A stretch of DNA of 64,000 bases from Kiloniella majae (GTDB lineage Bacteria > Pseudomonadota > Alphaproteobacteria > Kiloniellales > Kiloniellaceae): NCBI RefSeq assembly GCF_002118315.1, contig NZ_MTSZ01000001.1:1116001-1180000 (forward strand), in the 5' to 3' direction. This document shows, piece after piece, positions 1 to 64,000 of the stretch. The notes below the pieces were generated by a model that searched no databases, was not told the DNA's origin, and worked only from the letters and a program-made list of their open reading frames with translations. A program made the translations under genes and the position numbers. How positions within the stretch are numbered: position 1 is the stretch's first letter; every line of letters begins with the position of its first letter.

Positions 1-218
1 TAGATGGGCAGAAAATCCAAACCGCTGGAGGCCGCGCGCCCTACAGAACCGTAGAATGTCCAGGATGTACAATACACCCCCAGTGAGAGCGCATAGATAT
101 AGGGGTGCGACGTTATTCCTGCACCACGCTCTGCACGCTTATCTGCGAAATAGGCGATCGCAAAAAGAACCAGAAGGTAGCCAATAGAAGAAAGTATGAT
201 GATCCAATCAACCAGCAT
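1..218 (-). CDS. Sensor histidine kinase with sodium/solute-symporter N-terminus (partial)
   Basis: Only the first ~72 codons are in the window; the gene runs off the left edge. The translation starts MLVDWIIILSSIGYLL, then a hydrophobic helix, then ALSLGVYCTSWTFYGSVGRA. That second motif is characteristic of the SLC5-like symporter domain at the front of CbrA/CrbS-type sensor kinases. Those proteins are integral membrane proteins that couple a transporter-like sensor to a histidine kinase. The chosen ATG overlaps the end of the upstream small gene by 11 bases and has AAGG about 9 bases before it; two further in-frame ATGs lie just upstream (224, 227). The kinase part itself is not visible, so a plain SSS-family transporter remains possible. 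The response regulator just upstream in the same direction favours the kinase reading. Confidence 0.75.
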   Translation of the reverse strand, partial: MLVDWIIILSSIGYLLVLFAIAYFADKRAERGAGITSHPYIYALSLGVYCTSWTFYGSVGRAASSGLDFLPI

Positions 219-546
219 GATCATCATCCTTGAGTGAAAGATTTTTGCTCTGATCCGTCGGTGCTTCTTTATCAGAAGAAAGCCCAGCATCCGATACCAA
301 AGTATCAATCACTGTCGGCGCATTGGGATCAAGCGCATTCGTTGCATCATCAGCATCTTTCGAGGCTGACCAGGCAACAGCAGCAATAATCCCTCCCCAC
401 GCAGCAAAAAGATATAGGAACAATGGCGGAAGCCCCCACACAAGCTTTTCATCACTAAAAATAGACAGAAAAAGGGGGCTGAAAAGCAGTAAGGCCAATA
501 GAAACAGCGCAATACTGCGATCACCCTTATCACCGGGACGGCTCAC
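208..546 (-). CDS. Small membrane protein upstream of symporter-type sensor kinase
   Basis: This is a 112-residue protein with a GTG start and a strong AAGGAG ribosome site 5-6 bases upstream. Residues about 12-30 and 35-60 form two transmembrane helices. The C-terminal half is hydrophilic, rich in Asp, Ala and Ser, and probably cytoplasmic. I do not recognise a named domain. Small two-helix proteins often precede symporter-type kinases and transporters (for example DUF485 next to ActP), but this one does not obviously match DUF485. Translational coupling is likely because the next gene starts inside this one. Confidence 0.7.
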   Translation of the reverse strand: MSRPGDKGDRSIALFLLALLLFSPLFLSIFSDEKLVWGLPPLFLYLFAAWGGIIAAVAWSASKDADDATNALDPNAPTVIDTLVSDAGLSSDKEAPTDQSKNLSLKDDDHAG

Positions 547-607
547 TCACACTCCTTCCGGGGGAATAGCGAACTCATGAACTTGACTGCCATTAATTTT
601 GAAAAAC

Positions 608-991
608 CTATGCCAGTTTCTCTTCAACACCCAAATGCTGTTTGACCAACCTAACAACATCTTTTGTTGAAAAAGGCTTTGTCACAAAATCATCGGCACC
701 GAGTTCCATCCCCTTCAATCGATCAACATCACGTCCTTTTGCCGTCAACAAAATAACGCGCATTTCTTTCCATGCGTCATTTGCACGTACATACTTCAAG
801 ACTTCAAAACCGTCTCTTCTTGGCAGCATGATATCAAGCAATATCAGATCAGGCGGACGACTTTCCACCATTCGCAAGGCTGCATCACCATCACGTGCAA
901 TAAAGACATCAAAGCCAGCCTTCTTCATCAGAAAGCTTAATGAGTCGACAATATGAGGCTCGTCCTCGACCACGAGAACCGTCTGAGGCAT
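608..991 (-). CDS. Response regulator, receiver domain only (CheY-like)
   Basis: A 127-residue single receiver domain. The acidic pair (VVEDEPH) is at residues 8-12, the phospho-acceptor Asp is in LILLDIM at about residue 53, the Thr switch is in LLTAKG and the conserved Lys is in VTKPF near residue 105. There is no output domain, so it must act through protein contacts or as a phosphate relay. It lies upstream of, and codirectional with, the membrane protein and symporter-type sensor kinase, which is the probable partner. The ScfR-like regulator further upstream contains a dimerisation/phosphotransfer-like segment and is a second possible partner (inference). Confidence 0.9.
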   Translation of the reverse strand: MPQTVLVVEDEPHIVDSLSFLMKKAGFDVFIARDGDAALRMVESRPPDLILLDIMLPRRDGFEVLKYVRANDAWKEMRVILLTAKGRDVDRLKGMELGADDFVTKPFSTKDVVRLVKQHLGVEEKLA

Positions 992-1063
992 TTTCTGCCT
1001 TTCTCCGCTATCCGGTTATCTCTTTTAAATTCCCTGTTGGCCTAACATTACAGTGTAGGTCCA

Positions 1064-1100
1064 TGTTTTGCCAAGCGGTGTTTTGCCAAGTTGTGTTTTC
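1064..1100. repeat. 15-bp tandem repeat, about 2.5 copies
   Basis: TGTTTTGCCAAGCGG (1064-1078) is followed directly by TGTTTTGCCAAGTTG (1079-1093) and a partial third copy TGTTTTC. It lies in the gap between the response regulator and the end of the ScfR-like gene, just past that gene's stop codon. Confidence 0.7.
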
Positions 1101-1133
1101 AGGCCTTCACACCGCCCGTCATACTACAGGGCA

Positions 1134-2648
1134 TTAATTTCCAATTAAAACACTATCTGGATGCGCAAAATCAACGCCATCGGCATAAACCACATGTCTA
1201 GCAAACGATGCCTCACACCCTAAGCTCACCGCAAAGGTATTCCCCGCCTGTCCCACCATCACACCAGGTTTGGTTACAGTCTTTGATATCGAAAAATAAA
1301 CACTTTGATCCTCTGCACGGAGAGAATGAAGGTTAATACGCCCAGGCTTTAAAAACGCATCCTGTACACCCCAATCGGGCGAGAGAACGCCATATCTTGG
1401 TATTCGTAAACCAGATGCACTGAAACGCTTCGAGATCTGTCCTGCGAGATCAACTCGGATAAAATGGAACGGCACCCCTTCTTCCTCGGGCTTTTGCAAG
1501 GTTGTCAATCGATGGCACACCTGTTCAAAACCAGCCCGAAAACGTCGACGTAACAGATCAATGTCGTGCCGTAACTCAAAAGCCGCACTCCGAAACGCAC
1601 TGTAGGGCATCATAACCGCACCGGCGAAATAACTTCCCAATGCCTTCAAACACAGATTTTTCGCTTCTTTACTACTCAAAGGAACATTAGAAAGAACATT
1701 TTCCAGTACATCAGCATAGGCAACTTCTGCGATAATTCTGGCCATTCTAAAATTTAAAGAACTTGTCGCCAAAGTTTCCATCAACCTCAATGTGCCACCG
1801 TCCTCTCCCTTTAACTCCCACATCCCTCGCAGGAGCGTTCCTTGCGACGATACAGGAACAATCTCAACCTCAATACCCAACTGTTCATCCAAGTAATTCG
1901 CCAAAGCATCAAACAATCCGTAGGGCTTGGGCTCATTTAAGCGGCTTCGGAGTTCTTCGGCAGCTTGTTCCAAAACAGGAAAATAGTGATCGTTGGCCGA
2001 AAGCATATCAACCACTTCATCCGTTGGCGTTTCGCTCAGCAAAGCAGCCTGTTTTGATTCACCATTAATAAAATCAAACAGCTCTCCAACCATAGTGGTT
2101 AGCTTTTGGCTCTCATCGACAAGGACATTAGTAAATCTTTCCCGCTGATGCTCTGAAAGGTCATCATTGTCCTGTAAGATTTCGGCAAAAGACCTAATCG
2201 ATGTTAGCTGAGTCAAAAGCTGATGACTGGTTTCTGTAAAATAAGGATCAGCAGAAATAGATTCCCGCGCTTTAAGCGTATCTTCTCGTGCATTACGGAA
2301 AGCCCTGTACAGCTTCAACAAAGCACGACTGATCTCTGGATGCATGGCAACGAAATCACCAAGCACGGTGGTATCAGGCCTTGACTTTTCAAACAGGGGA
2401 TCAGAAAAAAGCTCATTCATAGCAGAAAGAAGCCGCGCTTCTTCTCCCCCCGTAAGCTCACCTTCTTTCACATTGAAAGCTTCTTCCAGCTTCTTTTGTA
2501 ACTTTCTTGATAAGGGCCGTTGATTATGCTCAACCAAGTTCAAATAGGCAGCAGAAATGTCAATTTTCTTTGCCATGGCAATTTGTGTAAGCCCTATCTG
2601 GCTTCTAAGATGGCGAATTTTTCGCCCCGCAAATATTTGTCGCGCCAT
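1134..2648 (-). CDS. ScfR-like short-chain fatty acyl transcriptional regulator (XRE HTH + DUF2083)
   Basis: About 504 residues. An XRE helix-turn-helix occupies roughly residues 5-60 (IRHLRSQIGLTQIAMAKK, AYLNLVEHNQRPLSRK). The C-terminal half resembles the DUF2083/ScfR acyl-CoA sensing domain of regulators that control propionate and acetate metabolism. In between, about residues 137-196 contain SHQLLTQLTSIRSFAEIL followed by a second helix, very like the H-box of a histidine kinase dimerisation domain with its His retained (about residue 142). There is no ATPase domain. From memory the family normally ends in a cysteine-rich CRxC-type tail; here the protein stops at VLIGN and that tail is absent. 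I chose the ATG at 2648 because the family starts MARxIFAG; a GTG at 2666 is possible. The nearby symporter-type sensor kinase fits a short-chain carbon sensing locus. Confidence 0.8.
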   Translation of the reverse strand: MARQIFAGRKIRHLRSQIGLTQIAMAKKIDISAAYLNLVEHNQRPLSRKLQKKLEEAFNVKEGELTGGEEARLLSAMNELFSDPLFEKSRPDTTVLGDFVAMHPEISRALLKLYRAFRNAREDTLKARESISADPYFTETSHQLLTQLTSIRSFAEILQDNDDLSEHQRERFTNVLVDESQKLTTMVGELFDFINGESKQAALLSETPTDEVVDMLSANDHYFPVLEQAAEELRSRLNEPKPYGLFDALANYLDEQLGIEVEIVPVSSQGTLLRGMWELKGEDGGTLRLMETLATSSLNFRMARIIAEVAYADVLENVLSNVPLSSKEAKNLCLKALGSYFAGAVMMPYSAFRSAAFELRHDIDLLRRRFRAGFEQVCHRLTTLQKPEEEGVPFHFIRVDLAGQISKRFSASGLRIPRYGVLSPDWGVQDAFLKPGRINLHSLRAEDQSVYFSISKTVTKPGVMVGQAGNTFAVSLGCEASFARHVVYADGVDFAHPDSVLIGN

Positions 2649-2794
2649 GACATTTACAGCTTTCACAAAATTCAGAGAAATACCCTAAATAATTTTACAA
2701 AATTTGCAAAATTACACAACGCTTTATTGTCATCACACTCTATGAATTCTATTTTTGAGTCATACGAACAAGTCAGTCCCTGTGCTTGATATTG

Positions 2795-3044
2795 TTAGTT
2801 GTGGCTTTTGTGCATGAGCCATCGTACACCTGTCCTGCGGCACTCTTATTTTCTTACCGGAAGAAGAGCGCATTCAGATTAAGACAGGAAATTGATCTCT
2901 AAAGTAAGTTCTGGCGTTTTGTGTTTTCGCATAGAACAGCAAATGCTTTAGGGATATAGGCAAGCTGGTTATCGCCAACTTTATAATCAGCGAAGCTCTA
3001 TCGACCTTACTGAGCGAGAGAGGCAACGCCCCTCTCGTTTTTTT
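2795..3044 (+). ncRNA. Candidate structured small RNA ending in an intrinsic terminator
   Basis: No convincing ORF lies in 2667-3069, yet the plus strand carries a row of hairpins and then a terminator. The pairings are: 2801-2806 with 2817-2822; 2829-2834 with 2883-2888, enclosing TTCTT/AAGAA; ATCTCTAAAG at 2895-2904 with CTTTAGGGAT at 2946-2955, enclosing GTTCT/AGAAC; and GCTGGTTAT at 2964-2972 with ATAATCAGC at 2983-2991. Several pairings need a G-U wobble. The terminator has no plus-strand gene upstream to serve. The 5' end is a guess, since no clear promoter is visible. The fold is a chain of separate hairpins, not the single long rod of 6S RNA, and I do not recognise the family. Confidence 0.4.
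3015..3044 (+). terminator. Intrinsic terminator, plus strand
   Basis: CGAGAGAGGC / GCCCCTCTCG stem with one mismatch, followed by seven T. There is no plus-strand protein gene upstream, which supports a non-coding transcript at about 2.8-3.0 kb. Confidence 0.75.
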
Positions 3045-3069
3045 CAAAACCCGATATTAAATCCCGATA

Positions 3070-3684
3070 TTAAATAAAGATTTGTCCCGCAGCCATATAG
3101 GCCACAATCGCAACCGTCGACACAGCCAAGACACTATTTACAATCAACCTTTTTTGCGGACTCTGAATTGCCGATATTATTCTTGCACCTCCCCATGACC
3201 ACATACAATTCGTAGGGAAACCACCAATAATAAACACCCCACACATTACTACCCATTGTTCAAGCACTGGGCTCTCCGGATTAGTAAATTGCGCAAATAC
3301 CGTCGTTGCCATCAACCATGCTTTCGGGTTCATCGGATGCACAATTAACCCGTTTAAATACCCCACAGTATCAGCACTTTGATCCCCAGATAATTTACCG
3401 AGGTCTGATCTGGCGATTTTCCATGCGAGATACAAAAGATAACAACTACTAATCACGGTTATTACCGGCGCGAGTGCTGGTATACCTTTTAAAAGGCTTG
3501 TAATACCAAAGGCCGCAACAGCCAAGACAAGAAAGAAACCGCTTTGGACACCGAAGGTAAAAGGCAAAGCACCACGAAAGCCCAACTTTGCCCCTGTCGC
3601 CATCAAAATCATATTTGCAGGCCCCGGCGTTCCGGACATAACCGCAGCAAAAATTAACGCAGGAATAATATTCTCTATCGGCAT
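3070..3684 (-). CDS. LysE/RhtB-family amino-acid exporter
   Basis: About 204 residues, the usual size for the family. The N-terminus carries the signature MSGTPGPANMILMATG with the GxxxGxxxG-like run after it. Six hydrophobic segments are visible, and HPMNPKAWLM is the typical mid-protein motif. Family members export amino acids or related metabolites across the inner membrane. I prefer the ATG at 3684 because GAGGAAAGGG lies just upstream of it; the frame stays open to 3717. The gene is divergent from a MocR-type regulator, a common arrangement in which the regulator controls the exporter. The substrate cannot be told. Confidence 0.85.
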   Translation of the reverse strand: MPIENIIPALIFAAVMSGTPGPANMILMATGAKLGFRGALPFTFGVQSGFFLVLAVAAFGITSLLKGIPALAPVITVISSCYLLYLAWKIARSDLGKLSGDQSADTVGYLNGLIVHPMNPKAWLMATTVFAQFTNPESPVLEQWVVMCGVFIIGGFPTNCMWSWGGARIISAIQSPQKRLIVNSVLAVSTVAIVAYMAAGQIFI

Positions 3685-3759
3685 GGCATCGTGCCCTTTC
3701 CTCTCATTATCAGACAAAACATCTGATCACCTGTCACGCCTTGCATATTCATATTGAAA

Positions 3760-3772
3760 TGTTCATTGAACA
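3760..3772. promoter_or_regulatory. Palindrome in LysE/MocR divergent promoter region
   Basis: Perfect inverted repeat TGTTCATTGAACA (6+1+6) between the divergent exporter and MocR genes, followed by two ATTGTTA direct repeats. It is a probable operator for the MocR protein (inference). The same TGTTCA/TGAACA arms occur at the second MocR locus (54417-54435). Confidence 0.5.
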
Positions 3773-3789
3773 ATTGTTATATTGTTACT

Positions 3790-5214
3790 ATGACAATTTT
3801 ATCCCTCATCTCAAAAAACCAAACGGACGACGGTCAGAAATACGCCCATCTGGAACAGCTGTTTAAAACGGCTATCCGCGATGGTATTTTGAAACCGGGA
3901 GAGAAATTACCGCCTTTGCGAACAGCCGCGTGGGAAGCCAAGTGCAGTCTCGGTACAATGTCACGTGTTTACAGTTCGTTAGAACGTAAAGGTTTGGTTA
4001 GTGCCAAAGTAGGTCGTGGCACCTTCGTTGAAGAAGCTGCAAACATTGGCGCCGATGTCATTCTGCCCAATCCACAGCATTCCCGAAGAGAACACCCTCT
4101 AAAAAACGACTACACTGTTGATTTGGGAATGAACGCCATAGCCAATGATTGGGGAGAAGAAATAATTCGCTGGGCGCTGCAACGTACTTCAACCAAAGCA
4201 TCCAGCTTCAATCTGATGACTTATCGTGATGGTTTTGGCGACGCGCAACAGAAGCTTGCATTACGCGCTTTTTTACCCGAACCATTACGTGGAATAAGTG
4301 ATGACAGAATACTCATCAACCATGGTGCTCAGAATGGTGTTTACACGGCGCTTGGACGATTATCTTCACCAGGCGACACAATATGTCAGGAACCCCTAAG
4401 CTACCCCGGTGTCTCAGCGGCTATATCTCAACTGGGATTATCCAGTTTAACAGTGGAGACCGATGATCAAGGCATTTGTCCAATCTCATTTGAGCAACAC
4501 TGTAAAAAAGGCCGTGTTCGTATTCTTGTAACAACAGCCACAGGTCACAATCCCACCTGCATCACAACACCACTCTCCCGCAGGAAAGAAATTGGGGCAA
4601 TAGCCCGAAAATATGATGTTCTTATTATTGAGGATGATATCTATGGCTTCCTCTATCCGGACGCCCCACCTCCCTATGCTGAACTTTTCCCAGAACAGGC
4701 AATCTATCTCAGCGGTCTGGCCAAAAGAATCACTCCATCTCTGCGCATAGGTTTTGCTGTTGCACCGCCCCATCTCACGATGCTGATGGCCCAAGGAATC
4801 ACCGCCCAAACCTGGATGGTTTCACCAATACTCATCAACGCAGCCATAGAAATTGCCAGTCGCACAGATGATCTTACCGACTTCACCCGCCAGACGACTG
4901 CCACGGCGAAAGAACGCCATAACCTGACAAGCCGCATTCTCTCACCTTACATCGACAGTTACGCATCCTGCCAATCCCACGCATGGGTCCGACTACCAGA
5001 AACAATCTCAATATCACAACTTGTCCGCCGGGCCTCCAAAGTCGGAGTCCATATTCTAGACGGTAGTCGTTTCGCCAACAATACAACTTCGGGCAGACAC
5101 AACGTCAGGCTCTCAATCATGGCCCCAGAAACAATACAAGAACTGGAAATAGGCTTAATAAAGCTGAGTACCGCTCTCTCTAACCCAAATGAAAGATCTT
5201 GCGACTTCTTTTAA
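3790..5214 (+). CDS. MocR/PdxR-type GntR regulator with aminotransferase domain
   Basis: About 474 residues. A GntR winged helix-turn-helix spans roughly residues 12-85 (GILKPGEKLPPLR, TMSRVYSSLERKGLVSAKVG). The rest is a fold-type I aminotransferase-like domain with the PLP-lysine motif LSGLAKRITPSLRIGF and the aspartate region IIEDDIYG. Such proteins use PLP or an amino compound as effector and usually control an adjacent transport or metabolic gene, here the divergent LysE exporter. I chose the ATG at 3790; the upstream TTG at 3754 would put the operator-like palindrome inside the coding region. Confidence 0.88.
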   Translation: MTILSLISKNQTDDGQKYAHLEQLFKTAIRDGILKPGEKLPPLRTAAWEAKCSLGTMSRVYSSLERKGLVSAKVGRGTFVEEAANIGADVILPNPQHSRREHPLKNDYTVDLGMNAIANDWGEEIIRWALQRTSTKASSFNLMTYRDGFGDAQQKLALRAFLPEPLRGISDDRILINHGAQNGVYTALGRLSSPGDTICQEPLSYPGVSAAISQLGLSSLTVETDDQGICPISFEQHCKKGRVRILVTTATGHNPTCITTPLSRRKEIGAIARKYDVLIIEDDIYGFLYPDAPPPYAELFPEQAIYLSGLAKRITPSLRIGFAVAPPHLTMLMAQGITAQTWMVSPILINAAIEIASRTDDLTDFTRQTTATAKERHNLTSRILSPYIDSYASCQSHAWVRLPETISISQLVRRASKVGVHILDGSRFANNTTSGRHNVRLSIMAPETIQELEIGLIKLSTALSNPNERSCDFF

Positions 5215-5341
5215 ACTAAAGATATATTGCTAAAATAATGAAATATTACTCGCACAACAATTGTCGTAACATCATTTAAACACCAACATTTCAGTAATCA
5301 CACAAAACTATACTTTTACAGCGCCATACTACCAGTGATCA

Positions 5342-5360
5342 GAAATTAATAATCATTATC
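5342..5360. promoter_or_regulatory. Fur-box-like site upstream of bacterioferritin
   Basis: The 19 bases ending AATAATCATTATC match the classical consensus GATAATGATAATCATTATC at 16 of 19 positions by eye. It lies about 135 bases upstream of the bacterioferritin start in an AT-rich intergenic stretch. Iron-responsive control is the likely role. Confidence 0.6.
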
Positions 5361-5495
5361 AATAACTTTATTTTTTCATAAACTACTTGAAAATCTGATC
5401 AAACGATTTACATTATTGGAAAGATTCTAAAGTAGATCACAAGCCGTAGTAAGATAATAAATTTCAAATAAATATAAATTCAAAGCGAGGATATC

Positions 5496-5975
5496 ATGAA
5501 AGGCGACAAAAAAGTTATTGAGCACTTGAACACTGCGTTAACGCACGAACTAACAGCGATTAACCAGTATTACCTGCACTACAAGCTTCTTCAGGACTGG
5601 GGTGTTGAAGGCCTTGCCAAGCATGAATACAAAGAATCCATCGAAGAAATGCAGCACGCTGACAAGCTTATGGATCGCATTTTGCTTCTTGATGGCTTCC
5701 CAAATCTTCAAAACCTGAACAAGCTTAAAATCGGGGAAGATGTAGAAGAAATTCTAAAATGCGACCTCGCCGGTGAACTAGAAGCCGTTGAAGTTTACAA
5801 AGCAGGCATCGCCTATTGTGAGTCAGTACAAGACTATGGCAGCCGCGAACTTCTTCGTGAAATTCTCGTCGACGAAGAAGAACATGTGGATCACCTGGAA
5901 TCACAGTTTGAGTTGATCAAACGTATTGGTATTCAGAACTACGTCCAATCTCAGAGTAAAGTCGAAGGCGATTAA
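5496..5975 (+). CDS. bfr: Bacterioferritin
   Basis: 159 residues, collinear with E. coli Bfr. Ferroxidase ligands are all present: Glu18, Glu51, His54, Glu94, Glu127 and His130. The haem ligand Met52 is present in EEMQHADK. The protein assembles into a 24-subunit cytoplasmic iron-storage shell, oxidising ferrous iron at the di-iron centre. An AGCGAGGA ribosome site precedes the ATG. The gene stands alone with its own terminator at 6012 and a Fur-like box upstream, and it opens an iron-related block. No bacterioferritin-associated ferredoxin gene is beside it. Confidence 0.97.
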   Translation: MKGDKKVIEHLNTALTHELTAINQYYLHYKLLQDWGVEGLAKHEYKESIEEMQHADKLMDRILLLDGFPNLQNLNKLKIGEDVEEILKCDLAGELEAVEVYKAGIAYCESVQDYGSRELLREILVDEEEHVDHLESQFELIKRIGIQNYVQSQSKVEGD

Positions 5976-6011
5976 ATCTCCTTAAATCTTCGGACTCGCA
6001 GAGCACGATCA

Positions 6012-6043
6012 GAAAAAGCCAGTGATTTTCACTGGCTTTTTTA
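6012..6043 (+). terminator. Intrinsic terminator after bfr
   Basis: GCCAGTG / CACTGGC stem with flanking A/T pairs and a TTTTTT run, 37 bases after the bfr stop. Confidence 0.9.
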
Positions 6044-6176
6044 TATGCAAATCAAATTATCGCATAAAAATTTACCTCATTCTCTTTCCTGTAAAGCTTT
6101 TAAACACCAAGGATTCACTCCACTAATCTGACTTATTTAGTACAGTATTTTCCACAAGAAAGAGTAATTACGAAAT

Positions 6177-6198
6177 TGCAACTCATTCTCAAATATGC
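6177..6198. promoter_or_regulatory. Fur-box-like site 1 upstream of imelysin operon
   Basis: TGCAACTCATTCTCAAATATGC fits the alphaproteobacterial/marine Fur pattern TGCnAnnnATTCTCAnnTGC in its CATTCTCA core. It lies about 140 bases before the imelysin gene. Confidence 0.55.
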
Positions 6199-6205
6199 TA
6201 GTCGT

Positions 6206-6225
6206 TGCGAATAATACTCATCTGC
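6206..6225. promoter_or_regulatory. Fur-box-like site 2 upstream of imelysin operon
   Basis: TGCGAATAATACTCATCTGC resembles the Fur pattern TGCGAATGATTCTCATTTGC with only a few substitutions. It sits immediately after the first site, so tandem Fur binding is plausible. The 5' leader downstream also has a TGGCTA/TAGCCA inverted repeat and three AAATTGG repeats of unknown use. Confidence 0.6.
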
Positions 6226-6335
6226 TTTTGTGTTCTTCAGAAGCAACACGTTATGTCGCCTGGCTATTAAAGTCCGAAACTAGCCAAAACTAAATTGGCC
6301 AGATTTAAATTGGTCGAAACAAAATTGGAATGAAA

Positions 6336-7622
6336 ATGAGTCACGCTCTCAAAAAAGCTGCGCGTGTAGCGAGCACTGTTACAGTTCTTACTGTTCTCGG
6401 TGCAGGTACTGCATTTGCAGACACTGTTGACGCAAAAAGCGTCTTGAACAACTACGCCAACATTGCTCAGGCAGGCTTTGAAGATTCTCTAACATCAGCA
6501 AAAGCTTTGGACAGTGCAATTGATAAGCTCATTGCCACGCCAACTTCAGCCTCTCTGAACGCTGCGCGTGCTGCCTGGGTAACTGCACGTGCTCCTTATC
6601 AGCAAACAGAAGTTTACCGTTTCGGTAATGCCATCGTTGACGATTGGGAAGGTCGCGTTAACGCCTGGCCTCTTGATGAAGGTCTCATCGACTATGTTGA
6701 TACTTCCTATGGCGACGAATCAGACGAAAACGCACTTTACACAGTCAACGTAGTTGCTAACTCAAAACTATCCGTAAACGGTAAAGCTGTTGATGCTTCT
6801 GAAATTACGCCAGCTTTGATTTCTGAAACGCTGCACGAAGCAGAAGAAGTCGAATCAAACGTTGCAACAGGTTATCATGCAATAGAATTCCTTCTTTGGG
6901 GGCAGGATCTAAACGGTAATGGCGCAGGCGCAGGCAACCGCCCGGCAACTGACTTTGACGTTAAGAACTGCACAGGCGGCAATTGTGATCGCCGAGCTCA
7001 ATACCTCAAATCCGCCTCAACTCTTCTGATCGCTGATCTCGAAGAAATGAAGGCAAACTGGGATGAAAAAGGCGAAGCAAGAGCCACTCTTCTAAAAGAC
7101 ACTTCTGCTGGCCTGGCTACGATCCTAACTGGTATGGGCTCCCTTTCATACGGTGAACTTGCTGGTGAGCGCATGAAACTGGGTCTTCTATTGAACGATC
7201 CGGAAGAAGAGCATGATTGTTTCTCTGACAACACTCATAACTCTCACTACTTTGACCAGATCGGTATTCGTAATGTGTACACTGGTCACTACCGTCGCCT
7301 GGATGGCTCGGTTGTCAGCGGTCCTTCCATTTCTGATCTTGTAAGCGCAAAAGATGCTGCAATTGACAGCGAACTTACAACAAAGCTTGATGCAACTGTA
7401 ACATCCATGGCTGTCATGAAAGCCCGTGCAGAAAGCATCGAAGCCTACGACCAGATGATCGGTGAAGGCAATGTTGTCGGCAATGCTGTTGTGCAAAAAG
7501 CAATCGACGGTTTGATTGACCAGACCCGTTCAATCGAACGCGCAGTTGTTGCTCTTGGCCTGTCAGCTATTGAAGTTGAAGGTTCAGATAGCCTCGACAA
7601 CCCGAATGCAGTTTTTAACTAA
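6336..7622 (+). CDS. Imelysin-family periplasmic protein (M75, IrpA/ICMP-like)
   Basis: About 428 residues. A Sec signal peptide ends at GTAFADT near residue 28. The imelysin motif GxHxxE is intact as GYHAIEFLLWG at about residue 178. Family members are periplasmic or surface iron-uptake proteins; EfeO-like relatives bind iron for a permease. Two internally related halves are typical and the length fits. The ATG at 6336 has GGA six bases upstream; an ATG at 6330 adds two residues. It is the first gene of a probable Fur-controlled operon with a di-haem oxidoreductase, a second imelysin and a DUF1513 protein. A hairpin follows it, which could make its mRNA more abundant than the rest. Confidence 0.92.
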   Translation: MSHALKKAARVASTVTVLTVLGAGTAFADTVDAKSVLNNYANIAQAGFEDSLTSAKALDSAIDKLIATPTSASLNAARAAWVTARAPYQQTEVYRFGNAIVDDWEGRVNAWPLDEGLIDYVDTSYGDESDENALYTVNVVANSKLSVNGKAVDASEITPALISETLHEAEEVESNVATGYHAIEFLLWGQDLNGNGAGAGNRPATDFDVKNCTGGNCDRRAQYLKSASTLLIADLEEMKANWDEKGEARATLLKDTSAGLATILTGMGSLSYGELAGERMKLGLLLNDPEEEHDCFSDNTHNSHYFDQIGIRNVYTGHYRRLDGSVVSGPSISDLVSAKDAAIDSELTTKLDATVTSMAVMKARAESIEAYDQMIGEGNVVGNAVVQKAIDGLIDQTRSIERAVVALGLSAIEVEGSDSLDNPNAVFN

Positions 7623-7700
7623 GACCTGAATATGGGTAGGCAACAGAGGCACTGCGACCTCGTGTCTATCTATTCAGAATATATAGTTATGTTAGTTTGT

Positions 7701-7726
7701 GGGCAGCTCTGATTTAGGGGCTGCCC
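7701..7726 (+). terminator. Hairpin between first imelysin and di-haem oxidoreductase genes
   Basis: GGGCAGC (7701-7707) and GCTGCCC (7720-7726) form a 7-bp stem. The downstream bases ATTTCACATTCTC are only weakly T-rich. It is either a leaky terminator or a stabilising stem-loop that sets different levels for the first gene and the rest of the operon. Confidence 0.5.
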
Positions 7727-7762
7727 ATTTCACATTCTCAAAATTTGATAAACAATAATAAA

Positions 7763-9292
7763 ATGCCAACGTCATCAGGAAAACACCTGCCCTTCTTTTG
7801 CGCCCTTCTTATTGGAATGAGCTTTACCTCAAGTGTAAATGCCACCTCTTCTGTCCGAAGCGATCTTTCTTCAAAAGATTTGGAACGGGTACAAGCCATT
7901 ACCCGGCCCACAAGTGACTTTTCCAAAGCAGAAACCTACGAAAACAAATCTGCTGGTGCCCCGACATCAAAAAAAACAGTCTCGTCAAAATCCTTTTCAC
8001 ATTCCTCAGCCAATTTATCATTCGAGGGCGAGCGCGATTTCAAGTTGGGCAACAGTCTCTTTAAAAAAATCTGGGTCTCATCTCCTTCCTCCACCAAAGC
8101 ATCTGATGGACTAGGCCCCCTTTTTAACGCCAGATCCTGCCAACGATGTCATTTACAAGATGGCCGCGGACACCCTCCCGAAAGCAATGATGATCTGGCC
8201 ACGTCAATGTTCTTGCGTCTATCCGTTCCGGCACGAACAGAAGCAGAAAAGCAAGCACTTCGCAGTGGTGAACGACTGCGCATTCCTGAACCAACCTATG
8301 GCGGACAGTTACAAGACCAGGCAGTGACGGGTCTGCCAGCCGAGGGAAAAATGCGTATTTCCTATGAAGAGGAAGTTATACTCTTAAACGGCGGCGAAAG
8401 CGTATCATTACGCAAACCAAGCTATAGCGTTGATGAACTTTCCTATGGCGATATGGATCCCGATGTCATGCTTTCGCCTCGGGTCGCACCGCCAATGATT
8501 GGCCTGGGTCTTTTGGAAGAAATCCATGAGCAGGACCTTCTCGGGCTGGCAGATCCAGAAGATAAGAATAATGATGGAATTTCCGGGAAAGCCAGCTTGG
8601 TTTTAAATCCAGAAACCGAGCAAAAGGAAATTGGGCGTTTTGGCTGGAAAGCTTCCAACAGAACCGTTCATACGCAATCTGCAAATGCTTTTGCAGGGGA
8701 CATTGGGTTATCAACCCCGGATATCCCAGCCCACTGGGGGGATTGCACAGCGAACCAGCCAAGATGTCTTTCACAACCGCACGGATCACAGAAAAATCTG
8801 GGCGAAGGAGAAGCCCCAAAAAAAGTCTTGGACCTTGTCGTTTTTTATTCAAAAAACCTTGCGGTCCCGGCACGCCGTAACGTTAACGACCCAAATGTTC
8901 TTAAGGGGAAAGAGCTCTTTTACAAAAGTAGATGTACTTCCTGTCACCAGCCAAAGTTTGTGACCCGTAGAGATGCCAAACAAAAAGAACTCGCTTTCCA
9001 ACTTATCTGGCCTTATAGCGACCTGCTCCTCCATGACATGGGCGAAGGTTTGTCGGACGGCCGTCCTGTTGGCAATGCCACAGGAAGGGAATGGCGAACA
9101 CCGCCGCTATGGGGGATAGGGCTTACGGAAAAAGTGAGCGGCCACACCTATTTTCTTCATGATGGGCGGGCACGAAATCTGTTAGAAGCAATTATCTGGC
9201 ATGGTGGCGAGGCACAAGCGGCTCGCGACAAGGTTGTCACGATGTCACCCAAAGAACGAAATGACCTGATCAGCTTCCTGGAATCCCTTTAA
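7763..9292 (+). CDS. Di-haem oxidoreductase, DHOR/DUF1111 family
   Basis: About 509 residues with an N-terminal signal peptide (LPFFCALLIGMSF, cleavage near VNAT). Two c-type haem motifs are visible: CQRCH at about residue 126 and CTSCH at about residue 391. Between them lie conserved-looking stretches such as FGWKA and SNAFAGDIGLS. The C-terminus has REWRTPPLWGIGL and HDGRARNLLEAI, as in MauG/cytochrome c peroxidase-like proteins. It would act in the periplasm as a di-haem electron-transfer enzyme; the substrate is not known. I infer that it changes the redox state of iron handled by the flanking imelysins. The ATG at 7763 is preferred over a TTG at 7745; neither has a strong ribosome site. 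The last base of its stop overlaps the next start. Confidence 0.9.
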   Translation: MPTSSGKHLPFFCALLIGMSFTSSVNATSSVRSDLSSKDLERVQAITRPTSDFSKAETYENKSAGAPTSKKTVSSKSFSHSSANLSFEGERDFKLGNSLFKKIWVSSPSSTKASDGLGPLFNARSCQRCHLQDGRGHPPESNDDLATSMFLRLSVPARTEAEKQALRSGERLRIPEPTYGGQLQDQAVTGLPAEGKMRISYEEEVILLNGGESVSLRKPSYSVDELSYGDMDPDVMLSPRVAPPMIGLGLLEEIHEQDLLGLADPEDKNNDGISGKASLVLNPETEQKEIGRFGWKASNRTVHTQSANAFAGDIGLSTPDIPAHWGDCTANQPRCLSQPHGSQKNLGEGEAPKKVLDLVVFYSKNLAVPARRNVNDPNVLKGKELFYKSRCTSCHQPKFVTRRDAKQKELAFQLIWPYSDLLLHDMGEGLSDGRPVGNATGREWRTPPLWGIGLTEKVSGHTYFLHDGRARNLLEAIIWHGGEAQAARDKVVTMSPKERNDLISFLESL

Positions 9293-10443
9293 TGATGACG
9301 AACACTCACCAAAAGCCCGCGACATCCCTAAAGCGTTGTTTCATGAACGTTGTTTGCGCCATCCTCACCGGAGGTGCCATCACCGGGATAACAGTTACAG
9401 GTATCTCAGCCACTGCTTGGGGACAATCCGCTGAAACAACCTACAGACCAGTCATCAAACAGGTTATCGAGAAGGCGATCCTGCCGGGTTATGAGAACCT
9501 GGTCGAGGTTGCTGCTCAACAGGGAAACGACATAGAAAAATTATGTCTATCCCCGAATGAAGCCAACCTGAAATATGCCCGAGATAGCTTTCGCTCTCTT
9601 GTTTCTGCGTGGTCCCGTGTTGAGATGTACCGTATTGGCCCTGCGATTAAAGGCAATCGACAGGAAAAACTGTTTTTTTGGCCGGATCGTAAATCAATCG
9701 GGCTACGACAGGTACGAAAGTTGATCAATACCCAAGACAAAACAGCTCTCACAACAGAAACATTGCAAAAGAAGAGTGTCGCGGTTCAGGGTATTTTGGC
9801 TCTTGAGTATGTCCTTTTTGGAAAAAACTCAGACGCTCTCTCTACCACCACCCCGAAATCCTATCGATGTGAGTATGGAGCAACCATTGCCCAGACAATA
9901 GGAGCAACAGCAAAATCGATTGTTAACGACTGGTCATCACCATCGGGCTATGCAACCCAGATGCTTAATCCAAGTTCGACAAGTCCCATCTACCGATCTG
10001 ATGCAGAAGTCATGCAGGATCTGCTTCGTATCAGTAGTGAAATGATACAGAGTACCCGGGATCTCAAGATAAAAAATACAATCAAAGACAGTCCGGCAAA
10101 ATCGAAACCAAAGCGGGCACCTTTCTGGCGTTCTAATTTGACGCTTCACGCGTACCAAAATAATCTGAAAGCTGTTGAGGCTCTCTTCACAGTTGGCGGC
10201 CTTGGTAAACTGACACCCCGCTATACAAAGTCACTTTCCTTTGAACTTGAACAAACCAATAAATTTTTAGCGAAGTTGGAAAAAGAGAACTCCCCCTGGG
10301 AGGAGCAGGTAAAACAGAAAGAAGCTCATGAACTCCTAACCTTTACTCTTATCCCCCTGGAAGGTGCACAATACATTGTTAGCGAACTAATTCCTCAAGA
10401 ACTTGGCCTCAGCCTTGGCTTTAACTCTTTAGATGGCGATTAA
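9292..10443 (+). CDS. Second imelysin-family protein with altered GxHxxE motif
   Basis: 383 residues with a long hydrophobic signal region (residues about 17-45, ending in ATAWGQSAET). The order of helices and motifs such as WSRVEMYRIGP, FWPDRKSIG and LTFTLIPLEGAQYI fits the imelysin-like domain of the second protein usually found in these clusters. The position of the GxHxxE motif reads GILALEYVLFG: Gly and Glu are kept but His is replaced by Leu. Metal binding at that site should therefore differ from the first imelysin. The start overlaps the preceding stop (TAATG), indicating translational coupling. Confidence 0.88.
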   Translation: MMTNTHQKPATSLKRCFMNVVCAILTGGAITGITVTGISATAWGQSAETTYRPVIKQVIEKAILPGYENLVEVAAQQGNDIEKLCLSPNEANLKYARDSFRSLVSAWSRVEMYRIGPAIKGNRQEKLFFWPDRKSIGLRQVRKLINTQDKTALTTETLQKKSVAVQGILALEYVLFGKNSDALSTTTPKSYRCEYGATIAQTIGATAKSIVNDWSSPSGYATQMLNPSSTSPIYRSDAEVMQDLLRISSEMIQSTRDLKIKNTIKDSPAKSKPKRAPFWRSNLTLHAYQNNLKAVEALFTVGGLGKLTPRYTKSLSFELEQTNKFLAKLEKENSPWEEQVKQKEAHELLTFTLIPLEGAQYIVSELIPQELGLSLGFNSLDGD

Positions 10444-10446
10444 TAA

Positions 10447-11559
10447 ATGGCGCTATCTCGAAGAACTTTCTTAAGTCGAATTGCTGCCAGTGGCGTCCTG
10501 GCAACCGGGCAATTACCTCTGGCCTCTTTTGCACCGGGTTTTGCTCAGGCGCAAACAAGCTCCCCCCATCAAGCGGCTTACGTTTCCACACTCAGACAGT
10601 CAGACGGTCAGTATGCCGCCGCTGTTATTGATCACGCAGGAAACTTGATCTTCCAAGAACACCTTGATGATAGAGGACACGCAACGGCGATCACACCTAA
10701 CAAGAAATTCGCTGTCGTCTTTGCCCGACGCCCAGGACGTTTCGCATTGGTGCTGGATCTCGTAAACAACCAGCGTCATCAGGCATTTTCTCCTTCAGCA
10801 GGGCATCATTTTTATGGTCATGGATTTTTCTCTCCTGACGGAAAAATACTCTATGCGACCGAAAATGACTATGAGAATGAACGCGGCATTATCGGCATAT
10901 ACGACACAGAAAATAACTTTGCGCGGATCGGTCAACACGACAGCTACGGCATAGGTCCACACGAAGCAATCCTGCTTTCCGACGGCATTACCATTGCCAT
11001 CTCGAATGGCGGCATTGTTACCCATCCGGACTACCCCAGACAAAAATTGAATCTTCCCTCTATGGAGCCGCAAATAAGCTACATAGATCGGCGCGATGGA
11101 AAACTTATATCACAAAGCAAGTTGCCTTCAGAATACACTCAACTCTCTTTACGACACATAAGCGCAGCAAAAGATCACATTTGGATTGGCGGTCAATTCG
11201 AAGGCGATCCAGGCAACAGCATCAGTCTTGTCGCCACACATTGCATCGGTGAAGAAATAAAGCCCGTGTCCAAAGGACAAACCTATCTCGGCATGAAGCA
11301 ATATATTGGATCTGTCAGCACAAATGCTAACGATACCCTAGTTGCCACAAGCGCCCCCAAAGGCAACAAAATCGCGATATGGAATAGTGACACCCGTGAG
11401 CTCGTGAAAATCATAACCCATCAGGATGCTGGCGGCGTCGCGCCAAATGGAAAAGATTTTACAATCTCAGACGGGCAGGGAAATTTGTGGCAAAATAACA
11501 AAGCCATTTATCACAACCCGGAAATTGCATGGGATAATCATCTTAGTTCAGTATCCTAA
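10447..11559 (+). CDS. DUF1513 beta-propeller protein, Tat-exported
   Basis: 370 residues. The N-terminus SRRTFLSRIAASG is a twin-arginine signal, followed by a hydrophobic stretch and AQAQTSS. The mature part has repeated blade-like motifs (AITPNKKFAVVFARRPG, FFSPDGKILYATEND, GIGPHEAILLSDG) typical of DUF1513. Export by Tat means it folds, or takes a cofactor, in the cytoplasm before crossing. It begins 3 bases after the second imelysin stop, so it is the last gene of the imelysin/di-haem operon. Its biochemical role is unknown; the constant company of imelysin and DHOR genes (from memory) suggests a part in periplasmic iron handling. Confidence 0.9.
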   Translation: MALSRRTFLSRIAASGVLATGQLPLASFAPGFAQAQTSSPHQAAYVSTLRQSDGQYAAAVIDHAGNLIFQEHLDDRGHATAITPNKKFAVVFARRPGRFALVLDLVNNQRHQAFSPSAGHHFYGHGFFSPDGKILYATENDYENERGIIGIYDTENNFARIGQHDSYGIGPHEAILLSDGITIAISNGGIVTHPDYPRQKLNLPSMEPQISYIDRRDGKLISQSKLPSEYTQLSLRHISAAKDHIWIGGQFEGDPGNSISLVATHCIGEEIKPVSKGQTYLGMKQYIGSVSTNANDTLVATSAPKGNKIAIWNSDTRELVKIITHQDAGGVAPNGKDFTISDGQGNLWQNNKAIYHNPEIAWDNHLSSVS

Positions 11560-11664
11560 TCCACCATACCAACATCAGCTATAATGTAACTCTTATCGCT
11601 TGTTAACTTTCATAATGTTATTCTTCGTTTAATCCTGCTCTTCTCATCAGCAAGAATGATAGAA

Positions 11665-12336
11665 ATGTTAATAACCATTCCAGATCTTTTAGATCAATCC
11701 AAGCTCATTGAAATCAATGAACTTCTTGATCAAGGACAATTCAAGGACGGAAAGCTTACAGCAGGATGGCATGCAAAGCTTGTTAAGAACAACACCCAAC
11801 TTTCGGGCCGAGATAAGGCCGCAAAACAGGCAACAGCCCTTTTAACAAATGCGCTACAGCGTAACCCAGCTTTTGCACACGCCACACTCCTTCGACAGAT
11901 GCGTTCTCTTCTTTTCAGTCGCTACGAACCAGGTATGGAGTATGGTAACCATGTGGATGATGCCATTATGGGTTCGGACAGAAGCTTTCGTACCGATATA
12001 TCTTTTACTGTTTTTCTAAGCGATCCGAAAAGTTACGAAGGCGGAGAACTGATAATGGACAGTTCTGTTGGCGAGCAGAAATTCAAGTTACCCGCGGGCT
12101 CGGCAGTTGTATATCCTTCCACTACATTGCATAGAGTTGCCCCTGTCACCAAAGGTGTCAGGCAGGTTGCCGTCAGCTGGATACAGAGTCTTGTCAGGTC
12201 GGCAGAACAACGCGAAATAATTTATGATGTTGATAATACCCGACGCGCCCTTTTTGAACGCGAAGGGAAAAGTAGAGAATTTGATCTTCTGACCAAAACC
12301 CACGCCAACCTATTACGGCTTTGGTCTGAACCGTGA
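11665..12336 (+). CDS. piuC: PiuC-like PKHD-type Fe(II)/2-oxoglutarate hydroxylase
   Basis: About 223 residues. The iron ligands are His and Asp in YGNHVDDA (about residue 97) and His in TTLHRVAPV (about residue 156). The 2-oxoglutarate Arg is in GVRQVAVSW. Length and start (MLITIPDLL) match the PiuC/YbiX family, which is often iron-regulated and found beside siderophore receptor genes. The frame extends three codons upstream to 11656. It follows the DUF1513 gene after about 105 bases, so it may be read through or have its own promoter. No TonB-dependent receptor is nearby, which is unusual for piuC. Confidence 0.9.
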   Translation: MLITIPDLLDQSKLIEINELLDQGQFKDGKLTAGWHAKLVKNNTQLSGRDKAAKQATALLTNALQRNPAFAHATLLRQMRSLLFSRYEPGMEYGNHVDDAIMGSDRSFRTDISFTVFLSDPKSYEGGELIMDSSVGEQKFKLPAGSAVVYPSTTLHRVAPVTKGVRQVAVSWIQSLVRSAEQREIIYDVDNTRRALFEREGKSREFDLLTKTHANLLRLWSEP

Positions 12337-12356
12337 CAAAGCGAAACAAATAGTTC

Positions 12357-12385
12357 AAAAAAAAGGCTGCCCGAAACAGGCAGCC
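12357..12385 (-). terminator. Intrinsic terminator for the YdcH-like gene
   Basis: GGCTGCC / GGCAGCC stem at 12365-12385; on the minus strand it is followed by eight T. It also sits 29 bases past the piuC stop and may work weakly on the plus strand. Confidence 0.85.
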
Positions 12386-12416
12386 AAAGTTTGTCTTGGG
12401 GAATTTAACAAGTAAA

Positions 12417-12656
12417 TTAAACAGCTAATAGCGAGTAGAGCGTATCTTTTAGCGCTAAACGTTCCTTTTTGATCTCATGGATATGATCATCACTTAACGT
12501 CTCAACCTCACTTTCGTGCCGATGAATTATCCTGTTAATTCGATGATAATCCTCAGCGAGTTTCGCAAAATGTGCATCAGACTGCTTCTTGGTGTGAATG
12601 CGGTCTTTAAACTCAGGAAATTCCTCTACGAGTTCATGTGGTGTGTGCTGTGACAT
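12417..12656 (-). CDS. YdcH/DUF465-family small protein
   Basis: About 79 residues, highly charged and predicted to be an all-helical coiled coil. The pattern HxKKQSDAHFAKLAEDYHRINRIIHRHE and the LKKERLALKD-like end (here IKKERLALKDTLYSLL) are typical of DUF465. Function in the family is not established. The ATG at 12656 has GGAG five bases upstream. An FNR/FixK-like palindrome lies about 60-75 bases before the start, hinting at oxygen-responsive expression. Confidence 0.85.
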   Translation of the reverse strand: MSQHTPHELVEEFPEFKDRIHTKKQSDAHFAKLAEDYHRINRIIHRHESEVETLSDDHIHEIKKERLALKDTLYSLLAV

Positions 12657-12717
12657 TTCCACTCCGTTATTACTGCCATCTACAGGTATGATAATAGAAG
12701 TGGAGAGCAGTTCTGAC

Positions 12718-12733
12718 TTTGACGTAGGTCAAA
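12718..12733. promoter_or_regulatory. FNR/FixK-type box
   Basis: TTTGACGTAGGTCAAA is a perfect 6+4+6 palindrome that fits the CRP/FNR-family pattern TTGA-N6-TCAA. It is upstream of the YdcH-like gene on the minus strand. Confidence 0.5.
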
Positions 12734-12797
12734 TCAAAGCCTCTTTTCACATATTCAGGCGATTTACTTCATTGAGGGTACTGCATAAGGAATTCAA

Positions 12798-13268
12798 TCA
12801 GAAATCGTCGTCATCCGGCTCTCTAAGAGCAATGCCCCCCAGCAACATATCCACCTCGTTACCGTCACAAGACAGAGGCAAAACAAGACTTTCGACATCT
12901 TTGATACCCGGAAGCTCTCCGATATAAGGTAGAATAGTCCGTATCGGCTTTTTCTCCTGCGCAACTCTTTCATATAGAGCAAACATCAGACTAGGAGGGT
13001 TCTGAGTGGGAATTTCGCTTAAACGCAAGCCTGTGTAACACTTCGTTGCGATTTCATCTATCAAGGTTCCGATAAGGCGATACTCAAAATCAAGCGGATT
13101 TCGATGAACATCAATAAGCTCACAATAGGGAAGCAACGCTGGTATAGCCTGAGGATCAATATCTGCACGAGCGGGCAATTCTTTTACCCGAGGCAATGCT
13201 TCCCAATAATCAAGTAATTCAACAAGATGGGATGCCTCAACATATAGCTTTTCACTCAATTCTGACAT
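12798..13268 (-). CDS. PAS_5-type single-domain protein
   Basis: About 156 residues with the pattern of the alphaproteobacterial PAS_5 family: LPYCELIDVHRNPLDFEYRLIGT followed by GLRLSEIP and SLVLPLSCDGNEVDMLLGGI near the end. It is a lone sensor-like fold with no output domain. Some single-PAS proteins of this type are soluble cytoplasmic sensors or polar proteins, but ligand and partner cannot be read from the sequence. The ATG at 13268 (MSELSEK) is chosen; a start three codons upstream is possible. Confidence 0.8.
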   Translation of the reverse strand: MSELSEKLYVEASHLVELLDYWEALPRVKELPARADIDPQAIPALLPYCELIDVHRNPLDFEYRLIGTLIDEIATKCYTGLRLSEIPTQNPPSLMFALYERVAQEKKPIRTILPYIGELPGIKDVESLVLPLSCDGNEVDMLLGGIALREPDDDDF

Positions 13269-13354
13269 GGATTGCACTTATCTTTTCTCCGCTTATCCAG
13301 CGAGCTTTCCTCTTATCTTGGCCCCTTGTCTTGATAAGTATAGCACATATTTCC

Positions 13355-13819
13355 CTACCCCGGCTTGAAAACCATAAGATAGAAAACAATTACAATCATT
13401 GGAAAGGCCAAAGATCCTAACAAAATCCACCACCGATCTAACACCCAATAGACTCGCGGCACATCGCTATTGTTATCCAGTGATGTCTTGATCAAATCCC
13501 GCATCCGGATTTGAAGCCACACAACCGGTAGCCAACAAACACCTGCACCGAAATAAAGAACAATATCCCATAAAACCCAAGCGTCATCTATATCATAGCC
13601 AGTGACATAAAGTAATCCGATACCTGATAGGAACTGCACAATTACGGCCGGTGTTGTAAAAAGCCAATCAGCAATGACCACATGGCGCACGGCAAAATAC
13701 ATTTCCGGTAAATCTCGGTTACGATTGGCTATAAACATATAAAATGCACTGCCAATCCCAGTGCCAAACAGGATTGTTGAGCTCAGAATATGTATCCATT
13801 TCAGGAGAGTATAATCCAT
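13355..13819 (-). CDS. DUF2269-family four-helix membrane protein
   Basis: 154 residues with four transmembrane helices at about 8-30, 50-72, 82-103 and 128-152. Motifs such as KWIHILSSTILFGTGIGSAF and WLFTTPAVIVQFLSGI match the DUF2269 family of inner-membrane proteins with a conserved early His. Function is unknown. It stands alone, with 86 bases to the PAS_5 gene. Confidence 0.8.
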   Translation of the reverse strand: MDYTLLKWIHILSSTILFGTGIGSAFYMFIANRNRDLPEMYFAVRHVVIADWLFTTPAVIVQFLSGIGLLYVTGYDIDDAWVLWDIVLYFGAGVCWLPVVWLQIRMRDLIKTSLDNNSDVPRVYWVLDRWWILLGSLAFPMIVIVFYLMVFKPG

Positions 13820-13973
13820 AAACTTTCCACTCTTACCCCACTTTCATAAGCAACATTAACATTGATAAGTATTTAAAAGATTAGTTTGCTTTCAACTTGT
13901 CCCGCAAACAAAATCCAGCCTAAAGTAATTTAACGTCCAATTCCCTTTCCACCCCCATAGTTCGGAGCAACAC

Positions 13974-14600
13974 GTGTCTGCAGGAGACCCTATATTTAAA
14001 TCTGTCTTCGGAAAGGATTGGGACAAGCTTCCGCCTGTGATGAAAAAACACTACGCCGTGCGTTCGAACAGTCGTGATCGAGTTGTCGTCAAAGGAAAAC
14101 TGGACATTAAAATATCGCCTATGGTTAGCCTGATGGCACGGATCAGCGGTATGCTTCTCGCTTACTCAGGCAAAAATATCCCCGTTACTGTTGTCTTTAG
14201 AAGTGATCATCAAGCCAATTCTTCGACATCAAATACGCCCTTCTATTTTGACCGCACCTTTCACTTTCCTGACCGTGGTGACATCACTTTTTGTTCTAGG
14301 ATGGAGCAGATTGACAGTAATGTATTAGTTGAATTTATGCGCTTTGGCATTGGCTGGAAACTCGCGTACGAATGGGATGGAAAAAAGATTATCCTGCGTC
14401 ACAAAGGTTATGTCTGGCGGTTATTTGGGAAACTACTTCCCCTACCCTTCTCCTGGATAATGGGCAAAGGCCATGCTGAAGAAACCCCGCTTTCTGATGA
14501 CACCTTTTCCATGTGGACCCACGCCAAACACTCCCTCTTCGGCCCAACCTTTGGGTATGCAGGTGATTTTAAAGTCACGGAAGTCAAATGCCCCAAGTAG
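13974..14600 (+). CDS. DUF4166-domain protein
   Basis: 208 residues starting with GTG, with GGAG upstream. The start (DPIFKSVFGKDWDKLPPVMKKHYAVR) and the central FDRTFHFPDRGDITFCSRM are typical of DUF4166, which is often fused to or paired with saccharopine-dehydrogenase-like proteins. Here the two are separate genes overlapping by 13 bases. No catalytic role is known; the shared operon suggests it acts with the dehydrogenase-like protein. Confidence 0.85.
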   Translation: MSAGDPIFKSVFGKDWDKLPPVMKKHYAVRSNSRDRVVVKGKLDIKISPMVSLMARISGMLLAYSGKNIPVTVVFRSDHQANSSTSNTPFYFDRTFHFPDRGDITFCSRMEQIDSNVLVEFMRFGIGWKLAYEWDGKKIILRHKGYVWRLFGKLLPLPFSWIMGKGHAEETPLSDDTFSMWTHAKHSLFGPTFGYAGDFKVTEVKCPK

Positions 14601-15706
14601 AAGTCTCTCCAAAAACACAGCGAACAGTTCTTATCCTCGGGGGCTATGGTAACTTTGGTAAACGTATTGCCTCTGCCCTAACCCACGACAACATCCCGGT
14701 TATCATCTCGGGTAGAAATACAGAAAAAGCCAATTGCTTTGCGAGCCTGCTTCCCAGCAAATTGGTGCAAACAGCCTGCTTTGACGTAAATAAGGATCTT
14801 GCCGCTGAGCTAAAACGCCTTAACCCGGCTGTTGTAATCAATACCTGTGGCCCCTTCCAAAACAGTAACTACGATGTTGCAGAAATTTGTATAGAGGCTG
14901 CTGTTCCCTACATCGATCTTGCCGATGGTCGAGATTTTGTTGTTGGCATAAAAACGTTAGATGACAAAGCCAGATCCGCTGAAGTTCCTGTTATCTCAGG
15001 AGCCTCAACCGTTCCCGGATTGTCATCTGCTGTGCTGGATAAATATAAAGACCTCTTTTCTGAAATTGATCAGATGATCTATGGTATTTCCCCCGGGCAG
15101 GGTGCCGAACGCGGTCTGGCCACAACTCAAGGCATTATGAGCTATCTGGGCAAAAAGCTCTCTCCTGCGCAAGGGACATCAACTCCCCGCTACGGTTGGC
15201 AGGATATTTATCGTCAAGATTTTCCCATACTCGGTAAACGCTGGATGGCGAATTGCGATATTCCTGATCTCGATCTTTTGCCATCACATTACAACATCAA
15301 GTCTGTGCAATTTTCAGCAGGTATGGAACTGAGCTTGCTCCACCTCGGCCTTTGGGGCCTATCGTGGCTTATCCGTTGGGGCCTGCCTCTAGAACTTGAA
15401 AAACATGCCGCCTCGTTGCTCAAGCTCAGTAACTGGTTCAACATTTTTGGTACTAGCAACGGCGGTATGCATATCATCCTCAGGGGGAGAGATCACAACG
15501 GTCAGTCATTGACAAAAAAATGGTTTATTATTGGACTGGACGGTGATGGCCCACAGATCCCGACAATTCCAGCCATCATCCTTGCGAAAAAGATTATTCG
15601 TGGCAAGGATGTACCCTCAGGAGCAATACCTTGTGTTGGCTTGATTAACCTCGATGACTATCTAAAAGAACTTGCGCCCTTTCATATCCGTACCTTTGAA
15701 GATTAA
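14588..15706 (+). CDS. Saccharopine-dehydrogenase-like NAD(P)-binding protein
   Basis: 372 residues. The N-terminus has a Rossmann loop in LILGGYGNFGKRIA (about residues 15-28), then ISGRNTEKA and VINTCGPFQNSNYDVAE, which are hallmarks of the saccharopine dehydrogenase NADP-binding family. The C-terminal half is a divergent catalytic domain. True lysine metabolism is unlikely because the family is broad, and substrates are mostly unknown. It overlaps the DUF4166 gene, and a GNAT gene starts 6 bases after its stop. Confidence 0.85.
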   Translation: MPQVEVSPKTQRTVLILGGYGNFGKRIASALTHDNIPVIISGRNTEKANCFASLLPSKLVQTACFDVNKDLAAELKRLNPAVVINTCGPFQNSNYDVAEICIEAAVPYIDLADGRDFVVGIKTLDDKARSAEVPVISGASTVPGLSSAVLDKYKDLFSEIDQMIYGISPGQGAERGLATTQGIMSYLGKKLSPAQGTSTPRYGWQDIYRQDFPILGKRWMANCDIPDLDLLPSHYNIKSVQFSAGMELSLLHLGLWGLSWLIRWGLPLELEKHAASLLKLSNWFNIFGTSNGGMHIILRGRDHNGQSLTKKWFIIGLDGDGPQIPTIPAIILAKKIIRGKDVPSGAIPCVGLINLDDYLKELAPFHIRTFED

Positions 15707-15711
15707 GTCTG

Positions 15712-16164
15712 ATGAAACTTGTACCTGCCTGCCTCAAAGACCTCCCCCTTCTGCCTACCATTGCTTTGAAATCAAAAAGCCATTGGGATTATCCTCAGAA
15801 TTTTTTGGATAAATGTAAGGTCTTCTTTGAAGAAGAGTTCACAGAAGAATACCTGAAAGAATCCCACACTTTCATCATTAAACAAGATGAGGAAATCATT
15901 GGCATGGGCAGCCTGTTATGGAAAGAAGTCCCGATGATCGATAATTTTTGGCTACTGCCTGAGAATATCGGAAAAGGCTATGGCAAGCAGGCTTTTGACC
16001 TTCTCGTCCAGGAAGCAAAAAACCTTGGCTGGCCGAACCTTACAGCAATTGCTGATATCTATGCCGAAGGCTTTTACAAAGCTATGGGCGCCAAACGCGT
16101 AGGCGAGGTTCCCTCTGAAGTACAGGACAAAATGCTCCCCAAAATGTTTATTGATCTCATTTAG
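15712..16164 (+). CDS. GNAT-family N-acetyltransferase
   Basis: 150 residues. The acetyl-CoA binding motif A is visible as LLPENIGKGYGKQAFDLL at about residues 82-99. The N-terminus is the usual short GNAT entry strand. It is the third gene of the DUF4166 - dehydrogenase - GNAT cluster, with a 5-base gap. Acceptor unknown. Confidence 0.85.
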   Translation: MKLVPACLKDLPLLPTIALKSKSHWDYPQNFLDKCKVFFEEEFTEEYLKESHTFIIKQDEEIIGMGSLLWKEVPMIDNFWLLPENIGKGYGKQAFDLLVQEAKNLGWPNLTAIADIYAEGFYKAMGAKRVGEVPSEVQDKMLPKMFIDLI

Positions 16165-16187
16165 CTGTGCCTTGCTTCAACGTGAAC

Positions 16188-16934
16188 TCAAGTAGATATA
16201 CTCTCCCGATAAAGACGGTTATAGTCGTTAGGTGTCATCCCACAGTTTTCTTTAAAATCGCGGATAAAGTGTGACTGATCACTGTATCCCAGATCATAAG
16301 CAATCGCACGCCAATCAGGATCCTGTTCTTTTGAAAGCATAACAGCTTCCAATGATCGATATCGGCATATGATCCATTTTAGACTTAACCCGATGTGTTT
16401 TTGAAACAATCGCTGTATCTGACGGGGTTCAACATCGAATTCATCTAAAACTTCCGTAACGGAGTTAAGCCGGTTCACACCCGAGAGTCTGCCCAAAACT
16501 TGATTTACCAACCGCATTTCTCTGGTAACTGACAGTGAAAGTTCAAAGAGATAATCATTAATTGCAACAACTATACTCTCAAAATCGCTGTCAAAGTTCA
16601 CTGCTGGAAAATGTCTTAAGGATATGTCGTCCCCACCTGATAAGAACATATACTGACTGGCTGGACGCAGCTTAATGCCAAAAACAGCTCCCTGTCCCGC
16701 TAGCTTGTATTCGAAAATCGTTCTTCTGATTTCTGATAATTTCCAGATACCACTGTCTTGTTCGATATAAATATCGGCTTTCGGTTCTGTTAGAATTTTC
16801 TGAACCTTATACTTGGCGTCGGGAACATCCCAGGTCACTTTCCAGAAATATTCAAATAGAGAAGACAGTTCATTCGGAACATCAAGTTTTTCAATTTTTT
16901 GATGTTCCAGGTTGTGAATAACTACATTGGCCAT
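16188..16934 (-). CDS. AraC-family transcriptional regulator
   Basis: 248 residues. The C-terminal double helix-turn-helix spans about 165-245, with DWRAIAYDLGYSDQSHFIRDF as the second recognition motif and GMTPNDYNR after it. The N-terminal half resembles the DUF6597-type cupin-like ligand domain. It is divergent from a 134-residue hypothetical gene with 108 bases between, and may control it. Confidence 0.85.
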   Translation of the reverse strand: MANVVIHNLEHQKIEKLDVPNELSSLFEYFWKVTWDVPDAKYKVQKILTEPKADIYIEQDSGIWKLSEIRRTIFEYKLAGQGAVFGIKLRPASQYMFLSGGDDISLRHFPAVNFDSDFESIVVAINDYLFELSLSVTREMRLVNQVLGRLSGVNRLNSVTEVLDEFDVEPRQIQRLFQKHIGLSLKWIICRYRSLEAVMLSKEQDPDWRAIAYDLGYSDQSHFIRDFKENCGMTPNDYNRLYRESIST

Positions 16935-17042
16935 AAGTTAATTTCTGTCGTTTGCATTCTATACTTCACAATCCCTTTTTGCTCATTATTTCACCCAAAG
17001 AGAAAATGTATTTCCAAACACTGAGCATCAAAAGGTACTTAC

Positions 17043-17447
17043 ATGACAAAGACTACGAAACTATCTGGCACGCTTAAAGTTCTTAAGTGGGATGAGCAGG
17101 ATATTGAAAACAATATGTCCCCTGTTCGCGTACAATATGAATTTCAAAGCACTGAAGAAGATGCAAGGCAAAGTTTCATCGGTGACGCGTGTTATAGCTT
17201 CTTTTACAAAGTCCGCTCTCCGGAAAATCCTTTGGCGTCCCATACCCTGTATAATGGTTTTCTATCACTAAGCGTTGAACTTGACGGGTGCGCCTCTCTC
17301 CTCACATTTAAGGACATAGGTGAGTTTAAAGACGGAACCGCCATCTCGAATTTAACCTCGATTGAAAACAACCAATATAAAGCCCATGGCAGTTACACAG
17401 CCTCCCCTTCACAAAGTGAATTCACCCTTGTAGTTGAGCCCATATAG
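17043..17447 (+). CDS. Hypothetical protein, possibly DUF3224-like
   Basis: 134 residues, no signal peptide or membrane segment, predicted mostly beta. The ends (LSGTLKVLKWDEQDI; GSYTASPSQSEFTLVV) loosely resemble DUF3224 barrel proteins, but the middle does not match clearly, so I leave it unnamed. It is divergent from the AraC regulator and ends about 30 bases before the convergent LysR gene. Confidence 0.65.
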   Translation: MTKTTKLSGTLKVLKWDEQDIENNMSPVRVQYEFQSTEEDARQSFIGDACYSFFYKVRSPENPLASHTLYNGFLSLSVELDGCASLLTFKDIGEFKDGTAISNLTSIENNQYKAHGSYTASPSQSEFTLVVEPI

Positions 17448-17480
17448 TTGAGAAGACATAATTTTATAAACACTATGTAG

Positions 17481-18392
17481 CTACTCTTCCTTTGGTAATG
17501 TCACCTGATTATGCCCAAACCAATGCGCGAGATGATCAATCAAAAGGCGAACACGGCGGGGCTGGATTGCGCCGTCGGGGTAAACAATCTGAAGCCCTGC
17601 CGGAACTGCTGCAAATTCTTCCAAAACAGGTACCAAAGCACCTGTTTTGAGATCATCTTGAATATCCCAGATAGATTTCAACGCAAGGCCGTATCCGGCA
17701 CGACACCAGATCCTGACCAGATGCCCGTCATTCACCGTACGGTTGCCACGGACAAAATACTTCTTTTCCCGCCCCTCCACGGCAAAACGCCATGCGTGAT
17801 CTACCTGATTACCAAACCTCATTAAAATACAGTTGTGATGTATCAGATCTCCCGGATGGCCCGGAGTGCCATTTTTCTTGAGATAATCAGGCGACGCACA
17901 GACCACACGCCTGTTATCCCCCAGCTTTTTTATGCGCAAAGAGCTATCGGCCAGAACCCCGAGACGCAAAGCAAAATCAAGCCCTTGTCCAACCAGATCA
18001 ACATATCCATCTGTCAGGGTCAGATTGATACTTATTTCAGGATGCCGTTCCATAAAGCTGTCCAGCAAAGGGACAATCCGATTGTACCCCAGATCAATCG
18101 GGGCACTGATATGAATGGTTCCCGAAATCTTTTCCACACCAAGCTTGATGCGGGATTGCACCTCGTCAGCTTCAGCCAGAATACGCCGGGCACCAGACAC
18201 AAGTTCACGCCCTTCATCCGTCAGACTGATCGAGCGGGTCGTCCGGGTCAAAAGGCTTGCTCCATAATAAGCTTCCAGCGCAGCAAGACGCTCAGAAACA
18301 CTTGCCGGTGACAGGCCAAGTTCTCGCCCGGCAGCCGCCATTCCGCCCTTTTCCACAATACGCAAAAACAGCGTCAGATTATCCAGATCCAT
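17481..18392 (-). CDS. LysR-family transcriptional regulator
   Basis: 303 residues. The N-terminal winged helix is standard (LTLFLRIVEKGGMAAAGREL, SPASVSERLAALEAYYGASL), followed by a substrate-binding domain with FALRLG and GYGLALKSIWDI. It resembles the YafC/DmlR-like subgroup. It is divergent from the VOC - OYE - cupin - MDR operon across a 114-base gap containing nested inverted repeats, so it is the probable local regulator. Confidence 0.9.
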   Translation of the reverse strand: MDLDNLTLFLRIVEKGGMAAAGRELGLSPASVSERLAALEAYYGASLLTRTTRSISLTDEGRELVSGARRILAEADEVQSRIKLGVEKISGTIHISAPIDLGYNRIVPLLDSFMERHPEISINLTLTDGYVDLVGQGLDFALRLGVLADSSLRIKKLGDNRRVVCASPDYLKKNGTPGHPGDLIHHNCILMRFGNQVDHAWRFAVEGREKKYFVRGNRTVNDGHLVRIWCRAGYGLALKSIWDIQDDLKTGALVPVLEEFAAVPAGLQIVYPDGAIQPRRVRLLIDHLAHWFGHNQVTLPKEE

Positions 18393-18451
18393 AATATCCG
18401 GGCCTTATCAATTATTCGGATTTTCCAAAATATCATTTCGAATTTTGCCCA

Positions 18452-18486
18452 ATTATCAGACGCCATAGCAAGTGCTATCTGATAAT
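18452..18486. promoter_or_regulatory. Nested inverted repeats, probable LysR operator
   Basis: Outer arms ATTATCAG (18452-18459) and CTGATAAT (18479-18486) enclose inner arms ATAGCA (18465-18470) and TGCTAT (18473-18478). The inner part fits a T-N11-A LysR box. It lies 20-55 bases before the VOC gene start. Confidence 0.6.
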
Positions 18487-18506
18487 CACGAAAGGAGAAG
18501 CCCCTT

Positions 18507-18905
18507 ATGCAACTTGATCATGTAACCATACGCACCCGGAATCTTGCGGTCACACGTGACTTCTTTCTCAGTATTTTTGATTTGGAAGAACGCGAGCGTC
18601 CCCAGACCATTAAACGCATTCCCGGTCACTGGCTCTATTCAGATGATCGCCCAATCGTGCATCTGATCGGATCACATGGTCACGGTATCGACTGCGCCGC
18701 AGAAGCCTTTGATCACGTCGCCTTTCGATTACACGGTTACCAGAAATTCAAGGAAAAGCTCCATACATTAGGTATCCGCTACACCTGTATGGATCTTCCT
18801 GAAATAGAAGAACGGCGGCTTTTCTTTCGCACGCCCTGTGGCCCTCTTCTGGAAGCAGTATTCGCCGCTTCTGCTCACGACTGTACTGACGCCAAATTCA
18901 AATGA
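18507..18905 (+). CDS. VOC-family (glyoxalase-like) protein
   Basis: 132 residues with the typical opening MQLDHVTIRTRNLAVTRDFF and the second half-motif AEAFDHVAFRLHG. Likely metal ligands are His5, His in FDHVAF and the Glu in GPLLEAVF. VOC proteins act as lyases, isomerases or dioxygenases on small electrophiles. AAAGGAG lies ten bases upstream. It opens the operon with the old yellow enzyme. Confidence 0.85.
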   Translation: MQLDHVTIRTRNLAVTRDFFLSIFDLEERERPQTIKRIPGHWLYSDDRPIVHLIGSHGHGIDCAAEAFDHVAFRLHGYQKFKEKLHTLGIRYTCMDLPEIEERRLFFRTPCGPLLEAVFAASAHDCTDAKFK

Positions 18906-18922
18906 CATTAAGGATATCCCCT

Positions 18923-20026
18923 ATGACCAGCTCTCTCTTCCAACCTCTCTCACTTGGCCCGACAGATCTACCGAACCGAATTGCCATGTCGCCGATGACC
19001 CGCGCCCGGACAACACAGCCCGGCAACATTCCAAATTTACACATGGCAGAATATTATGCCCAAAGAGTCTCTGCAGGACTGATTATCAGTGAAGCAACCC
19101 AGATCTCTCAGCAGGGTCAGGGATACTCCTTCACCCCCGGTATTTTCTCAGATGACCATATAGATGGCTGGAAACTTGTGACCAATGCCGTTCATAAAAA
19201 AGACGGACGTATCTTCCTGCAGCTATGGCACGTCGGGCGTATGAGCCACGAAAGCTTTCATGCCGATGGCAAACCCGTCGCCCCTTCGGCCTTGTCTCCT
19301 GATGCTCAGGTATGGGTTGTTGACCCGGCCACTGGCGAGGGAAACATGGTTGATTGCCCCATCCCCCGTGCATTGGAAAAGCATGAGATCACAGCCATCA
19401 TCAACGACTTCCGACAAGCCGCAGCCAATGCAATTACCGCAGGTTTCGACGGCGTCGAAATTCACGGTGCCAACGGATATTTGATTGACCAGTTTCTGCG
19501 CCGCTCGTCAAATCAGCGAACAGATGAATACGGTGGATCACAGGAAAATCGCATTCGCTTTCTCGTCGAAGTCGCCGAAGCTATCGCCGATGAAATAGGT
19601 GCTGATCGTACAGGCATCCGATTGTCCCCCTATATCACCCAGCGAAATATGGCTGATGAGGAAATTATTGATGTCATTCTCAAATCTGCGAAAGAACTCA
19701 ATCGTATCGGCCTAACCTATATCCATCTGTCCGAAGCAGATTGGGATGATGCCCCGCAGGTGCCAGACCAGTTTCGCCACGACTTGCGCGCACTCTATTC
19801 CGGTAAAATTATCGTCGCAGGAAAATACACCAAAGAACGCGGCGAACAGATTATTTCGGATGGTCTGGCAGATATCATCGCCTATGGACGCCCTTTTATT
19901 GCCAATCCGGATTTACCTCATCGTTTTGCCAACAACTTGCCGCTCGCGGATTTTGACGGCGGCACACTCTTTGGCGGCACAGAAAAAGGATATAGCGATT
20001 ACCCGGCTTGGAAAGAGGCATCATGA
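18923..20026 (+). CDS. Alkene reductase, old yellow enzyme family
   Basis: About 367 residues, flavin-dependent TIM barrel. The N-terminal FMN loop (NRIAMSPMTRARTTQPGN), the substrate-anion-binding His/Asn pair in EIHGANGYLIDQFL and the RSSNQRTDEYGG loop are intact. It reduces activated C=C bonds of enones, maleimides or nitro compounds with NAD(P)H (NemA-like). The ATG at 18923 has AAGGA upstream; the frame starts earlier at 18902 without a good site. Its stop overlaps the cupin start (ATGA). Confidence 0.92.
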   Translation: MTSSLFQPLSLGPTDLPNRIAMSPMTRARTTQPGNIPNLHMAEYYAQRVSAGLIISEATQISQQGQGYSFTPGIFSDDHIDGWKLVTNAVHKKDGRIFLQLWHVGRMSHESFHADGKPVAPSALSPDAQVWVVDPATGEGNMVDCPIPRALEKHEITAIINDFRQAAANAITAGFDGVEIHGANGYLIDQFLRRSSNQRTDEYGGSQENRIRFLVEVAEAIADEIGADRTGIRLSPYITQRNMADEEIIDVILKSAKELNRIGLTYIHLSEADWDDAPQVPDQFRHDLRALYSGKIIVAGKYTKERGEQIISDGLADIIAYGRPFIANPDLPHRFANNLPLADFDGGTLFGGTEKGYSDYPAWKEAS

Positions 20027-20394
20027 GTCTATCCACAGAAGAAATTCTGGCAGGTTGGCAGAATGATAACATCGGTACCGAACGTGTTCTCGCCACGGGT
20101 GATATGAGCATTTGGCATCTACGATTAGATCCCGGAGCAACCATAAAACCCCATCGTCACGACCATCCTTATTTTTGGACGGTCCTGACACATGGCACAG
20201 GACTATCACGGTTTGATGACGGTCGGGAAGTTGCCATTAGCTATCAAGCCGGAGATACCCAGCATTTCCCTGATCTCACCCCAGAAACCGGATTTGTGCA
20301 CGATCTGACGAATAGCGGCGACACGCCACTGGTTTTTGTCACGGTTGAGTTTAATTCCACCGTTGATCCCAGCCTTTACCAAAAGCCAACTTGA
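20023..20394 (+). CDS. Cupin-domain protein
   Basis: 123 residues in one small beta barrel. Likely metal ligands are in KPHRHDHPYFWTV (His residues near 43-48) and FVHDLTNSGD. The start ATG overlaps the reductase stop, and GAGG is upstream, so translation is coupled. The exact reaction is unknown; in this operon it may act on the same reactive carbonyl or quinone substrates. Confidence 0.85.
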   Translation: MSLSTEEILAGWQNDNIGTERVLATGDMSIWHLRLDPGATIKPHRHDHPYFWTVLTHGTGLSRFDDGREVAISYQAGDTQHFPDLTPETGFVHDLTNSGDTPLVFVTVEFNSTVDPSLYQKPT

Positions 20395-20457
20395 ATCTCA
20401 AGAAAGTCGGACCCCTCAGTACGATCAAGAACACCTGACATGAAAAGGAAACGCAAA

Positions 20458-21468
20458 ATGAAAGCTGTTGCTTTAACCCATTACCTTCCCATCGAAAATC
20501 CAAATTCATTCTTTGATGCAGAGCTTGAAAAACCAACACCAGCGGGTCGGGATATCCTTGTCTCAGTCAAGGCCGTTGCCGTTAACCCCGTTGATACCAA
20601 AGTCCGCGCCCCCAAGGACACCGTCGAAGACACCCCGCGTGTCATTGGCTATGACGCCAGTGGTGTCGTTGAAGCCGTTGGCGAAGACGTTACATTGTTC
20701 AAGGTCGGTGACGAGGTTTATTACGCTGGGGATATTACCAGATCAGGCACCAATGCCGAATTTCAGCTGGTTGATGAACGCATTGTCGGACACAAACCCA
20801 AATCTTTGTCCCATGCCCAAGCTGCCGCCCTTCCCCTAACCACTATCACCGCCTATGAAGCATTCTTTGATCGCCTGTCTATTGATCCCAATGGCGCAAA
20901 CAAAGATGAGAGCATTCTCATCATTGGTGCAGGGGGTGGGGTTGGCTCTATCGGTATTCAGCTTGCCAAACGCGCAGGCCTGAAAGTGATCGCAACGGCC
21001 TCTCGCCCGGAAACCACATCGTGGGTCAAAGAGCTTGGCGCTGATTACATCGTTAATCACCGCGAAGATATAGTTTCACAAGTTCGTGCACTTGGCATAC
21101 AGCATGTGGATCATATTGCCATCTTCAACGACATGCGCCATTGGGAAACAGCCGTCGAGCTAATTCGTCCCCAAGGCGGCATTGTCACCATTGATGATAC
21201 GGATCAGCCAATGCCCATGGCCGGCATGAAAATGAAGGCTGCCAGCCTGCACTGGGAATTCATGTTCGCTCGTGCCATGCACAATACCCCCGACATGATT
21301 GAACAACACAAACTCCTGAGCCGTGTTGCCAAAGAAATTGATGCCGGACATATCCGGACAACAGTTTCTGATATTCTCTCTCCCATTAACGCCGAGAATA
21401 TCAAAAAAAGCCACGCCTTGATTGAGGCGGGCAATGTGAAGGGAAAAATTGTGCTGGAAGGCTTCTAA
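20458..21468 (+). CDS. MDR-family zinc-independent quinone oxidoreductase
   Basis: About 336 residues. The GroES-like N-domain (VKAVAVNPVDTKVRA) and the NADP Rossmann motif IIGAGGGVGSIGIQLAKRAG are clear. The structural zinc Cys cluster is lacking, as in QOR/ZTA1-type enzymes that reduce quinones or enones. The ATG at 20458 follows AAAGGAAA. It is the last gene of the LysR-linked operon, followed by a terminator. Together with the OYE and VOC proteins it suggests defence against electrophiles (inference). Confidence 0.92.
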   Translation: MKAVALTHYLPIENPNSFFDAELEKPTPAGRDILVSVKAVAVNPVDTKVRAPKDTVEDTPRVIGYDASGVVEAVGEDVTLFKVGDEVYYAGDITRSGTNAEFQLVDERIVGHKPKSLSHAQAAALPLTTITAYEAFFDRLSIDPNGANKDESILIIGAGGGVGSIGIQLAKRAGLKVIATASRPETTSWVKELGADYIVNHREDIVSQVRALGIQHVDHIAIFNDMRHWETAVELIRPQGGIVTIDDTDQPMPMAGMKMKAASLHWEFMFARAMHNTPDMIEQHKLLSRVAKEIDAGHIRTTVSDILSPINAENIKKSHALIEAGNVKGKIVLEGF

Positions 21469-21498
21469 CCACAATAACTGATGTTTGACCTGCCTCTA

Positions 21499-21533
21499 AC
21501 GGCTCGCTCTTAATAAGGGTGAGTCGTCTTTTT
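21499..21533 (+). terminator. Intrinsic terminator after the MDR gene
   Basis: Stem ACGGCTCGCTCTT / AAGGGTGAGTCGT, about 13 pairs including G-U wobbles, loop AAT, followed by CTTTTT. Confidence 0.8.
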
Positions 21534-21600
21534 CACGTCAAACAAATCGTTATTTTATGAAGATTTTGCGCAACCAAGGGATAACTTTCTTGAAATCTCA

Positions 21601-21834
21601 CTATTCAGTAATTTCATAGGAAAAAACATCCCCCAGCGAACAGCCAAACACATGGGCGATCTGAAAAGCCAGCTCTAGCGACGGAGAGTATTTCGCCTTT
21701 TCAATCGCCACAATCGTCTGTCGGGAAACACCCGTTTTTTCCGCCAATTCCTTTTGCGTCATCTCATCGTGATCAAACCGCAATCGACGAATATTGTTGG
21801 TAATCTGACCCTTCGCCGTACCCTTTTTAACCAT
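21601..21834 (-). CDS. Small XRE-family regulator
   Basis: 77 residues, essentially one helix-turn-helix ([36 protein letters not shown]) with the C-terminal GDVFSYE often seen in regulators paired with small membrane proteins. The ATG at 21834 is 1 base past the stop of the membrane protein gene, with GGGGGAA upstream, so the pair is co-translated. It is a likely autorepressor acting at the palindrome 22373-22390. Confidence 0.88.
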
Positions 21835-21835
21835 T

Positions 21836-22285
21836 TTAGATTCCCCCGCGATAGAGGAACAACTTGACGAGATCACCGATAACGTTGGCGATAAACATGA
21901 AAAAAATGATTAACAGAAAAACCAGTGAAGGCGCGAGAACATCCAGCGCCAAGACCCCCATGGACACCATAAAACCGAAACTGAAAACCAACAGGATGAT
22001 CTGCATGGACTTGAGATCGAACAACTTGTCCCGCTCATCATTCATCATGGGTTCATAGTCCTTGGTGATGATCGAATGGATAATAGTAAAGAGGATATGC
22101 ACCACAATACTGACCACAATGCCGCCGCCCACAAGAATAAAGAAGCTCTTCCCGATCAAACGATACCCATCAGGCCCATTCATCGCCCCGCCCTGATAGA
22201 GGCCGAACATATAAAAGCCAAATACCCCGAACATAATCAATGTGGTTATAAGGGAAACACCCACTCTTCTTTCTTGTTGAGACAT
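21836..22285 (-). CDS. Membrane protein paired with XRE regulator
   Basis: About 149 residues with four transmembrane helices (near 10-27, 41-65, 92-112 and 118-140) and the charged loop [19 protein letters not shown] between the second and third. This pattern is shared by the DUF2178-like proteins found upstream of small XRE genes. Function unknown. I prefer the ATG at 22285 (MSQQERR) over the open frame to 22399, which would run into the operator-like palindrome. Confidence 0.8.
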
Positions 22286-22372
22286 CGCCGTTATCTTTCT
22301 GTCATCTCGCTTAATTATTACTACATGATGTGTCTTGTATTTCCGACACAATGTTAAACAAATCAAACTCTG

Positions 22373-22390
22373 AGTCAAATATATTTGACT
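22373..22390. promoter_or_regulatory. 18-bp perfect palindrome in divergent promoter region
   Basis: AGTCAAATATATTTGACT is perfectly symmetric. It sits 88 bases upstream of the membrane protein/XRE pair and 100 bases upstream of the divergent methyltransferase. Probable operator of the small XRE protein. Confidence 0.6.
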
Positions 22391-22490
22391 ACATTTCAAA
22401 ATGAAGTCACAGTACGAGCATCTTCATTGAAGACCCTTTTAAAGTACCGCAGCCAACTAAATCATTAATCGAGCAAATAGAGAAATAAAC

Positions 22491-23138
22491 ATGACAACAT
22501 CAAAAGAACCATCACAACCAGAAGCTTCCTCCGCAAAATTCTGGAACAAAATGGCAGATCGCTATTCAAAATCCCCCGTATCCAATCAAGCTGCCTATGA
22601 AAAGAAGCTAGAGATCACGCAGAGTTACTTCACACCAGACATGGAAGTTCTGGAACTTGGCTGCGGTACAGGTACAACGGCCCTTATTCATGCCCCCTTT
22701 GTAAAACATATCCGCGCTATTGATATTTCGGAAAAGATGCTGGAAATCGCAAGAGATAAAGCGGAGAAACAGAGCGTCGAAAACGTCTCCTTTGATCAAG
22801 CAGCCATTGATACCTTCACTGCCGCCGACCAATCCTATGATATCATCATGACACACAGCGTGCTCCACCTGCTCGACGATAAAGAAGCCGCTATCGCCAA
22901 CATCTATAAAATGCTCAAACCCAGCGGCTATTTTATCAGCAGCACCGTCTGCCTGACCGGGATCATGAGATTCCTGCAACTGATCCTGCCCATCGGTAGG
23001 CTTTTGGGATTTATGCCACTGGTAAAATTCTTTTCAGCCAAACACCTGGAAAAATGCATCACCAATGCAGGGTTTGAAATCATCAGTTCCTGGGAACCGA
23101 AAAAGAGCCATTCAGCGTTTATTGTGGCGAAGAAATAG
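22491..23138 (+). CDS. Class I SAM-dependent methyltransferase
   Basis: 215 residues. Motif I is VLELGCGTGTTALIHA at about residues 54-69, then IDISEKMLEIAR and the post-II segment YDIIMTHSVLHLL. The C-terminal half has a hydrophobic stretch (MRFLQLILPIGRLLGFMPLV) suggesting a membrane-associated or lipid-like substrate. Substrate unknown. It stands alone in front of the AT-rich region. Confidence 0.9.
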   Translation: MTTSKEPSQPEASSAKFWNKMADRYSKSPVSNQAAYEKKLEITQSYFTPDMEVLELGCGTGTTALIHAPFVKHIRAIDISEKMLEIARDKAEKQSVENVSFDQAAIDTFTAADQSYDIIMTHSVLHLLDDKEAAIANIYKMLKPSGYFISSTVCLTGIMRFLQLILPIGRLLGFMPLVKFFSAKHLEKCITNAGFEIISSWEPKKSHSAFIVAKK

Positions 23139-23290
23139 GTACGCCTAATTACAAAAAAGAGTCAACAAAAACAATACAACCTATTCAACAACAGACAAAA
23201 TAAATAACATCCTAAAAGTGTTGCCTTATTCATAGATTACTCTAGAGTTTACCTAACAAAATCCTTAAATTAACTCAACAAGGTTCTCTC

Positions 23291-24715
23291 GTGTTCGGAA
23301 ACAATAGAGTACACAAAATTGGTATTTTCAATCAGCTTATTTTGAAAATTTTACTGAGAGTATCATTAATAATTATTATTTGTTTTTTTGTGGGTTTTGC
23401 AGCAGCTACAACAAGTTATATCCATGACATAGCTCTTTTTAAAGATCTAAAAAGCATTCAAAATGACACAGAAACAATAATCAAGGATCTATCAGGAACA
23501 ATCTCAATACAAAATGGGGACATTTCTGAATTACAAAATGCCATTTACTCTGCACGAACAAAATTACATTATTATAAACTACACGATTCATCCAATACCG
23601 CTGTATGTAGAAAAGGTCTATGTAAAAAAAATCTCCAAAAGTTAATTAAAGACCTAGAATTCACAGCAAAAGAAATAACTAGATACAGAAAAAATAATAT
23701 TACCAAAATAACAAAACTAGAAGTGGACATTAAAAAATTAATCACGAAGACATCTACAATAGAAAAAGAGTATAATACCACACTAAACACAATATATATG
23801 AACATCAAAGAAATTTTCATTTGGATTGGTATCTGGCCAGTATTTTTTACGCTCCTTAGTACTTTTATTTTTTACATATTATCTCAAGAAGAAGTTAGAA
23901 AGTTATTTTCTGACTTGAGCCTAACGAAGGTAGGAATTGCAACTCCATTCTTTCAAGCAGAACTGACTTATGATGCAGCAAAAAGGAAAATTAATCATGC
24001 AAAAGAAGTCATAGAAAAAGAAACAAACTTACAATATAAAAATGCAATTGCTTCAGTAGATTTAAATAACGAATTTCATCTACTTTGTTACAAAATTTGG
24101 GAAACAATTCTACCTGAACATAATAAATTAAGTTCTCAAAAACCACTCGAGTTTCAGGCAACACTTCATGTTCCTGGCTTTCTTGAAACAGATGGTGAAC
24201 ACGAAGATTTAGTTCAAGCAATCGAATATGTAAAAATATCTAATAACAGGGATTATGTCTTAAGTAGTGAAGGGAAAGCTGGTAGGAGATTTTCTGTTCG
24301 CTATGGAATAATTGGCAAAGCATGGCGGTTAAGGGCTGCGATTTATAACCATGAAGTAAAAGGAAAACTCCCAATCCAATTAATTCGCCATTGGGGATTA
24401 TTAAAAAAAGAAGCTGATAATCAAAGTGATAGCTCCAGCTCTACTGGTTCATTATTAGCATTAATCATCCCACAAAAATATGACCACAAAATTGTGGATA
24501 ATACATTTCAACACAACCCTATTGGGATAATTTTTATTACTGCCGATTACAAAAATGCTTTTGGTAATCCTGAGGGGCTAAACAGTCAAAACATTCAATA
24601 TCCAGGTGACATTTTAGCAAAACAGTATCAAGAACAAATCATAACTCTCGAACAATTTAAGAATCTTCAAGAAAAGATTATATCATTGCAAAAACAAATG
24701 AACCATCATGATTAA
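23291..24715 (+). CDS. Membrane-anchored GAF-like sensor protein (orphan, AT-rich)
   Basis: 474 residues starting with GTG, with AAGG upstream. Residues about 15-42 and 168-195 are transmembrane helices; between them is a Lys-rich, predicted coiled-coil segment that should be outside the membrane and has a Cys pair (VCRKGLCKK). Residues about 215-430 look like a GAF fold: QATLHVPGF, AGRRFSVRYGIIGKAWR, LIRHWGLLKKEA and HNPIGIIFITADYK are in the expected order. The last 30 residues are a short coiled coil. No kinase, cyclase or DNA-binding output domain is present. Base composition is clearly more AT-rich than the flanking genes, suggesting transfer. The GAF call is by motif order only. Confidence 0.65.
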   Translation: MFGNNRVHKIGIFNQLILKILLRVSLIIIICFFVGFAAATTSYIHDIALFKDLKSIQNDTETIIKDLSGTISIQNGDISELQNAIYSARTKLHYYKLHDSSNTAVCRKGLCKKNLQKLIKDLEFTAKEITRYRKNNITKITKLEVDIKKLITKTSTIEKEYNTTLNTIYMNIKEIFIWIGIWPVFFTLLSTFIFYILSQEEVRKLFSDLSLTKVGIATPFFQAELTYDAAKRKINHAKEVIEKETNLQYKNAIASVDLNNEFHLLCYKIWETILPEHNKLSSQKPLEFQATLHVPGFLETDGEHEDLVQAIEYVKISNNRDYVLSSEGKAGRRFSVRYGIIGKAWRLRAAIYNHEVKGKLPIQLIRHWGLLKKEADNQSDSSSSTGSLLALIIPQKYDHKIVDNTFQHNPIGIIFITADYKNAFGNPEGLNSQNIQYPGDILAKQYQEQIITLEQFKNLQEKIISLQKQMNHHD

Positions 24716-24766
24716 TGAGACAAATATTCGCTAAACACACTTACTATGGCTTGATCTTCAAGAGAA

Positions 24767-25246
24767 TTAGTTTTGAGGACAAACGTTAACATCCTCAAGT
24801 GAACAACTCAAAATATCTTCGGAAGACCCTGTTTTATATTTATTTGACAAAGTATCAATAGTTGTAAAATTTCCGTATTTTTTAAGATAATTTTTTGTTC
24901 CAATATTGCTGGTTTCAACTGTAACAATAGCCTTATCAACAGAGTTTTTTAACCATCTCTTTTTTAAGTGATTCATCAAAACGAAACCAACTCCGCAGTT
25001 CCTTTTATCTGCCCTCACTTTCAAAGTTGATAGCTTGACTTCTCTTACTCCTTTAGGTGTCTCAATTCCTAAGCCGACCAAATCCCCAGCAGCAAATAAG
25101 CCAACACCATAAGCTTTTCGGAGCAAAATATCGTTGAATTTCTCGTCAAGCCACTCAAAACCGCATGGATATACAGTGTTGATATCATTTAACAAAGAAA
25201 AGACCTGCCTTCTATCAAAAGAGCGTAATTCACGAATACATTGCAT
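24767..25246 (-). CDS. GNAT-like acetyltransferase (AT-rich)
   Basis: About 159 residues. VKLSTLKVRADKRNCGVGFVLMNHL matches GNAT motif A with the CGVG turn, and TVETSNIGTKNYLKKYGNF fits motif B. The composition is AT-rich like the neighbouring membrane gene. The ATG at 25246 (MQCIREL) is chosen; a GTG at 25288 would add 14 residues. Neither has a clear ribosome site. Acceptor unknown. Confidence 0.7.
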   Translation of the reverse strand: MQCIRELRSFDRRQVFSLLNDINTVYPCGFEWLDEKFNDILLRKAYGVGLFAAGDLVGLGIETPKGVREVKLSTLKVRADKRNCGVGFVLMNHLKKRWLKNSVDKAIVTVETSNIGTKNYLKKYGNFTTIDTLSNKYKTGSSEDILSCSLEDVNVCPQN

Positions 25247-25437
25247 ATTAGTATTAAAACACCTTTTATTAGAAAATATACCACCCACAATTTATCACTA
25301 AATATAGCAGAAAACAGAATATATGCAATTTATGCATGATGTCTTTATAAAACCGGAATGCGCACAAACTCGACTAAGTACCCCACTTTACAACAAGTCA
25401 CTTACGATTTTTATATAGAATTTTTATGCAAGAAAAT

Positions 25438-25514
25438 TGGTGGGCCCGGCAGGACTTGAACCTGCGACATCTCCGTTATGAGCGGAGGGTTCTAACCAAC
25501 TGAACTACAGGCCC
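25438..25514 (-). tRNA. tRNA with CAU anticodon, probably tRNA-Ile2 (lysidine type)
   Basis: A 77-base cloverleaf with the 3' CCA encoded. The acceptor stem is GGGCCTG / CGGGCCC, the D arm TTCAGTTGGTTAGAA, the anticodon arm CTCCG-CTCATAA-CGGAG and the T arm CAGG-TTCAAGT-CCTG. The anticodon is CAU. The GGGCCTGTAG acceptor resembles alphaproteobacterial isoleucine-2 tRNAs rather than initiator Met (the acceptor lacks a 1-72 mismatch), but elongator Met cannot be excluded by eye. Confidence 0.92.
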
Positions 25515-25699
25515 ACTTGAGCGCCTAATGTTGCTCAGACGCTCGGAATCTTCAAGTGTTAAATGTTCGATTCTGTAACAGAATTATAAAAATTTTCGAC
25601 TTGATAATTTTACCCATCAAATATTGAGCCTAATGGCAGGTGATAGATATCACGCCTTGCATCATACACCTTCATTAAACAAATGATACACGCAGTGTA

Positions 25700-26614
25700 T
25701 CAGGCATAAGAAAGTCGGGCGGCACCGTAGGACACCGATTTTGTTTCAGGATCAACCCGCATCAGGTCTTCGCCAACCAGTACGGGACCGTCGAATGACT
25801 TCTGAACTTCGGCAAGGAGTTCATCGCGGTTGCTGTTTGGCGGAACGATATGAGTCAAGAGCAGGCATCCAACGCCAGCCTCACTAGCCACTTTGCCGAC
25901 TTCGTCTGACAAGGTATGATACCCCGCAACGGCTGCGATGGTTTCGGCGGATCGTACGCCCTCAACCACATGCATTTCCCGGTGGACAAAGACCTCGTGC
26001 ACCAAAAGATCGACACCCTTGGCGGCTTCGATCAAGGCCGGGCAGTATGTGGTATCGCCAGACAGGGCGATCTTGGTTGCGCCCCTTGCCTTACCCGCCC
26101 CACTTTCTTTTGGCGCAGCAAAGATAAAACCAAAAGCCGGGTCGATAGGTTGATGATCAACGGCGATCACATCAACGGTGACTTCTCCAAACTGGAGGCG
26201 TTCACCCGCTTTAATCTCGGTAATATCCAGTTCCAGGGCGGCTGTCGAAGGACGCTTTTCGTGTTTAATGCGCAGGTCCAACTCTTCCTTCCAGACTGCC
26301 ATCAGCCCCTCAACAAACTTCCGCGTTCCCGTGGGGCCATAGATACGTTGCGGTGTTGTTCGACCCTGATGCCAGGCAGAGACAATAACCTGATAGATAT
26401 CAATTACATGGTCAGAGTGAAGGTGCGTGAGTAAAATAGCATCCAGCTTCGCCCCGGATGATCCCGTACCAACAAGACGTTGCGTCACACCGGAACCACA
26501 GTCAATCAGGATTTCGGTATCACCACCATCCCCTTTATGGCGGATCAATTGTCCTGCCCCATAGCGTTCTGTATGTACCGCCGGACAACCCGTCCCTAAA
26601 AGCGTGATATCCAT
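25700..26614 (-). CDS. MBL-fold metallo-hydrolase (RNase Z-like subgroup)
   Basis: 304 residues. The zinc motif HLHSDH (in ILLTHLHSDHVIDI, about residue 64-69) is intact, with further ligands in SGDTTYCPAL and LLLTHIVPP. The opening MDITLLGTGCPAVHTERYG matches the RNase Z/ElaC/arylsulfatase-like group. It lacks clear evidence for a tRNA exosite, so it may process small esters rather than tRNA 3' ends. Monocistronic. Confidence 0.88.
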   Translation of the reverse strand: MDITLLGTGCPAVHTERYGAGQLIRHKGDGGDTEILIDCGSGVTQRLVGTGSSGAKLDAILLTHLHSDHVIDIYQVIVSAWHQGRTTPQRIYGPTGTRKFVEGLMAVWKEELDLRIKHEKRPSTAALELDITEIKAGERLQFGEVTVDVIAVDHQPIDPAFGFIFAAPKESGAGKARGATKIALSGDTTYCPALIEAAKGVDLLVHEVFVHREMHVVEGVRSAETIAAVAGYHTLSDEVGKVASEAGVGCLLLTHIVPPNSNRDELLAEVQKSFDGPVLVGEDLMRVDPETKSVSYGAARLSYA

Positions 26615-26733
26615 CTTTACCTCCCAGTTGTCCGTTACATCTTGTCCGTCTTGATGCGGACGTCATCGCACGTATTCTTATAACTTGCTTCTCGGTTTTG
26701 TACTTTGCACAGAAAAAGTATCAAATGAAACTA

Positions 26734-27219
26734 TTATTTTATTGGGTAAATCAACTCGAAACGCTCAAGCACCAGAAGGGTGTCTTTCGTGAAACTATTT
26801 CCAGTTGCCGCAGCACGTCGTGTGAAAAAATCCTGATGATCTTGCTGCCATTTTTCGTAAGTCCCCTCGCCCTCAGCCAACGCAAAATCTTCTGCAACGT
26901 CGCTATAGGCAGTAAGTGATACCGATGTCATTTGAATCAAACAGCCTGGTACTCCTGCAAAATCAGTCAGGATATGATAACTGCCCTCTTCGGGCGGATT
27001 TTCGTTATCGTGCTCGTAATCAAACAGTGCACCACAGGTTGCCGTTTTCTTACCTTCCATGACGAGAGCCAGGAGATCATCAGCCATTTCAGGGCTATCA
27101 CCAAAGAACCAGGATGAAAAAGAGGCGTCCCGGTCTTCCGTCGGGATATAATCCCAACAGCTTTTCCAGAACGCCTCTAGCTTTTCATCTGATTCCCGAA
27201 GTGGATTTTCTGCCATCAT
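26734..27219 (-). CDS. ASCH-domain protein
   Basis: About 161 residues. The family pattern is clear: SWFFGDSPEMADDLLALVMEGKKTATC, then GALFDYEH, GVPGCLIQMTSVSLTAYSDV and EGEGTYEKWQQDHQDFF. ASCH domains are related to PUA RNA-binding domains and include YqfB-type N4-acetylcytidine amidohydrolases; this longer type has no fixed role. The ATG at 27219 follows GGA; 27216 is equally possible. Ends 21 bases before the rpoD stop region starts downstream. Confidence 0.88.
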   Translation of the reverse strand: MMAENPLRESDEKLEAFWKSCWDYIPTEDRDASFSSWFFGDSPEMADDLLALVMEGKKTATCGALFDYEHDNENPPEEGSYHILTDFAGVPGCLIQMTSVSLTAYSDVAEDFALAEGEGTYEKWQQDHQDFFTRRAAATGNSFTKDTLLVLERFELIYPIK

Positions 27220-27248
27220 CAGGTCCAAGTAATATCTTTACGCCGTAA

Positions 27249-29264
27249 TTATGTATCCAGGAAGCTGCGCAGCTTGCGCGAACGACTTGGATGCTTGAGT
27301 TTACGGAGTGCTTTAGCTTCGATCTGACGAATACGCTCACGTGTAACAGAGAACTGTTGACCAACTTCTTCCAGAGTGTGGTCAGTGTTCATACCGATAC
27401 CAAAACGCATGCGAAGAACACGCTCTTCACGCGGGGTCAAGCTGGCGAGAACACGGGTTGTGGTTTCACGCAGGTTTGACTGAATCGCAGAATCGAGCGG
27501 GATAACAGCGTTTTTATCTTCGATGAAATCACCAAGATGGCTGTCTTCCTCGTCCCCGATCGGGGTTTCAAGAGAAATAGGCTCCTTGGCAATTTTCAAG
27601 ACCTTGCGCACTTTTTCAAGCGGCATGCCCAAACGTTCTGCCAATTCTTCCGGCTGTGGCTCGCGGCCAATTTCATGAAGCATCTGACGGCTGGTACGAA
27701 CCAGCTTGTTGATGGTTTCAATCATATGAACCGGAATACGGATTGTCCGGGCCTGATCCGCGATAGAGCGGGTAATGGCCTGACGGATCCACCAAGTCGC
27801 ATAGGTCGAGAACTTGTAACCGCGACGGTATTCAAACTTGTCCACCGCCTTCATCAGACCAATGTTACCTTCCTGAATAAGATCAAGGAACTGAAGGCCA
27901 CGGTTCGTGTACTTCTTGGCAATAGAGATCACAAGACGCAGGTTGGCTTCGACCATTTCGGTCTTGGCACGGCTGGCTTCTTTCTCACTGGTCTGCACGA
28001 CTTTAACAGTCTTGCGGAATTCAGGAATTGGCAAACCAACATCATCGGCAACCTTGGAAATGCTTCCACGGATTTTCGTGATATCCTCGGAATAGCGGTC
28101 CGCGAATTTATCCCAGCCTTTGCCTTTGTAAGTTTTGATTTCTTCAAGCCAATTCGGGTGAAGTTCACTACCGAAATAGGTGTCGAGGAATTCTTGACGC
28201 GCAACACCAGACTTTTCAGCCAGACGCAGAAGTTTACCTTCCTGAGACATCAGATTTTTGTTCAGGCCGTAAAGCTGATCCATAAGCTGTTCAAGACGGT
28301 TGGAGTTAAAGTGAACCCCTTCCATAAGCTCGATCATTTCCTGCTTCATTTTGCTGTATTTTTTCTCTACAGCATCCGGCACCTTGTCACCACCAAGCAA
28401 GGATGTCAGGCGCTTTTCCTGAACTTTGCTCAGCTTCTGTTGATGACCCGCAATGTTTTCGAGCATCTCGAGAACCTGTGGCAGCAAAGCTTCTTCCATG
28501 GCCGCAAGAGACATGTTGTTCTCTTCAGCGTCATCATCTTCTTCGCCGCCTTCAGCAGACGCTTCCTCACCTTCAGCAGGCGCTGGTTTGTCTTCGTCAT
28601 CATCGTCGACGACTTTTTCGCCAGGCTGACTGACGATTTCGTCTTCGACATCCGCTTTGTCACCAGCACCGGATTCTTCAAACGCGATATCATCGTCGTT
28701 TGGTCCGCCGCCATAGGTGGCATCCAGATCAATAATGTCTCTGAGCAGAAGATCACCTTGAATCAGGCCTTCGCGCCAGTGAAGTAATGAGCGAATTGTC
28801 AGCGGACTTTCGCAAATGCCGCCGATCATTTTATCCCGGCCTGCTTCGATACGCTTCGCAATCGCAATCTCACCTTCGCGAGACAGCAATTCAACTGTGC
28901 CCATTTCACGAAGATACATACGAACAGGATCATCGGTACGTCCGGCGTCCTCTTCCTTTACGTTTCCGACAACAACTTCGTCCGGCTTCGCTTCTTCATC
29001 AACGGCTTCGTCTGATTCTTCGTTCTCGACGACATTGATACCCATCTCGGAAAGAAGGGCCATGATGTCTTCGATCTGCTCGGATGACATCTCATCAGAT
29101 GGCAAAACCTTGTTGAGCTCATCATAAGTGACATAGCCAACTTCTTTTGCCTTCGCGATCATCTTTTTGACGGTCGCGGATGTAATATCCATTAGAGGTC
29201 CGTCGGAAGTTTCTTCCCGATTTTCCGTGCTTTTTTCAGCGGTTTCGGTCGCCTTGGTCGCCAT
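27249..29264 (-). CDS. rpoD: RNA polymerase primary sigma factor RpoD
   Basis: About 671 residues. Region 1.1 is near the N-terminus ([20 protein letters not shown]). A long acidic non-conserved region with [15 protein letters not shown] follows region 1.2 ([21 protein letters not shown]). Region 2 has [22 protein letters not shown] and [17 protein letters not shown], and region 4 has [20 protein letters not shown]. The order and size are those of alphaproteobacterial sigma-70. The ATG at 29264 (MATKATE) has AAGG upstream. dnaG lies 75 bases upstream in the same direction, as usual. Confidence 0.98.
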
Positions 29265-29339
29265 ATAACCTTGTACCCCAAATAGCAATTTAGCACGCTA
29301 GCCGATTCGATAATTAGCCAACGTGCTCTCTCGTAACGC

Positions 29340-31343
29340 TTAGTGACTGTCTTCATAGGCATCCGGGTCATAACTATCCAAGTCGATAGCTATACCGGAT
29401 GTCTCTTGCCGGAGTTGCTTGTGCGCCTCTAGCTGAGTCAATCCCGTTTCGTCCATATTCGCCGCAAATTCGCGACTGTGAACACCTTTTTCCTGTTCTG
29501 CCTGTTTCTCGCGGAACATAGCCGCTATATGCGTCACACCGTGCTCAGCTGCATAGCTGTCCGTTGCCGGTCGCGCAAATTTTCCGTGATCCATAACAGC
29601 AGGACTCAAGAGTTCATCCATTAGTCGAGAATATCCCTTATCGCAGAGTTGGCATTTAAGTGCCTCTCTGTCAAGATCTGGGTCTCGAACAATAACATCC
29701 ACGAGATCTTGTAACACCCTGTTATATGCCTCGCTCGGAAGCCTCAAACTCGCCAGATCCTCTAGCTGTTTGGACAAAACATTGGGGTGATTGATCAGCG
29801 TCGCCAGTAAAACCTGTTCCTGTCGCTGCGCTAATTTTCTCGCAGGTAAATTCGGTCGGGGGATACGCGGATCCAATTCAAACGAATCCTTCTTCCCCCA
29901 TTGGCTGTTGCGATTCTGCTTGCGCCCAGCCTGTTTCTTGAAGGGTTTGTTATAACCTTGATAGTTATTCCCGCCATAACCACCGCCCCCTTGATTAAAG
30001 CCCTGATTATAACTGGGCCCACCATACCCCTGAGCAGTAGGTTGGGCTGCACCTTTATTCGTCACACCCGTCAGTTCATCAAAGCGCCGGAACATTTCCT
30101 TTTGATATTCAAACTTCAAATCCTTGTCGGTGATAACACTGAATTGTCTGCGCAGCTCGGCCTTTAAGGCGGCGCGCCGTTCCGGTGTTTCGATATCCGC
30201 GCCCGAGGTAGTTTTCCGCCACAGCATTTCTGACAAGGGTTTTGCCGTGCGCAATACTTCGCGCATTTGTGCCGGGCCTTGTGTTTGAATAAGGCTGTCC
30301 GGATCTTCTCCTTCGGGCAAGGTCGCAAAGCTGAGGGATTTTCCTGGCTGAATGATAGGCAAAGCCCGTTCAACCACTCTGTTGGCCGCACGAATACCCG
30401 CAGTATCACCGTCGAGACACAACACTGGTTCCGGCACCATGCGCCATAGTTCCTGTATCTGGTCTTCGGTTACCGCTGTTCCCAGGGGCGCAACAGCCGA
30501 TGGAAAGCCTGCCTGCGAGAGGGCGATGACATCCATGTAACCCTCGGTCACAATAACCTCGCCCAGATCATGAGCTGCCTGACGCGCACTTGCCAGATTG
30601 TAGAGCACCTTGCCTTTATGAAAGAGGATCGTATCCGGCGAGTTCAGATACTTGGCCTTGCTGTCACCCAGAGCACGGCCACCAAAGGCAATAATCCGAC
30701 CACGACGATCTGTAATCGGGAACATCAGCCGATGAATGAAATAATCCCAGTATTCGTTCCCATCTTTTCGCCGATCCTCATCACTGTGTTTGATCACCCC
30801 GACATCAACCAACTGTTCGTCGTCAATCCCGCGTGCGTTCATTGCCTTGCGGATCAAACCGCGTTGATTGGGGGAATAACCAAGACGAAAACGACTAACG
30901 GTTTCCGGCCTTAAGCCTCGACGATTAACATAATCACGTGCTTCCTTGCCTGCATCACCCGCCAGTTGCTCTTCGAACCATTTGGCAACTTCTTCCATGA
31001 CATCATAAAGACTGGCGCGTTTTTTGGATCTCTCAGCCTCTTCTTTGGTGGCTTTGGGAACTTGCAATCCTGCCTGTTCGGCAAGGCGTTCCACAGACTC
31101 CGGAAACGAAAGGCCCTCTGTCTCGGTGACAAAGGTAATGACATCGCCATGGGCACCACAGCCGAAGCAATGATAAAACCCTTTATCATCATTAACAGTG
31201 AATGAGGGGCTTTTTTCGTTATGAAAAGGGCAGAGGCCGCTGAATTCCCGGCCCCGTTTGGTAAGTTTGACCTTGCGTCCAACCACGCCGGAAACCGGCA
31301 CACGTGCGCGCAGCTCATCTAAAAACTCAGGCGTGAATGACAT
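29340..31343 (-). CDS. dnaG: DNA primase
   Basis: About 667 residues. The N-terminal CHC2 zinc finger is CPFHNEKSPSF...YHCFGCG (about residues 37-60). The Toprim core has VIVTEGYMDVIALSQ and LCLDGDTAG. A Gly/Asn/Gln-rich linker (repeated GGYGG, YNQG units near residues 440-480) separates the polymerase from the C-terminal helicase-binding domain; such a linker is unusual in composition. The ATG at 31343 (MSFTPEF) is preferred over a TTG six codons upstream. It primes replication with DnaB. Confidence 0.97.
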   Translation of the reverse strand: MSFTPEFLDELRARVPVSGVVGRKVKLTKRGREFSGLCPFHNEKSPSFTVNDDKGFYHCFGCGAHGDVITFVTETEGLSFPESVERLAEQAGLQVPKATKEEAERSKKRASLYDVMEEVAKWFEEQLAGDAGKEARDYVNRRGLRPETVSRFRLGYSPNQRGLIRKAMNARGIDDEQLVDVGVIKHSDEDRRKDGNEYWDYFIHRLMFPITDRRGRIIAFGGRALGDSKAKYLNSPDTILFHKGKVLYNLASARQAAHDLGEVIVTEGYMDVIALSQAGFPSAVAPLGTAVTEDQIQELWRMVPEPVLCLDGDTAGIRAANRVVERALPIIQPGKSLSFATLPEGEDPDSLIQTQGPAQMREVLRTAKPLSEMLWRKTTSGADIETPERRAALKAELRRQFSVITDKDLKFEYQKEMFRRFDELTGVTNKGAAQPTAQGYGGPSYNQGFNQGGGGYGGNNYQGYNKPFKKQAGRKQNRNSQWGKKDSFELDPRIPRPNLPARKLAQRQEQVLLATLINHPNVLSKQLEDLASLRLPSEAYNRVLQDLVDVIVRDPDLDREALKCQLCDKGYSRLMDELLSPAVMDHGKFARPATDSYAAEHGVTHIAAMFREKQAEQEKGVHSREFAANMDETGLTQLEAHKQLRQETSGIAIDLDSYDPDAYEDSH

Positions 31344-31411
31344 TGAAGGGCGTGTTCCCAAACCAACAGTACCTTGATCTGAAAGTTAGCTTATCACAGC
31401 AGTGCAAAAGA

Positions 31412-31447
31412 AAACAGAACCCATAGGCAATCCCATGAGTTCTGTTT
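31412..31447 (-). terminator. Intrinsic terminator after the YqeY gene
   Basis: On the minus strand AAACAGAACTCAT pairs with ATGGGTTCTGTTT (one G-U), followed by TTCTTTT. It separates the YqeY gene from dnaG. Confidence 0.75.
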
Positions 31448-31471
31448 ACATATAATCAGCTTTTGGCAGAT

Positions 31472-31927
31472 TTAAACCAGTTTGGCTTTTACAACACCAC
31501 TGGCTTTACCAAAATCCATTGTTCCCGCGTACTTACTTTTAAGCGCGCCCATGACTTTCCCCATATCTTTAATGGAATCCGCCCCGAGCTCAGCGATGAG
31601 ATCTTCGACAATCTTTTCAATTTCTTCAGAAGACATTTGCTTCGGAAGAAACTTTTCGATCACGACAATCTCATTCTGTTCGCGTTCTGCGAGTTCTGTA
31701 CGACCAGCCTTTTCGTACATTTCAATCGAATCTCTTCTTTGGCGAATCATTTTCTGGAGCATTTCCAGAACCGCTTCCTCACCAATAGGATCACTCCCCT
31801 CGCCACGCGCCGCGATATCGCGGTCTTTTAAAGCAGCCAAAATAAGCCTAAGCGTTGATATCGCTTGCTTATCTTTGTTGCGCATAGCTTCTTTGAGAGC
31901 ATCATTCAAGCTGTTACGTAGCATCAT
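31472..31927 (-). CDS. GatB/YqeY-domain protein
   Basis: 151 residues. LKEAMRNKDKQAISTLRLILAALKDRDIAARG and LQKMIRQRRDSIEMYEKAGR are textbook for this family, and the C-terminus MGKVMGALKSKYAGTMDFGKASGVVKAKL is the GatB-like helical tail. A link to tRNA amidation is assumed from the domain only. The start is either of two adjacent ATGs. It is upstream of dnaG and rpoD and divergent from carA, a conserved alphaproteobacterial order. Confidence 0.93.
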   Translation of the reverse strand: MMLRNSLNDALKEAMRNKDKQAISTLRLILAALKDRDIAARGEGSDPIGEEAVLEMLQKMIRQRRDSIEMYEKAGRTELAEREQNEIVVIEKFLPKQMSSEEIEKIVEDLIAELGADSIKDMGKVMGALKSKYAGTMDFGKASGVVKAKLV

Positions 31928-32042
31928 TTGCCCCGAACAAGTTTAGAAAGGACCAGAACCTACTCTAAAAAGAAAGAAATGGCAAAGTTTTAAAAACTTT
32001 ATAAGCCACTGTTATTAAACAATATTTTCTTTCGTGTTTTTC

Positions 32043-32071
32043 TTGACCTAAAAGCCACTTATGCTTATACA
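32043..32071 (+). promoter_or_regulatory. Sigma-70-like promoter for carAB
   Basis: TTGACC (32043-32048), 17-base spacer, TATACA (32066-32071), about 57 bases before the carA start. Confidence 0.55.
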
Positions 32072-32127
32072 AAGGCCTCAGCTATTAAATCGCTGACGAT
32101 TACGTCTGCCTAAAGGACGCCTCATCC

Positions 32128-33342
32128 ATGAGTATTATGACATCAAAAGAAACCTCCGTCTCCCAGACAGGGGTTGTTGATTCTGCCTGCAAACAACCTG
32201 CGGGAGCAACCGCGGTCCTCGTTCTTGCCAACGGGCAAGTGTTTTGGGGAAGAGGTTTGGGCGCAGAAGGTGAAGCCGTTGCAGAAGTTTGCTTCAACAC
32301 CTCTATGACCGGGTATCAGGAAATCCTGACCGACCCTTCCTATGCAGGACAGATCATCACTTTTACCTTCCCGCACATCGGGAATGTTGGAACCAATGAC
32401 GAAGACATCGAGACAATTACACCGTCTTCACGCGGCGCCATTCTCCGAATGGACATCACGCAGCCTTCCAATTGGCGCGCAACCCGTGACCTTGATGCCT
32501 GGTTAAAATCTCATAATCTCAGCGCGATCACAGGTGTCGATACCCGTGTCCTTACTCGCCTTATCCGTGACAATGGCGCGCCGAACGGCTGCATCGCCTA
32601 TCACGCTGATGGTAAATTCGATCTTGAAGCATTGCGTAAGAAAGCCGCTGACTTTCCGGGACTGAACGGCATGGACCTCGCCAAAGAGGTTACCTGTGCT
32701 CAGACAGCAAACTGGAATGAAAAACGCTGGACCCTTGAAGAAGGTTACCAGAGTGAAGAAAATCCTGAGTTTCATGTGGTCGCAGTGGATTTTGGCGCCA
32801 AACGCAATATCCTGCGCTCACTTAGCTCCCAAGGCTGTCGTGTAACTGTCGTTCCAGCTAATGCAACTGCTGACGAAATTCTAGCCCACAAACCAGATGG
32901 CGTCTTCCTGTCCAACGGTCCGGGTGATCCGGCAGCCACTGGTAAATACGCCATCCCAATGGTGAAGGCCCTTCTCGACCAGAAAGATCTGCCAATCTTT
33001 GGTATCTGCCTTGGTCACCAGATCCTTGCGCTTGCACTTGGTGCTGATACCAAGAAAATGCACCTTGGTCATCGTGGTGCAAACCATCCGGTAAAAGACT
33101 TCACCACGAACAAGGTAGAAATCACCAGCCAGAACCACGGTTTCATGGTGGACAAAGATAGCCTGCCGGAAAATGTTGAAGAGACACACATCTCTCTTTT
33201 CGACAACACCAACCAGGGTATTCGTCTGAAAGATCGCCCGGTGTTCTCTGTTCAGTATCACCCAGAGGCATCGCCCGGACCACAGGACAGTCAGTACCTG
33301 TTCAAGCGGTTCCGCGATCTTATGGCAAACCGCCAAAAATAA
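32128..33342 (+). CDS. carA: Carbamoyl-phosphate synthase small subunit
   Basis: 404 residues. The N-terminal domain has FNTSMTGYQEILTDPSYAGQIITF; the class I glutaminase has the catalytic Cys in FGICLGHQILALALG and the His in VQYHPEASPGPQD. It hydrolyses glutamine and passes ammonia to CarB for arginine and pyrimidine synthesis. An N-terminal extension of about 24 residues precedes the usual start of homology (ATAVLVLANG), so an internal start is conceivable, although the first ATG is kept. carB follows after a 115-base gap with a strong hairpin. Confidence 0.97.
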   Translation: MSIMTSKETSVSQTGVVDSACKQPAGATAVLVLANGQVFWGRGLGAEGEAVAEVCFNTSMTGYQEILTDPSYAGQIITFTFPHIGNVGTNDEDIETITPSSRGAILRMDITQPSNWRATRDLDAWLKSHNLSAITGVDTRVLTRLIRDNGAPNGCIAYHADGKFDLEALRKKAADFPGLNGMDLAKEVTCAQTANWNEKRWTLEEGYQSEENPEFHVVAVDFGAKRNILRSLSSQGCRVTVVPANATADEILAHKPDGVFLSNGPGDPAATGKYAIPMVKALLDQKDLPIFGICLGHQILALALGADTKKMHLGHRGANHPVKDFTTNKVEITSQNHGFMVDKDSLPENVEETHISLFDNTNQGIRLKDRPVFSVQYHPEASPGPQDSQYLFKRFRDLMANRQK

Positions 33343-33346
33343 GTAG

Positions 33347-33383
33347 CAATGGCGGCGCTTTCAACAGCAGCCGCCATTGTTTT
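33347..33383 (+). terminator. Terminator-like hairpin between carA and carB
   Basis: CAATGGCGGC (33347-33356) and GCCGCCATTG (33370-33379) form a perfect 10-bp stem followed by TTTT. It starts 5 bases after the carA stop and should cause partial termination or uneven expression. Confidence 0.7.
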
Positions 33384-33457
33384 AACGAGACAGCTGAACA
33401 GCTCACCTGCCCTGAACAAGGCAAGAGCAAACAGACAGAAGATGAGTAAAGCAGACC

Positions 33458-36400
33458 ATGCCAAAAAGAACAGACATCAAATCCATCATGATCATCGGCG
33501 CGGGGCCGATCATTATCGGTCAGGCTTGTGAGTTTGACTATTCCGGTGCACAGGCCTGTAAAGCGCTTCGCGAAGAAGGGTACCGGGTTATCCTGGTAAA
33601 CTCGAACCCGGCAACGATTATGACAGATCCGGGGCTTGCTGATGCAACCTACGTCGAGCCAATCACGCCGGAAGTTGTTGAGAAGATCATTGAAAAAGAA
33701 AAGCCCGATGCGCTTCTTCCAACAATGGGGGGCCAGACGGCCCTGAACACAGGTCTTGCTCTGGAACGTTCGGGCGCTTTGCACAAGCATGGTGTTGAAA
33801 TGATCGGCGCTAAAGCTGATGTCATTGAAAAAGCCGAAGATCGCTTGCTGTTCAGAACAGCCATGGAAAAGATTGGTCTTAAGTCTCCACGCTCAAGCGT
33901 TGTTCACTCTTACGAAGAAGCTCTGGAAGCTCTCGAAACTGTTGGCATTCCCGCGATCATCCGCCCCTCTTTCACTCTTGGCGGTACAGGCGGTGGTATC
34001 GCTTACAACCCGGAAGAGTTTGAAGAGATTGTCAAAAGCGGCCTGAAAGCCTCACCAACAACAGAAGTACTGGTTGAACAGTCTGTTTTGGGTTGGAAAG
34101 AGTATGAGATGGAAGTTGTTCGCGACAGCGCTGACAACTGCATCATCATCTGTTCCATCGAAAACATCGACCCCATGGGTATTCATACCGGTGATTCAGT
34201 TACGGTTGCCCCTGCCCTGACACTGACAGATAAAGAATATCAGATCCTCAGAGATGCCTCTATCGACTGCCTGCGTGAAATTGGTGTCGACACAGGTGGA
34301 TCAAACGTACAGTTCGGTCTGAACCCGGAAAACGGAGAGCTCGTGGTCATCGAAATGAACCCGCGTGTATCCCGTTCATCTGCACTGGCATCCAAAGCAA
34401 CGGGCTTCCCGATTGCCAAGATCGCGGCAAAGCTTGCGGTTGGTTACACACTGGACGAACTCAAGAACGATATCACCAAGGTCACACCAGCATCTTTTGA
34501 GCCGACAATTGACTATGTCGTCACCAAGATCCCGCGCTTTACCTTCGAGAAATTTCCAGGTGCAGAAGACTATCTGACCACTGCGATGAAATCTGTGGGT
34601 GAAGCAATGTCCATCGGACGGTGCTTTGCTGAATCAGTTCAAAAAGCGCTGCGGTCCATGGAAACTGGCCTGACTGGATTTAACGAAGTTGATATCCCTG
34701 GCGCCGTTGATACAGACGGCAATGTAGATAAAGATACCGTTCGGTCCTTCCTGTCGAAGCCAACAAAAGACAGAATGCTGACTATTGCTCAGGCATTGCG
34801 TCATGGCTTGACTGTTGAAGAAATTTTTGTCGTTACAAAATTTGATCCGTGGTTTGTGCGCCAGATCGAAGACATTGTCCTGATGGAAAATGACATTCGT
34901 GAAAACGGCCTGCCAAAAGATCGTCAATCCTTCCTGACCCTCAAGAAAATGGGCTTTGCGGACGCACGTCTTGCAGAGCTAACCAATCAGGACGAAAGCG
35001 ACGTCACCAAGCACCGGCACAGCTTGAACGTCACCCCAGTATTTAAACGGATTGATACTTGCGCAGGCGAGTTCCCGTCCACTACGCCTTACATGTATTC
35101 ATGTTACGAAGGCGACGGAGTTAATCCGGCGGAATGTGAATCAGACCCGACTGACCGTGAAAAAATTATGATCCTTGGCGGTGGCCCAAACCGTATTGGT
35201 CAGGGCATCGAGTTTGATTACTGTTGTGTCCATGCGGCCTACGCCCTTAGCGATGCAGGTTACGAGACCATTATGGTCAACTGTAACCCGGAAACAGTTT
35301 CCACCGATTACGATACGTCGGACCGTCTCTATTTCGAACCTCTTACAGGTGAAGACGTTATCGAGATCGCCCGCAAGGAACAAAGCAACGGCACCCTCAA
35401 GGGTGTGATTGTACAGTTTGGGGGGCAAACGCCTCTTAAATTGTCACAGGCTCTCGAAGATGCGGGCATTCCAATCCTTGGAACATCTCCGGATGCCATT
35501 GATCTAGCCGAAGATCGCGAACGCTTCCAGAAGCTCTTGCAGGAACTTGACTTGCGTCAGCCGATCAACGGTACAGCAACGACCAAAGAAGAAGCTTTCG
35601 CCGTTGCAGAACGTATTGGTTTCCCGGTTGTTATCCGCCCGTCTTATGTTCTTGGTGGCCGAGCCATGGAGATCATTCACGAAACCAGCCAGCTGGAACG
35701 TTATATCAACACTGCTGTGCAGGTATCCGGAAAAAACCCTGTCCTACTTGATGGCTACCTGCAGGACGCAATTGAAGTCGATGTTGATGCGATCTGTGAT
35801 GGCAAAGATGTCTTTGTTGCCGGGATCATGGAACATATTGAGGAAGCTGGTATTCACTCTGGTGACTCAGCCTGCTCCCTGCCACCCTACAGCCTGTCTG
35901 AAAGCATTATTACCGAGATCAATGAACAAGCCCATAAACTGGCGCTTGCTCTCAATGTTGTTGGCCTGATGAATGTTCAATTCGCGGTCAAAGATGATGT
36001 TGTGTACATTCTCGAAGTAAATCCACGGGCCAGCCGGACAGTTCCATTTGTTGCGAAAGCAACCGGAAATGCCGTTGCCAAAATTGCTTCCCGTGTCATG
36101 GCTGGTGAAAAGCTTGCCGACATTGATCTGATCACAGAGCGTGGTGAACATATTGCCATCAAGGAAGCTGTCTTCCCCTTCAACCGTTTCCCGGGTGTTG
36201 ATGTCATGCTTGGCCCTGAAATGCGGTCAACCGGTGAAGTTATGGGTCTGGATACATCCTTTGGCCGCGCTTTCCTCAAAGCACAGATGGCCGTTGGCAT
36301 TGACCTTCCTGATGAAGGAACAGTCTTCATCTCCGTGAAAGACCGTGACAAAAAAGTTATGGAAGATCTCGCCAAGGATCTCTTGGATATGGGTTACAAA

Positions 36401-36718
36401 ATTGTCGCAACCAGCGGCACAGCAACCCATCTTCAGGAAAAAGGCTTCGAAGTTGAACGGGCGCTGAAAGTCCGCGAAGGTCGCCCGAACATTGCCGACA
36501 CCATTAAGTCTGGCAAAGTCCACCTGATCATCAATACAACCGAAGGTGCCAAGGCAATTGCGGACAGTTTTGATATCCGTCGCGGTGCTCTCGATAGCTC
36601 GGTTCCATACTTCACAACTGCCAATGGTGCCCGCGCCATGGTAGAGGCTTTGAAAGCAAAAAGAGAAGGCCTACTTGAAGTCGAGCCACTTCAGGCTTAT
36701 TTTAAATCTTCGTTCTAA
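33458..36718 (+). CDS. carB: Carbamoyl-phosphate synthase large subunit
   Basis: 1086 residues, the usual length. Two homologous ATP-grasp halves begin with [20 protein letters not shown] and [20 protein letters not shown]. Each half has the RPSFTLGG / [11 protein letters not shown]-binding strand. The C-terminal MGS-like allosteric domain has [11 protein letters not shown] and [13 protein letters not shown]. It makes carbamoyl phosphate from bicarbonate, ammonia and two ATP with CarA. Confidence 0.98.
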
Positions 36719-36727
36719 TTTAAGTGG

Positions 36728-36776
36728 CTCCCGATTCTGCCCTAAAATGGTGGTGGAATCGGGAGTAACTGTTTTT
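36728..36776 (+). terminator. Terminator-like hairpin after carB
   Basis: CTCCCGATTC (36728-36737) and GAATCGGGAG (36756-36765) form a perfect 10-bp stem; TTTTT follows after six bases. It lies between carB and greA. Confidence 0.7.
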
Positions 36777-36796
36777 ATAAACGCCTGGAAAAGCGA

Positions 36797-37273
36797 ATGA
36801 GTGAAAAGTTCCCTATGACCAAGGAGGGCCTTGCCCGCCTTGAAGAAGAGCTCCGTAACCTGAAAGTTGTCGAGCGTCCGGCAGTGATTCGCGCAATCGC
36901 TGAAGCACGCGAGCACGGCGATCTGTCAGAGAACGCCGAGTACCACGCCGCCCGAGAAAAGCAGAGCTTTATTGAGGGCCGAGTTCTTGAGCTTGAAGCA
37001 CGGATCTCGCGCGCAGAGGTAATCGATGTTGCAGCAATGAGTGGTTCGACCGTGAAATTCGGTGCAACCATCACCATTGCCGACGAAGACACCGACGAAG
37101 AATCCACCTATCAACTGGTTGGCGATCTGGAAGCAGATGTCAAAGCTGGCCGCATTGCCATTACATCGCCTATGGCGCGCGCAATGATTGGTAAAGAAGA
37201 AGGTGATTCAGTTGAAGTCAGAACACCAGCTGGTGAAAAGGGCTATGAAATCGTCAAGATTGAATATATTTAA
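36797..37273 (+). CDS. greA: Transcription elongation factor GreA
   Basis: 158 residues. The N-terminal coiled coil carries the acidic tip residues in [11 protein letters not shown] and [14 protein letters not shown]; the C-terminal FKBP-like domain has [16 protein letters not shown] and [17 protein letters not shown]. It rescues backtracked RNA polymerase by stimulating transcript cleavage. Its place after carB is conserved in related bacteria. Its own terminator follows. Confidence 0.97.
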
Positions 37274-37296
37274 GCCACAATTTCTTGGCTAAGTTA

Positions 37297-37332
37297 ATAC
37301 CCGGTACTCCTTTGAGATACCGGGTATTTTTT
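37297..37332 (+). terminator. Intrinsic terminator after greA
   Basis: AATACCCGGTA / TACCGGGTATT stem with a TTTTTT run. Confidence 0.92.
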
Positions 37333-37364
37333 ATGTATAACCGAATCTAACGGAACTCGCCTCT

Positions 37365-37928
37365 ATGCTACTTCACAAAGAATTCTATTACATTCGCCAC
37401 GGACAAACCGACTGGAACGCCAAGGGCTTGATGCAGGGATTTACCGACATCCCCCTGAACGAGACCGGACGAAAACAGGCTTGCGAAGCAGCAGAATCCA
37501 TCAAGCACGTTAAAATCGAAACCATCTGCGCAAGCCCGCTAGGCCGCGCCCTCGAAACCGCCCAAATTCTCAATCAGGTTCTCAATTGTGAAATTGTCGT
37601 TATTGATGAGCTTAAAGAAGCAGGCTTTGGGAAACAGGAAGGGCTTGTCGACGACGGATGGTTCGAAGCCTGGAAAGACGGCGAATTTACCCCTGATGGG
37701 GCAGAGACAAGACTTGAGTTTATTGAGCGCGCAACAAATGCCGTCAACAAGGCGATTAATCGCCCAGGCCCTGTTTTAATCGCAGCCCACGGTGGCCTTT
37801 ACGGGGCTATAAAACATCATTTCGATTTACCGGATTACCAACCACTCCCTAACTGCGCCCTCTGTCATCACACACCGCCGAATGCAGAAAATTCTCTTTG
37901 GCAGAGAAAATTTGTAAATTCAGTGTAG
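37365..37928 (+). CDS. Histidine phosphatase family protein
   Basis: 187 residues. The catalytic RHG is in YYIRHGQTDWNAKG at about residues 10-13; the second His is in LIAAHGGLYGAI near residue 145 and a Glu is in KEAGFGKQEG. Related to phosphoglycerate-mutase-like and cobalamin-type phosphatases; the substrate cannot be assigned. Convergent with the next gene, 7 bases apart. Confidence 0.9.
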   Translation: MLLHKEFYYIRHGQTDWNAKGLMQGFTDIPLNETGRKQACEAAESIKHVKIETICASPLGRALETAQILNQVLNCEIVVIDELKEAGFGKQEGLVDDGWFEAWKDGEFTPDGAETRLEFIERATNAVNKAINRPGPVLIAAHGGLYGAIKHHFDLPDYQPLPNCALCHHTPPNAENSLWQRKFVNSV

Positions 37929-37935
37929 AAGTCGC

Positions 37936-38592
37936 TTATTCAAAAAAACGCACTGTTTGATAAAAGAAAGATTGAGAAAGCTCACTATTAAGGGATGCGC
38001 TGTGAATTCTCATGATAGATCCGCCTTGCTCTTGCCCATAGGTATAAAAACTATCCATCAAACTTGCTTTATAAGCCAACCATTTTGTCTTTGCCTCTGA
38101 AAGCTGTGTAAACACTGTTTCTGAGGCACTTTGTGAAAGCTCATCAAAAAGGTAATCACTCTCACCATTCCAGCGTTCAGCGCTTTGATGAAAACATCCC
38201 GCAATATCTAAAGTTGTCATTGCGGTTTCAAGACAAGCTTTCTCTAGCAGCTCAATCGGATTATCTTCTGGGACAAAGACAACTTTGAAAAGCTCAGCAT
38301 CAGACTTGCGCCGGACGCCGATACCATTACCAGCATCGATAACCAGCTCGAACTTTTCACCCCTATCCCATTTCTCAATTTGTTCAAACGAGATAAACCG
38401 ATAATAAAAGGCCGCTTCCAGCTCCTTGCCTGCCTCTGTCTGGAAATACACATAGCCCGGATCATGGAACTCTTTATAAACCAGCTCTTCAAGGATCAGT
38501 GTTTGTGACGCCTCCTCGGCCCCTGCATTAGAAGCCGTAAAAGCGAAAAGGAAAGAGAGAACCAATAAAAAACACCTATACCATCTTTTCAT
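37936..38592 (-). CDS. Secreted protein with LprI/DUF1311-like C-terminal domain
   Basis: 218 residues. A Sec signal peptide (CFLLVLSFLFAFTASNAGA) covers the first 25. Residues about 115-215 resemble LprI/DUF1311: CLETAMTTLDIAGCFHQSAERWN, then LSEAKTKWLAYKASLMDSFYTYG and GGSIMRIHSASL. The two Cys of the first motif are kept but the later Cys of the family are not. Family members are periplasmic and include lysozyme inhibitors, but the role here is open. Confidence 0.7.
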   Translation of the reverse strand: MKRWYRCFLLVLSFLFAFTASNAGAEEASQTLILEELVYKEFHDPGYVYFQTEAGKELEAAFYYRFISFEQIEKWDRGEKFELVIDAGNGIGVRRKSDAELFKVVFVPEDNPIELLEKACLETAMTTLDIAGCFHQSAERWNGESDYLFDELSQSASETVFTQLSEAKTKWLAYKASLMDSFYTYGQEQGGSIMRIHSASLNSELSQSFFYQTVRFFE

Positions 38593-38620
38593 ATTCGCAC
38601 TCTCTCCTTTTTAGTACGAC

Positions 38621-40720
38621 TTACAGATCAAATACTTTCAATAAGAAAGCATCCATCAGGGCCACTTCTTTCAAACGTTCAAAGCGTCCGGAAGCACCGC
38701 CGTGACCTGCGGACATATTGGTTTTGAAGATCAGATAATTACTATCCGTTTTTAGCTCGCGCAGGCGCGCAACCCATTTTGCAGGCTCCCAATAGGTAAC
38801 GCGGGGATCAGTCAGCCCGGCCGTTACCAGTATATTCGGATAGTCCTGTGCCGTCACATTATCAACAGGTGAATAGGACTTAATATAGTCATAAGCGTCT
38901 TTACTTGCGATCGGATTGCCCCATTCCGGCCATTCTGGCGGCGTCAACGGCAACGTTTCATCACACATGGTTGTCAGAACGTCCACGAAGGGAACATCCG
39001 CAACAATCGCTTTGAAGAGATCAGGACGCATATTTGAGATAACACCCATTAACATACCACCGGCACTTCCGCCGTGTGCTGCAATCTGCCCTGCAGATGT
39101 ATAGCCCTCAGCAATAAGATGCTCAGCCGCCGCGACAAAATCGATGAAGGTATTCTTCTTCTTGTCCATTTTACCATCGAGATACCAGCCATAGCCCTTA
39201 TCTGTACCGCCGCGAATATGAGCAATAGCATAGACAAAACCACGATCGACTAACGAAAAGCTGCTCCGCATAAATCCAGCAGGGATTGCATTCCCATAGG
39301 ATCCATAGCCGTAGAGCAACAAAGGAGCCTTGCCATCCAATATGGTATCTTTTTTGTATATCAGTGAGATCGGCACCAGTGCACCATCATGCGAAGGTGC
39401 CAATAGCCTCCGAACCGCATAATCATCCGGATTGTGCCCGCTTGGGATTTCGTCTTCCTTGCGCAGTGTCCGTTCACGGTTTTCCATATCGTAATCAAAC
39501 ACACGCGCGGGTGTTGATGGCGACGAATAGCTAAAACGCAGTGCCTTAGTATCGAACTCATATCCGCCGGACATGCCAAGGCTATAAGCCTCTTCATCAA
39601 AAGCGATCTCGTGCTCCTGACTGTCAGCAAAACGCGTTACAATAATTTTTGGCAGGCCCTCAACACGTTCCAGTCTTGCCATGAAATCTTTGAATACGAT
39701 CAAGCTCAGAATCAATACCCCCGGCTTATGAGCAACCAGGTCTTTCCAATTTTCTCGCTCTGCTTTGTTCAAAGACGTTTCACAGATCTTGAAATCCACC
39801 GCATCATTGGCATTGGTCAGAATGAGAAGACGACCCTCATGATCACTGACTTCATATTCAATACCCGGTTCACGGATGGATACGACAAGGGGTTGGGAAG
39901 CAGGATTGTGTGCCGGAATTAAGTGAACTTCAGATGTTTGATGATCGTGCGCCAGTATCTGAATAAATTTACCGGACTCGCTTTTCCCAATACCGACAAA
40001 AAAGCCAGGATCGCTTTCCTCGTAGACAAGTACATCAAGGCTTTCATCATCACCCAGATAATGCCGCAGTACTTTTGAAGGACGGTGATTATCATCCAGT
40101 ACCGTATAGAACAGCGTTTGATTATCTGCCGCCCACACCACAGAACCGGATGTACTGTCAATCACATCGTCCAGTTCTGCACCGGTCACTAAATCTCTAA
40201 TTCTCAGGATGTAATATTCAGAACCTTTTTCATCGACACTATAAGCGAGAAAACGATGATCAGGACTGTGAGTACAGCTTGCGATCTGGAAAAAGTCTTT
40301 ACCTTCTGCCTTTTGATTTCCATCGAGAAGAACCTCTTCGTCTCCTTGGTTATCTCGTGGTTTACGACAGAAGATCGGGTGCTGTTGCCCTTCTTCATAA
40401 CGGACATAATACAGCCAAGGGCCGTCCGGCGATGGTACCGAAGAATCATCTTCCTTAATCCGCCCCTTCAGCTCCTCAAACAAGAGCTTTTGCAGATCTT
40501 CCGTATCTGCCATAACGGCCTTACAGTATCCGTTTTCCTGCTCAAGATAGTCCCGAATATCCGGCGCTAATTTATCCGGTTGCCGCATGACTTCCTGCCA
40601 GTTATCTGCCCGCAACCATGCATAGGGATCTTCGCGTCGATCACCATGTAACTCATGCACACAACTTTTTTGCTGTGCTTTGGGGGCAAAGGTATTTTCA
40701 GATACAGGACTGCGGCTCAT
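38621..40720 (-). CDS. ptrB: Oligopeptidase B (S9 family)
   Basis: 699 residues. The N-terminal seven-bladed propeller is followed by the alpha/beta hydrolase domain with catalytic Ser in IAAHGGSAGGMLMG (about residue 550), Asp in VTAGLTDPRV and His in SAGHGGASGRF. The acidic patches that give trypsin-like preference for Arg/Lys in oligopeptidase B are in the expected region. Cytoplasmic cleavage of short peptides after basic residues. Starts MSRSPVSENTF. Confidence 0.95.
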   Translation of the reverse strand: MSRSPVSENTFAPKAQQKSCVHELHGDRREDPYAWLRADNWQEVMRQPDKLAPDIRDYLEQENGYCKAVMADTEDLQKLLFEELKGRIKEDDSSVPSPDGPWLYYVRYEEGQQHPIFCRKPRDNQGDEEVLLDGNQKAEGKDFFQIASCTHSPDHRFLAYSVDEKGSEYYILRIRDLVTGAELDDVIDSTSGSVVWAADNQTLFYTVLDDNHRPSKVLRHYLGDDESLDVLVYEESDPGFFVGIGKSESGKFIQILAHDHQTSEVHLIPAHNPASQPLVVSIREPGIEYEVSDHEGRLLILTNANDAVDFKICETSLNKAERENWKDLVAHKPGVLILSLIVFKDFMARLERVEGLPKIIVTRFADSQEHEIAFDEEAYSLGMSGGYEFDTKALRFSYSSPSTPARVFDYDMENRERTLRKEDEIPSGHNPDDYAVRRLLAPSHDGALVPISLIYKKDTILDGKAPLLLYGYGSYGNAIPAGFMRSSFSLVDRGFVYAIAHIRGGTDKGYGWYLDGKMDKKKNTFIDFVAAAEHLIAEGYTSAGQIAAHGGSAGGMLMGVISNMRPDLFKAIVADVPFVDVLTTMCDETLPLTPPEWPEWGNPIASKDAYDYIKSYSPVDNVTAQDYPNILVTAGLTDPRVTYWEPAKWVARLRELKTDSNYLIFKTNMSAGHGGASGRFERLKEVALMDAFLLKVFDL

Positions 40721-40846
40721 CTTGGTTCCATCTGGTCATAAAAAAGTTCTGGTACAGAAGCATTAAATGGTTACATCATATTAGGAAACAAGAAATGACA
40801 GGAAATTGTATCTGATCACATCACATACAAAAGGCAGAGTTATTCC

Positions 40847-41023
40847 ATGAACAATGTTATCAATCTAAAGCAAGCTCGCAAGAACAAGGCCCGGAAAGAA
40901 AAATCCGCAAAGGCTGCTGATAACCGTGTTGAGTTTGGCCGAACAAAAGTTGAAAAAGAAATTTCCAAAGCGCAAAAAGAGCGTCAGACAAAAATTCTCG
41001 ACGACCATAAACTTGATTCTTAA
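40847..41023 (+). CDS. DUF4169-family small basic protein
   Basis: 58 residues, missing from long-ORF calling because of its size. The start MNNVINLKQARKNKARKEK and the middle NRVEFGRTKVEKE are diagnostic for DUF4169. It is rich in Lys, Arg and Ala and predicted to be one long helix. Function unknown. A GGCAGAG ribosome site precedes the ATG. Confidence 0.85.
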   Translation: MNNVINLKQARKNKARKEKSAKAADNRVEFGRTKVEKEISKAQKERQTKILDDHKLDS

Positions 41024-41090
41024 ATCATTCTCTCACTCAACTCATAAACTGGCTTCTGACATTTTTTAATACATTTCATAAAAAATGCCC

Positions 41091-41121
41091 TTGACCTAGA
41101 GCGCACTCCAGCATTTACGAT
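41091..41121 (+). promoter_or_regulatory. MerR-type promoter/operator, 19-bp spacer
   Basis: TTGACC (41091-41096) and TACGAT (41116-41121) are 19 bases apart, the long spacing typical of MerR-controlled promoters. The spacer contains an imperfect palindrome around AGAGCGCACTCC, as in AdhR/SoxR-like sites. Confidence 0.7.
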
Positions 41122-41224
41122 CTGATTTATCCGCTTTCAAAGTATAGAAGAACATACATGTAGTTCTGAAAAGCTAAAGGAAGTGGACACCTCTACTCAC
41201 GACAAAACGAGCGTAGGAAAAATT

Positions 41225-41647
41225 ATGTATATCGGCGAGCTTTCAACCCAGAGCGGTCTCTCCATAGATACTCTTCGTTACTATGAAAAAATCGGTCTGA
41301 TCCCAGATCCGACACGAGATCAAGGAGGCCGACGTGTTTATCAGGAATCAATTAAGGACTGGATTGCCTTCCTAAAGAAGCTCCGTGCCACCGGAATGGG
41401 GGTTAAAGACATGGCCCGATACGCTGCTTTACGAGAAATGGGGCCTGAAACAGCAAATCAACGCCGCAAGATGCTCGAAGACAGACGGGATATTGTGAGC
41501 GCAAAAATAGACGAGCTTTCAGATTGTCTGAATTTATTAAATTACAAAATTGACCTCTACGAAGAAATGGAACGTGACGGTCTGAAAACAAGCTCTCCTC
41601 TGGAAGCTAAAGTTCAGACCAAAGGCTTATTAAAAAAGGAAAATTAA
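41225..41647 (+). CDS. MerR-family transcriptional regulator
   Basis: About 140 residues. The N-terminal winged helix is YIGELSTQSGLSIDTLRYYEKIGLIP, followed by GGRRVYQES and a C-terminal dimerisation coil. No metal-binding Cys cluster is visible in the C-terminus, so it belongs to the AdhR/YfmP type that responds to aldehydes or other stress. The ATG at 41225 has AGGAAA upstream; a GTG at 41183 would add 14 residues. The carboxymuconolactone-type protein starts 3 bases after its stop. Confidence 0.9.
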   Translation: MYIGELSTQSGLSIDTLRYYEKIGLIPDPTRDQGGRRVYQESIKDWIAFLKKLRATGMGVKDMARYAALREMGPETANQRRKMLEDRRDIVSAKIDELSDCLNLLNYKIDLYEEMERDGLKTSSPLEAKVQTKGLLKKEN

Positions 41648-41650
41648 AAA

Positions 41651-42037
41651 ATGGATAAATCCGCATTACAAAAAGGGCGTGATTATGCAGCACAAAACCT
41701 CGCCCCAAATCTCGAAGAAATTTTAGGCGAACGATACGACGGGCTAGTCCCGGATATGTCAGAAAGCCTTATTGAATGGGCCTACGGGCGCCATTACTGC
41801 CGCGAGGGCCTTGATGCAAAAACCAGACAGCTTTGCACCATCGCGGCGCTAACGGTCTTAGGCGGGCATACAGCCCCCCAGCTTAAAATTAATATTGAGC
41901 ATTCCCTCAGAAGCGGGGCCAGTAAAAAAGAAATCGCTGAAACGATCTGGCAGATGGCCGTATATGGCGGGTTACCTGCTGCTATTAATGGATTAAATAC
42001 AGCGAAAGAAGTTTTCGAAGCTCAAGAGACACAATAA
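41651..42037 (+). CDS. Carboxymuconolactone decarboxylase family protein
   Basis: 128 residues. LDAKTRQLCTIAALTVLGGHTAPQLKINIEHSLRSGASKKEIAETIWQ is the CMD core and YGGLPAAINGL the end motif. It lacks the AhpD-type CxxC, so peroxidase activity is unlikely; it is closer to PcaC/gamma-carboxymuconolactone decarboxylase-like proteins. No other aromatic-degradation gene is near. Cotranscribed with the MerR regulator, probably induced by its ligand. Confidence 0.9.
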   Translation: MDKSALQKGRDYAAQNLAPNLEEILGERYDGLVPDMSESLIEWAYGRHYCREGLDAKTRQLCTIAALTVLGGHTAPQLKINIEHSLRSGASKKEIAETIWQMAVYGGLPAAINGLNTAKEVFEAQETQ

Positions 42038-42066
42038 GTAACGATAAACAAGTATCATTCCGACAC

Positions 42067-42098
42067 AAAAAAAGCGCCATGAAAATTGGCGCTTTTTA
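42067..42098. terminator. Bidirectional terminator
   Basis: AAAAAAAGCGCC / GGCGCTTTTT stem, symmetric A and T runs. It lies between the convergent CMD and SleB-like genes and should serve both. Confidence 0.9.
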
Positions 42099-42120
42099 AC
42101 ATCTCGATTACAACGTTAAA

Positions 42121-42810
42121 TCACTTCACTTCAAGAGAAGCAACTTCGAGATCATCTGTTTTCTCACGATAGAAAATGTGCCGGCCAATTGTCGGCCCCT
42201 CATCAAAAGCAGTTCGCCATTTAGGGCTTACATAATCAGCGTGGTACCAAAGTGCACCTTCGCTTACATCGTTGGAAACACCCCAATATACATAGCGAGC
42301 AAGCTTTTGGGCTTCTTCCCAAGATGCCTGATCTTTAATTTCGTCCTTCTTGCCATCACACCACCAAGAGAATTGGCACTTGTTCAAGCGCGAAGATCCA
42401 CCTTGCTGAACCACACCACAAATAGTTGACGGAAATCTGTCGCTTGCCACACGGTTAAGTACAACATGCGCCACCGCGCGTTTACCACTTGTATTTTCAC
42501 TACGGGATTCAAAATAAATGTTCTGCGCCAGACACTCTAGTTCAGTGTCATAACTCGCCGGTGTTGGACGACGACGCTCTAGTTCAGGCAAGACAGCGTA
42601 ATCACGCGCCAGGGGCCTAACATCAACAGGGGAAATGAAATCATCTTCCGCCACTTGTACTGCTTGGGCATTTTGCTGCGCTTCAGGCGCAATTAGCCCT
42701 GCACTGATAACCAATGCAAACAAGAATGACGAAAAACCATACCAATGATTACGGAATTGGCCACGTAGCCGATACCCTATCCGTCTAATCTGTTGTAAAC
42801 CACGTCTCAT
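42121..42810 (-). CDS. SleB-like cell wall hydrolase (Hydrolase_2)
   Basis: 229 residues. One N-terminal transmembrane or signal-anchor helix (YGFSSFLFALVISAGLIAPEA). The domain at about 95-215 has CLAQNIYFESRSENTSGKRAVAHVVLNRV, with the likely catalytic Glu in YFESR, then FSWWCDG and GALWYHADYVSPKW. It is related to spore cortex lytic SleB, in Gram-negatives a peptidoglycan hydrolase of the periplasm. GAGG lies 7 bases before the ATG. Confidence 0.93.
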   Translation of the reverse strand: MRRGLQQIRRIGYRLRGQFRNHWYGFSSFLFALVISAGLIAPEAQQNAQAVQVAEDDFISPVDVRPLARDYAVLPELERRRPTPASYDTELECLAQNIYFESRSENTSGKRAVAHVVLNRVASDRFPSTICGVVQQGGSSRLNKCQFSWWCDGKKDEIKDQASWEEAQKLARYVYWGVSNDVSEGALWYHADYVSPKWRTAFDEGPTIGRHIFYREKTDDLEVASLEVK

Positions 42811-43518
42811 TTAAGTACCTCAGCTTATCACTTCAGCAGCTTCTTCAAGCCCGTGCCCACACAGCCTGTCTCATTGTGAGCGTACCCCGATATGGGGATG
42901 AATTGAAAACAAACAACCCTATGTCGCTTGTCACGCCCAAATCTTTACAAGAGATTAACATCAAGAGTCAAAGAAATATTTATCATGAATTAGAGACAAA
43001 AACGCCTAAAACTACTTACAATCCTCATGAATACATGAAATAAAAACATTAATTACTATAAAGAATTTAATTTTACTTTAAATAAAAAATATTCAGCCAT
43101 GCATCTTTCGCATGGTCCCTATGTTACCCAATGAAACACAGCTTTATTTATTGTGATAAAAATGAGACCGCAGAGAAAAATACTCTCCAGAAACATAAAC
43201 AATTGATAAAAAACACTATTTGAAAATAGTTTGTTTTTATATGAATTCTTTACGTTAACAATTTTTATTTAGAAAATGCCTCGTGATAAAATTGCAACAG
43301 GCAAAAAGCATTCGAAACGCTCTCTCGATATCACTTATTTTAATTAACCTTTTTACTTCAAGCGTTAACCATATTTACTACATAAAAATCTCTACGTTTA
43401 TATGGATTCACGCCAAATTCCCTCAGAAATGACACCAATTTGCGGCATCTACCTATAGATTTTCACCGTGACAAATGTTTAAGTGCCGTATCGCAAAAAC
43501 CTCGGGGAAGCCTGAAAA
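42811..43518. other. Long AT-rich intergenic stretch
   Basis: 708 bases without a convincing gene. From about 42950 to 43400 it is very AT-rich. The only notable structures are a small CCCC/GGGG hairpin near 42886 and an AT-rich palindrome ACTATTT-GA-AAATAGT at 43215-43230 followed by TTGTTTTT. The 5' part holds the SleB-like promoter and the 3' part presumably that of the AsmA-like gene. Confidence 0.6.
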
Positions 43519-44355
43519 ATGAACAAGACCATCAAAATTGCTGGTATTACACTCATCTCACTCGCTGTGTTGATTGTTGCTGGCGTCATCTTCATCTACT
43601 CTTCTCTGGATTCAATCGTCAAAGCAGCCGTTGAAAGCGTTGCCTCGGACATGACCCAGACAGAAGTCACACTGAACAATGTCTCTATATCACCGACTAC
43701 CGGCGAAGGGAGCCTTTCCGGCTTTCTTATGAGCAACCCTAAAGGTTTCAAATCAAGCGACGCTTTTAAGTTTGAAGAAATCACGATTAAAGTCGATCCG
43801 GCGTCCATCGCCAGCGACGTCGTGGTAATTAACGAAATACGTATAAAGGCGCCACACATCACCTATGAAGTTGGTCCACAGAAAAGCAATATCGACACAA
43901 TTAATGAAAACGCTCAATCGAGCAGTAATTCAGATAACAACAGTGACAGCGCATCAGATTCCGGCCCCAAATTCATCGTAGAGCACCTCTACCTGAACGA
44001 TGGTGAAGTTTCTGTTGCTGCAGCGCCACTTGGCGACAAGACAATTGATGTTGATCTTCCAAACATACACCTCAAAGACATTGGCAAAGGCGGTAACGGT
44101 GCGACCCCCGATGTTATTTTGAAAGCTACCCTTGGCGCTGTTACGAAGAATATTACCAGCGCTTTAGGATCTGTTGATCTTGAAGGTATTGCAAAAGACG
44201 TAAAAGGCCGTGTTCAAGACCTTTCTGAAGGTGCTGCCAGTGGTGCGTCGACTGTGACAGATACTGTCGGTGATGCCGCTTCAGGTGCAGGTGAAGGCTT
44301 AAAGGATGCTGCTGATGGAGCAGGAGATGCCCTAAAAGGTTTGCTTGGCGACTAA
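43519..44355 (+). CDS. AsmA-like/DUF748-type anchored protein with repetitive Ala/Gly/Asp tail
   Basis: 278 residues. An N-terminal transmembrane helix (IAGITLISLAVLIVAGVIFIY) is followed by an AsmA-like beta region (VTLNNVSISPTTGEGSLSGF, FKFEEITIKVDPASI, HLYLNDGEVSV). A Ser/Asn-rich linker is near 135-150. The last 60 residues are low-complexity Gly/Ala/Asp/Ser repeats (GAASGAS, GDAASGAGEG, DAADGAGDA) predicted to form an amphipathic helix. AsmA relatives act at the envelope in lipid handling; this is a short version. Own terminator follows. Confidence 0.7.
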   Translation: MNKTIKIAGITLISLAVLIVAGVIFIYSSLDSIVKAAVESVASDMTQTEVTLNNVSISPTTGEGSLSGFLMSNPKGFKSSDAFKFEEITIKVDPASIASDVVVINEIRIKAPHITYEVGPQKSNIDTINENAQSSSNSDNNSDSASDSGPKFIVEHLYLNDGEVSVAAAPLGDKTIDVDLPNIHLKDIGKGGNGATPDVILKATLGAVTKNITSALGSVDLEGIAKDVKGRVQDLSEGAASGASTVTDTVGDAASGAGEGLKDAADGAGDALKGLLGD

Positions 44356-44379
44356 CGCGACATAACCAAACCTAAAGAA

Positions 44380-44416
44380 AAATGGAGCTCTTGATTGCAA
44401 GTGGCTCCATTTTTTT
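44380..44416 (+). terminator. Intrinsic terminator after the AsmA-like gene
   Basis: AAATGGAGC (44380-44388) pairs with GCTCCATTT (44404-44412), then TTTT. Confidence 0.85.
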
Positions 44417-44537
44417 ATCCTATCCTGAAAAAATCTCTGAACTGTGACAAGACAACGCCTTGCACCACTGTTACTTTGGGAGTACCTCAGATACACAATA
44501 ATACCTTCCGCATTCAGCACAGGTGTAACCAGAGACA

Positions 44538-45797
44538 ATGACCGACCAAAATTCTCCCGTAATGCTCGCAAATCAGGTTCAGATCATCGGTGGAGGATTG
44601 GCCGGATTAAGCTTGGCCGCAGCACTTGGAGCAGCGGATATAAAAACTCTCTTGGTCGATCTTGAGCCTCCCTTACCGGAGGACCCTTATCAAGATGCAA
44701 AAGATAACCGTACAACAGCATTGATTCAAAACTCTATCAATCTGCTGAATGCTTGTGGTGCCTGGGCCGGGTGTGAAGAATACGCCACAGCACTATCAGT
44801 GATGCGAATTGTTAACCTGCCACGGGGAAAACAAAAATACCCCAGTTCAACAGATTTTGATTCCCGGGAAATAAATGATAGCCCCTTTGGTTTCAATGTC
44901 CCCAATGCTGTGTTGAGAAGAGTGCTATGTACCAGACTAAGCGAACTTCCCTCTGTCACGCACCTGACCTCAACGAAGATGGAAACACTGGAGAGTAGTG
45001 AAAATGGCTATATACTTGGCCTATCCAATGGACAGCAATCTATTGCAGAGCTAACAGTTGGCGCAGATGGGAAAAACTCCCCAAGCCGTAAAGCCATTGG
45101 CATTAAATCCATGTCATGGCCCTATCCACAGACCGCAATCACCTGTTATATCGAACACAGTAAACCTCACCAAAATATTTCCACGGAAACCCATTATCCC
45201 GCCGGTCCCTTCACACTCGTCCCCATGATGGGCAAACGATCTTCCATTGTCTGGGTAGAAGAAACCGCGTTGGCAAAAAAGCTGCTCGCACAAGATGATG
45301 AAAGCTTTACCAAGGCGCTGAAAGAGAAAATCAAAGGCCGCTTGGGAACCGTTAAGCTATTTGGAAAACGGGGTGGCTTCCCCATATCTGCCATGCTCAG
45401 CAACTCCTTTCACGACCAACGCTTTGCGTTGATCGCCGAAGCAGCACACGCCCTGCCCCCGATTGCAGCTCAAGGGCTCAATTTGAGTTTGCGTGATGTC
45501 GCTGTTCTTGCCGAACTATTAATTGATCAAAACAATAAAAGAAGCGACCTCGGCGACATTCAGTTGCTCGAAGACTATGACCGCGCCAGACACTTTGATG
45601 TTTTCACCCGCTTGGCAGCTGCAGACGGGCTTAACCGATTTGCCTCCAATGACAGCGCCATTCTGCACAAGGTACGAGATCTTGGTTTATCCGCAGTACG
45701 GAACTTTGCCCCCTTGCGTCATTTCATGATGAAATCTGGCATGACATCTCCTCTTGGAACGCCAAGCCTGATGACCGGCAAGGAAATAAAAAAATAA
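44538..45797 (+). CDS. UbiH/UbiF-family FAD-dependent hydroxylase
   Basis: 419 residues. The FAD-binding GxGxxG is QIIGGGLAGLSLAAALG (about residues 15-31), the DG motif VGADGKNSPSRKAIG is near residue 175, and the GD-motif position reads IAEAAHALPPIAAQGLNLSL near residue 298, with Glu in place of Asp, as in several alphaproteobacterial members. It probably hydroxylates the ubiquinone ring on the membrane, though the exact position (UbiH, UbiF, UbiL) cannot be fixed from sequence alone. Monocistronic. Confidence 0.88.
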   Translation: MTDQNSPVMLANQVQIIGGGLAGLSLAAALGAADIKTLLVDLEPPLPEDPYQDAKDNRTTALIQNSINLLNACGAWAGCEEYATALSVMRIVNLPRGKQKYPSSTDFDSREINDSPFGFNVPNAVLRRVLCTRLSELPSVTHLTSTKMETLESSENGYILGLSNGQQSIAELTVGADGKNSPSRKAIGIKSMSWPYPQTAITCYIEHSKPHQNISTETHYPAGPFTLVPMMGKRSSIVWVEETALAKKLLAQDDESFTKALKEKIKGRLGTVKLFGKRGGFPISAMLSNSFHDQRFALIAEAAHALPPIAAQGLNLSLRDVAVLAELLIDQNNKRSDLGDIQLLEDYDRARHFDVFTRLAAADGLNRFASNDSAILHKVRDLGLSAVRNFAPLRHFMMKSGMTSPLGTPSLMTGKEIKK

Positions 45798-45852
45798 TCC
45801 ACTCATGTCGCCAAAGTTATATGACATTGACGCTTTGATGAATGGCTTTCAA

Positions 45853-45885
45853 AACATATCCCCTTATATCTTCTAGGGATATGTT
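45853..45885. promoter_or_regulatory. 10-bp inverted repeat upstream of LysR gene
   Basis: AACATATCCC (45853-45862) and GGGATATGTT (45876-45885), 13-base spacer; a further ATATATCC half-site follows. Probable autoregulatory LysR site. Confidence 0.5.
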
Positions 45886-45977
45886 ATATATATCCTTATG
45901 TCAGGAATTCGGCACGCCGTAGTTCTTCAAAGAATAACAAAACAATAAAACTTACTGCACCACAGGAGGTGACTACC

Positions 45978-46895
45978 TTGGATTTGCGCCAATTGGAACT
46001 ACTCTGTGCGCTGGCGCGCGAAAAGCATTTCGGACGGGCTGCCAAAAACTGTAATATTTCACAACCCGCCTTTTCCGCCAGAATTCGACAGCTGGAAAAC
46101 GAACTTGGCGTTCCAATCGTCAAGCGAGAGCGCAGTTTTCAGGGGTTAACGACGGAAGGTGAACTGGTTGTCACAATTGCACAGCGCATTCTTGCCGAAG
46201 CCCGCACCCTAAAGCAATCGCTGAGTCAAATGAGCAAAGGCTTGGCAGGCCACCTTCGTATTGGCGCCATTCCATCGGCGATGCCGATGATGTCACTTAT
46301 CAAAAACCCTTTTTGCGAAGCGCACCCTAATATAACAGTTTCAATTCTGTCCCTCTCTTCCTCAGAAATACAGTTGGGTCTGGAAAAATTCGATCTTGAA
46401 GTCGGCGTCACCTATCTGAGTAATGAGCTCAGCACCAACGTCGAAAGCCACGAACTTTATCACGAAGAATATTCCCTAATTCACAAAGCAGACGGCCCCT
46501 TAAAAGACAGAGAGACAATTACATGGCAGGAAGCTGCTGAGCTGCCGCTTAGCCTATTAACAAGGGATATGCAGTACCGGCGCATTATTGATAAAACCTT
46601 TGAAGAACTCGATTGTTTTGTCACGCCACATACACAAACCAACTCTATCACACAGCTGCTTCATGAAACGCGATTTGGCAACACATCCAGCATCGTCCCC
46701 ATCAGCTTGATTCATGTTCTCCGAAATTTGGAAGGTGTCGTTGCCATCCCGTTGTCAGAGCCAAGACTTGTGAACAAAATCGGCATGATTATCGCAAAAA
46801 GAGAGCCTAGCTCTCCCATTGCGAAAGAATTTTTTAAACATACCAAACGCCTGGATGTGGAAAAACTACTGCATGAAGCTGGCCAGGAAAGCTGA
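45978..46895 (+). CDS. LysR-family transcriptional regulator
   Basis: About 305 residues, start TTG with AGGAGG 8 bases before it; this gives the canonical MDLRQLELLCALAREKHFGR. Helix-turn-helix residues are NISQPAFSARIRQLENELG. The effector domain contains GHLRIGAIPSAMPMMS. A GTG 9 bases upstream would overlap the ribosome site and is rejected. No adjacent divergent target gene is present; the gene ahead is the UbiH-type hydroxylase on the same strand, so its target is not evident. Confidence 0.92.
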   Translation: MDLRQLELLCALAREKHFGRAAKNCNISQPAFSARIRQLENELGVPIVKRERSFQGLTTEGELVVTIAQRILAEARTLKQSLSQMSKGLAGHLRIGAIPSAMPMMSLIKNPFCEAHPNITVSILSLSSSEIQLGLEKFDLEVGVTYLSNELSTNVESHELYHEEYSLIHKADGPLKDRETITWQEAAELPLSLLTRDMQYRRIIDKTFEELDCFVTPHTQTNSITQLLHETRFGNTSSIVPISLIHVLRNLEGVVAIPLSEPRLVNKIGMIIAKREPSSPIAKEFFKHTKRLDVEKLLHEAGQES

Positions 46896-46923
46896 AATAA
46901 TAATCAACGATAGAGATCTCCTA

Positions 46924-46951
46924 TATCAGTGATGAGTTATCAGTGATGAGT
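46924..46951. repeat. 14-bp tandem duplication across the ung start
   Basis: TATCAGTGATGAGT occurs twice back to back (46924-46937, 46938-46951). The first copy carries an out-of-frame ATG giving a 4-codon ORF (MSYQ) whose stop TGA overlaps the ung ATG. Confidence 0.8.
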
Positions 46952-47644
46952 ACAACATCAGACACCATCAAGCTCGACCCAAGCTGGAAAGAAGCTCTGT
47001 TTTCTGAGTTTAGCAAAGACTATATGCGAAATCTGAAAGCCTTTCTGAAACAGCAAAAAGACAGCAAAAAAGTTATCTTCCCCAAGGGAAATGAGTATTT
47101 TCAGGCACTTGATCTAACACCGATAGATCAAGTGAAGGTCGTCATTTTAGGGCAAGATCCCTATCACGGCCCCGGGCAGGCCCATGGCTTATGTTTTTCT
47201 GTTCGGCCTGATGTTCCTCTCCCCCCTTCCCTCAAAAATGTCTATAAGGAAATGGAACAGGATCTCGGTATTCATCAACCGTCTCATGGGTATCTGAACT
47301 CGTGGGCCGAACAGGGTGTTTTATTACTCAATTCAGTATTAACCGTAGAGCAAAACAAAGCCGGATCTCATCAAGGGCGTGGCTGGGAACTTTTTACGGA
47401 TAAGATAATTGAAACGCTTAATCACCGGCATGACGGTTTGGTCTTTATGCTGTGGGGAAGTTACGCACAAAAAAAGGGGGCTGTCATTGATAGAGAACGG
47501 CACCTCGTTCTGCAATCGCCACATCCTTCGCCTTTAAGTGCACATCGTGGATTTTTTGGTAATCAACATTTCTCAAAAGCAAATGCGTATCTGGAAAAAC
47601 AAAAAAAGACAGCCATAAACTGGTTGCTTCCAGAAACCCCTTGA
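46946..47644 (+). CDS. ung: Uracil-DNA glycosylase
   Basis: 232 residues. The catalytic Asp is in [17 protein letters not shown] near residue 70; the His loop is [15 protein letters not shown] near 190. Family 1 enzyme, removes uracil from DNA in the cytoplasm. The ATG at 46946 is preferred; a GTG one codon earlier is possible. Its start region has been duplicated (see repeat). Confidence 0.97.
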
Positions 47645-47714
47645 TTCTTTATATCATTGGAGCTTTCCGAACCAATTTTTGACTGTCTTTTCTGATTACC
47701 GAGCGTAAGGAAGT

Positions 47715-48257
47715 TTAAATTCGTGTCACAGTTCCTTGCAAATCATCCATCGTAATATCGACAAACAACTGATTCGCCAGTTCTTCCAACTGATCACGAA
47801 TACTATCAACAGGAACAGAAGTCGGGATGGCTATATTTATCTCGGCACTGAAAATTCTCTCAGAAGACATTGCACCATCTTGACAGTCCGTCGAAATTTC
47901 ATTGATCCCGATTTTCTTCTCTGCCAGAGCATGGGAAATATCCTGAACAATTCCGGGATGATCCGGACCGATAATCTCCAAACTAAGTTCACGCAATGTC
48001 TCGTCAGAACCAGCTTTTGCTTCTTGCTCGATAATAAGTTGGCAGTTTGCACAGCCAAGAGACTGAATATCGCGCTCAAGCGCTTTGTGATTAGCTTCAG
48101 GAACTGAAACACGGACAATACCGGCGAAGTTACTGGATAGTCTGGTCATCCGGCTTTCCAGCCAATTCCCACCATGTTTATTCACCATCGTGGACAGGTC
48201 ATCAACCAATCCGGGGCGGTCAGAGCCAATAACTGTAAGGATAATGATATTCGCCAT
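47715..48257 (-). CDS. ACT-domain protein, GcvR-like
   Basis: 180 residues with two ACT domains: VIGSDRPGLVDDLSTMVNKHGGNW at the N-terminus and IIGPDHPGIVQDISHALAEKKIGINEI at about 92. This is the layout of GcvR, a glycine-cleavage regulator in enterics that acts by protein contact. AAGGAA precedes the ATG. No gcv gene is near, so the role in this organism is inferred from the family only. Confidence 0.85.
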   Translation of the reverse strand: MANIIILTVIGSDRPGLVDDLSTMVNKHGGNWLESRMTRLSSNFAGIVRVSVPEANHKALERDIQSLGCANCQLIIEQEAKAGSDETLRELSLEIIGPDHPGIVQDISHALAEKKIGINEISTDCQDGAMSSERIFSAEINIAIPTSVPVDSIRDQLEELANQLFVDITMDDLQGTVTRI

Positions 48258-48501
48258 GTCACAATTCCTTTTCCCTGTGCATTACATAATCAGTATAGAT
48301 CGCAAACCCTCTATTATTTATACAAAAACGACTTTATTAGGTCTCTTTATGACATAAAATTTCAAATACGCTGTCATCCCAAGATAGAAGTACCTTCAAA
48401 CCAGTTTATCGTTTGAGCAGTATACACCATATTATCAGTCATATATGTCTCAATTTATACAGCGATGACTTCTCTCGTTTTTAACAACACAAAAAATGAG
48501 A

Positions 48502-49773
48502 TCAGGCTTCTTTATATTTGCGGATATAAACAGCCCGCAGATCTTTGAACCAGGCTGGTTCCGGCTTGAGCCAATAAAGATCATCAATAGCCTCACCTTC
48601 GTCATACGAGAAGTTGAAGCGTTCTTGAGCTGCCAGATCCAGCTCTTCATGGGCATCTTTGACAGCAGAGTTATACCCGGAATAGGCCATAAACATTCCC
48701 GCCCCCTTGGGAGAAAGCAACCAGTTGATCAACTCATAACTCTGATCAACATTCTGACTACCTTCGGGAATAGCAAGCGTATCCAGCCAGGCAAGCGCAC
48801 CTTCTTTCGGGGCCAAAAATTTAAATCGACTGGTTGTCTGTTTCCATAGTGTATGCGCTGCACCGCCCCACCCCTGCCCGATGACACAGTTATTTAGCGT
48901 AAAGGCAGAAGCCAAACCTTCTGTATCCATCCAAAATTGGCGAACATGTGGCTTGTGCTCTTGAGCAAAAAGGAGCGCTTCACCTAGAACTTGTCGGGCG
49001 AGATCTTCGTTAACGTAGGCTGAATTCAGGCGCTCCCCCGTACCATCCAGCATTAATGCCATTGATGTCAGCGCTGATTCAGGACGTGTTGCGACAAAAC
49101 CTTTGTTTTCAAATGACCACTGATCACCCCACGAAAGCTCGCCCGGTTGGTAGTCCCGCAGAAGGCTGTCAAACACGATCCCTTCACAGCCCCATGCAAA
49201 AGGCAGTGCATACCGCCGCCCCCTGTATATCGTTCCCATACTTTCAGCATTCTTCAAAATACTGCCATGGATGAGATCAAAATCTAACTTTTCCTCTTCA
49301 ATCGGGCGTAAGAGGTCTTTAGCCAGATACCAGTTTGTTAAAAAGGACGAAGATGGAAAGACGAGATCAAATCCCCGTCCCTTGGTCGCTTTCAAAGTCA
49401 GCAGAGCTTCGCTATTACTCTCGTATTCCGTTAAATAAATTTGAATGCCAGTGTCTTTTTTGAACTCAGAGATCATTTCATCGCTGAAATATCCCTGCCA
49501 GGAAAAGACTTCTAGTTCCTGCTCTGTGCTAATGGCCGGAGATGCAAGAGAAGGAGATGCAAGAAAGGATGTTGCGCAGCCGATCCCGGCAAGACCAATC
49601 GTTCCTTTTAAAAGATGACGGCGACTAATTTCATGATCTGATTTTTTTGCTCTAACAGTACTTTTCTCGGAATGAGATCGACAAGAAGTCAATGAGCTTT
49701 GAACAAGTGGGCGATACGGCACGACCATGGACTGATACTTTCTAATACATTCTTGATCGAGACATGCGACCAA
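48502..49773 (-). CDS. Polyamine-type ABC substrate-binding protein, Tat signal
   Basis: Up to 423 residues. SRRHLLKGTIGLAGIGCATSFL is a twin-arginine signal, but it lies after an unusual n-region of about 35-50 residues, whichever start is used (49773 or an ATG 15 codons later). The mature part (ELEVFSWQGYFSDEMISEFKKDTGI) is PotD/PotF-like and resembles the binding protein at 53224. It is downstream of the transporter operon but behind its terminator, so it has its own promoter and may give the same permease a second specificity. Confidence 0.85.
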   Translation of the reverse strand: MVACLDQECIRKYQSMVVPYRPLVQSSLTSCRSHSEKSTVRAKKSDHEISRRHLLKGTIGLAGIGCATSFLASPSLASPAISTEQELEVFSWQGYFSDEMISEFKKDTGIQIYLTEYESNSEALLTLKATKGRGFDLVFPSSSFLTNWYLAKDLLRPIEEEKLDFDLIHGSILKNAESMGTIYRGRRYALPFAWGCEGIVFDSLLRDYQPGELSWGDQWSFENKGFVATRPESALTSMALMLDGTGERLNSAYVNEDLARQVLGEALLFAQEHKPHVRQFWMDTEGLASAFTLNNCVIGQGWGGAAHTLWKQTTSRFKFLAPKEGALAWLDTLAIPEGSQNVDQSYELINWLLSPKGAGMFMAYSGYNSAVKDAHEELDLAAQERFNFSYDEGEAIDDLYWLKPEPAWFKDLRAVYIRKYKEA

Positions 49774-49943
49774 GCCCCCACTTAATCCACTTGCCTGATT
49801 TAGTTAAATAAAACTCTATCAAAATACAAATTATACACTTGTTAAAAATCAGTCCCCAAGCCTTCAACAAGTATCAGAACGCAGCATAATAGGCCTGCCA
49901 CAAAAAAGCCACTCAGAAAGTAATTCATAGCTTGCAACACTAC

Positions 49944-49973
49944 TAAAAAAAGGCCGGGCTAAAAAGCCCGGCC
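49944..49973 (-). terminator. Intrinsic terminator of the ABC transporter operon
   Basis: GGCCGGGC / GCCCGGCC 8-bp stem; on the minus strand it is followed by seven T. It lies 130 bases past the last permease gene. Confidence 0.93.
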
Positions 49974-50012
49974 AAGTCTGTGGGGTAAGTTACTCGAAGA
50001 GCAACTTCCTTT

Positions 50013-50047
50013 TTATGCGTCAACCTTTCGGATCGGACGACGCATAA
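50013..50047. repeat. Inverted repeat between permease gene and terminator
   Basis: TTATGCGTC (50013-50021) and GACGCATAA (50039-50047), perfect 9-bp arms, 17-base spacer. It lies in the 3' untranslated part of the transporter transcript, possibly an RNA stability element. The rest of 49774-50100 shows nothing else. Confidence 0.6.
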
Positions 50048-50100
50048 CTCTTGTGGCCAACCTGAAGAGCAATCTCTTCATTCTCTCTCAGGACCACATA

Positions 50101-50970
50101 TTACTCACTGTCTGGAACCTTTTTATCCCGCTGCACAAATACAGAGATAAGAGCCAGAACACCCGATACGACCATCAACATCAACGACACAGCATTCAAT
50201 GCAGGGGTTGATCCTTGTTTCAGGCGATCAAACATCGTGATTGTCAAAGGAGAGTCAGATCCCACCAGCATCAGGGTCGTGTTGAAGTTTTCAAAAGACA
50301 TAAGGAAACAAACAATTCCCGCCCCGATCATTGCAGGCTTCAGGAATGGCAACGTGATGGTCTTCACCGCTTCCCATTTTGTTGCGCCCAAATTCAGGGC
50401 GGCTTCTTCCAAACTGGTATCAAACTTGCGAAGTCGGGCGGAAATCACCAATGTGGTAATCGTGGTTACAAAAGCAAATTGCCCCATAATAACGATAAAC
50501 AAACCCGGACGCAGGAAGTCCAGATCCAGCCCAAAACTATCTTCTACACCATTGGCAATCGAGTTGGTGAAAATCAAAATCGAAATTCCCAAGATCACCC
50601 CCGGAATAACCAATGGCATCAGGGCAAAAATATAGAGAATATTTTTCCCCCGGAAGGTATGGCGCTCGAACAAAAACGCATTACAGGTCCCGACAAAGAC
50701 GGATAGCAGCGTCACACAAATTGCGATAAAACCGGAGTAGCCAATTGATTCCAAAAGTTGCCCATCATTAAAGACCCCGATACGGGAATCTTCTGTGCCA
50801 ATAAACCAGTCGAAGGTGAAACCATTCCATGGCATGGACGGGAACAGACTGTCGTTAAATGCAAAGACACCAACAACCACAAGCGGTGCCGCCAGATATA
50901 TAAAAAATAGCGTTATATAAGCCGCATAAAGACGGGTGCTGAACTTTGACTGAGGAAGAGACGGTATCAT
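50101..50970 (-). CDS. ABC transporter permease, PotC-like
   Basis: 289 residues with six transmembrane helices. The EAA loop is in DTSLEEAALNLGATKWEAVKTITLPFLKPAM near residue 185, the site that contacts the ATPase. Family: spermidine/putrescine and related amine importers. It starts 11 bases after the PotB-like stop, last gene of the operon before the terminator. Confidence 0.93.
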   Translation of the reverse strand: MIPSLPQSKFSTRLYAAYITLFFIYLAAPLVVVGVFAFNDSLFPSMPWNGFTFDWFIGTEDSRIGVFNDGQLLESIGYSGFIAICVTLLSVFVGTCNAFLFERHTFRGKNILYIFALMPLVIPGVILGISILIFTNSIANGVEDSFGLDLDFLRPGLFIVIMGQFAFVTTITTLVISARLRKFDTSLEEAALNLGATKWEAVKTITLPFLKPAMIGAGIVCFLMSFENFNTTLMLVGSDSPLTITMFDRLKQGSTPALNAVSLMLMVVSGVLALISVFVQRDKKVPDSE

Positions 50971-50981
50971 ATCAACGCTCC

Positions 50982-51881
50982 TTATTTCACAGTATCAGCA
51001 AGTGTCTGGCGACTTAATTTCAAGCCGACAAAAACAATCGCAGATGAAAGGAATAAAAGAAGGAAGCCAAAGGCAGAACCAGATTCCCAGTTAAAGCGTG
51101 TGATAAACTGGTTATAGATTTGCTCGGTAAACCACAGGCTATCTTTCCCACCAAGAAGCGTCGGCGTCAGATAATTCCCCAGCGTCAGCATAAAGACAAC
51201 AATACAGCCCGATGCGATCCCCGGCATTGCATGTGGAATAACGATCTCGCGCAGAATAGAGTACGTGCTGCCACCAAGATCATACCCGGCTTCGATAAGA
51301 CTATCATCCAGTGTATCCAGCACAGAAACCAGCGGAACGACCATAAAGAGCATGGATGTATAAACCAAACCAACCATCAACGTCGCATCGCTATAGAGCA
51401 ACTCAACAGGACCATCAACCAAGCCAGCCCATTGCAGAAAACTACTGATTACACCGGATTCACGTAACAAGATCATCCACCCGAAAGTTCTGACAAGCTC
51501 CGAAACCCAAAAGGGGATCAAGCACATCATAAATAGCAGGTTACGCTTTTTGCCTTTAAGAACTTTGGCAATGTAATAAGACACTGGGAAACCGACAACC
51601 AATGTGATCGCTGTTGCGACAATTGACATAACAGCTGTACGAACAAAGGTGTTCCAATAAAGCGGTTCGGTAAAGAACTCGATATAGTTCTGAAAACTGA
51701 AAGCATATTCCCGATACCCCAACTTTTCGCGTAGGGAAACAGTCAAAAGATCGAGATGCGGTAAAATAATAAGCAGGAACAGCCAGAGTAAAAGCGGTAG
51801 CATCAACAGGAAAGTCCCAAGCTTAATCATCGGGATTGTTGTGCTCTTTTCTGTTCCAGAAACCATCTGGAGTGTACTCAT
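50982..51881 (-). CDS. ABC transporter permease, PotB-like
   Basis: 299 residues with six transmembrane helices. The EAA loop is in LDDSLIEAGYDLGGSTYSILREIVIPHAMPGI near residue 200. Start overlaps the ATPase stop by 4 bases (ATGA), so translation is coupled. Confidence 0.93.
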   Translation of the reverse strand: MSTLQMVSGTEKSTTIPMIKLGTFLLMLPLLLWLFLLIILPHLDLLTVSLREKLGYREYAFSFQNYIEFFTEPLYWNTFVRTAVMSIVATAITLVVGFPVSYYIAKVLKGKKRNLLFMMCLIPFWVSELVRTFGWMILLRESGVISSFLQWAGLVDGPVELLYSDATLMVGLVYTSMLFMVVPLVSVLDTLDDSLIEAGYDLGGSTYSILREIVIPHAMPGIASGCIVVFMLTLGNYLTPTLLGGKDSLWFTEQIYNQFITRFNWESGSAFGFLLLFLSSAIVFVGLKLSRQTLADTVK

Positions 51882-53038
51882 GCTGCTTGCTCCTCACCAA
51901 GACCAGCCTGAGGCGTACCCGTCTGGGATACGTAGGCGCGCGCTTTATCAATACCCCACGACAGACGAAGCTGTTCGCCAGATTTGAGATCACTGAAAGC
52001 ACCTGTTTGCGGTAATGATACAGTTACTTGATGGCCTGTTTGCTGATCGCGCACCTGCGCGCGACTGTTCGCGCCGTCAAAGAGAAGGTTTTCGACGATC
52101 CCGGACAGCGTATTCTGACCATCTTCAATATGAGCACCTGTCTGCGCAGAGCTGTCTCGCTCAATGGTAATCGCTTCAGGACGTACAAAGAGCTCTACTC
52201 TGTCACCAGCATTAAGCACCCTCTCATTTCCTGTTATTCCGGCAATTACACCACCATCGTCAAGCGATACCAAGGCTTGTCCATTATCAAGGGAATCAAC
52301 CCGCCCACTCCAGCGATTTGAATCACCAACAAACCCGGCGACGAAAGCCGTTTTGGGATTATAATAAAGGTCCTGCGGGGATCCGACTTGCTCAAACCGT
52401 CCTTCATTCATGACCGCAACATTATCGGACATCACCAAGGCTTCAGACTGGTCATGGGTAATATAGACAAAGGTTGTTCCAACTTCATGCTGAAGCTGTT
52501 TCAGCTCAACTTTCATGTGTTCGCGCAGTTTCAAATCGAGAGCACCTAATGGCTCATCAAGAAGCAAAACAGCTGGCTCAAGAACAAGGGAACGTGCAAT
52601 TGCGATGCGCTGACGTTGCCCGCCAGAGAGCTGTGTGACATCCTTTGGTCCCGCATCTGGCAGGCTTACCCGTTCCAGCACATCAGCAACTTTTTTATCT
52701 ATTTCAGCCTGCGGCAGTTTTCTACGCTTCAAGCCGTAGGCGATATTCTCAGCCACGTTCATCATGGGAAATAGTGCGAGGTGTTGGAAAACCATATTCA
52801 CAGGACGCTTGTTCGGGGGAACCCCCAACATTGATTGTTCTTTGATGACAATGTCACCGGCTGTCGGTTCAATAAAACCGGCAAGCATACGTAAAAGAGT
52901 GGTTTTACCACAGCCACTTGGACCGAGTATTGAGAAAAAAGATCCCTTTGGAATTTCCAAAGACACATTATCAACCGCTGTAAACTTCCCAAAAGATTTC
53001 ACCAGCTGGCGACACTCAAGATCCAATTGATTGCTCAT
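51878..53038 (-). CDS. ABC transporter ATP-binding protein, PotA-like
   Basis: 386 residues. Walker A LGPSGCGKTTLLRML (about 38-52), Q-loop, signature LSGGQRQRIAIARSL, Walker B AVLLLDEPLGALD and H-loop YITHDQSEAL. The C-terminal TOBE domain (about 280-375) fits polyamine/iron/phosphonate-type importers. It follows the binding protein after a gap containing a strong stem-loop. Confidence 0.95.
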   Translation of the reverse strand: MSNQLDLECRQLVKSFGKFTAVDNVSLEIPKGSFFSILGPSGCGKTTLLRMLAGFIEPTAGDIVIKEQSMLGVPPNKRPVNMVFQHLALFPMMNVAENIAYGLKRRKLPQAEIDKKVADVLERVSLPDAGPKDVTQLSGGQRQRIAIARSLVLEPAVLLLDEPLGALDLKLREHMKVELKQLQHEVGTTFVYITHDQSEALVMSDNVAVMNEGRFEQVGSPQDLYYNPKTAFVAGFVGDSNRWSGRVDSLDNGQALVSLDDGGVIAGITGNERVLNAGDRVELFVRPEAITIERDSSAQTGAHIEDGQNTLSGIVENLLFDGANSRAQVRDQQTGHQVTVSLPQTGAFSDLKSGEQLRLSWGIDKARAYVSQTGTPQAGLGEEQAA

Positions 53039-53164
53039 ATTCTTTATTTACCTACGAAAGGACGTTGTGTTTTATCAGGTCTATCGACCTCTTATGCCGG
53101 GCTTTAGAGTCCCCCGAGATTAGGACTTTAGCGACGAAACATTTATCAAGCCGCTGATGGCAGG

Positions 53165-53192
53165 ACCCCCGATCTCATACAAGACCGGGGGT
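53165..53192 (-). promoter_or_regulatory. Stem-loop between binding-protein and ATPase genes
   Basis: On the minus strand ACCCCCGGTCT pairs with AGATCGGGGGT (one G-U), loop of six. No T-run follows. Such loops after a binding-protein gene protect the upstream mRNA so the binding protein is made in excess. Confidence 0.7.
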
Positions 53193-53223
53193 TGCCTTTT
53201 ATGCACCGTATGACACGCTCTTC

Positions 53224-54318
53224 CTAGTTAGAAGAAGCAGCTTTCACACGATCCAGAACTTTACCTTCGATAGTTTCGAGCCCTGGCGGTACAGTCGGGT
53301 ACCATTTGATATTATCAAGATCAGCCTGAGGGAAACTACTCTGGAACTGAGCTTTCAGTTTATCATCAGCGTGCTCATCAGCACCTTTAGATGCTGTAAA
53401 GTTACCAGCAGCAGCGGTAATCTGAGCAGCAACTTCAGGACGCATTACGAAGTTGATCCACTTGTAAGCAGCAGCTTCGTTTTCAGTTTTCTTTGGCAGA
53501 ACAAAAGTATCAATCCAACCAAGAGCACCAGATTTAGGCGCAACAAAAGTTACGTCTGCATTATCGTTGTTAAGCTTCCATCCGCCTGTATCCCAGGCCA
53601 TGGCAGCAACAACTTCGCCTGAGCGAACAAGGTTAAGAAGTGCGTCGCCGCCTTCCCAATAGGTTTTCACATTTGCTTTACAAGAAATGAGCTTGCTTTC
53701 AACATCGCCCATGATTTCTTCGTATTTTGCTTTATCGCCATATGCAGCAAATGGATCATGACCAAGAGCAAAAGCAAAACCGATCAGCGTTGGGCGTTTT
53801 AGACGGTAAGAAACTTTACCCGCAACCGCATCATTACAAAGATCAGTATAATCTTTAACCGTGCTAGCAAGCTTTGTGTTCAGAACCAGACCACTTGTAC
53901 CCCATACGTGTGGCACACCGTAAACATCACCTTTATAGGTCGTGTTTGTCTTTGTTGCTTCAAGCATAGAGCCGATGAACTGGCTAGAATCGATTTTAGA
54001 AAGATCAATTGGCTTGTAAATTCTATGTTCGGCCTGCGCACCAGAAATACGGTCTTGGCTAGGCTGAGCAAGGTCAAAACCGCCACCGCCAGTTGCACGA
54101 AGCTTTGCGATCATTTCTTCGTTGTTAGATTTAGTAACCTTAACATCGATGCCAGTTTCTTCCTTGAACTGCTTAACAACAGATTCAGGTGCATAACCAC
54201 CCCAGGTAAGAAGGCGTAGTTCTTCTGCGTGTGCCTGACCAGCAAATACAAGGCCTGCGATTGCAGTTACACCCAGAATTGCCTGTTTAAGCGAAAGCTT
54301 GGCTTTCGTGTTAATCAT
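53224..54318 (-). CDS. Polyamine-type ABC substrate-binding protein
   Basis: 364 residues. Sec signal peptide ending in GQAHAEE near residue 32, then ELRLLTWGGYAPESVVKQF, the usual PotD/PotF opening. GDVYGVPHVWGTSGLVLN and WEGGDALLNLVRSGEV are family motifs. GGAGG precedes the ATG. First gene of the transporter operon (binding protein, ATPase, two permeases), divergent from a MocR regulator. The ligand may be a polyamine, betaine or aminophosphonate; sequence alone does not decide. Confidence 0.92.
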   Translation of the reverse strand: MINTKAKLSLKQAILGVTAIAGLVFAGQAHAEELRLLTWGGYAPESVVKQFKEETGIDVKVTKSNNEEMIAKLRATGGGGFDLAQPSQDRISGAQAEHRIYKPIDLSKIDSSQFIGSMLEATKTNTTYKGDVYGVPHVWGTSGLVLNTKLASTVKDYTDLCNDAVAGKVSYRLKRPTLIGFAFALGHDPFAAYGDKAKYEEIMGDVESKLISCKANVKTYWEGGDALLNLVRSGEVVAAMAWDTGGWKLNNDNADVTFVAPKSGALGWIDTFVLPKKTENEAAAYKWINFVMRPEVAAQITAAAGNFTASKGADEHADDKLKAQFQSSFPQADLDNIKWYPTVPPGLETIEGKVLDRVKAASSN

Positions 54319-54416
54319 AAAAAACCTCCGTGTTTATAAATGCGCATGTTCGAATGCGTTCTAGCCCCCAGAAGGACCTTTTATTCACCGAACAAGAGCT
54401 CTCCAAGTCTGACTTC

Positions 54417-54435
54417 AATGTTCAGAATGAACATT
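54417..54435. promoter_or_regulatory. Palindromic operator candidate in binding-protein/MocR gap
   Basis: AATGTTCAGAATGAACATT is a perfect 8+3+8 palindrome, about 100 bases upstream of the transporter operon and 190 before the MocR gene. Shares TGTTCA/TGAACA arms with the site at 3760-3772. Confidence 0.6.
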
Positions 54436-54621
54436 TTCCTATCGTGAATGCACACCTACAGGGCGTGTATTACAGTGACATTGAACTTTGTTTGCAATTC
54501 CGCTTTTACACGGTTTTGCTTGCGGCTTTGTTGTTTTGGAAATACTACACAGATAGTGGCATCACTTTAAGATCCATTATTGGACACCCAAGCAGACCAA
54601 TTTTATATTAAGTTCACGAAT

Positions 54622-56121
54622 ATGGCTAAATTTGCATCCGGCGCCTTACTAGAAGGCATTAAACTGGACCCGACATCACAGACCCCGCTTTACAGACAAC
54701 TCTACAGCGGGATCAGAAAGCTTATTCTTTCCGGTGACTTACCTCCCGGAACCAAGCTTTCAGCGAGCAGAACAATAGCAACAGAGCTGGAAATTTCCAG
54801 AACAACGGTTATCAATACAATTGAGCAAATGATTTCCGAAGGTTTTCTGGAAACACGTCGGGGTGCCGGGACTTATGTAACCCATCGTTTATCAGCAATG
54901 ACAGATTTCTACCAAACTGCCAGTGATGACGACCCCGATTCTTTCGAAGAAGATCCTGATTTAACGCTTTCAAATCGAGGTCTTAGATATTCGGAACTCC
55001 CCCATCAATATGAACCAGAGGACATTTACACCTTTAGGCCCAGCCAACCCGCATACGAACTATTACCTCATGATGTTTTCTCTCGCCTGACCAACCGGTA
55101 TCAACGCAAGCCATCCAACGACGATCTAACATATGCAGATCGTGGTGGGTTCATGCCTTTACGAGAAGCAATCTCAAGTTATCTGAAAACATCACGTTCT
55201 GTACGTTGCACGCCCGAGCAAATCATTATTACCTCTGGAACACAATCTGCTCTGAACCTTGCAAGTCAACTCCTCCTTGATCCCGGCGATACAGTCTGGA
55301 TGGAAGATCCCGGTCACACAGCAGCCCGCTGTGTGTTTGAGGGAACAGGTGCCAATGTCGTGCCTGTTCCTTTGGATGAACATGGTTTCAACCCCGATCT
55401 TTGCCCGGAAGAAGCTAAAAACACGCCGGCACGCCTTGCTTATGTAACGCCGTCAAGTCAGCATCCTCTGGGATATCGTATGCCCCTCACCCGACGCATC
55501 AAGCTCTTGGAATGGGCACAGCAAAACAATACCTGGATATTTGAAGACGATTATAACAGTGAATTCAGATACACGGGGCGCCCCCTGTCTGCTCTACAGG
55601 GCTTGGATAAGGGCGGGCGTGTTCTCTACGTCAGCTCCTTCACCAAGATACTCTATCCCGGTCTTCGGCTGGGTTACATGATTGTTCCCAAATCAATGGC
55701 AGAAGATTTTGCCCACGCCTCAACCATTTTGCAGCGTTCGACCCCCAAGCTTACTCAACAGATCATCGCCGATTTTATAAATGAAGGCTTCTTCGCAACA
55801 CACATGCGGAAAATGCGCCGGATATATCACCAACGTCAGCAAATTCTTATTGAAGCGGCAGAAAAACACCTCAAAGGTTTGGTCGAAATAAATCCGGTAG
55901 AACAAGGGTTTCACTGTAACGCCTGGCTTCCGGATCATGCAGACCCAGAACAAGTTGAACAGACGTTACGGGCCGCAGGTTACGCCGTGAACAATCTGGA
56001 CTATTACTGCATGACCCCGTTGAAACGAAAAGGCTTCATGATCGGCTTCGCTGGCACGCCCGAAGAAAAAATTTCCGACGGCATCAAAGGTATGGCAAAA
56101 ATATTGAAAGAGATCCTCTAA
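54622..56121 (+). CDS. MocR/PdxR-type GntR regulator with aminotransferase domain
   Basis: About 499 residues. Winged helix at about 20-90 (LYSGIRKLILSGDLPPGTKLSASR, EISRTTVINTIEQM). The aminotransferase-like domain has GTQSALNLASQLLLDPGD, IFEDDYNSEFRYTGRPL and the PLP-Lys motif SSFTKILYPGLRLGYM. Probable PLP-dependent sensor controlling the divergent transporter operon. The ATG at 54622 (MAKFASG) is preferred over an earlier start at 54580. Confidence 0.92.
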   Translation: MAKFASGALLEGIKLDPTSQTPLYRQLYSGIRKLILSGDLPPGTKLSASRTIATELEISRTTVINTIEQMISEGFLETRRGAGTYVTHRLSAMTDFYQTASDDDPDSFEEDPDLTLSNRGLRYSELPHQYEPEDIYTFRPSQPAYELLPHDVFSRLTNRYQRKPSNDDLTYADRGGFMPLREAISSYLKTSRSVRCTPEQIIITSGTQSALNLASQLLLDPGDTVWMEDPGHTAARCVFEGTGANVVPVPLDEHGFNPDLCPEEAKNTPARLAYVTPSSQHPLGYRMPLTRRIKLLEWAQQNNTWIFEDDYNSEFRYTGRPLSALQGLDKGGRVLYVSSFTKILYPGLRLGYMIVPKSMAEDFAHASTILQRSTPKLTQQIIADFINEGFFATHMRKMRRIYHQRQQILIEAAEKHLKGLVEINPVEQGFHCNAWLPDHADPEQVEQTLRAAGYAVNNLDYYCMTPLKRKGFMIGFAGTPEEKISDGIKGMAKILKEIL

Positions 56122-56157
56122 AAGCCGAAGATCTCTGACAACTTTAACCTCAGGAAA

Positions 56158-57312
56158 CTACGACAGGGCCTTCTTTAATCTGTCCACGGCTTCTTCAAGG
56201 ACTTCCATGCGCTTACTAAAGCAAAAGCGAACCAAGTTGGAGGGGCCTTCAATGTCGTAGAATACACTGACTGGAATTGCGGCCACCTTTGCCTCTGTGG
56301 TTATATAACGACAGAACTCTTCATCACGGCCACTATGAACACCGCGAATATCCACTGTCACGAAATAGGTTCCGTCACAGGGCAGGACATCAAAGCCAAT
56401 ATCAGCCAAAGCCTTGGCCAAATAGTCACGTTTGACTTCCAGATCTTTTGTCAAACTATCGAAATAGCTTTGGTCTTTTGATAATCCAACGGCCACAGCC
56501 TTTTGCAAGTTAGGAGGCGTGGTAAAGGTCGTAAACTGATGCGCCTTGATAATAGGAGTTAAAACCTCTGGCGCACCACATACATAGCCAACTTTCCAGC
56601 CCGTGAGCGCAAAGCTTTTCCCCGCAGATCCTATGCGGACTGTTCTATCCCTCATACCCGGAAGCGTGATCAACGGATAGTGTTTCCGTCCGTCAAAAAT
56701 GAGGTGTTCATAAACTTCGTCACAAACCGCATAGATATCATACCGCAGGCATAATTCAGCTAATGCTTCCAGCTCATCCCAATGAAACGCCTTTCCTGTC
56801 GGGTTCATCGGGCTATTGATAATAATCAGCTTGGTTTCGTGAGTAAGGGCTTCGTCGAGTTCTTCAATCGGTAACTTCCAGTCCGGCGCCGACATGGGCA
56901 CAATTACCGGAATTCCACCCGCTCTTTTAATCAGAGGGATATAACAATCATACGATGGTTCCAGAACGACAACTTCGTCACCCGGCTCAATTAACCCAAA
57001 CAAACAATCCGCCAGCGCTTCTGTGGCTCCAGAGGTCACCATCACCTCTGTTTTCCAATCCAGGTTGATGCCATAGAACCGTTTATCATGGTCCGCAATC
57101 GCTTGCCGTAGTTCCGGAACACCCATCATTGACGGGTATTGATTCGGTCCTTCCATCAAGCTGTCAGCGGCTATTTTCCGCAACTCTTCAGGACCATCCT
57201 CATCAGGAAACCCTTGCCCCAAATTAATAGCATCATGTTCCAGTGCCAATTGGGACATCACTTCAAAAACAGTTGTACTATAGGAAGAGAGGACAGAATT
57301 GGCATCTTTCAT
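56158..57312 (-). CDS. PLP-dependent class I/II aminotransferase
   Basis: 384 residues. VTSGATEALADCLFGLIEPGDEV, NSPMNPTGKAF, DEVYEHLIFDG and the PLP-lysine motif GSAGKSFALTGWKVGY are all present. The closest remembered types are methionine/kynurenine aminotransferases (YbdL, KAT) and DapC-like enzymes. It is divergent from the dioxygenase gene and convergent with the MocR gene, 37 bases apart. The amino donor is unknown; in context it may process the amine taken up by the adjacent transporter. Confidence 0.92.
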   Translation of the reverse strand: MKDANSVLSSYSTTVFEVMSQLALEHDAINLGQGFPDEDGPEELRKIAADSLMEGPNQYPSMMGVPELRQAIADHDKRFYGINLDWKTEVMVTSGATEALADCLFGLIEPGDEVVVLEPSYDCYIPLIKRAGGIPVIVPMSAPDWKLPIEELDEALTHETKLIIINSPMNPTGKAFHWDELEALAELCLRYDIYAVCDEVYEHLIFDGRKHYPLITLPGMRDRTVRIGSAGKSFALTGWKVGYVCGAPEVLTPIIKAHQFTTFTTPPNLQKAVAVGLSKDQSYFDSLTKDLEVKRDYLAKALADIGFDVLPCDGTYFVTVDIRGVHSGRDEEFCRYITTEAKVAAIPVSVFYDIEGPSNLVRFCFSKRMEVLEEAVDRLKKALS

Positions 57313-57557
57313 GGTGTTGGCTCCTGTTTAGAATTTCTTCTATTAATAGTAACACCTTAGCCATTTTACACACAACGAAAGTTGAAACTATTATTTAATG
57401 CTCCACCATTTTTACCTTTCCCTGAAAAAAACTGACTGGTTCACCAAATAAAATCACTTCCCGATCACCCTGATCTACTCCAAGTTCTTTTTAAATCATC
57501 AACAGATTCTCTCTACCCGAGGTAATAGGGTGGGAATAATTATTTATGGAGTAGAAA

Positions 57558-58715
57558 ATGAGTTCGCTCGCCCAAAAAGAACAATTTGATGTTTCAGTAA
57601 AAACACTGAACCTTTCAGAACGTTCCCTGGAAATCAGGTGGTCAGACGGAAAAATTGCAACATTCCATTACCTATGGCTTCGTGACAATTGCCCAAGCGG
57701 CTTTCATCCTTCAACACAAGAGCGCTTGTTCAATCTAACAACCGTGAGCCCGGACATTCGCGCCGTCAAAGCTACTTTTGACGAAACCACACTCTATGTT
57801 ACGTGGTCAGAGGGAGCACACAAAAGCGTATACCGACTTCAGTGGCTTTATGAGAACGCCTATTCCCCAGACTTCAAAAAAACGGATACATCTATTACCG
57901 TACCTTGGGGAACAGAAATTTTAAACACCATGTATGAAGTCGACTACAACGACCTGATGCAGGATGATCTTGCCCTCTTTAACTGGTTAAAGGCAGTCCA
58001 AAAATCCGGTATTTCCTATGTACGTAATGTTCCCTGCACAGACGAAGGGGTAACAGATGTTGCCAATCGAATCTCGTTCTTGCGGCAAACGAATTTCGGA
58101 ACCGTTTTTGACGTGCAGTCAAAACCAAACCCCATTAACAACGCCTATACTTCCGAAGCACTCCCCCTGCATATTGATTTGATCAATCAGGAAATACCGC
58201 CCGGCTATCAGTTCCTTCACTGCCTTGCAAACGACAGTCGGGGCGGAGAATCAACCTATGCAGATGGGTTCAGAATTATCGAAGAGCTCAGAGAAACAGA
58301 TCCGGAAGCTTTTCATTTGCTAAGTACCGTTACGGTACCCATGCGCTTTCACGATACCGAAACCGATATCCGTACGCGTAATACCATCATAAATGCAGAT
58401 GAGAACGGTCAACTTGTCGAATTGAGGTACAGCCCTCACCTCGTTGATACTTTCGACATGGATGAAAGCATGATGGACAGCTTCTATCTTGCCTTCAGAA
58501 AATTGATGGTACTGATTAATGATCCACGATTTGTTATTTCCGTCAAAATGAAACCCGGGGATCTATGCATCTTTGACAATCGAAGGGTCATGCATGGTCG
58601 TAATGCATACGAAGCTGGCGATGGTTACAGCGGCGCAAGGCACCTGCGCGGGTGCTATGTAGATCGGAGTGATTTTGAGAGCCGTTTGCGTGTTCTAGGG
58701 CGTAAATACGACTAA
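57558..58715 (+). CDS. Gamma-butyrobetaine-hydroxylase-like Fe(II)/2OG dioxygenase (TauD/TfdA family)
   Basis: 385 residues. An N-terminal DUF971-like domain (about 15-105) precedes the dioxygenase barrel. Iron ligands are His and Asp in LPLHIDLINQE (about 203-205) and His in RRVMHGRNAY (about 345); the 2-oxoglutarate Arg is in ARHLRGCYVD. The zinc knuckle of gamma-butyrobetaine hydroxylase, normally Cys-rich, reads RDNCPSGFHPSTQERL here, with only one Cys and the His left. Known relatives hydroxylate gamma-butyrobetaine, trimethyllysine or 2-(trimethylamino)ethylphosphonate. No HD-type phosphonatase partner (TmpB) is next to it. A GGAG site is upstream and a strong terminator follows. Confidence 0.88.
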   Translation: MSSLAQKEQFDVSVKTLNLSERSLEIRWSDGKIATFHYLWLRDNCPSGFHPSTQERLFNLTTVSPDIRAVKATFDETTLYVTWSEGAHKSVYRLQWLYENAYSPDFKKTDTSITVPWGTEILNTMYEVDYNDLMQDDLALFNWLKAVQKSGISYVRNVPCTDEGVTDVANRISFLRQTNFGTVFDVQSKPNPINNAYTSEALPLHIDLINQEIPPGYQFLHCLANDSRGGESTYADGFRIIEELRETDPEAFHLLSTVTVPMRFHDTETDIRTRNTIINADENGQLVELRYSPHLVDTFDMDESMMDSFYLAFRKLMVLINDPRFVISVKMKPGDLCIFDNRRVMHGRNAYEAGDGYSGARHLRGCYVDRSDFESRLRVLGRKYD

Positions 58716-58733
58716 CTCGCTTACCAAACACCT

Positions 58734-58773
58734 AACAAAAGCTCGGTCCAAACGGATCGAGCTTTTGTTTTTT
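58734..58773 (+). terminator. Intrinsic terminator between dioxygenase and TauE genes
   Basis: AACAAAAGCTCG (58734-58745) pairs with CGAGCTTTTGTT (58758-58769), inner CC/GG pair, then TTTTT. The arms suggest it works in both directions. Confidence 0.92.
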
Positions 58774-59537
58774 CACCAAACAAGCGGCGACATACCATCA
58801 TAGAGTAATTTTACCCCCGCAAAGATCATCATCAGATAGCTGATTTGATAAAACAAATCGGGAGCAATGATTTTATGTAGCTTAAGTCCTAACCAAATAC
58901 CCAAGGGCACAATTGGTACAAAGAGAAGAGACAGTAGCAGGTTTTCAGCAGAAAACTGCCCCATCCACGTATAGGGGATCAGCTTAACCTGATTAACAAT
59001 TAAGAAGAAGGCGACATTTGTTCCGACAAAAACCGTCTTATCCAACCTCTGTCGCAAAAGGAAGAACTTGACCGGGGGGCCACCTGCATGGGCGACAAAA
59101 CTGGTAAATCCGGCGACCAGTCCACAACCGACGCCAATAGATGTTGAGGCCCGCGCCTGCTTCTTTTCTTTCTGATTACCAACAAAATAACTTAGCCCAA
59201 ACAACAGTGTCAGGAGCCCGAGCAAAATCCGGATATCATCAGCATCAACATAACTATAAGTCAAAGCCCCGATAGCAATTCCCGATAGAGCCCCCAAAAC
59301 CAGAACAACCAGATTTTTACGATGAAAATTCTTTCGATATGCCCAGATGCTGAGGACGTCCATACAGCACAGGATCGGCAACATTATCGCGGCGGCTTTG
59401 AAGGGGGAAATAAACATCGCCATCAAAGGCACAGTTAACGCCCCCATTCCGCCTGAAAATCCGCTCTTGGAAATCCCGGTAATAAGAACGGCAATCGCCG
59501 CAACGACATAGAAGCTATAAGAAACATCGGGCAGCAT
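58773..59537 (-). CDS. TauE/SafE-family sulfite exporter-like protein
   Basis: 254 residues with about eight hydrophobic segments. The repeated motif GISKSGFSGGMGALTVPLMA near the N-terminus and GFTSFVAHAGGPPVKFFLL in the middle are the TauE signature. Family members export sulfite, sulfoacetate or other organic anions. Next to a TauD-family dioxygenase it hints at sulfonate or related metabolism, but TauE proteins are very common, so this is weak. Confidence 0.9.
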   Translation of the reverse strand: MLPDVSYSFYVVAAIAVLITGISKSGFSGGMGALTVPLMAMFISPFKAAAIMLPILCCMDVLSIWAYRKNFHRKNLVVLVLGALSGIAIGALTYSYVDADDIRILLGLLTLLFGLSYFVGNQKEKKQARASTSIGVGCGLVAGFTSFVAHAGGPPVKFFLLRQRLDKTVFVGTNVAFFLIVNQVKLIPYTWMGQFSAENLLLSLLFVPIVPLGIWLGLKLHKIIAPDLFYQISYLMMIFAGVKLLYDGMSPLVW

Positions 59538-59563
59538 AAAGCAGGGCCATTCTGTGAGAATTA

Positions 59564-59582
59564 TGTGTCACAACGTGACACA
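59564..59582. promoter_or_regulatory. 19-bp palindrome upstream of TauE gene
   Basis: TGTGTCACAACGTGACACA, perfect 8+3+8, starting 27 bases upstream of the TauE start codon. Probable operator; no regulator gene is adjacent. The rest of the 459-base gap to 59996 holds a small TCTAAC/GTTAGA palindrome (59793-59808) and otherwise nothing I can name. Confidence 0.6.
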
Positions 59583-59996
59583 ATACCTTTAAGGGAGACG
59601 TCGCCACTTATAAAGCCAAACGATATAAGCAACTGTTTTTAATAACTAAATCAAACACTATTTTCTTCCCAAAAGCACCTCTTTTCTTTTGCCATTTTGT
59701 GAACAAATGATTGTCTTTTAAATATCACACCACACACCTCCTCACATCATCTAGGGTTATCTCAAGATGTAAAGATCATCGTAAATTAATGCTCTAACCT
59801 AAGTTAGACAGATAAAGTAAGAGGAGCCCGAATTGCAGTATTTATGCCGTGTCTAAATGAAGTTTATGTCGTGCCGTTTAAACGTCGATCTTTCACGTCA
59901 AAACAGCACTGGTTGCTAGATCTATCGCCAATAAAAAATCAAGCCACCAAAATTAAACGAGTTCATCACCTTAAAAACTGTCGTCGAGTTCTTACA

Positions 59997-60290
59997 ATGA
60001 AAAAATCTTTCCTTATCTTGTCACTTATCCTGATGTCTTTTTCTCTTTCAAGCCAAGCCTTTTCACAGGATCTCATTGTTCCTAAAGACAATAAAGGCCA
60101 GGCTATAAACTTGGCAGCTTTAGCAAAAGATGCGGCATGGCGTCAGAAAATTTCCAAGAAATGGAAAGCTTCAAAAGCCAAAGAAACGGCTCGTAAGAAC
60201 AAATATATCAAAGTACGTTTCGTTACCATTGATAACACACAAGAAGCGAAGCTTGATAACCGTCAAGACGTTCTATCATTCTACAACTAA
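59997..60290 (+). CDS. Small secreted protein, unknown
   Basis: 97 residues. A Sec signal peptide (KKSFLILSLILMSFSLSSQAFSQD) covers the first 25. The mature part is short, basic and predicted helical (DAAWRQKISKKWKASKAKETARKNK). No domain recognised. The frame is open upstream to 59844, but MKKSFLIL is clearly the start. Confidence 0.75.
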   Translation: MKKSFLILSLILMSFSLSSQAFSQDLIVPKDNKGQAINLAALAKDAAWRQKISKKWKASKAKETARKNKYIKVRFVTIDNTQEAKLDNRQDVLSFYN

Positions 60291-60318
60291 AACTAATTTC
60301 CGAAGTACCGCCTAGTCG

Positions 60319-60337
60319 TGGCGCTACTGGTGCGCCA
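60319..60337. repeat. Perfect hairpin after the small secreted gene
   Basis: TGGCGC (60319-60324) and GCGCCA (60332-60337), loop of seven. An overlapping alternative stem uses CGCC/GGCG upstream (60309-60322). There is no T-run, so it is a poor terminator on its own. Confidence 0.45.
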
Positions 60338-60397
60338 TGATTTCGCAAAGTATTTATTTTGCACCAAAACGATGCCATAGCTTTGCTAAGAAAGTTT

Positions 60398-61162
60398 TCA
60401 GTTAGGGTGGTTGTGATTGTGGGATAGATGAGGTGCCAATTTTTTTGCGTCTAGTAGCAACGCTTTCCACTCAGGGCTGTTTTTAAAATCTTTTGCAGCC
60501 TTTTTGATCTTCGGCATCATCGATATTTTTTCCGAAGCATTGGAAAGCATAAGGATGGCTTGCTGACAACTCAAAAAATAAGGTGTTCCGATATCTTCCA
60601 GCGTCATACCAACTTTGGGCAATGATGCGTGGATAACTGATTCTGTTGCCGTAACCGCATCCACTCGTCCCTTTTTCAAAAGCCAAAGCGCTTCTGTGAA
60701 ATTTGCGGTTTCAACCTTCTTGATTGAATGATTGTGATCTATCCAGGTACCAGTACTTGCGCCTCTGACTATTGCCAGCCGAAGTCCTTCTATATCCTCC
60801 GTTGATTTGATCTCTAGCCCCTTTAAGCCAACCAGCATTTTATCAAGCCGAATAGTTGTCTCCAGAGGTGTTGCAAACTTTTCTGATAGATACTCAGGAA
60901 ATGTAACAGTCAGATCATACTTACCCTTTTCCATTCCCCAGATAAGTCTCTGTCGAGGCACAAGCACAACTTCAATTGGCTCGTCCAAAAATGTGGCTAA
61001 AGTCTCAAAATAAGAAACCGTAATACCCTCTATATCTCCTGACTCGTCATAAAAGCCCCAAGGCTTCTCAGCGAGCACGACCGCTTTTAATGGCACATCC
61101 GATGCAAAACCGAAGCTTGTTGATGAGAAGATCATCAACACAAGGAAGAAACACAATTTCAT
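60398..61162 (-). CDS. Orphan periplasmic solute-binding protein (SBP family 3-like)
   Basis: About 254 residues with a signal peptide (FFLVLMIFSSTSFGFASD). VVLAEKPWGFYDESGDIEGITVSYFETLA and GLRLAIVRGASTGTWI follow the amino-acid-binding SBP_bac_3 pattern. No permease or ATPase is beside it; many orphans of this type serve as sensors or were recruited to other jobs. The C-terminus ends in a His/Asn cluster (HLSHNHNHPN) that could bind metal. The ATG at 61162 is preferred over a TTG four codons upstream. Confidence 0.8.
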   Translation of the reverse strand: MKLCFFLVLMIFSSTSFGFASDVPLKAVVLAEKPWGFYDESGDIEGITVSYFETLATFLDEPIEVVLVPRQRLIWGMEKGKYDLTVTFPEYLSEKFATPLETTIRLDKMLVGLKGLEIKSTEDIEGLRLAIVRGASTGTWIDHNHSIKKVETANFTEALWLLKKGRVDAVTATESVIHASLPKVGMTLEDIGTPYFLSCQQAILMLSNASEKISMMPKIKKAAKDFKNSPEWKALLLDAKKLAPHLSHNHNHPN

Positions 61163-61375
61163 AAACGTAAGCAACCAGACGAAAAAAACGTAAACGTAAG
61201 CAGATCATTACAACAATCCCACTAACCATCAAGTGTTATATTAAGGTGACATATTTACACTGTTATTTAAGGAAAATTGAGAAATATGAAACTATTATGA
61301 CAGTAACTTCTTGCTCTGGCTTGCACAGCTGGAAAAAGGTAATAAATCTTCTCAGCAAAGGTGAAAGGCGAGATA

Positions 61376-61945
61376 GTGCCAATTGAAAACGAGTATAAAT
61401 TTGCGCTCCACGATCCAGAGGGCAAACTAGAAGCAAAGTTGTTAGCCTCGGATTGTTTTCGTGTCGAGATACGACAGGGCTACATCCGCAAAGGTGCTCG
61501 TATTCGAGAGTGGCACGACCTACAATCCCAAACCATCCGCTATATCTTCACTTACAAGCATCGCGTTGACGATGACGTCATAGAAGTCGAAACAGATATT
61601 ACTGAAGAAGATTTTAATCGTCTTTGGTCTGTGCGTGAATACGATGTAACCAAAATTCGTTTTAAGTTCATCGTCGATGGCATGACATGGGACGTGGATT
61701 TCTTAAAAGACCGCGGCAAAACATATTTCTCTCTGGCCGAGGTAGAATTACCCGAAGAACAACGAATAGTTCCGACACCACCTGCCTTGATCAAGGATTA
61801 TGTCCTCGGTGGCACAGGGCGGCACGATAAAACACTGTCAAACAAGCGTCTTTTACATGTTGATTATGCAAAACAGGTTGAGGCTGCTTTTATTGCCGGT
61901 GAAGATGCCGTTCAGGAATTGGTTTCGACATACCAGGTCACATAA
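61376..61945 (+). CDS. CYTH-domain protein (triphosphate tunnel family)
   Basis: About 189 residues. The opening PIENEYKFAL matches the ExExK signature with Glu, Glu and Lys in register. Alternating charged strands (IRQGYIRKGARIRE, YIFTYKHRVD, VIEVETDITEEDF, FSLAEVELPEEQ) line the tunnel. Members hydrolyse triphosphates or make cAMP. GTG at 61376 has AAGGCGAG upstream; the frame also opens with a GTG at 61361. Confidence 0.85.
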   Translation: MPIENEYKFALHDPEGKLEAKLLASDCFRVEIRQGYIRKGARIREWHDLQSQTIRYIFTYKHRVDDDVIEVETDITEEDFNRLWSVREYDVTKIRFKFIVDGMTWDVDFLKDRGKTYFSLAEVELPEEQRIVPTPPALIKDYVLGGTGRHDKTLSNKRLLHVDYAKQVEAAFIAGEDAVQELVSTYQVT

Positions 61946-62030
61946 CTTTCTTTAAACTGGCCTTTTTAGGAAAAGAACGCTTAATATATATTCCGTAACC
62001 TATTGAAACAAAAATGCGGCCACTGATAAT

Positions 62031-63158
62031 TTGACTTCACCGGAAATCAAGTTCTCCTCTGACAACACCACCCTGACTTGCTCTCTTTCCGGTTCCTGGA
62101 CAACGCAAGAGCTTGCAGGCGTCATCGCCCAAACACCCAATAAGAATAAATCAGGTTATAAGGAACAAATTTTTGACCTCACGGCAGTCGAGGTCATGGA
62201 TACAGCTGGTGCACTCTACTTTCTACAATACCAAGATGATGTCGAAACGAGCGGACAGAAGACATCGCTTAAGAATGCACCCAAACATGTCAGGCAAATT
62301 CTTGATACCGTAGAAAAACACCGTATCAAAGAGTGCCCCCCCGAAACCACTCTCAAGGGCGTAAAAAAACTACTCGCCGATACAGGTGAAAGCTTTTTCA
62401 AGATTATGGCTCAAGGGCGCGAACTGGTCTCTTTTCTGGGTCTTGTCCTCAACGCTTTTGGAAAACAGCTTATCAATCCCAAGTGTATTCGCTGGACACC
62501 CCTTATTGCACAGATGGAACAGATCGGAATTCATGCGCTTCCGATTGTAGGCCTTATTTCCTTCCTGATTGGTGTTGTCCTTGCTTTTCAGGGTGCCGGA
62601 CAACTGGAACGCTTTGGCGCACAAATATTCACCATTAATCTCGTCGCTGTTGGCGTTTTGAGAGAAATGGGGATTCTGTTAACTGCCATTATCGTTGCAG
62701 GTCGATCAGGGAGTGCTTTCACCGCGCAGTTGGGCACAATGAAGGTCAATGAAGAAATTGATGCCATGCGCACCATTGGTCTCGATCCGATTGACGTTTT
62801 AGTCCTTCCTCGCATCTTCGGTCTCATTCTGGTGTTACCGCTGCTCACTTTTTATGCGGATATAATGGGATTGCTCGGCGGCGCAGCCATGACCATGATC
62901 ACATTGGACTTATCGTTGTTCCAATACATTCGCTACCTTCAGGACGCCGCATCCCTGGGCGATTTCTTTGTGGGCATGATCAAGGCTCCAATTTTTGCGT
63001 TTATCATTGCTTTGATCGGCTGTCACGAGGGGTTACAGGTAAGCAGAAGTGCAGAATCAGTCGGACGACAAACCACTCGATCCGTTGTAGAGGCAATTTT
63101 TTTCGTCATTGTCCTTGATGCCCTTCTTTCCATTCTCTTTTCTGTTATGGGGATTTGA
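62031..63158 (+). CDS. MlaE-type ABC permease with N-terminal STAS domain
   Basis: 375 residues. Residues 1-95 are STAS-like (FDLTAVEVMDTAGALYFLQ). The rest is an MlaE permease with five to six helices and the motifs LIGVVLAFQGAGQLERFGAQ, VGVLREMGILLTAIIVAGR, GSAFTAQLGTMKVNEEIDAMRTIGLDP. The family moves phospholipids between the membranes with MlaF and MlaD. The start is TTG with no clear ribosome site; no better in-frame start exists for the STAS part. The MlaF gene follows after 3 bases. Confidence 0.92.
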   Translation: MTSPEIKFSSDNTTLTCSLSGSWTTQELAGVIAQTPNKNKSGYKEQIFDLTAVEVMDTAGALYFLQYQDDVETSGQKTSLKNAPKHVRQILDTVEKHRIKECPPETTLKGVKKLLADTGESFFKIMAQGRELVSFLGLVLNAFGKQLINPKCIRWTPLIAQMEQIGIHALPIVGLISFLIGVVLAFQGAGQLERFGAQIFTINLVAVGVLREMGILLTAIIVAGRSGSAFTAQLGTMKVNEEIDAMRTIGLDPIDVLVLPRIFGLILVLPLLTFYADIMGLLGGAAMTMITLDLSLFQYIRYLQDAASLGDFFVGMIKAPIFAFIIALIGCHEGLQVSRSAESVGRQTTRSVVEAIFFVIVLDALLSILFSVMGI

Positions 63159-63161
63159 GAT

Positions 63162-63944
63162 ATGCCAAAAGGCCTTAAGTCCCAAGACTTTGTCATATCC
63201 CTCAAAGACATTCGTAATCAGTTCGGGTACCAAATCCTTCACGATCATCTCGATCTGGACATCAAAAAAGGCGAAGTTTTAGGTATTGTCGGCGGTTCTG
63301 GAACCGGAAAGTCTGTTCTCATGCGGACCATTGTCGGCCTTAATCAAAAGACCGCCGGGACAATTAAAATCCTTGGACAAGATGTCGATCAAATTTCACA
63401 AGTAGAACTAGCCTCTCTTAGACAACGTATGGGAGTTCTCTTTCAGGACGGCGCCCTCTTTTCCTCACTGACAGTTTCGCAAAATATAGAAGCGGTAATC
63501 AATGAGCATACAAAACTTCCCGCACAGTTTGTGCGAGAGGTCGCAGCTCTCAAAATTGCATTAGCCGGTTTACCCGTTGAAGCCGGTAGCAAGTATCCAT
63601 CAGAACTGTCAGGCGGCATGAGAAAGAGAGCCGGTATTGCACGCGCGTTGGCACTTGACCCGGATATTCTTTTTCTGGATGAACCAACAGCCGGCCTTGA
63701 CCCTATTGGAGCAGCACAGTTTGATTCTTTGATTGCAAAGCTGCAGGACACCCTGGGCCTTACCGTTATTATGATTACCCATGATCTGGATTCATTACAC
63801 GCCATTTGCAACCGCATTGGCGTTTTATTGGATAAAAAAATAAAAGTTGGAACAATCACTGAATTAACAAAAGAAACAGATCCATGGATTAAAGAATATT
63901 TTGGCGGTCCCAGAGGGCGTGCTGCAACAAGATCACATGACTGA
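63162..63944 (+). CDS. MlaF-type ABC transporter ATP-binding protein
   Basis: 260 residues. Walker A VGGSGTGKSVLMRTIVG (about 43-59), signature LSGGMRKRAGIARAL (typical GGMRKR of MlaF), Walker B ILFLDEPTAGLDPIGA and H-loop MITHDLDSL. It powers the lipid transporter with the STAS-MlaE protein. An MlaD-type gene would be expected next. Confidence 0.95.
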   Translation: MPKGLKSQDFVISLKDIRNQFGYQILHDHLDLDIKKGEVLGIVGGSGTGKSVLMRTIVGLNQKTAGTIKILGQDVDQISQVELASLRQRMGVLFQDGALFSSLTVSQNIEAVINEHTKLPAQFVREVAALKIALAGLPVEAGSKYPSELSGGMRKRAGIARALALDPDILFLDEPTAGLDPIGAAQFDSLIAKLQDTLGLTVIMITHDLDSLHAICNRIGVLLDKKIKVGTITELTKETDPWIKEYFGGPRGRAATRSHD

Positions 63945-63957
63945 TACTATATAAATA

Positions 63958-64000
63958 ATGACCAACACTGTTTTGAAAAAGTTTACCCGCGATCACACAA
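63958..64000 (+). CDS. Possible start of a further gene (cut by window end)
   Basis: An ATG at 63958 opens a frame MTNTVLKKFTRDHT to the window end, 13 bases after the MlaF stop. It does not look like a typical MlaD start, and there is no good ribosome site, so it may be a chance frame. Confidence 0.25.
   Translation, partial: MTNTVLKKFTRDHT

Follow-up and report, generated by a model that had tools for sequence, protein, structure and literature searches.

The intergenic region between the scfR gene and a LysE-type exporter gene of Kiloniella majae most likely gives rise, judging from its sequence and that of its relatives, to a structured small RNA of ~280 nt, which is kept in place in every Kiloniella species examined and probably regulates other genes. 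Coordinates refer to the window, that is, the whole stretch of 64,000 nucleotides analysed. What the comparison of nine Kiloniella genomes demonstrates is conservation of structure with compensatory base changes, invariant unpaired segments, synteny and the lack of a conserved open reading frame. Since the locus combines its own terminator, the lack of a downstream gene, and variable hairpins with an invariant, partly unpaired module, a trans-acting small RNA fits best, and we moderately favour an intergenic RNA of the genus Kiloniella that is independently terminated, divergent from scfR and active in trans by base pairing. The points against are a promoter-like site at chance level, modest folding scores once the terminator is removed, an antisense strand that also folds, target searches that failed, and a 5′ part that is wholly different in K. 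laminariae. The features of the locus are as follows.

1134-2666, minus strand: gene for an ScfR-type regulator, divergent neighbour of the RNA (Pfam PF09856, E = 4e-34, and others)
2694-2710, no strand assigned: possible ScfR operator, a pair of boxes (TTTACAAA and TTTGCAAA, 9 nt apart) upstream of scfR, between that gene and the RNA promoter
2727-2755, plus strand: predicted sigma-70-type promoter, TTGTCA-17-TATTTT (9 of 12 matches, from a scan)
2762-3044, plus strand: predicted small RNA of about 283 nt, delimited by the promoter-like site and the terminator
2769-2788, plus strand: predicted 5′ hairpin P0 (CAAGUCAG-UCC-CUGUGCUUG), its sequence recognisable in seven of the nine species
2802-2821, plus strand: hairpin P0b (UGGCU...AGCCA), predicted fold
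2829-2888, plus strand: hairpin P1 (CCUGUC...GACAGG) with variable interior, predicted fold
2895-2955, plus strand: hairpin P2, with a 12-bp stem in the window and a variable interior (fold and covariation)
2964-2991, plus strand: hairpin P3, with a 9-bp stem and a 10-nt loop at 2973-2982 (fold and covariation)
2992-3006, plus strand: invariant linker GAAGCUCUAUCGACC, 15 nt, mostly single-stranded, a candidate contact site (15 of 15 columns identical in 9/9)
3015-3044, plus strand: intrinsic terminator, hairpin 3015-3037 and U tract 3038-3044 (seven U)
3070-3717, minus strand: LysE-type exporter gene, convergent neighbour of the RNA (PF01810, E = 4e-19)

The region at 2795-3044, which a preliminary description of this DNA had singled out as a candidate structured RNA, sits between two minus-strand genes, as stated there: scfR, for a short-chain fatty acyl-CoA regulator, at 1134-2666 and the lysE-like gene at 3070-3717. 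Both flank the RNA locus in all nine Kiloniella genomes, with protein identities to the window's copies of 80-97% for ScfR and 71-92% for LysE across the genus; the linker is invariant and the terminator kept in 9/9 while the two proteins fall to 80% and 71% identity, respectively.

The terminator had been described as having no plus-strand gene to serve. Its position proved exact, and no plus-strand open reading frame of at least 40 amino acids lies within 2795-3044; the nearest one, at 2520-2789, stops upstream of 2795. The locus thus has an intrinsic terminator on the RNA's own strand with no protein gene before it, the arrangement of a small RNA gene. A scan for terminator-like sites over 2000-4000 returned five, against 2.1 ± 1.5 in shuffled sequences, so that a single terminator is not significant by itself; the real evidence is not the scan score but the conservation of hairpin and U tract in 9/9 genus sequences of the 3′-domain alignment. 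The promoter is a matter of prediction. Four promoter-like sites were found where 3.6 are expected by chance, and the site at 2727-2755 is not above chance by score; TTATTG and the CTA at its -10 element are kept in 9/9 aligned sequences. Taken at face value, this site would place the start of the RNA near 2762, and hence the 5′ end is probably somewhat upstream of the start given in the preliminary description. In the two most distant species the predicted RNA is shorter, about 192 nt.

Folding of the plus strand at 2795-3047 gave a minimum free energy of -80.4 kcal/mol compared with -64.2 ± 4.6 for dinucleotide shuffles (z = -3.56; none of 200 as low). For the predicted 283-nt RNA, z was -3.22 with the terminator and -2.34 without it, so part of the low energy is due to the terminator. 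The z values of all nine predicted RNAs lie between -2.3 and -4.0, and are modest without the terminator (-0.46 to -3.43). The antisense strand, however, is also more stable than its shuffles (z = -2.49), folds nearly as well across the nine loci, and in three of them does better than the plus strand relative to its own shuffles. Folding energy alone therefore cannot fix the strand, whereas the U tract does. The hairpins reported to precede the terminator are real, with stems of 12 bp (P2) and 9 bp (P3); the "10-bp stem" mentioned among them is probably one or the other. Covariation was counted for P2, P3 and the terminator stem, and P0, P0b and P1 are fold predictions.

In P3, 98.8% of cells (positions of a pair in each of nine sequences) are paired, and four of the nine pairs changed on both sides. 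Taken together with the terminator, the structure has 95.7% of cells paired and nine double-change cells, either value being reached by none of 500 shuffles, while controls with the structure slid along the alignment gave 38-53% paired and zero double changes. All of these double changes are in P3; the terminator stem is nearly invariant, and six of nine sequences fail to form one of its pairs. Two further measures of this combined structure, the number of pairs and that of pair types, were weaker, being reached by 32 and 29 of 500 shuffles. P2 was misaligned by sequence in the two most distant species, and its arms were therefore paired by hand and checked in the DNA. Its outer eight pairs form in 9/9 sequences. 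Over 12 pairs in nine sequences, 88.9% of cells are paired compared with 77.3% when shuffled, a percentage that leans towards structure, since pairing guided the choice of arms. There are 16 double-change cells over the 12 pairs (reached by none of 2000 column shuffles). The pair types of P2 are stronger evidence than the percentage: there are 20 further pair types (reached by 10 of 2000), and the ninth pair alone occurs as A-U, G-U, G-C, C-G and U-A. The preliminary description had named, besides the lack of a transcript, the absence of compensatory changes in homologous regions as what would refute its proposal; such changes were found in P2 and P3, and the candidate structured RNA is thus supported by covariation in two helices. 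Beside these variable stems, the core of the P3 loop, GCCAAC, is invariant in 9/9 genus sequences.

The RNA appears to be confined to the genus. DNA homologs of 2670-3060 were found in all nine Kiloniella genomes and in 0/14 other genomes of the family (9/23 overall); in four of the nine only pieces align, chiefly the 3′ part. A covariance model was built on the 3′ domain (P3, linker and terminator), and the strict filters used in the large searches could let very diverged relatives escape. Across the order it matched 9 of 61 genomes, all Kiloniella, and none of the 52 genomes outside the genus; one copy per genus genome scores above 90 bits. In a sample of the class it matched 3 of 385, two Kiloniella and one weak match (28.7 bits) that keeps the terminator, lacks the linker and is not a convincing homolog. 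None of 21 loci with scfR relatives in other genera of the family matched the model, and of nine such loci with a scanned upstream region two had a plus-strand terminator-like site. The exact pattern CAGNGAAGCTCTATCGACC occurred in nine stretches over genome contigs (eight in Kiloniella or Rhodospirillales records, with K. laminariae, K. spongiae, K. litopenaei and K. sp. EL199 among the species named, and one in Variovorax) and in two over viral contigs; the Variovorax and viral sites fall inside open frames that encode the peptide AKLYRP, lack both P3 and the terminator, and are chance occurrences. In the two K. laminariae genomes the 3′ domain is kept, but the 5′ half of the RNA region is shorter and shows no sequence relationship to that of the others, which looks like a replacement of the 5′ domain.

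No known RNA family accounts for the locus. At gathering scores, Rfam found only a tRNA in the window (25441-25514) and nothing at the RNA locus, and a search of the eight homologous loci with Rfam 15 gave no match at E values up to 1. The likeness to FsrA (RF02273, 15.7 bits) and Termite-leu (RF01730, 13.5 bits) is sub-threshold (gathering scores 80 and 51) and concerns the terminator end, mainly the terminator hairpin; a mir-287 match is on the opposite strand at 2666-2738, far below its gathering score. A riboswitch or attenuator of a downstream gene was rejected, as lysE is on the opposite strand in 9/9 and no same-strand gene follows the terminator. The closest resemblance is to the trans-encoded small RNAs of Alphaproteobacteria, such as the alpha-r families, AbcR, MmgR and similar RNAs. 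With these the Kiloniella RNA shares an intergenic location, a Rho-independent terminator of its own, a division into hairpin domains with unpaired stretches that are conserved, and a restricted distribution, but it has no Rfam match at gathering scores and, at about 283 nt, is longer than most. The open-access literature yielded no description of this RNA, nor did we find a small RNA paper for Kiloniella. Genus-restricted small RNAs without assigned targets are common in bacteria, and one more would not surprise a specialist; we regard this RNA as an uncatalogued, well-supported gene candidate of an ordinary kind; a model of its conserved 3′ domain and a set of nine genomes are already at hand.

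By the mechanism we propose, plus-strand transcription would begin at the promoter facing away from scfR and end at the RNA's own intrinsic terminator. The product would be a chain of hairpins whose active part is most likely the 3′ domain (P3 with its GCCAAC loop, the linker and the terminator), and the P3 loop, the linker or both would pair in trans with mRNAs. Among the candidates examined, no conserved mRNA partner of linker or loop turned up. Matches to GTAAGGTCGATAGAGC, the complement of the linker, with three mismatches at most were not in excess over the reversed control in most genomes (among the matches listed), and the 12-nt matches found in genes of OmpR-type regulators fall within their coding sequences. 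For the loop complement AAAGTTGGCG there were 29 matches in the window's own genome, the RNA gene included, compared with 18 for the reversed control. One of these, directly ahead of a cyclase-like gene's ribosome-binding site and with 12 contiguous complementary bases, is altered or missing in all seven aligned relatives, and the remaining matches were sorted by position only. Duplex energies for eight neighbouring start regions and two query segments (16 tests) were best for the response regulator at 991 (fraction 0.01), a pairing that is not kept in four of nine species. Also rejected was the complement GGTCGATAGA at 53080-53089, 51 nt upstream of a PotA-like gene: it belongs to a small hairpin, and relatives do not keep the loop. 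That hairpin, AGGTC-GATA-GACCT, is at 53077-53090 on the minus strand, upstream of the PotA-like ABC gene (51878-53038). Four close relatives mostly keep its stem, and three of them have a different loop.

These outcomes bear on the main rival of base pairing, namely that the structured RNA acts by binding a protein, through sequestration or as a scaffold, and that the P3 loop and linker form a protein site and not seeds. 6S and CsrB RNAs act in this way. We consider this possible but clearly less probable than pairing in trans. The invariant bases lie side by side in a single module, a hairpin with a tail, whose geometry is fixed and which exceeds the usual length of a seed. This suits a protein site, as does the lack of a conserved mRNA partner in the searches; the latter says little, however, because the searches were limited to exact or near-exact complements of linker and loop. 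Against a protein site, we noticed neither a repeated binding motif nor a 6S-like open helix in the RNA. 6S RNA is, like the Kiloniella RNA, a structured single-copy RNA gene of the same genomes, but it forms one long rod with a central bulge where the Kiloniella RNA has several separate hairpins; its model (RF00013) gave no match here, and 6S itself is a separate gene at another locus in 9/9 genomes.

The constant position between scfR and lysE in 9/9 genomes, and the fact that a lysE transcript running on past its gene would be complementary to the RNA, could instead point to an element acting in cis, either as an antisense RNA against the 3′ end of such a read-through transcript or in the control of scfR from the divergent promoter region. 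We think this unlikely. The RNA overlaps neither coding sequence and has a U tract on the plus strand only, pairing of linker or loop to the start regions of scfR or lysE is no better than chance, and a purely antisense role would not need compensatory changes inside P2 and P3.

Far less probable still is that no RNA is made and the region holds chance inverted repeats and the remnant of a decayed gene with a leftover terminator. The scan scores of promoter and terminator, taken alone, are near chance, and transcription is deduced from the DNA, but chance repeats are at odds with compensatory changes in two helices and with 15 of 15 linker bases invariant in nine of nine species. A leader or small-protein mRNA hardly deserves consideration: the one frame that could speak for it, of 21-22 amino acids and starting MSHR, is found in the window and two close relatives (3/9) and is absent or broken in the other six, no frame of at least 15 amino acids is shared across the nine loci, the 3′ domain has single-base insertions between linker and terminator in two species, and its paired changes fit RNA and not codons. 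On the opposite strand, the frame at 2874-3047 has no Pfam match. Immediately past the terminator, at 3051-3076, there is a tandem 13-nt repeat, CCCGATATTAAAT, which is absent from the aligned relatives.

Returning to the favoured trans-acting RNA, control shared with scfR through the operator-like boxes at 2694-2710 is possible. Both boxes are exact in five of nine species and one is exact in the other four. According to a 2023 paper on RamB of Paracoccus (PMC10370305), a pair of near-identical boxes is common at sites of the ScfR family, separated in that case by an 18-bp spacer. By analogy, the Kiloniella boxes may be bound by this ScfR, or may bear on the promoter of the RNA. An extension of this idea, in which the RNA is an arm of the ScfR circuit, so that acyl-CoA sensing would set its level and thereby retune carbon metabolism or transport post-transcriptionally, is in our view doubtful, and the open-access literature on ScfR and small RNAs contained no description of such an arm that we could find. 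Were the RNA under the control of ScfR, it would connect the sensing of acyl-CoA with regulation by RNA. The scfR product itself has, by Pfam, HTH, IrrE/M78-like and ScfRs C-terminal domains plus a HisKA-like stretch, the last at residues 146-199 (E = 2e-7), between the HTH and M78-like domains. A lone response-regulator gene (608-991) comes after scfR, making this locus an unusual pairing of a fatty-acyl-CoA regulator with two-component parts.
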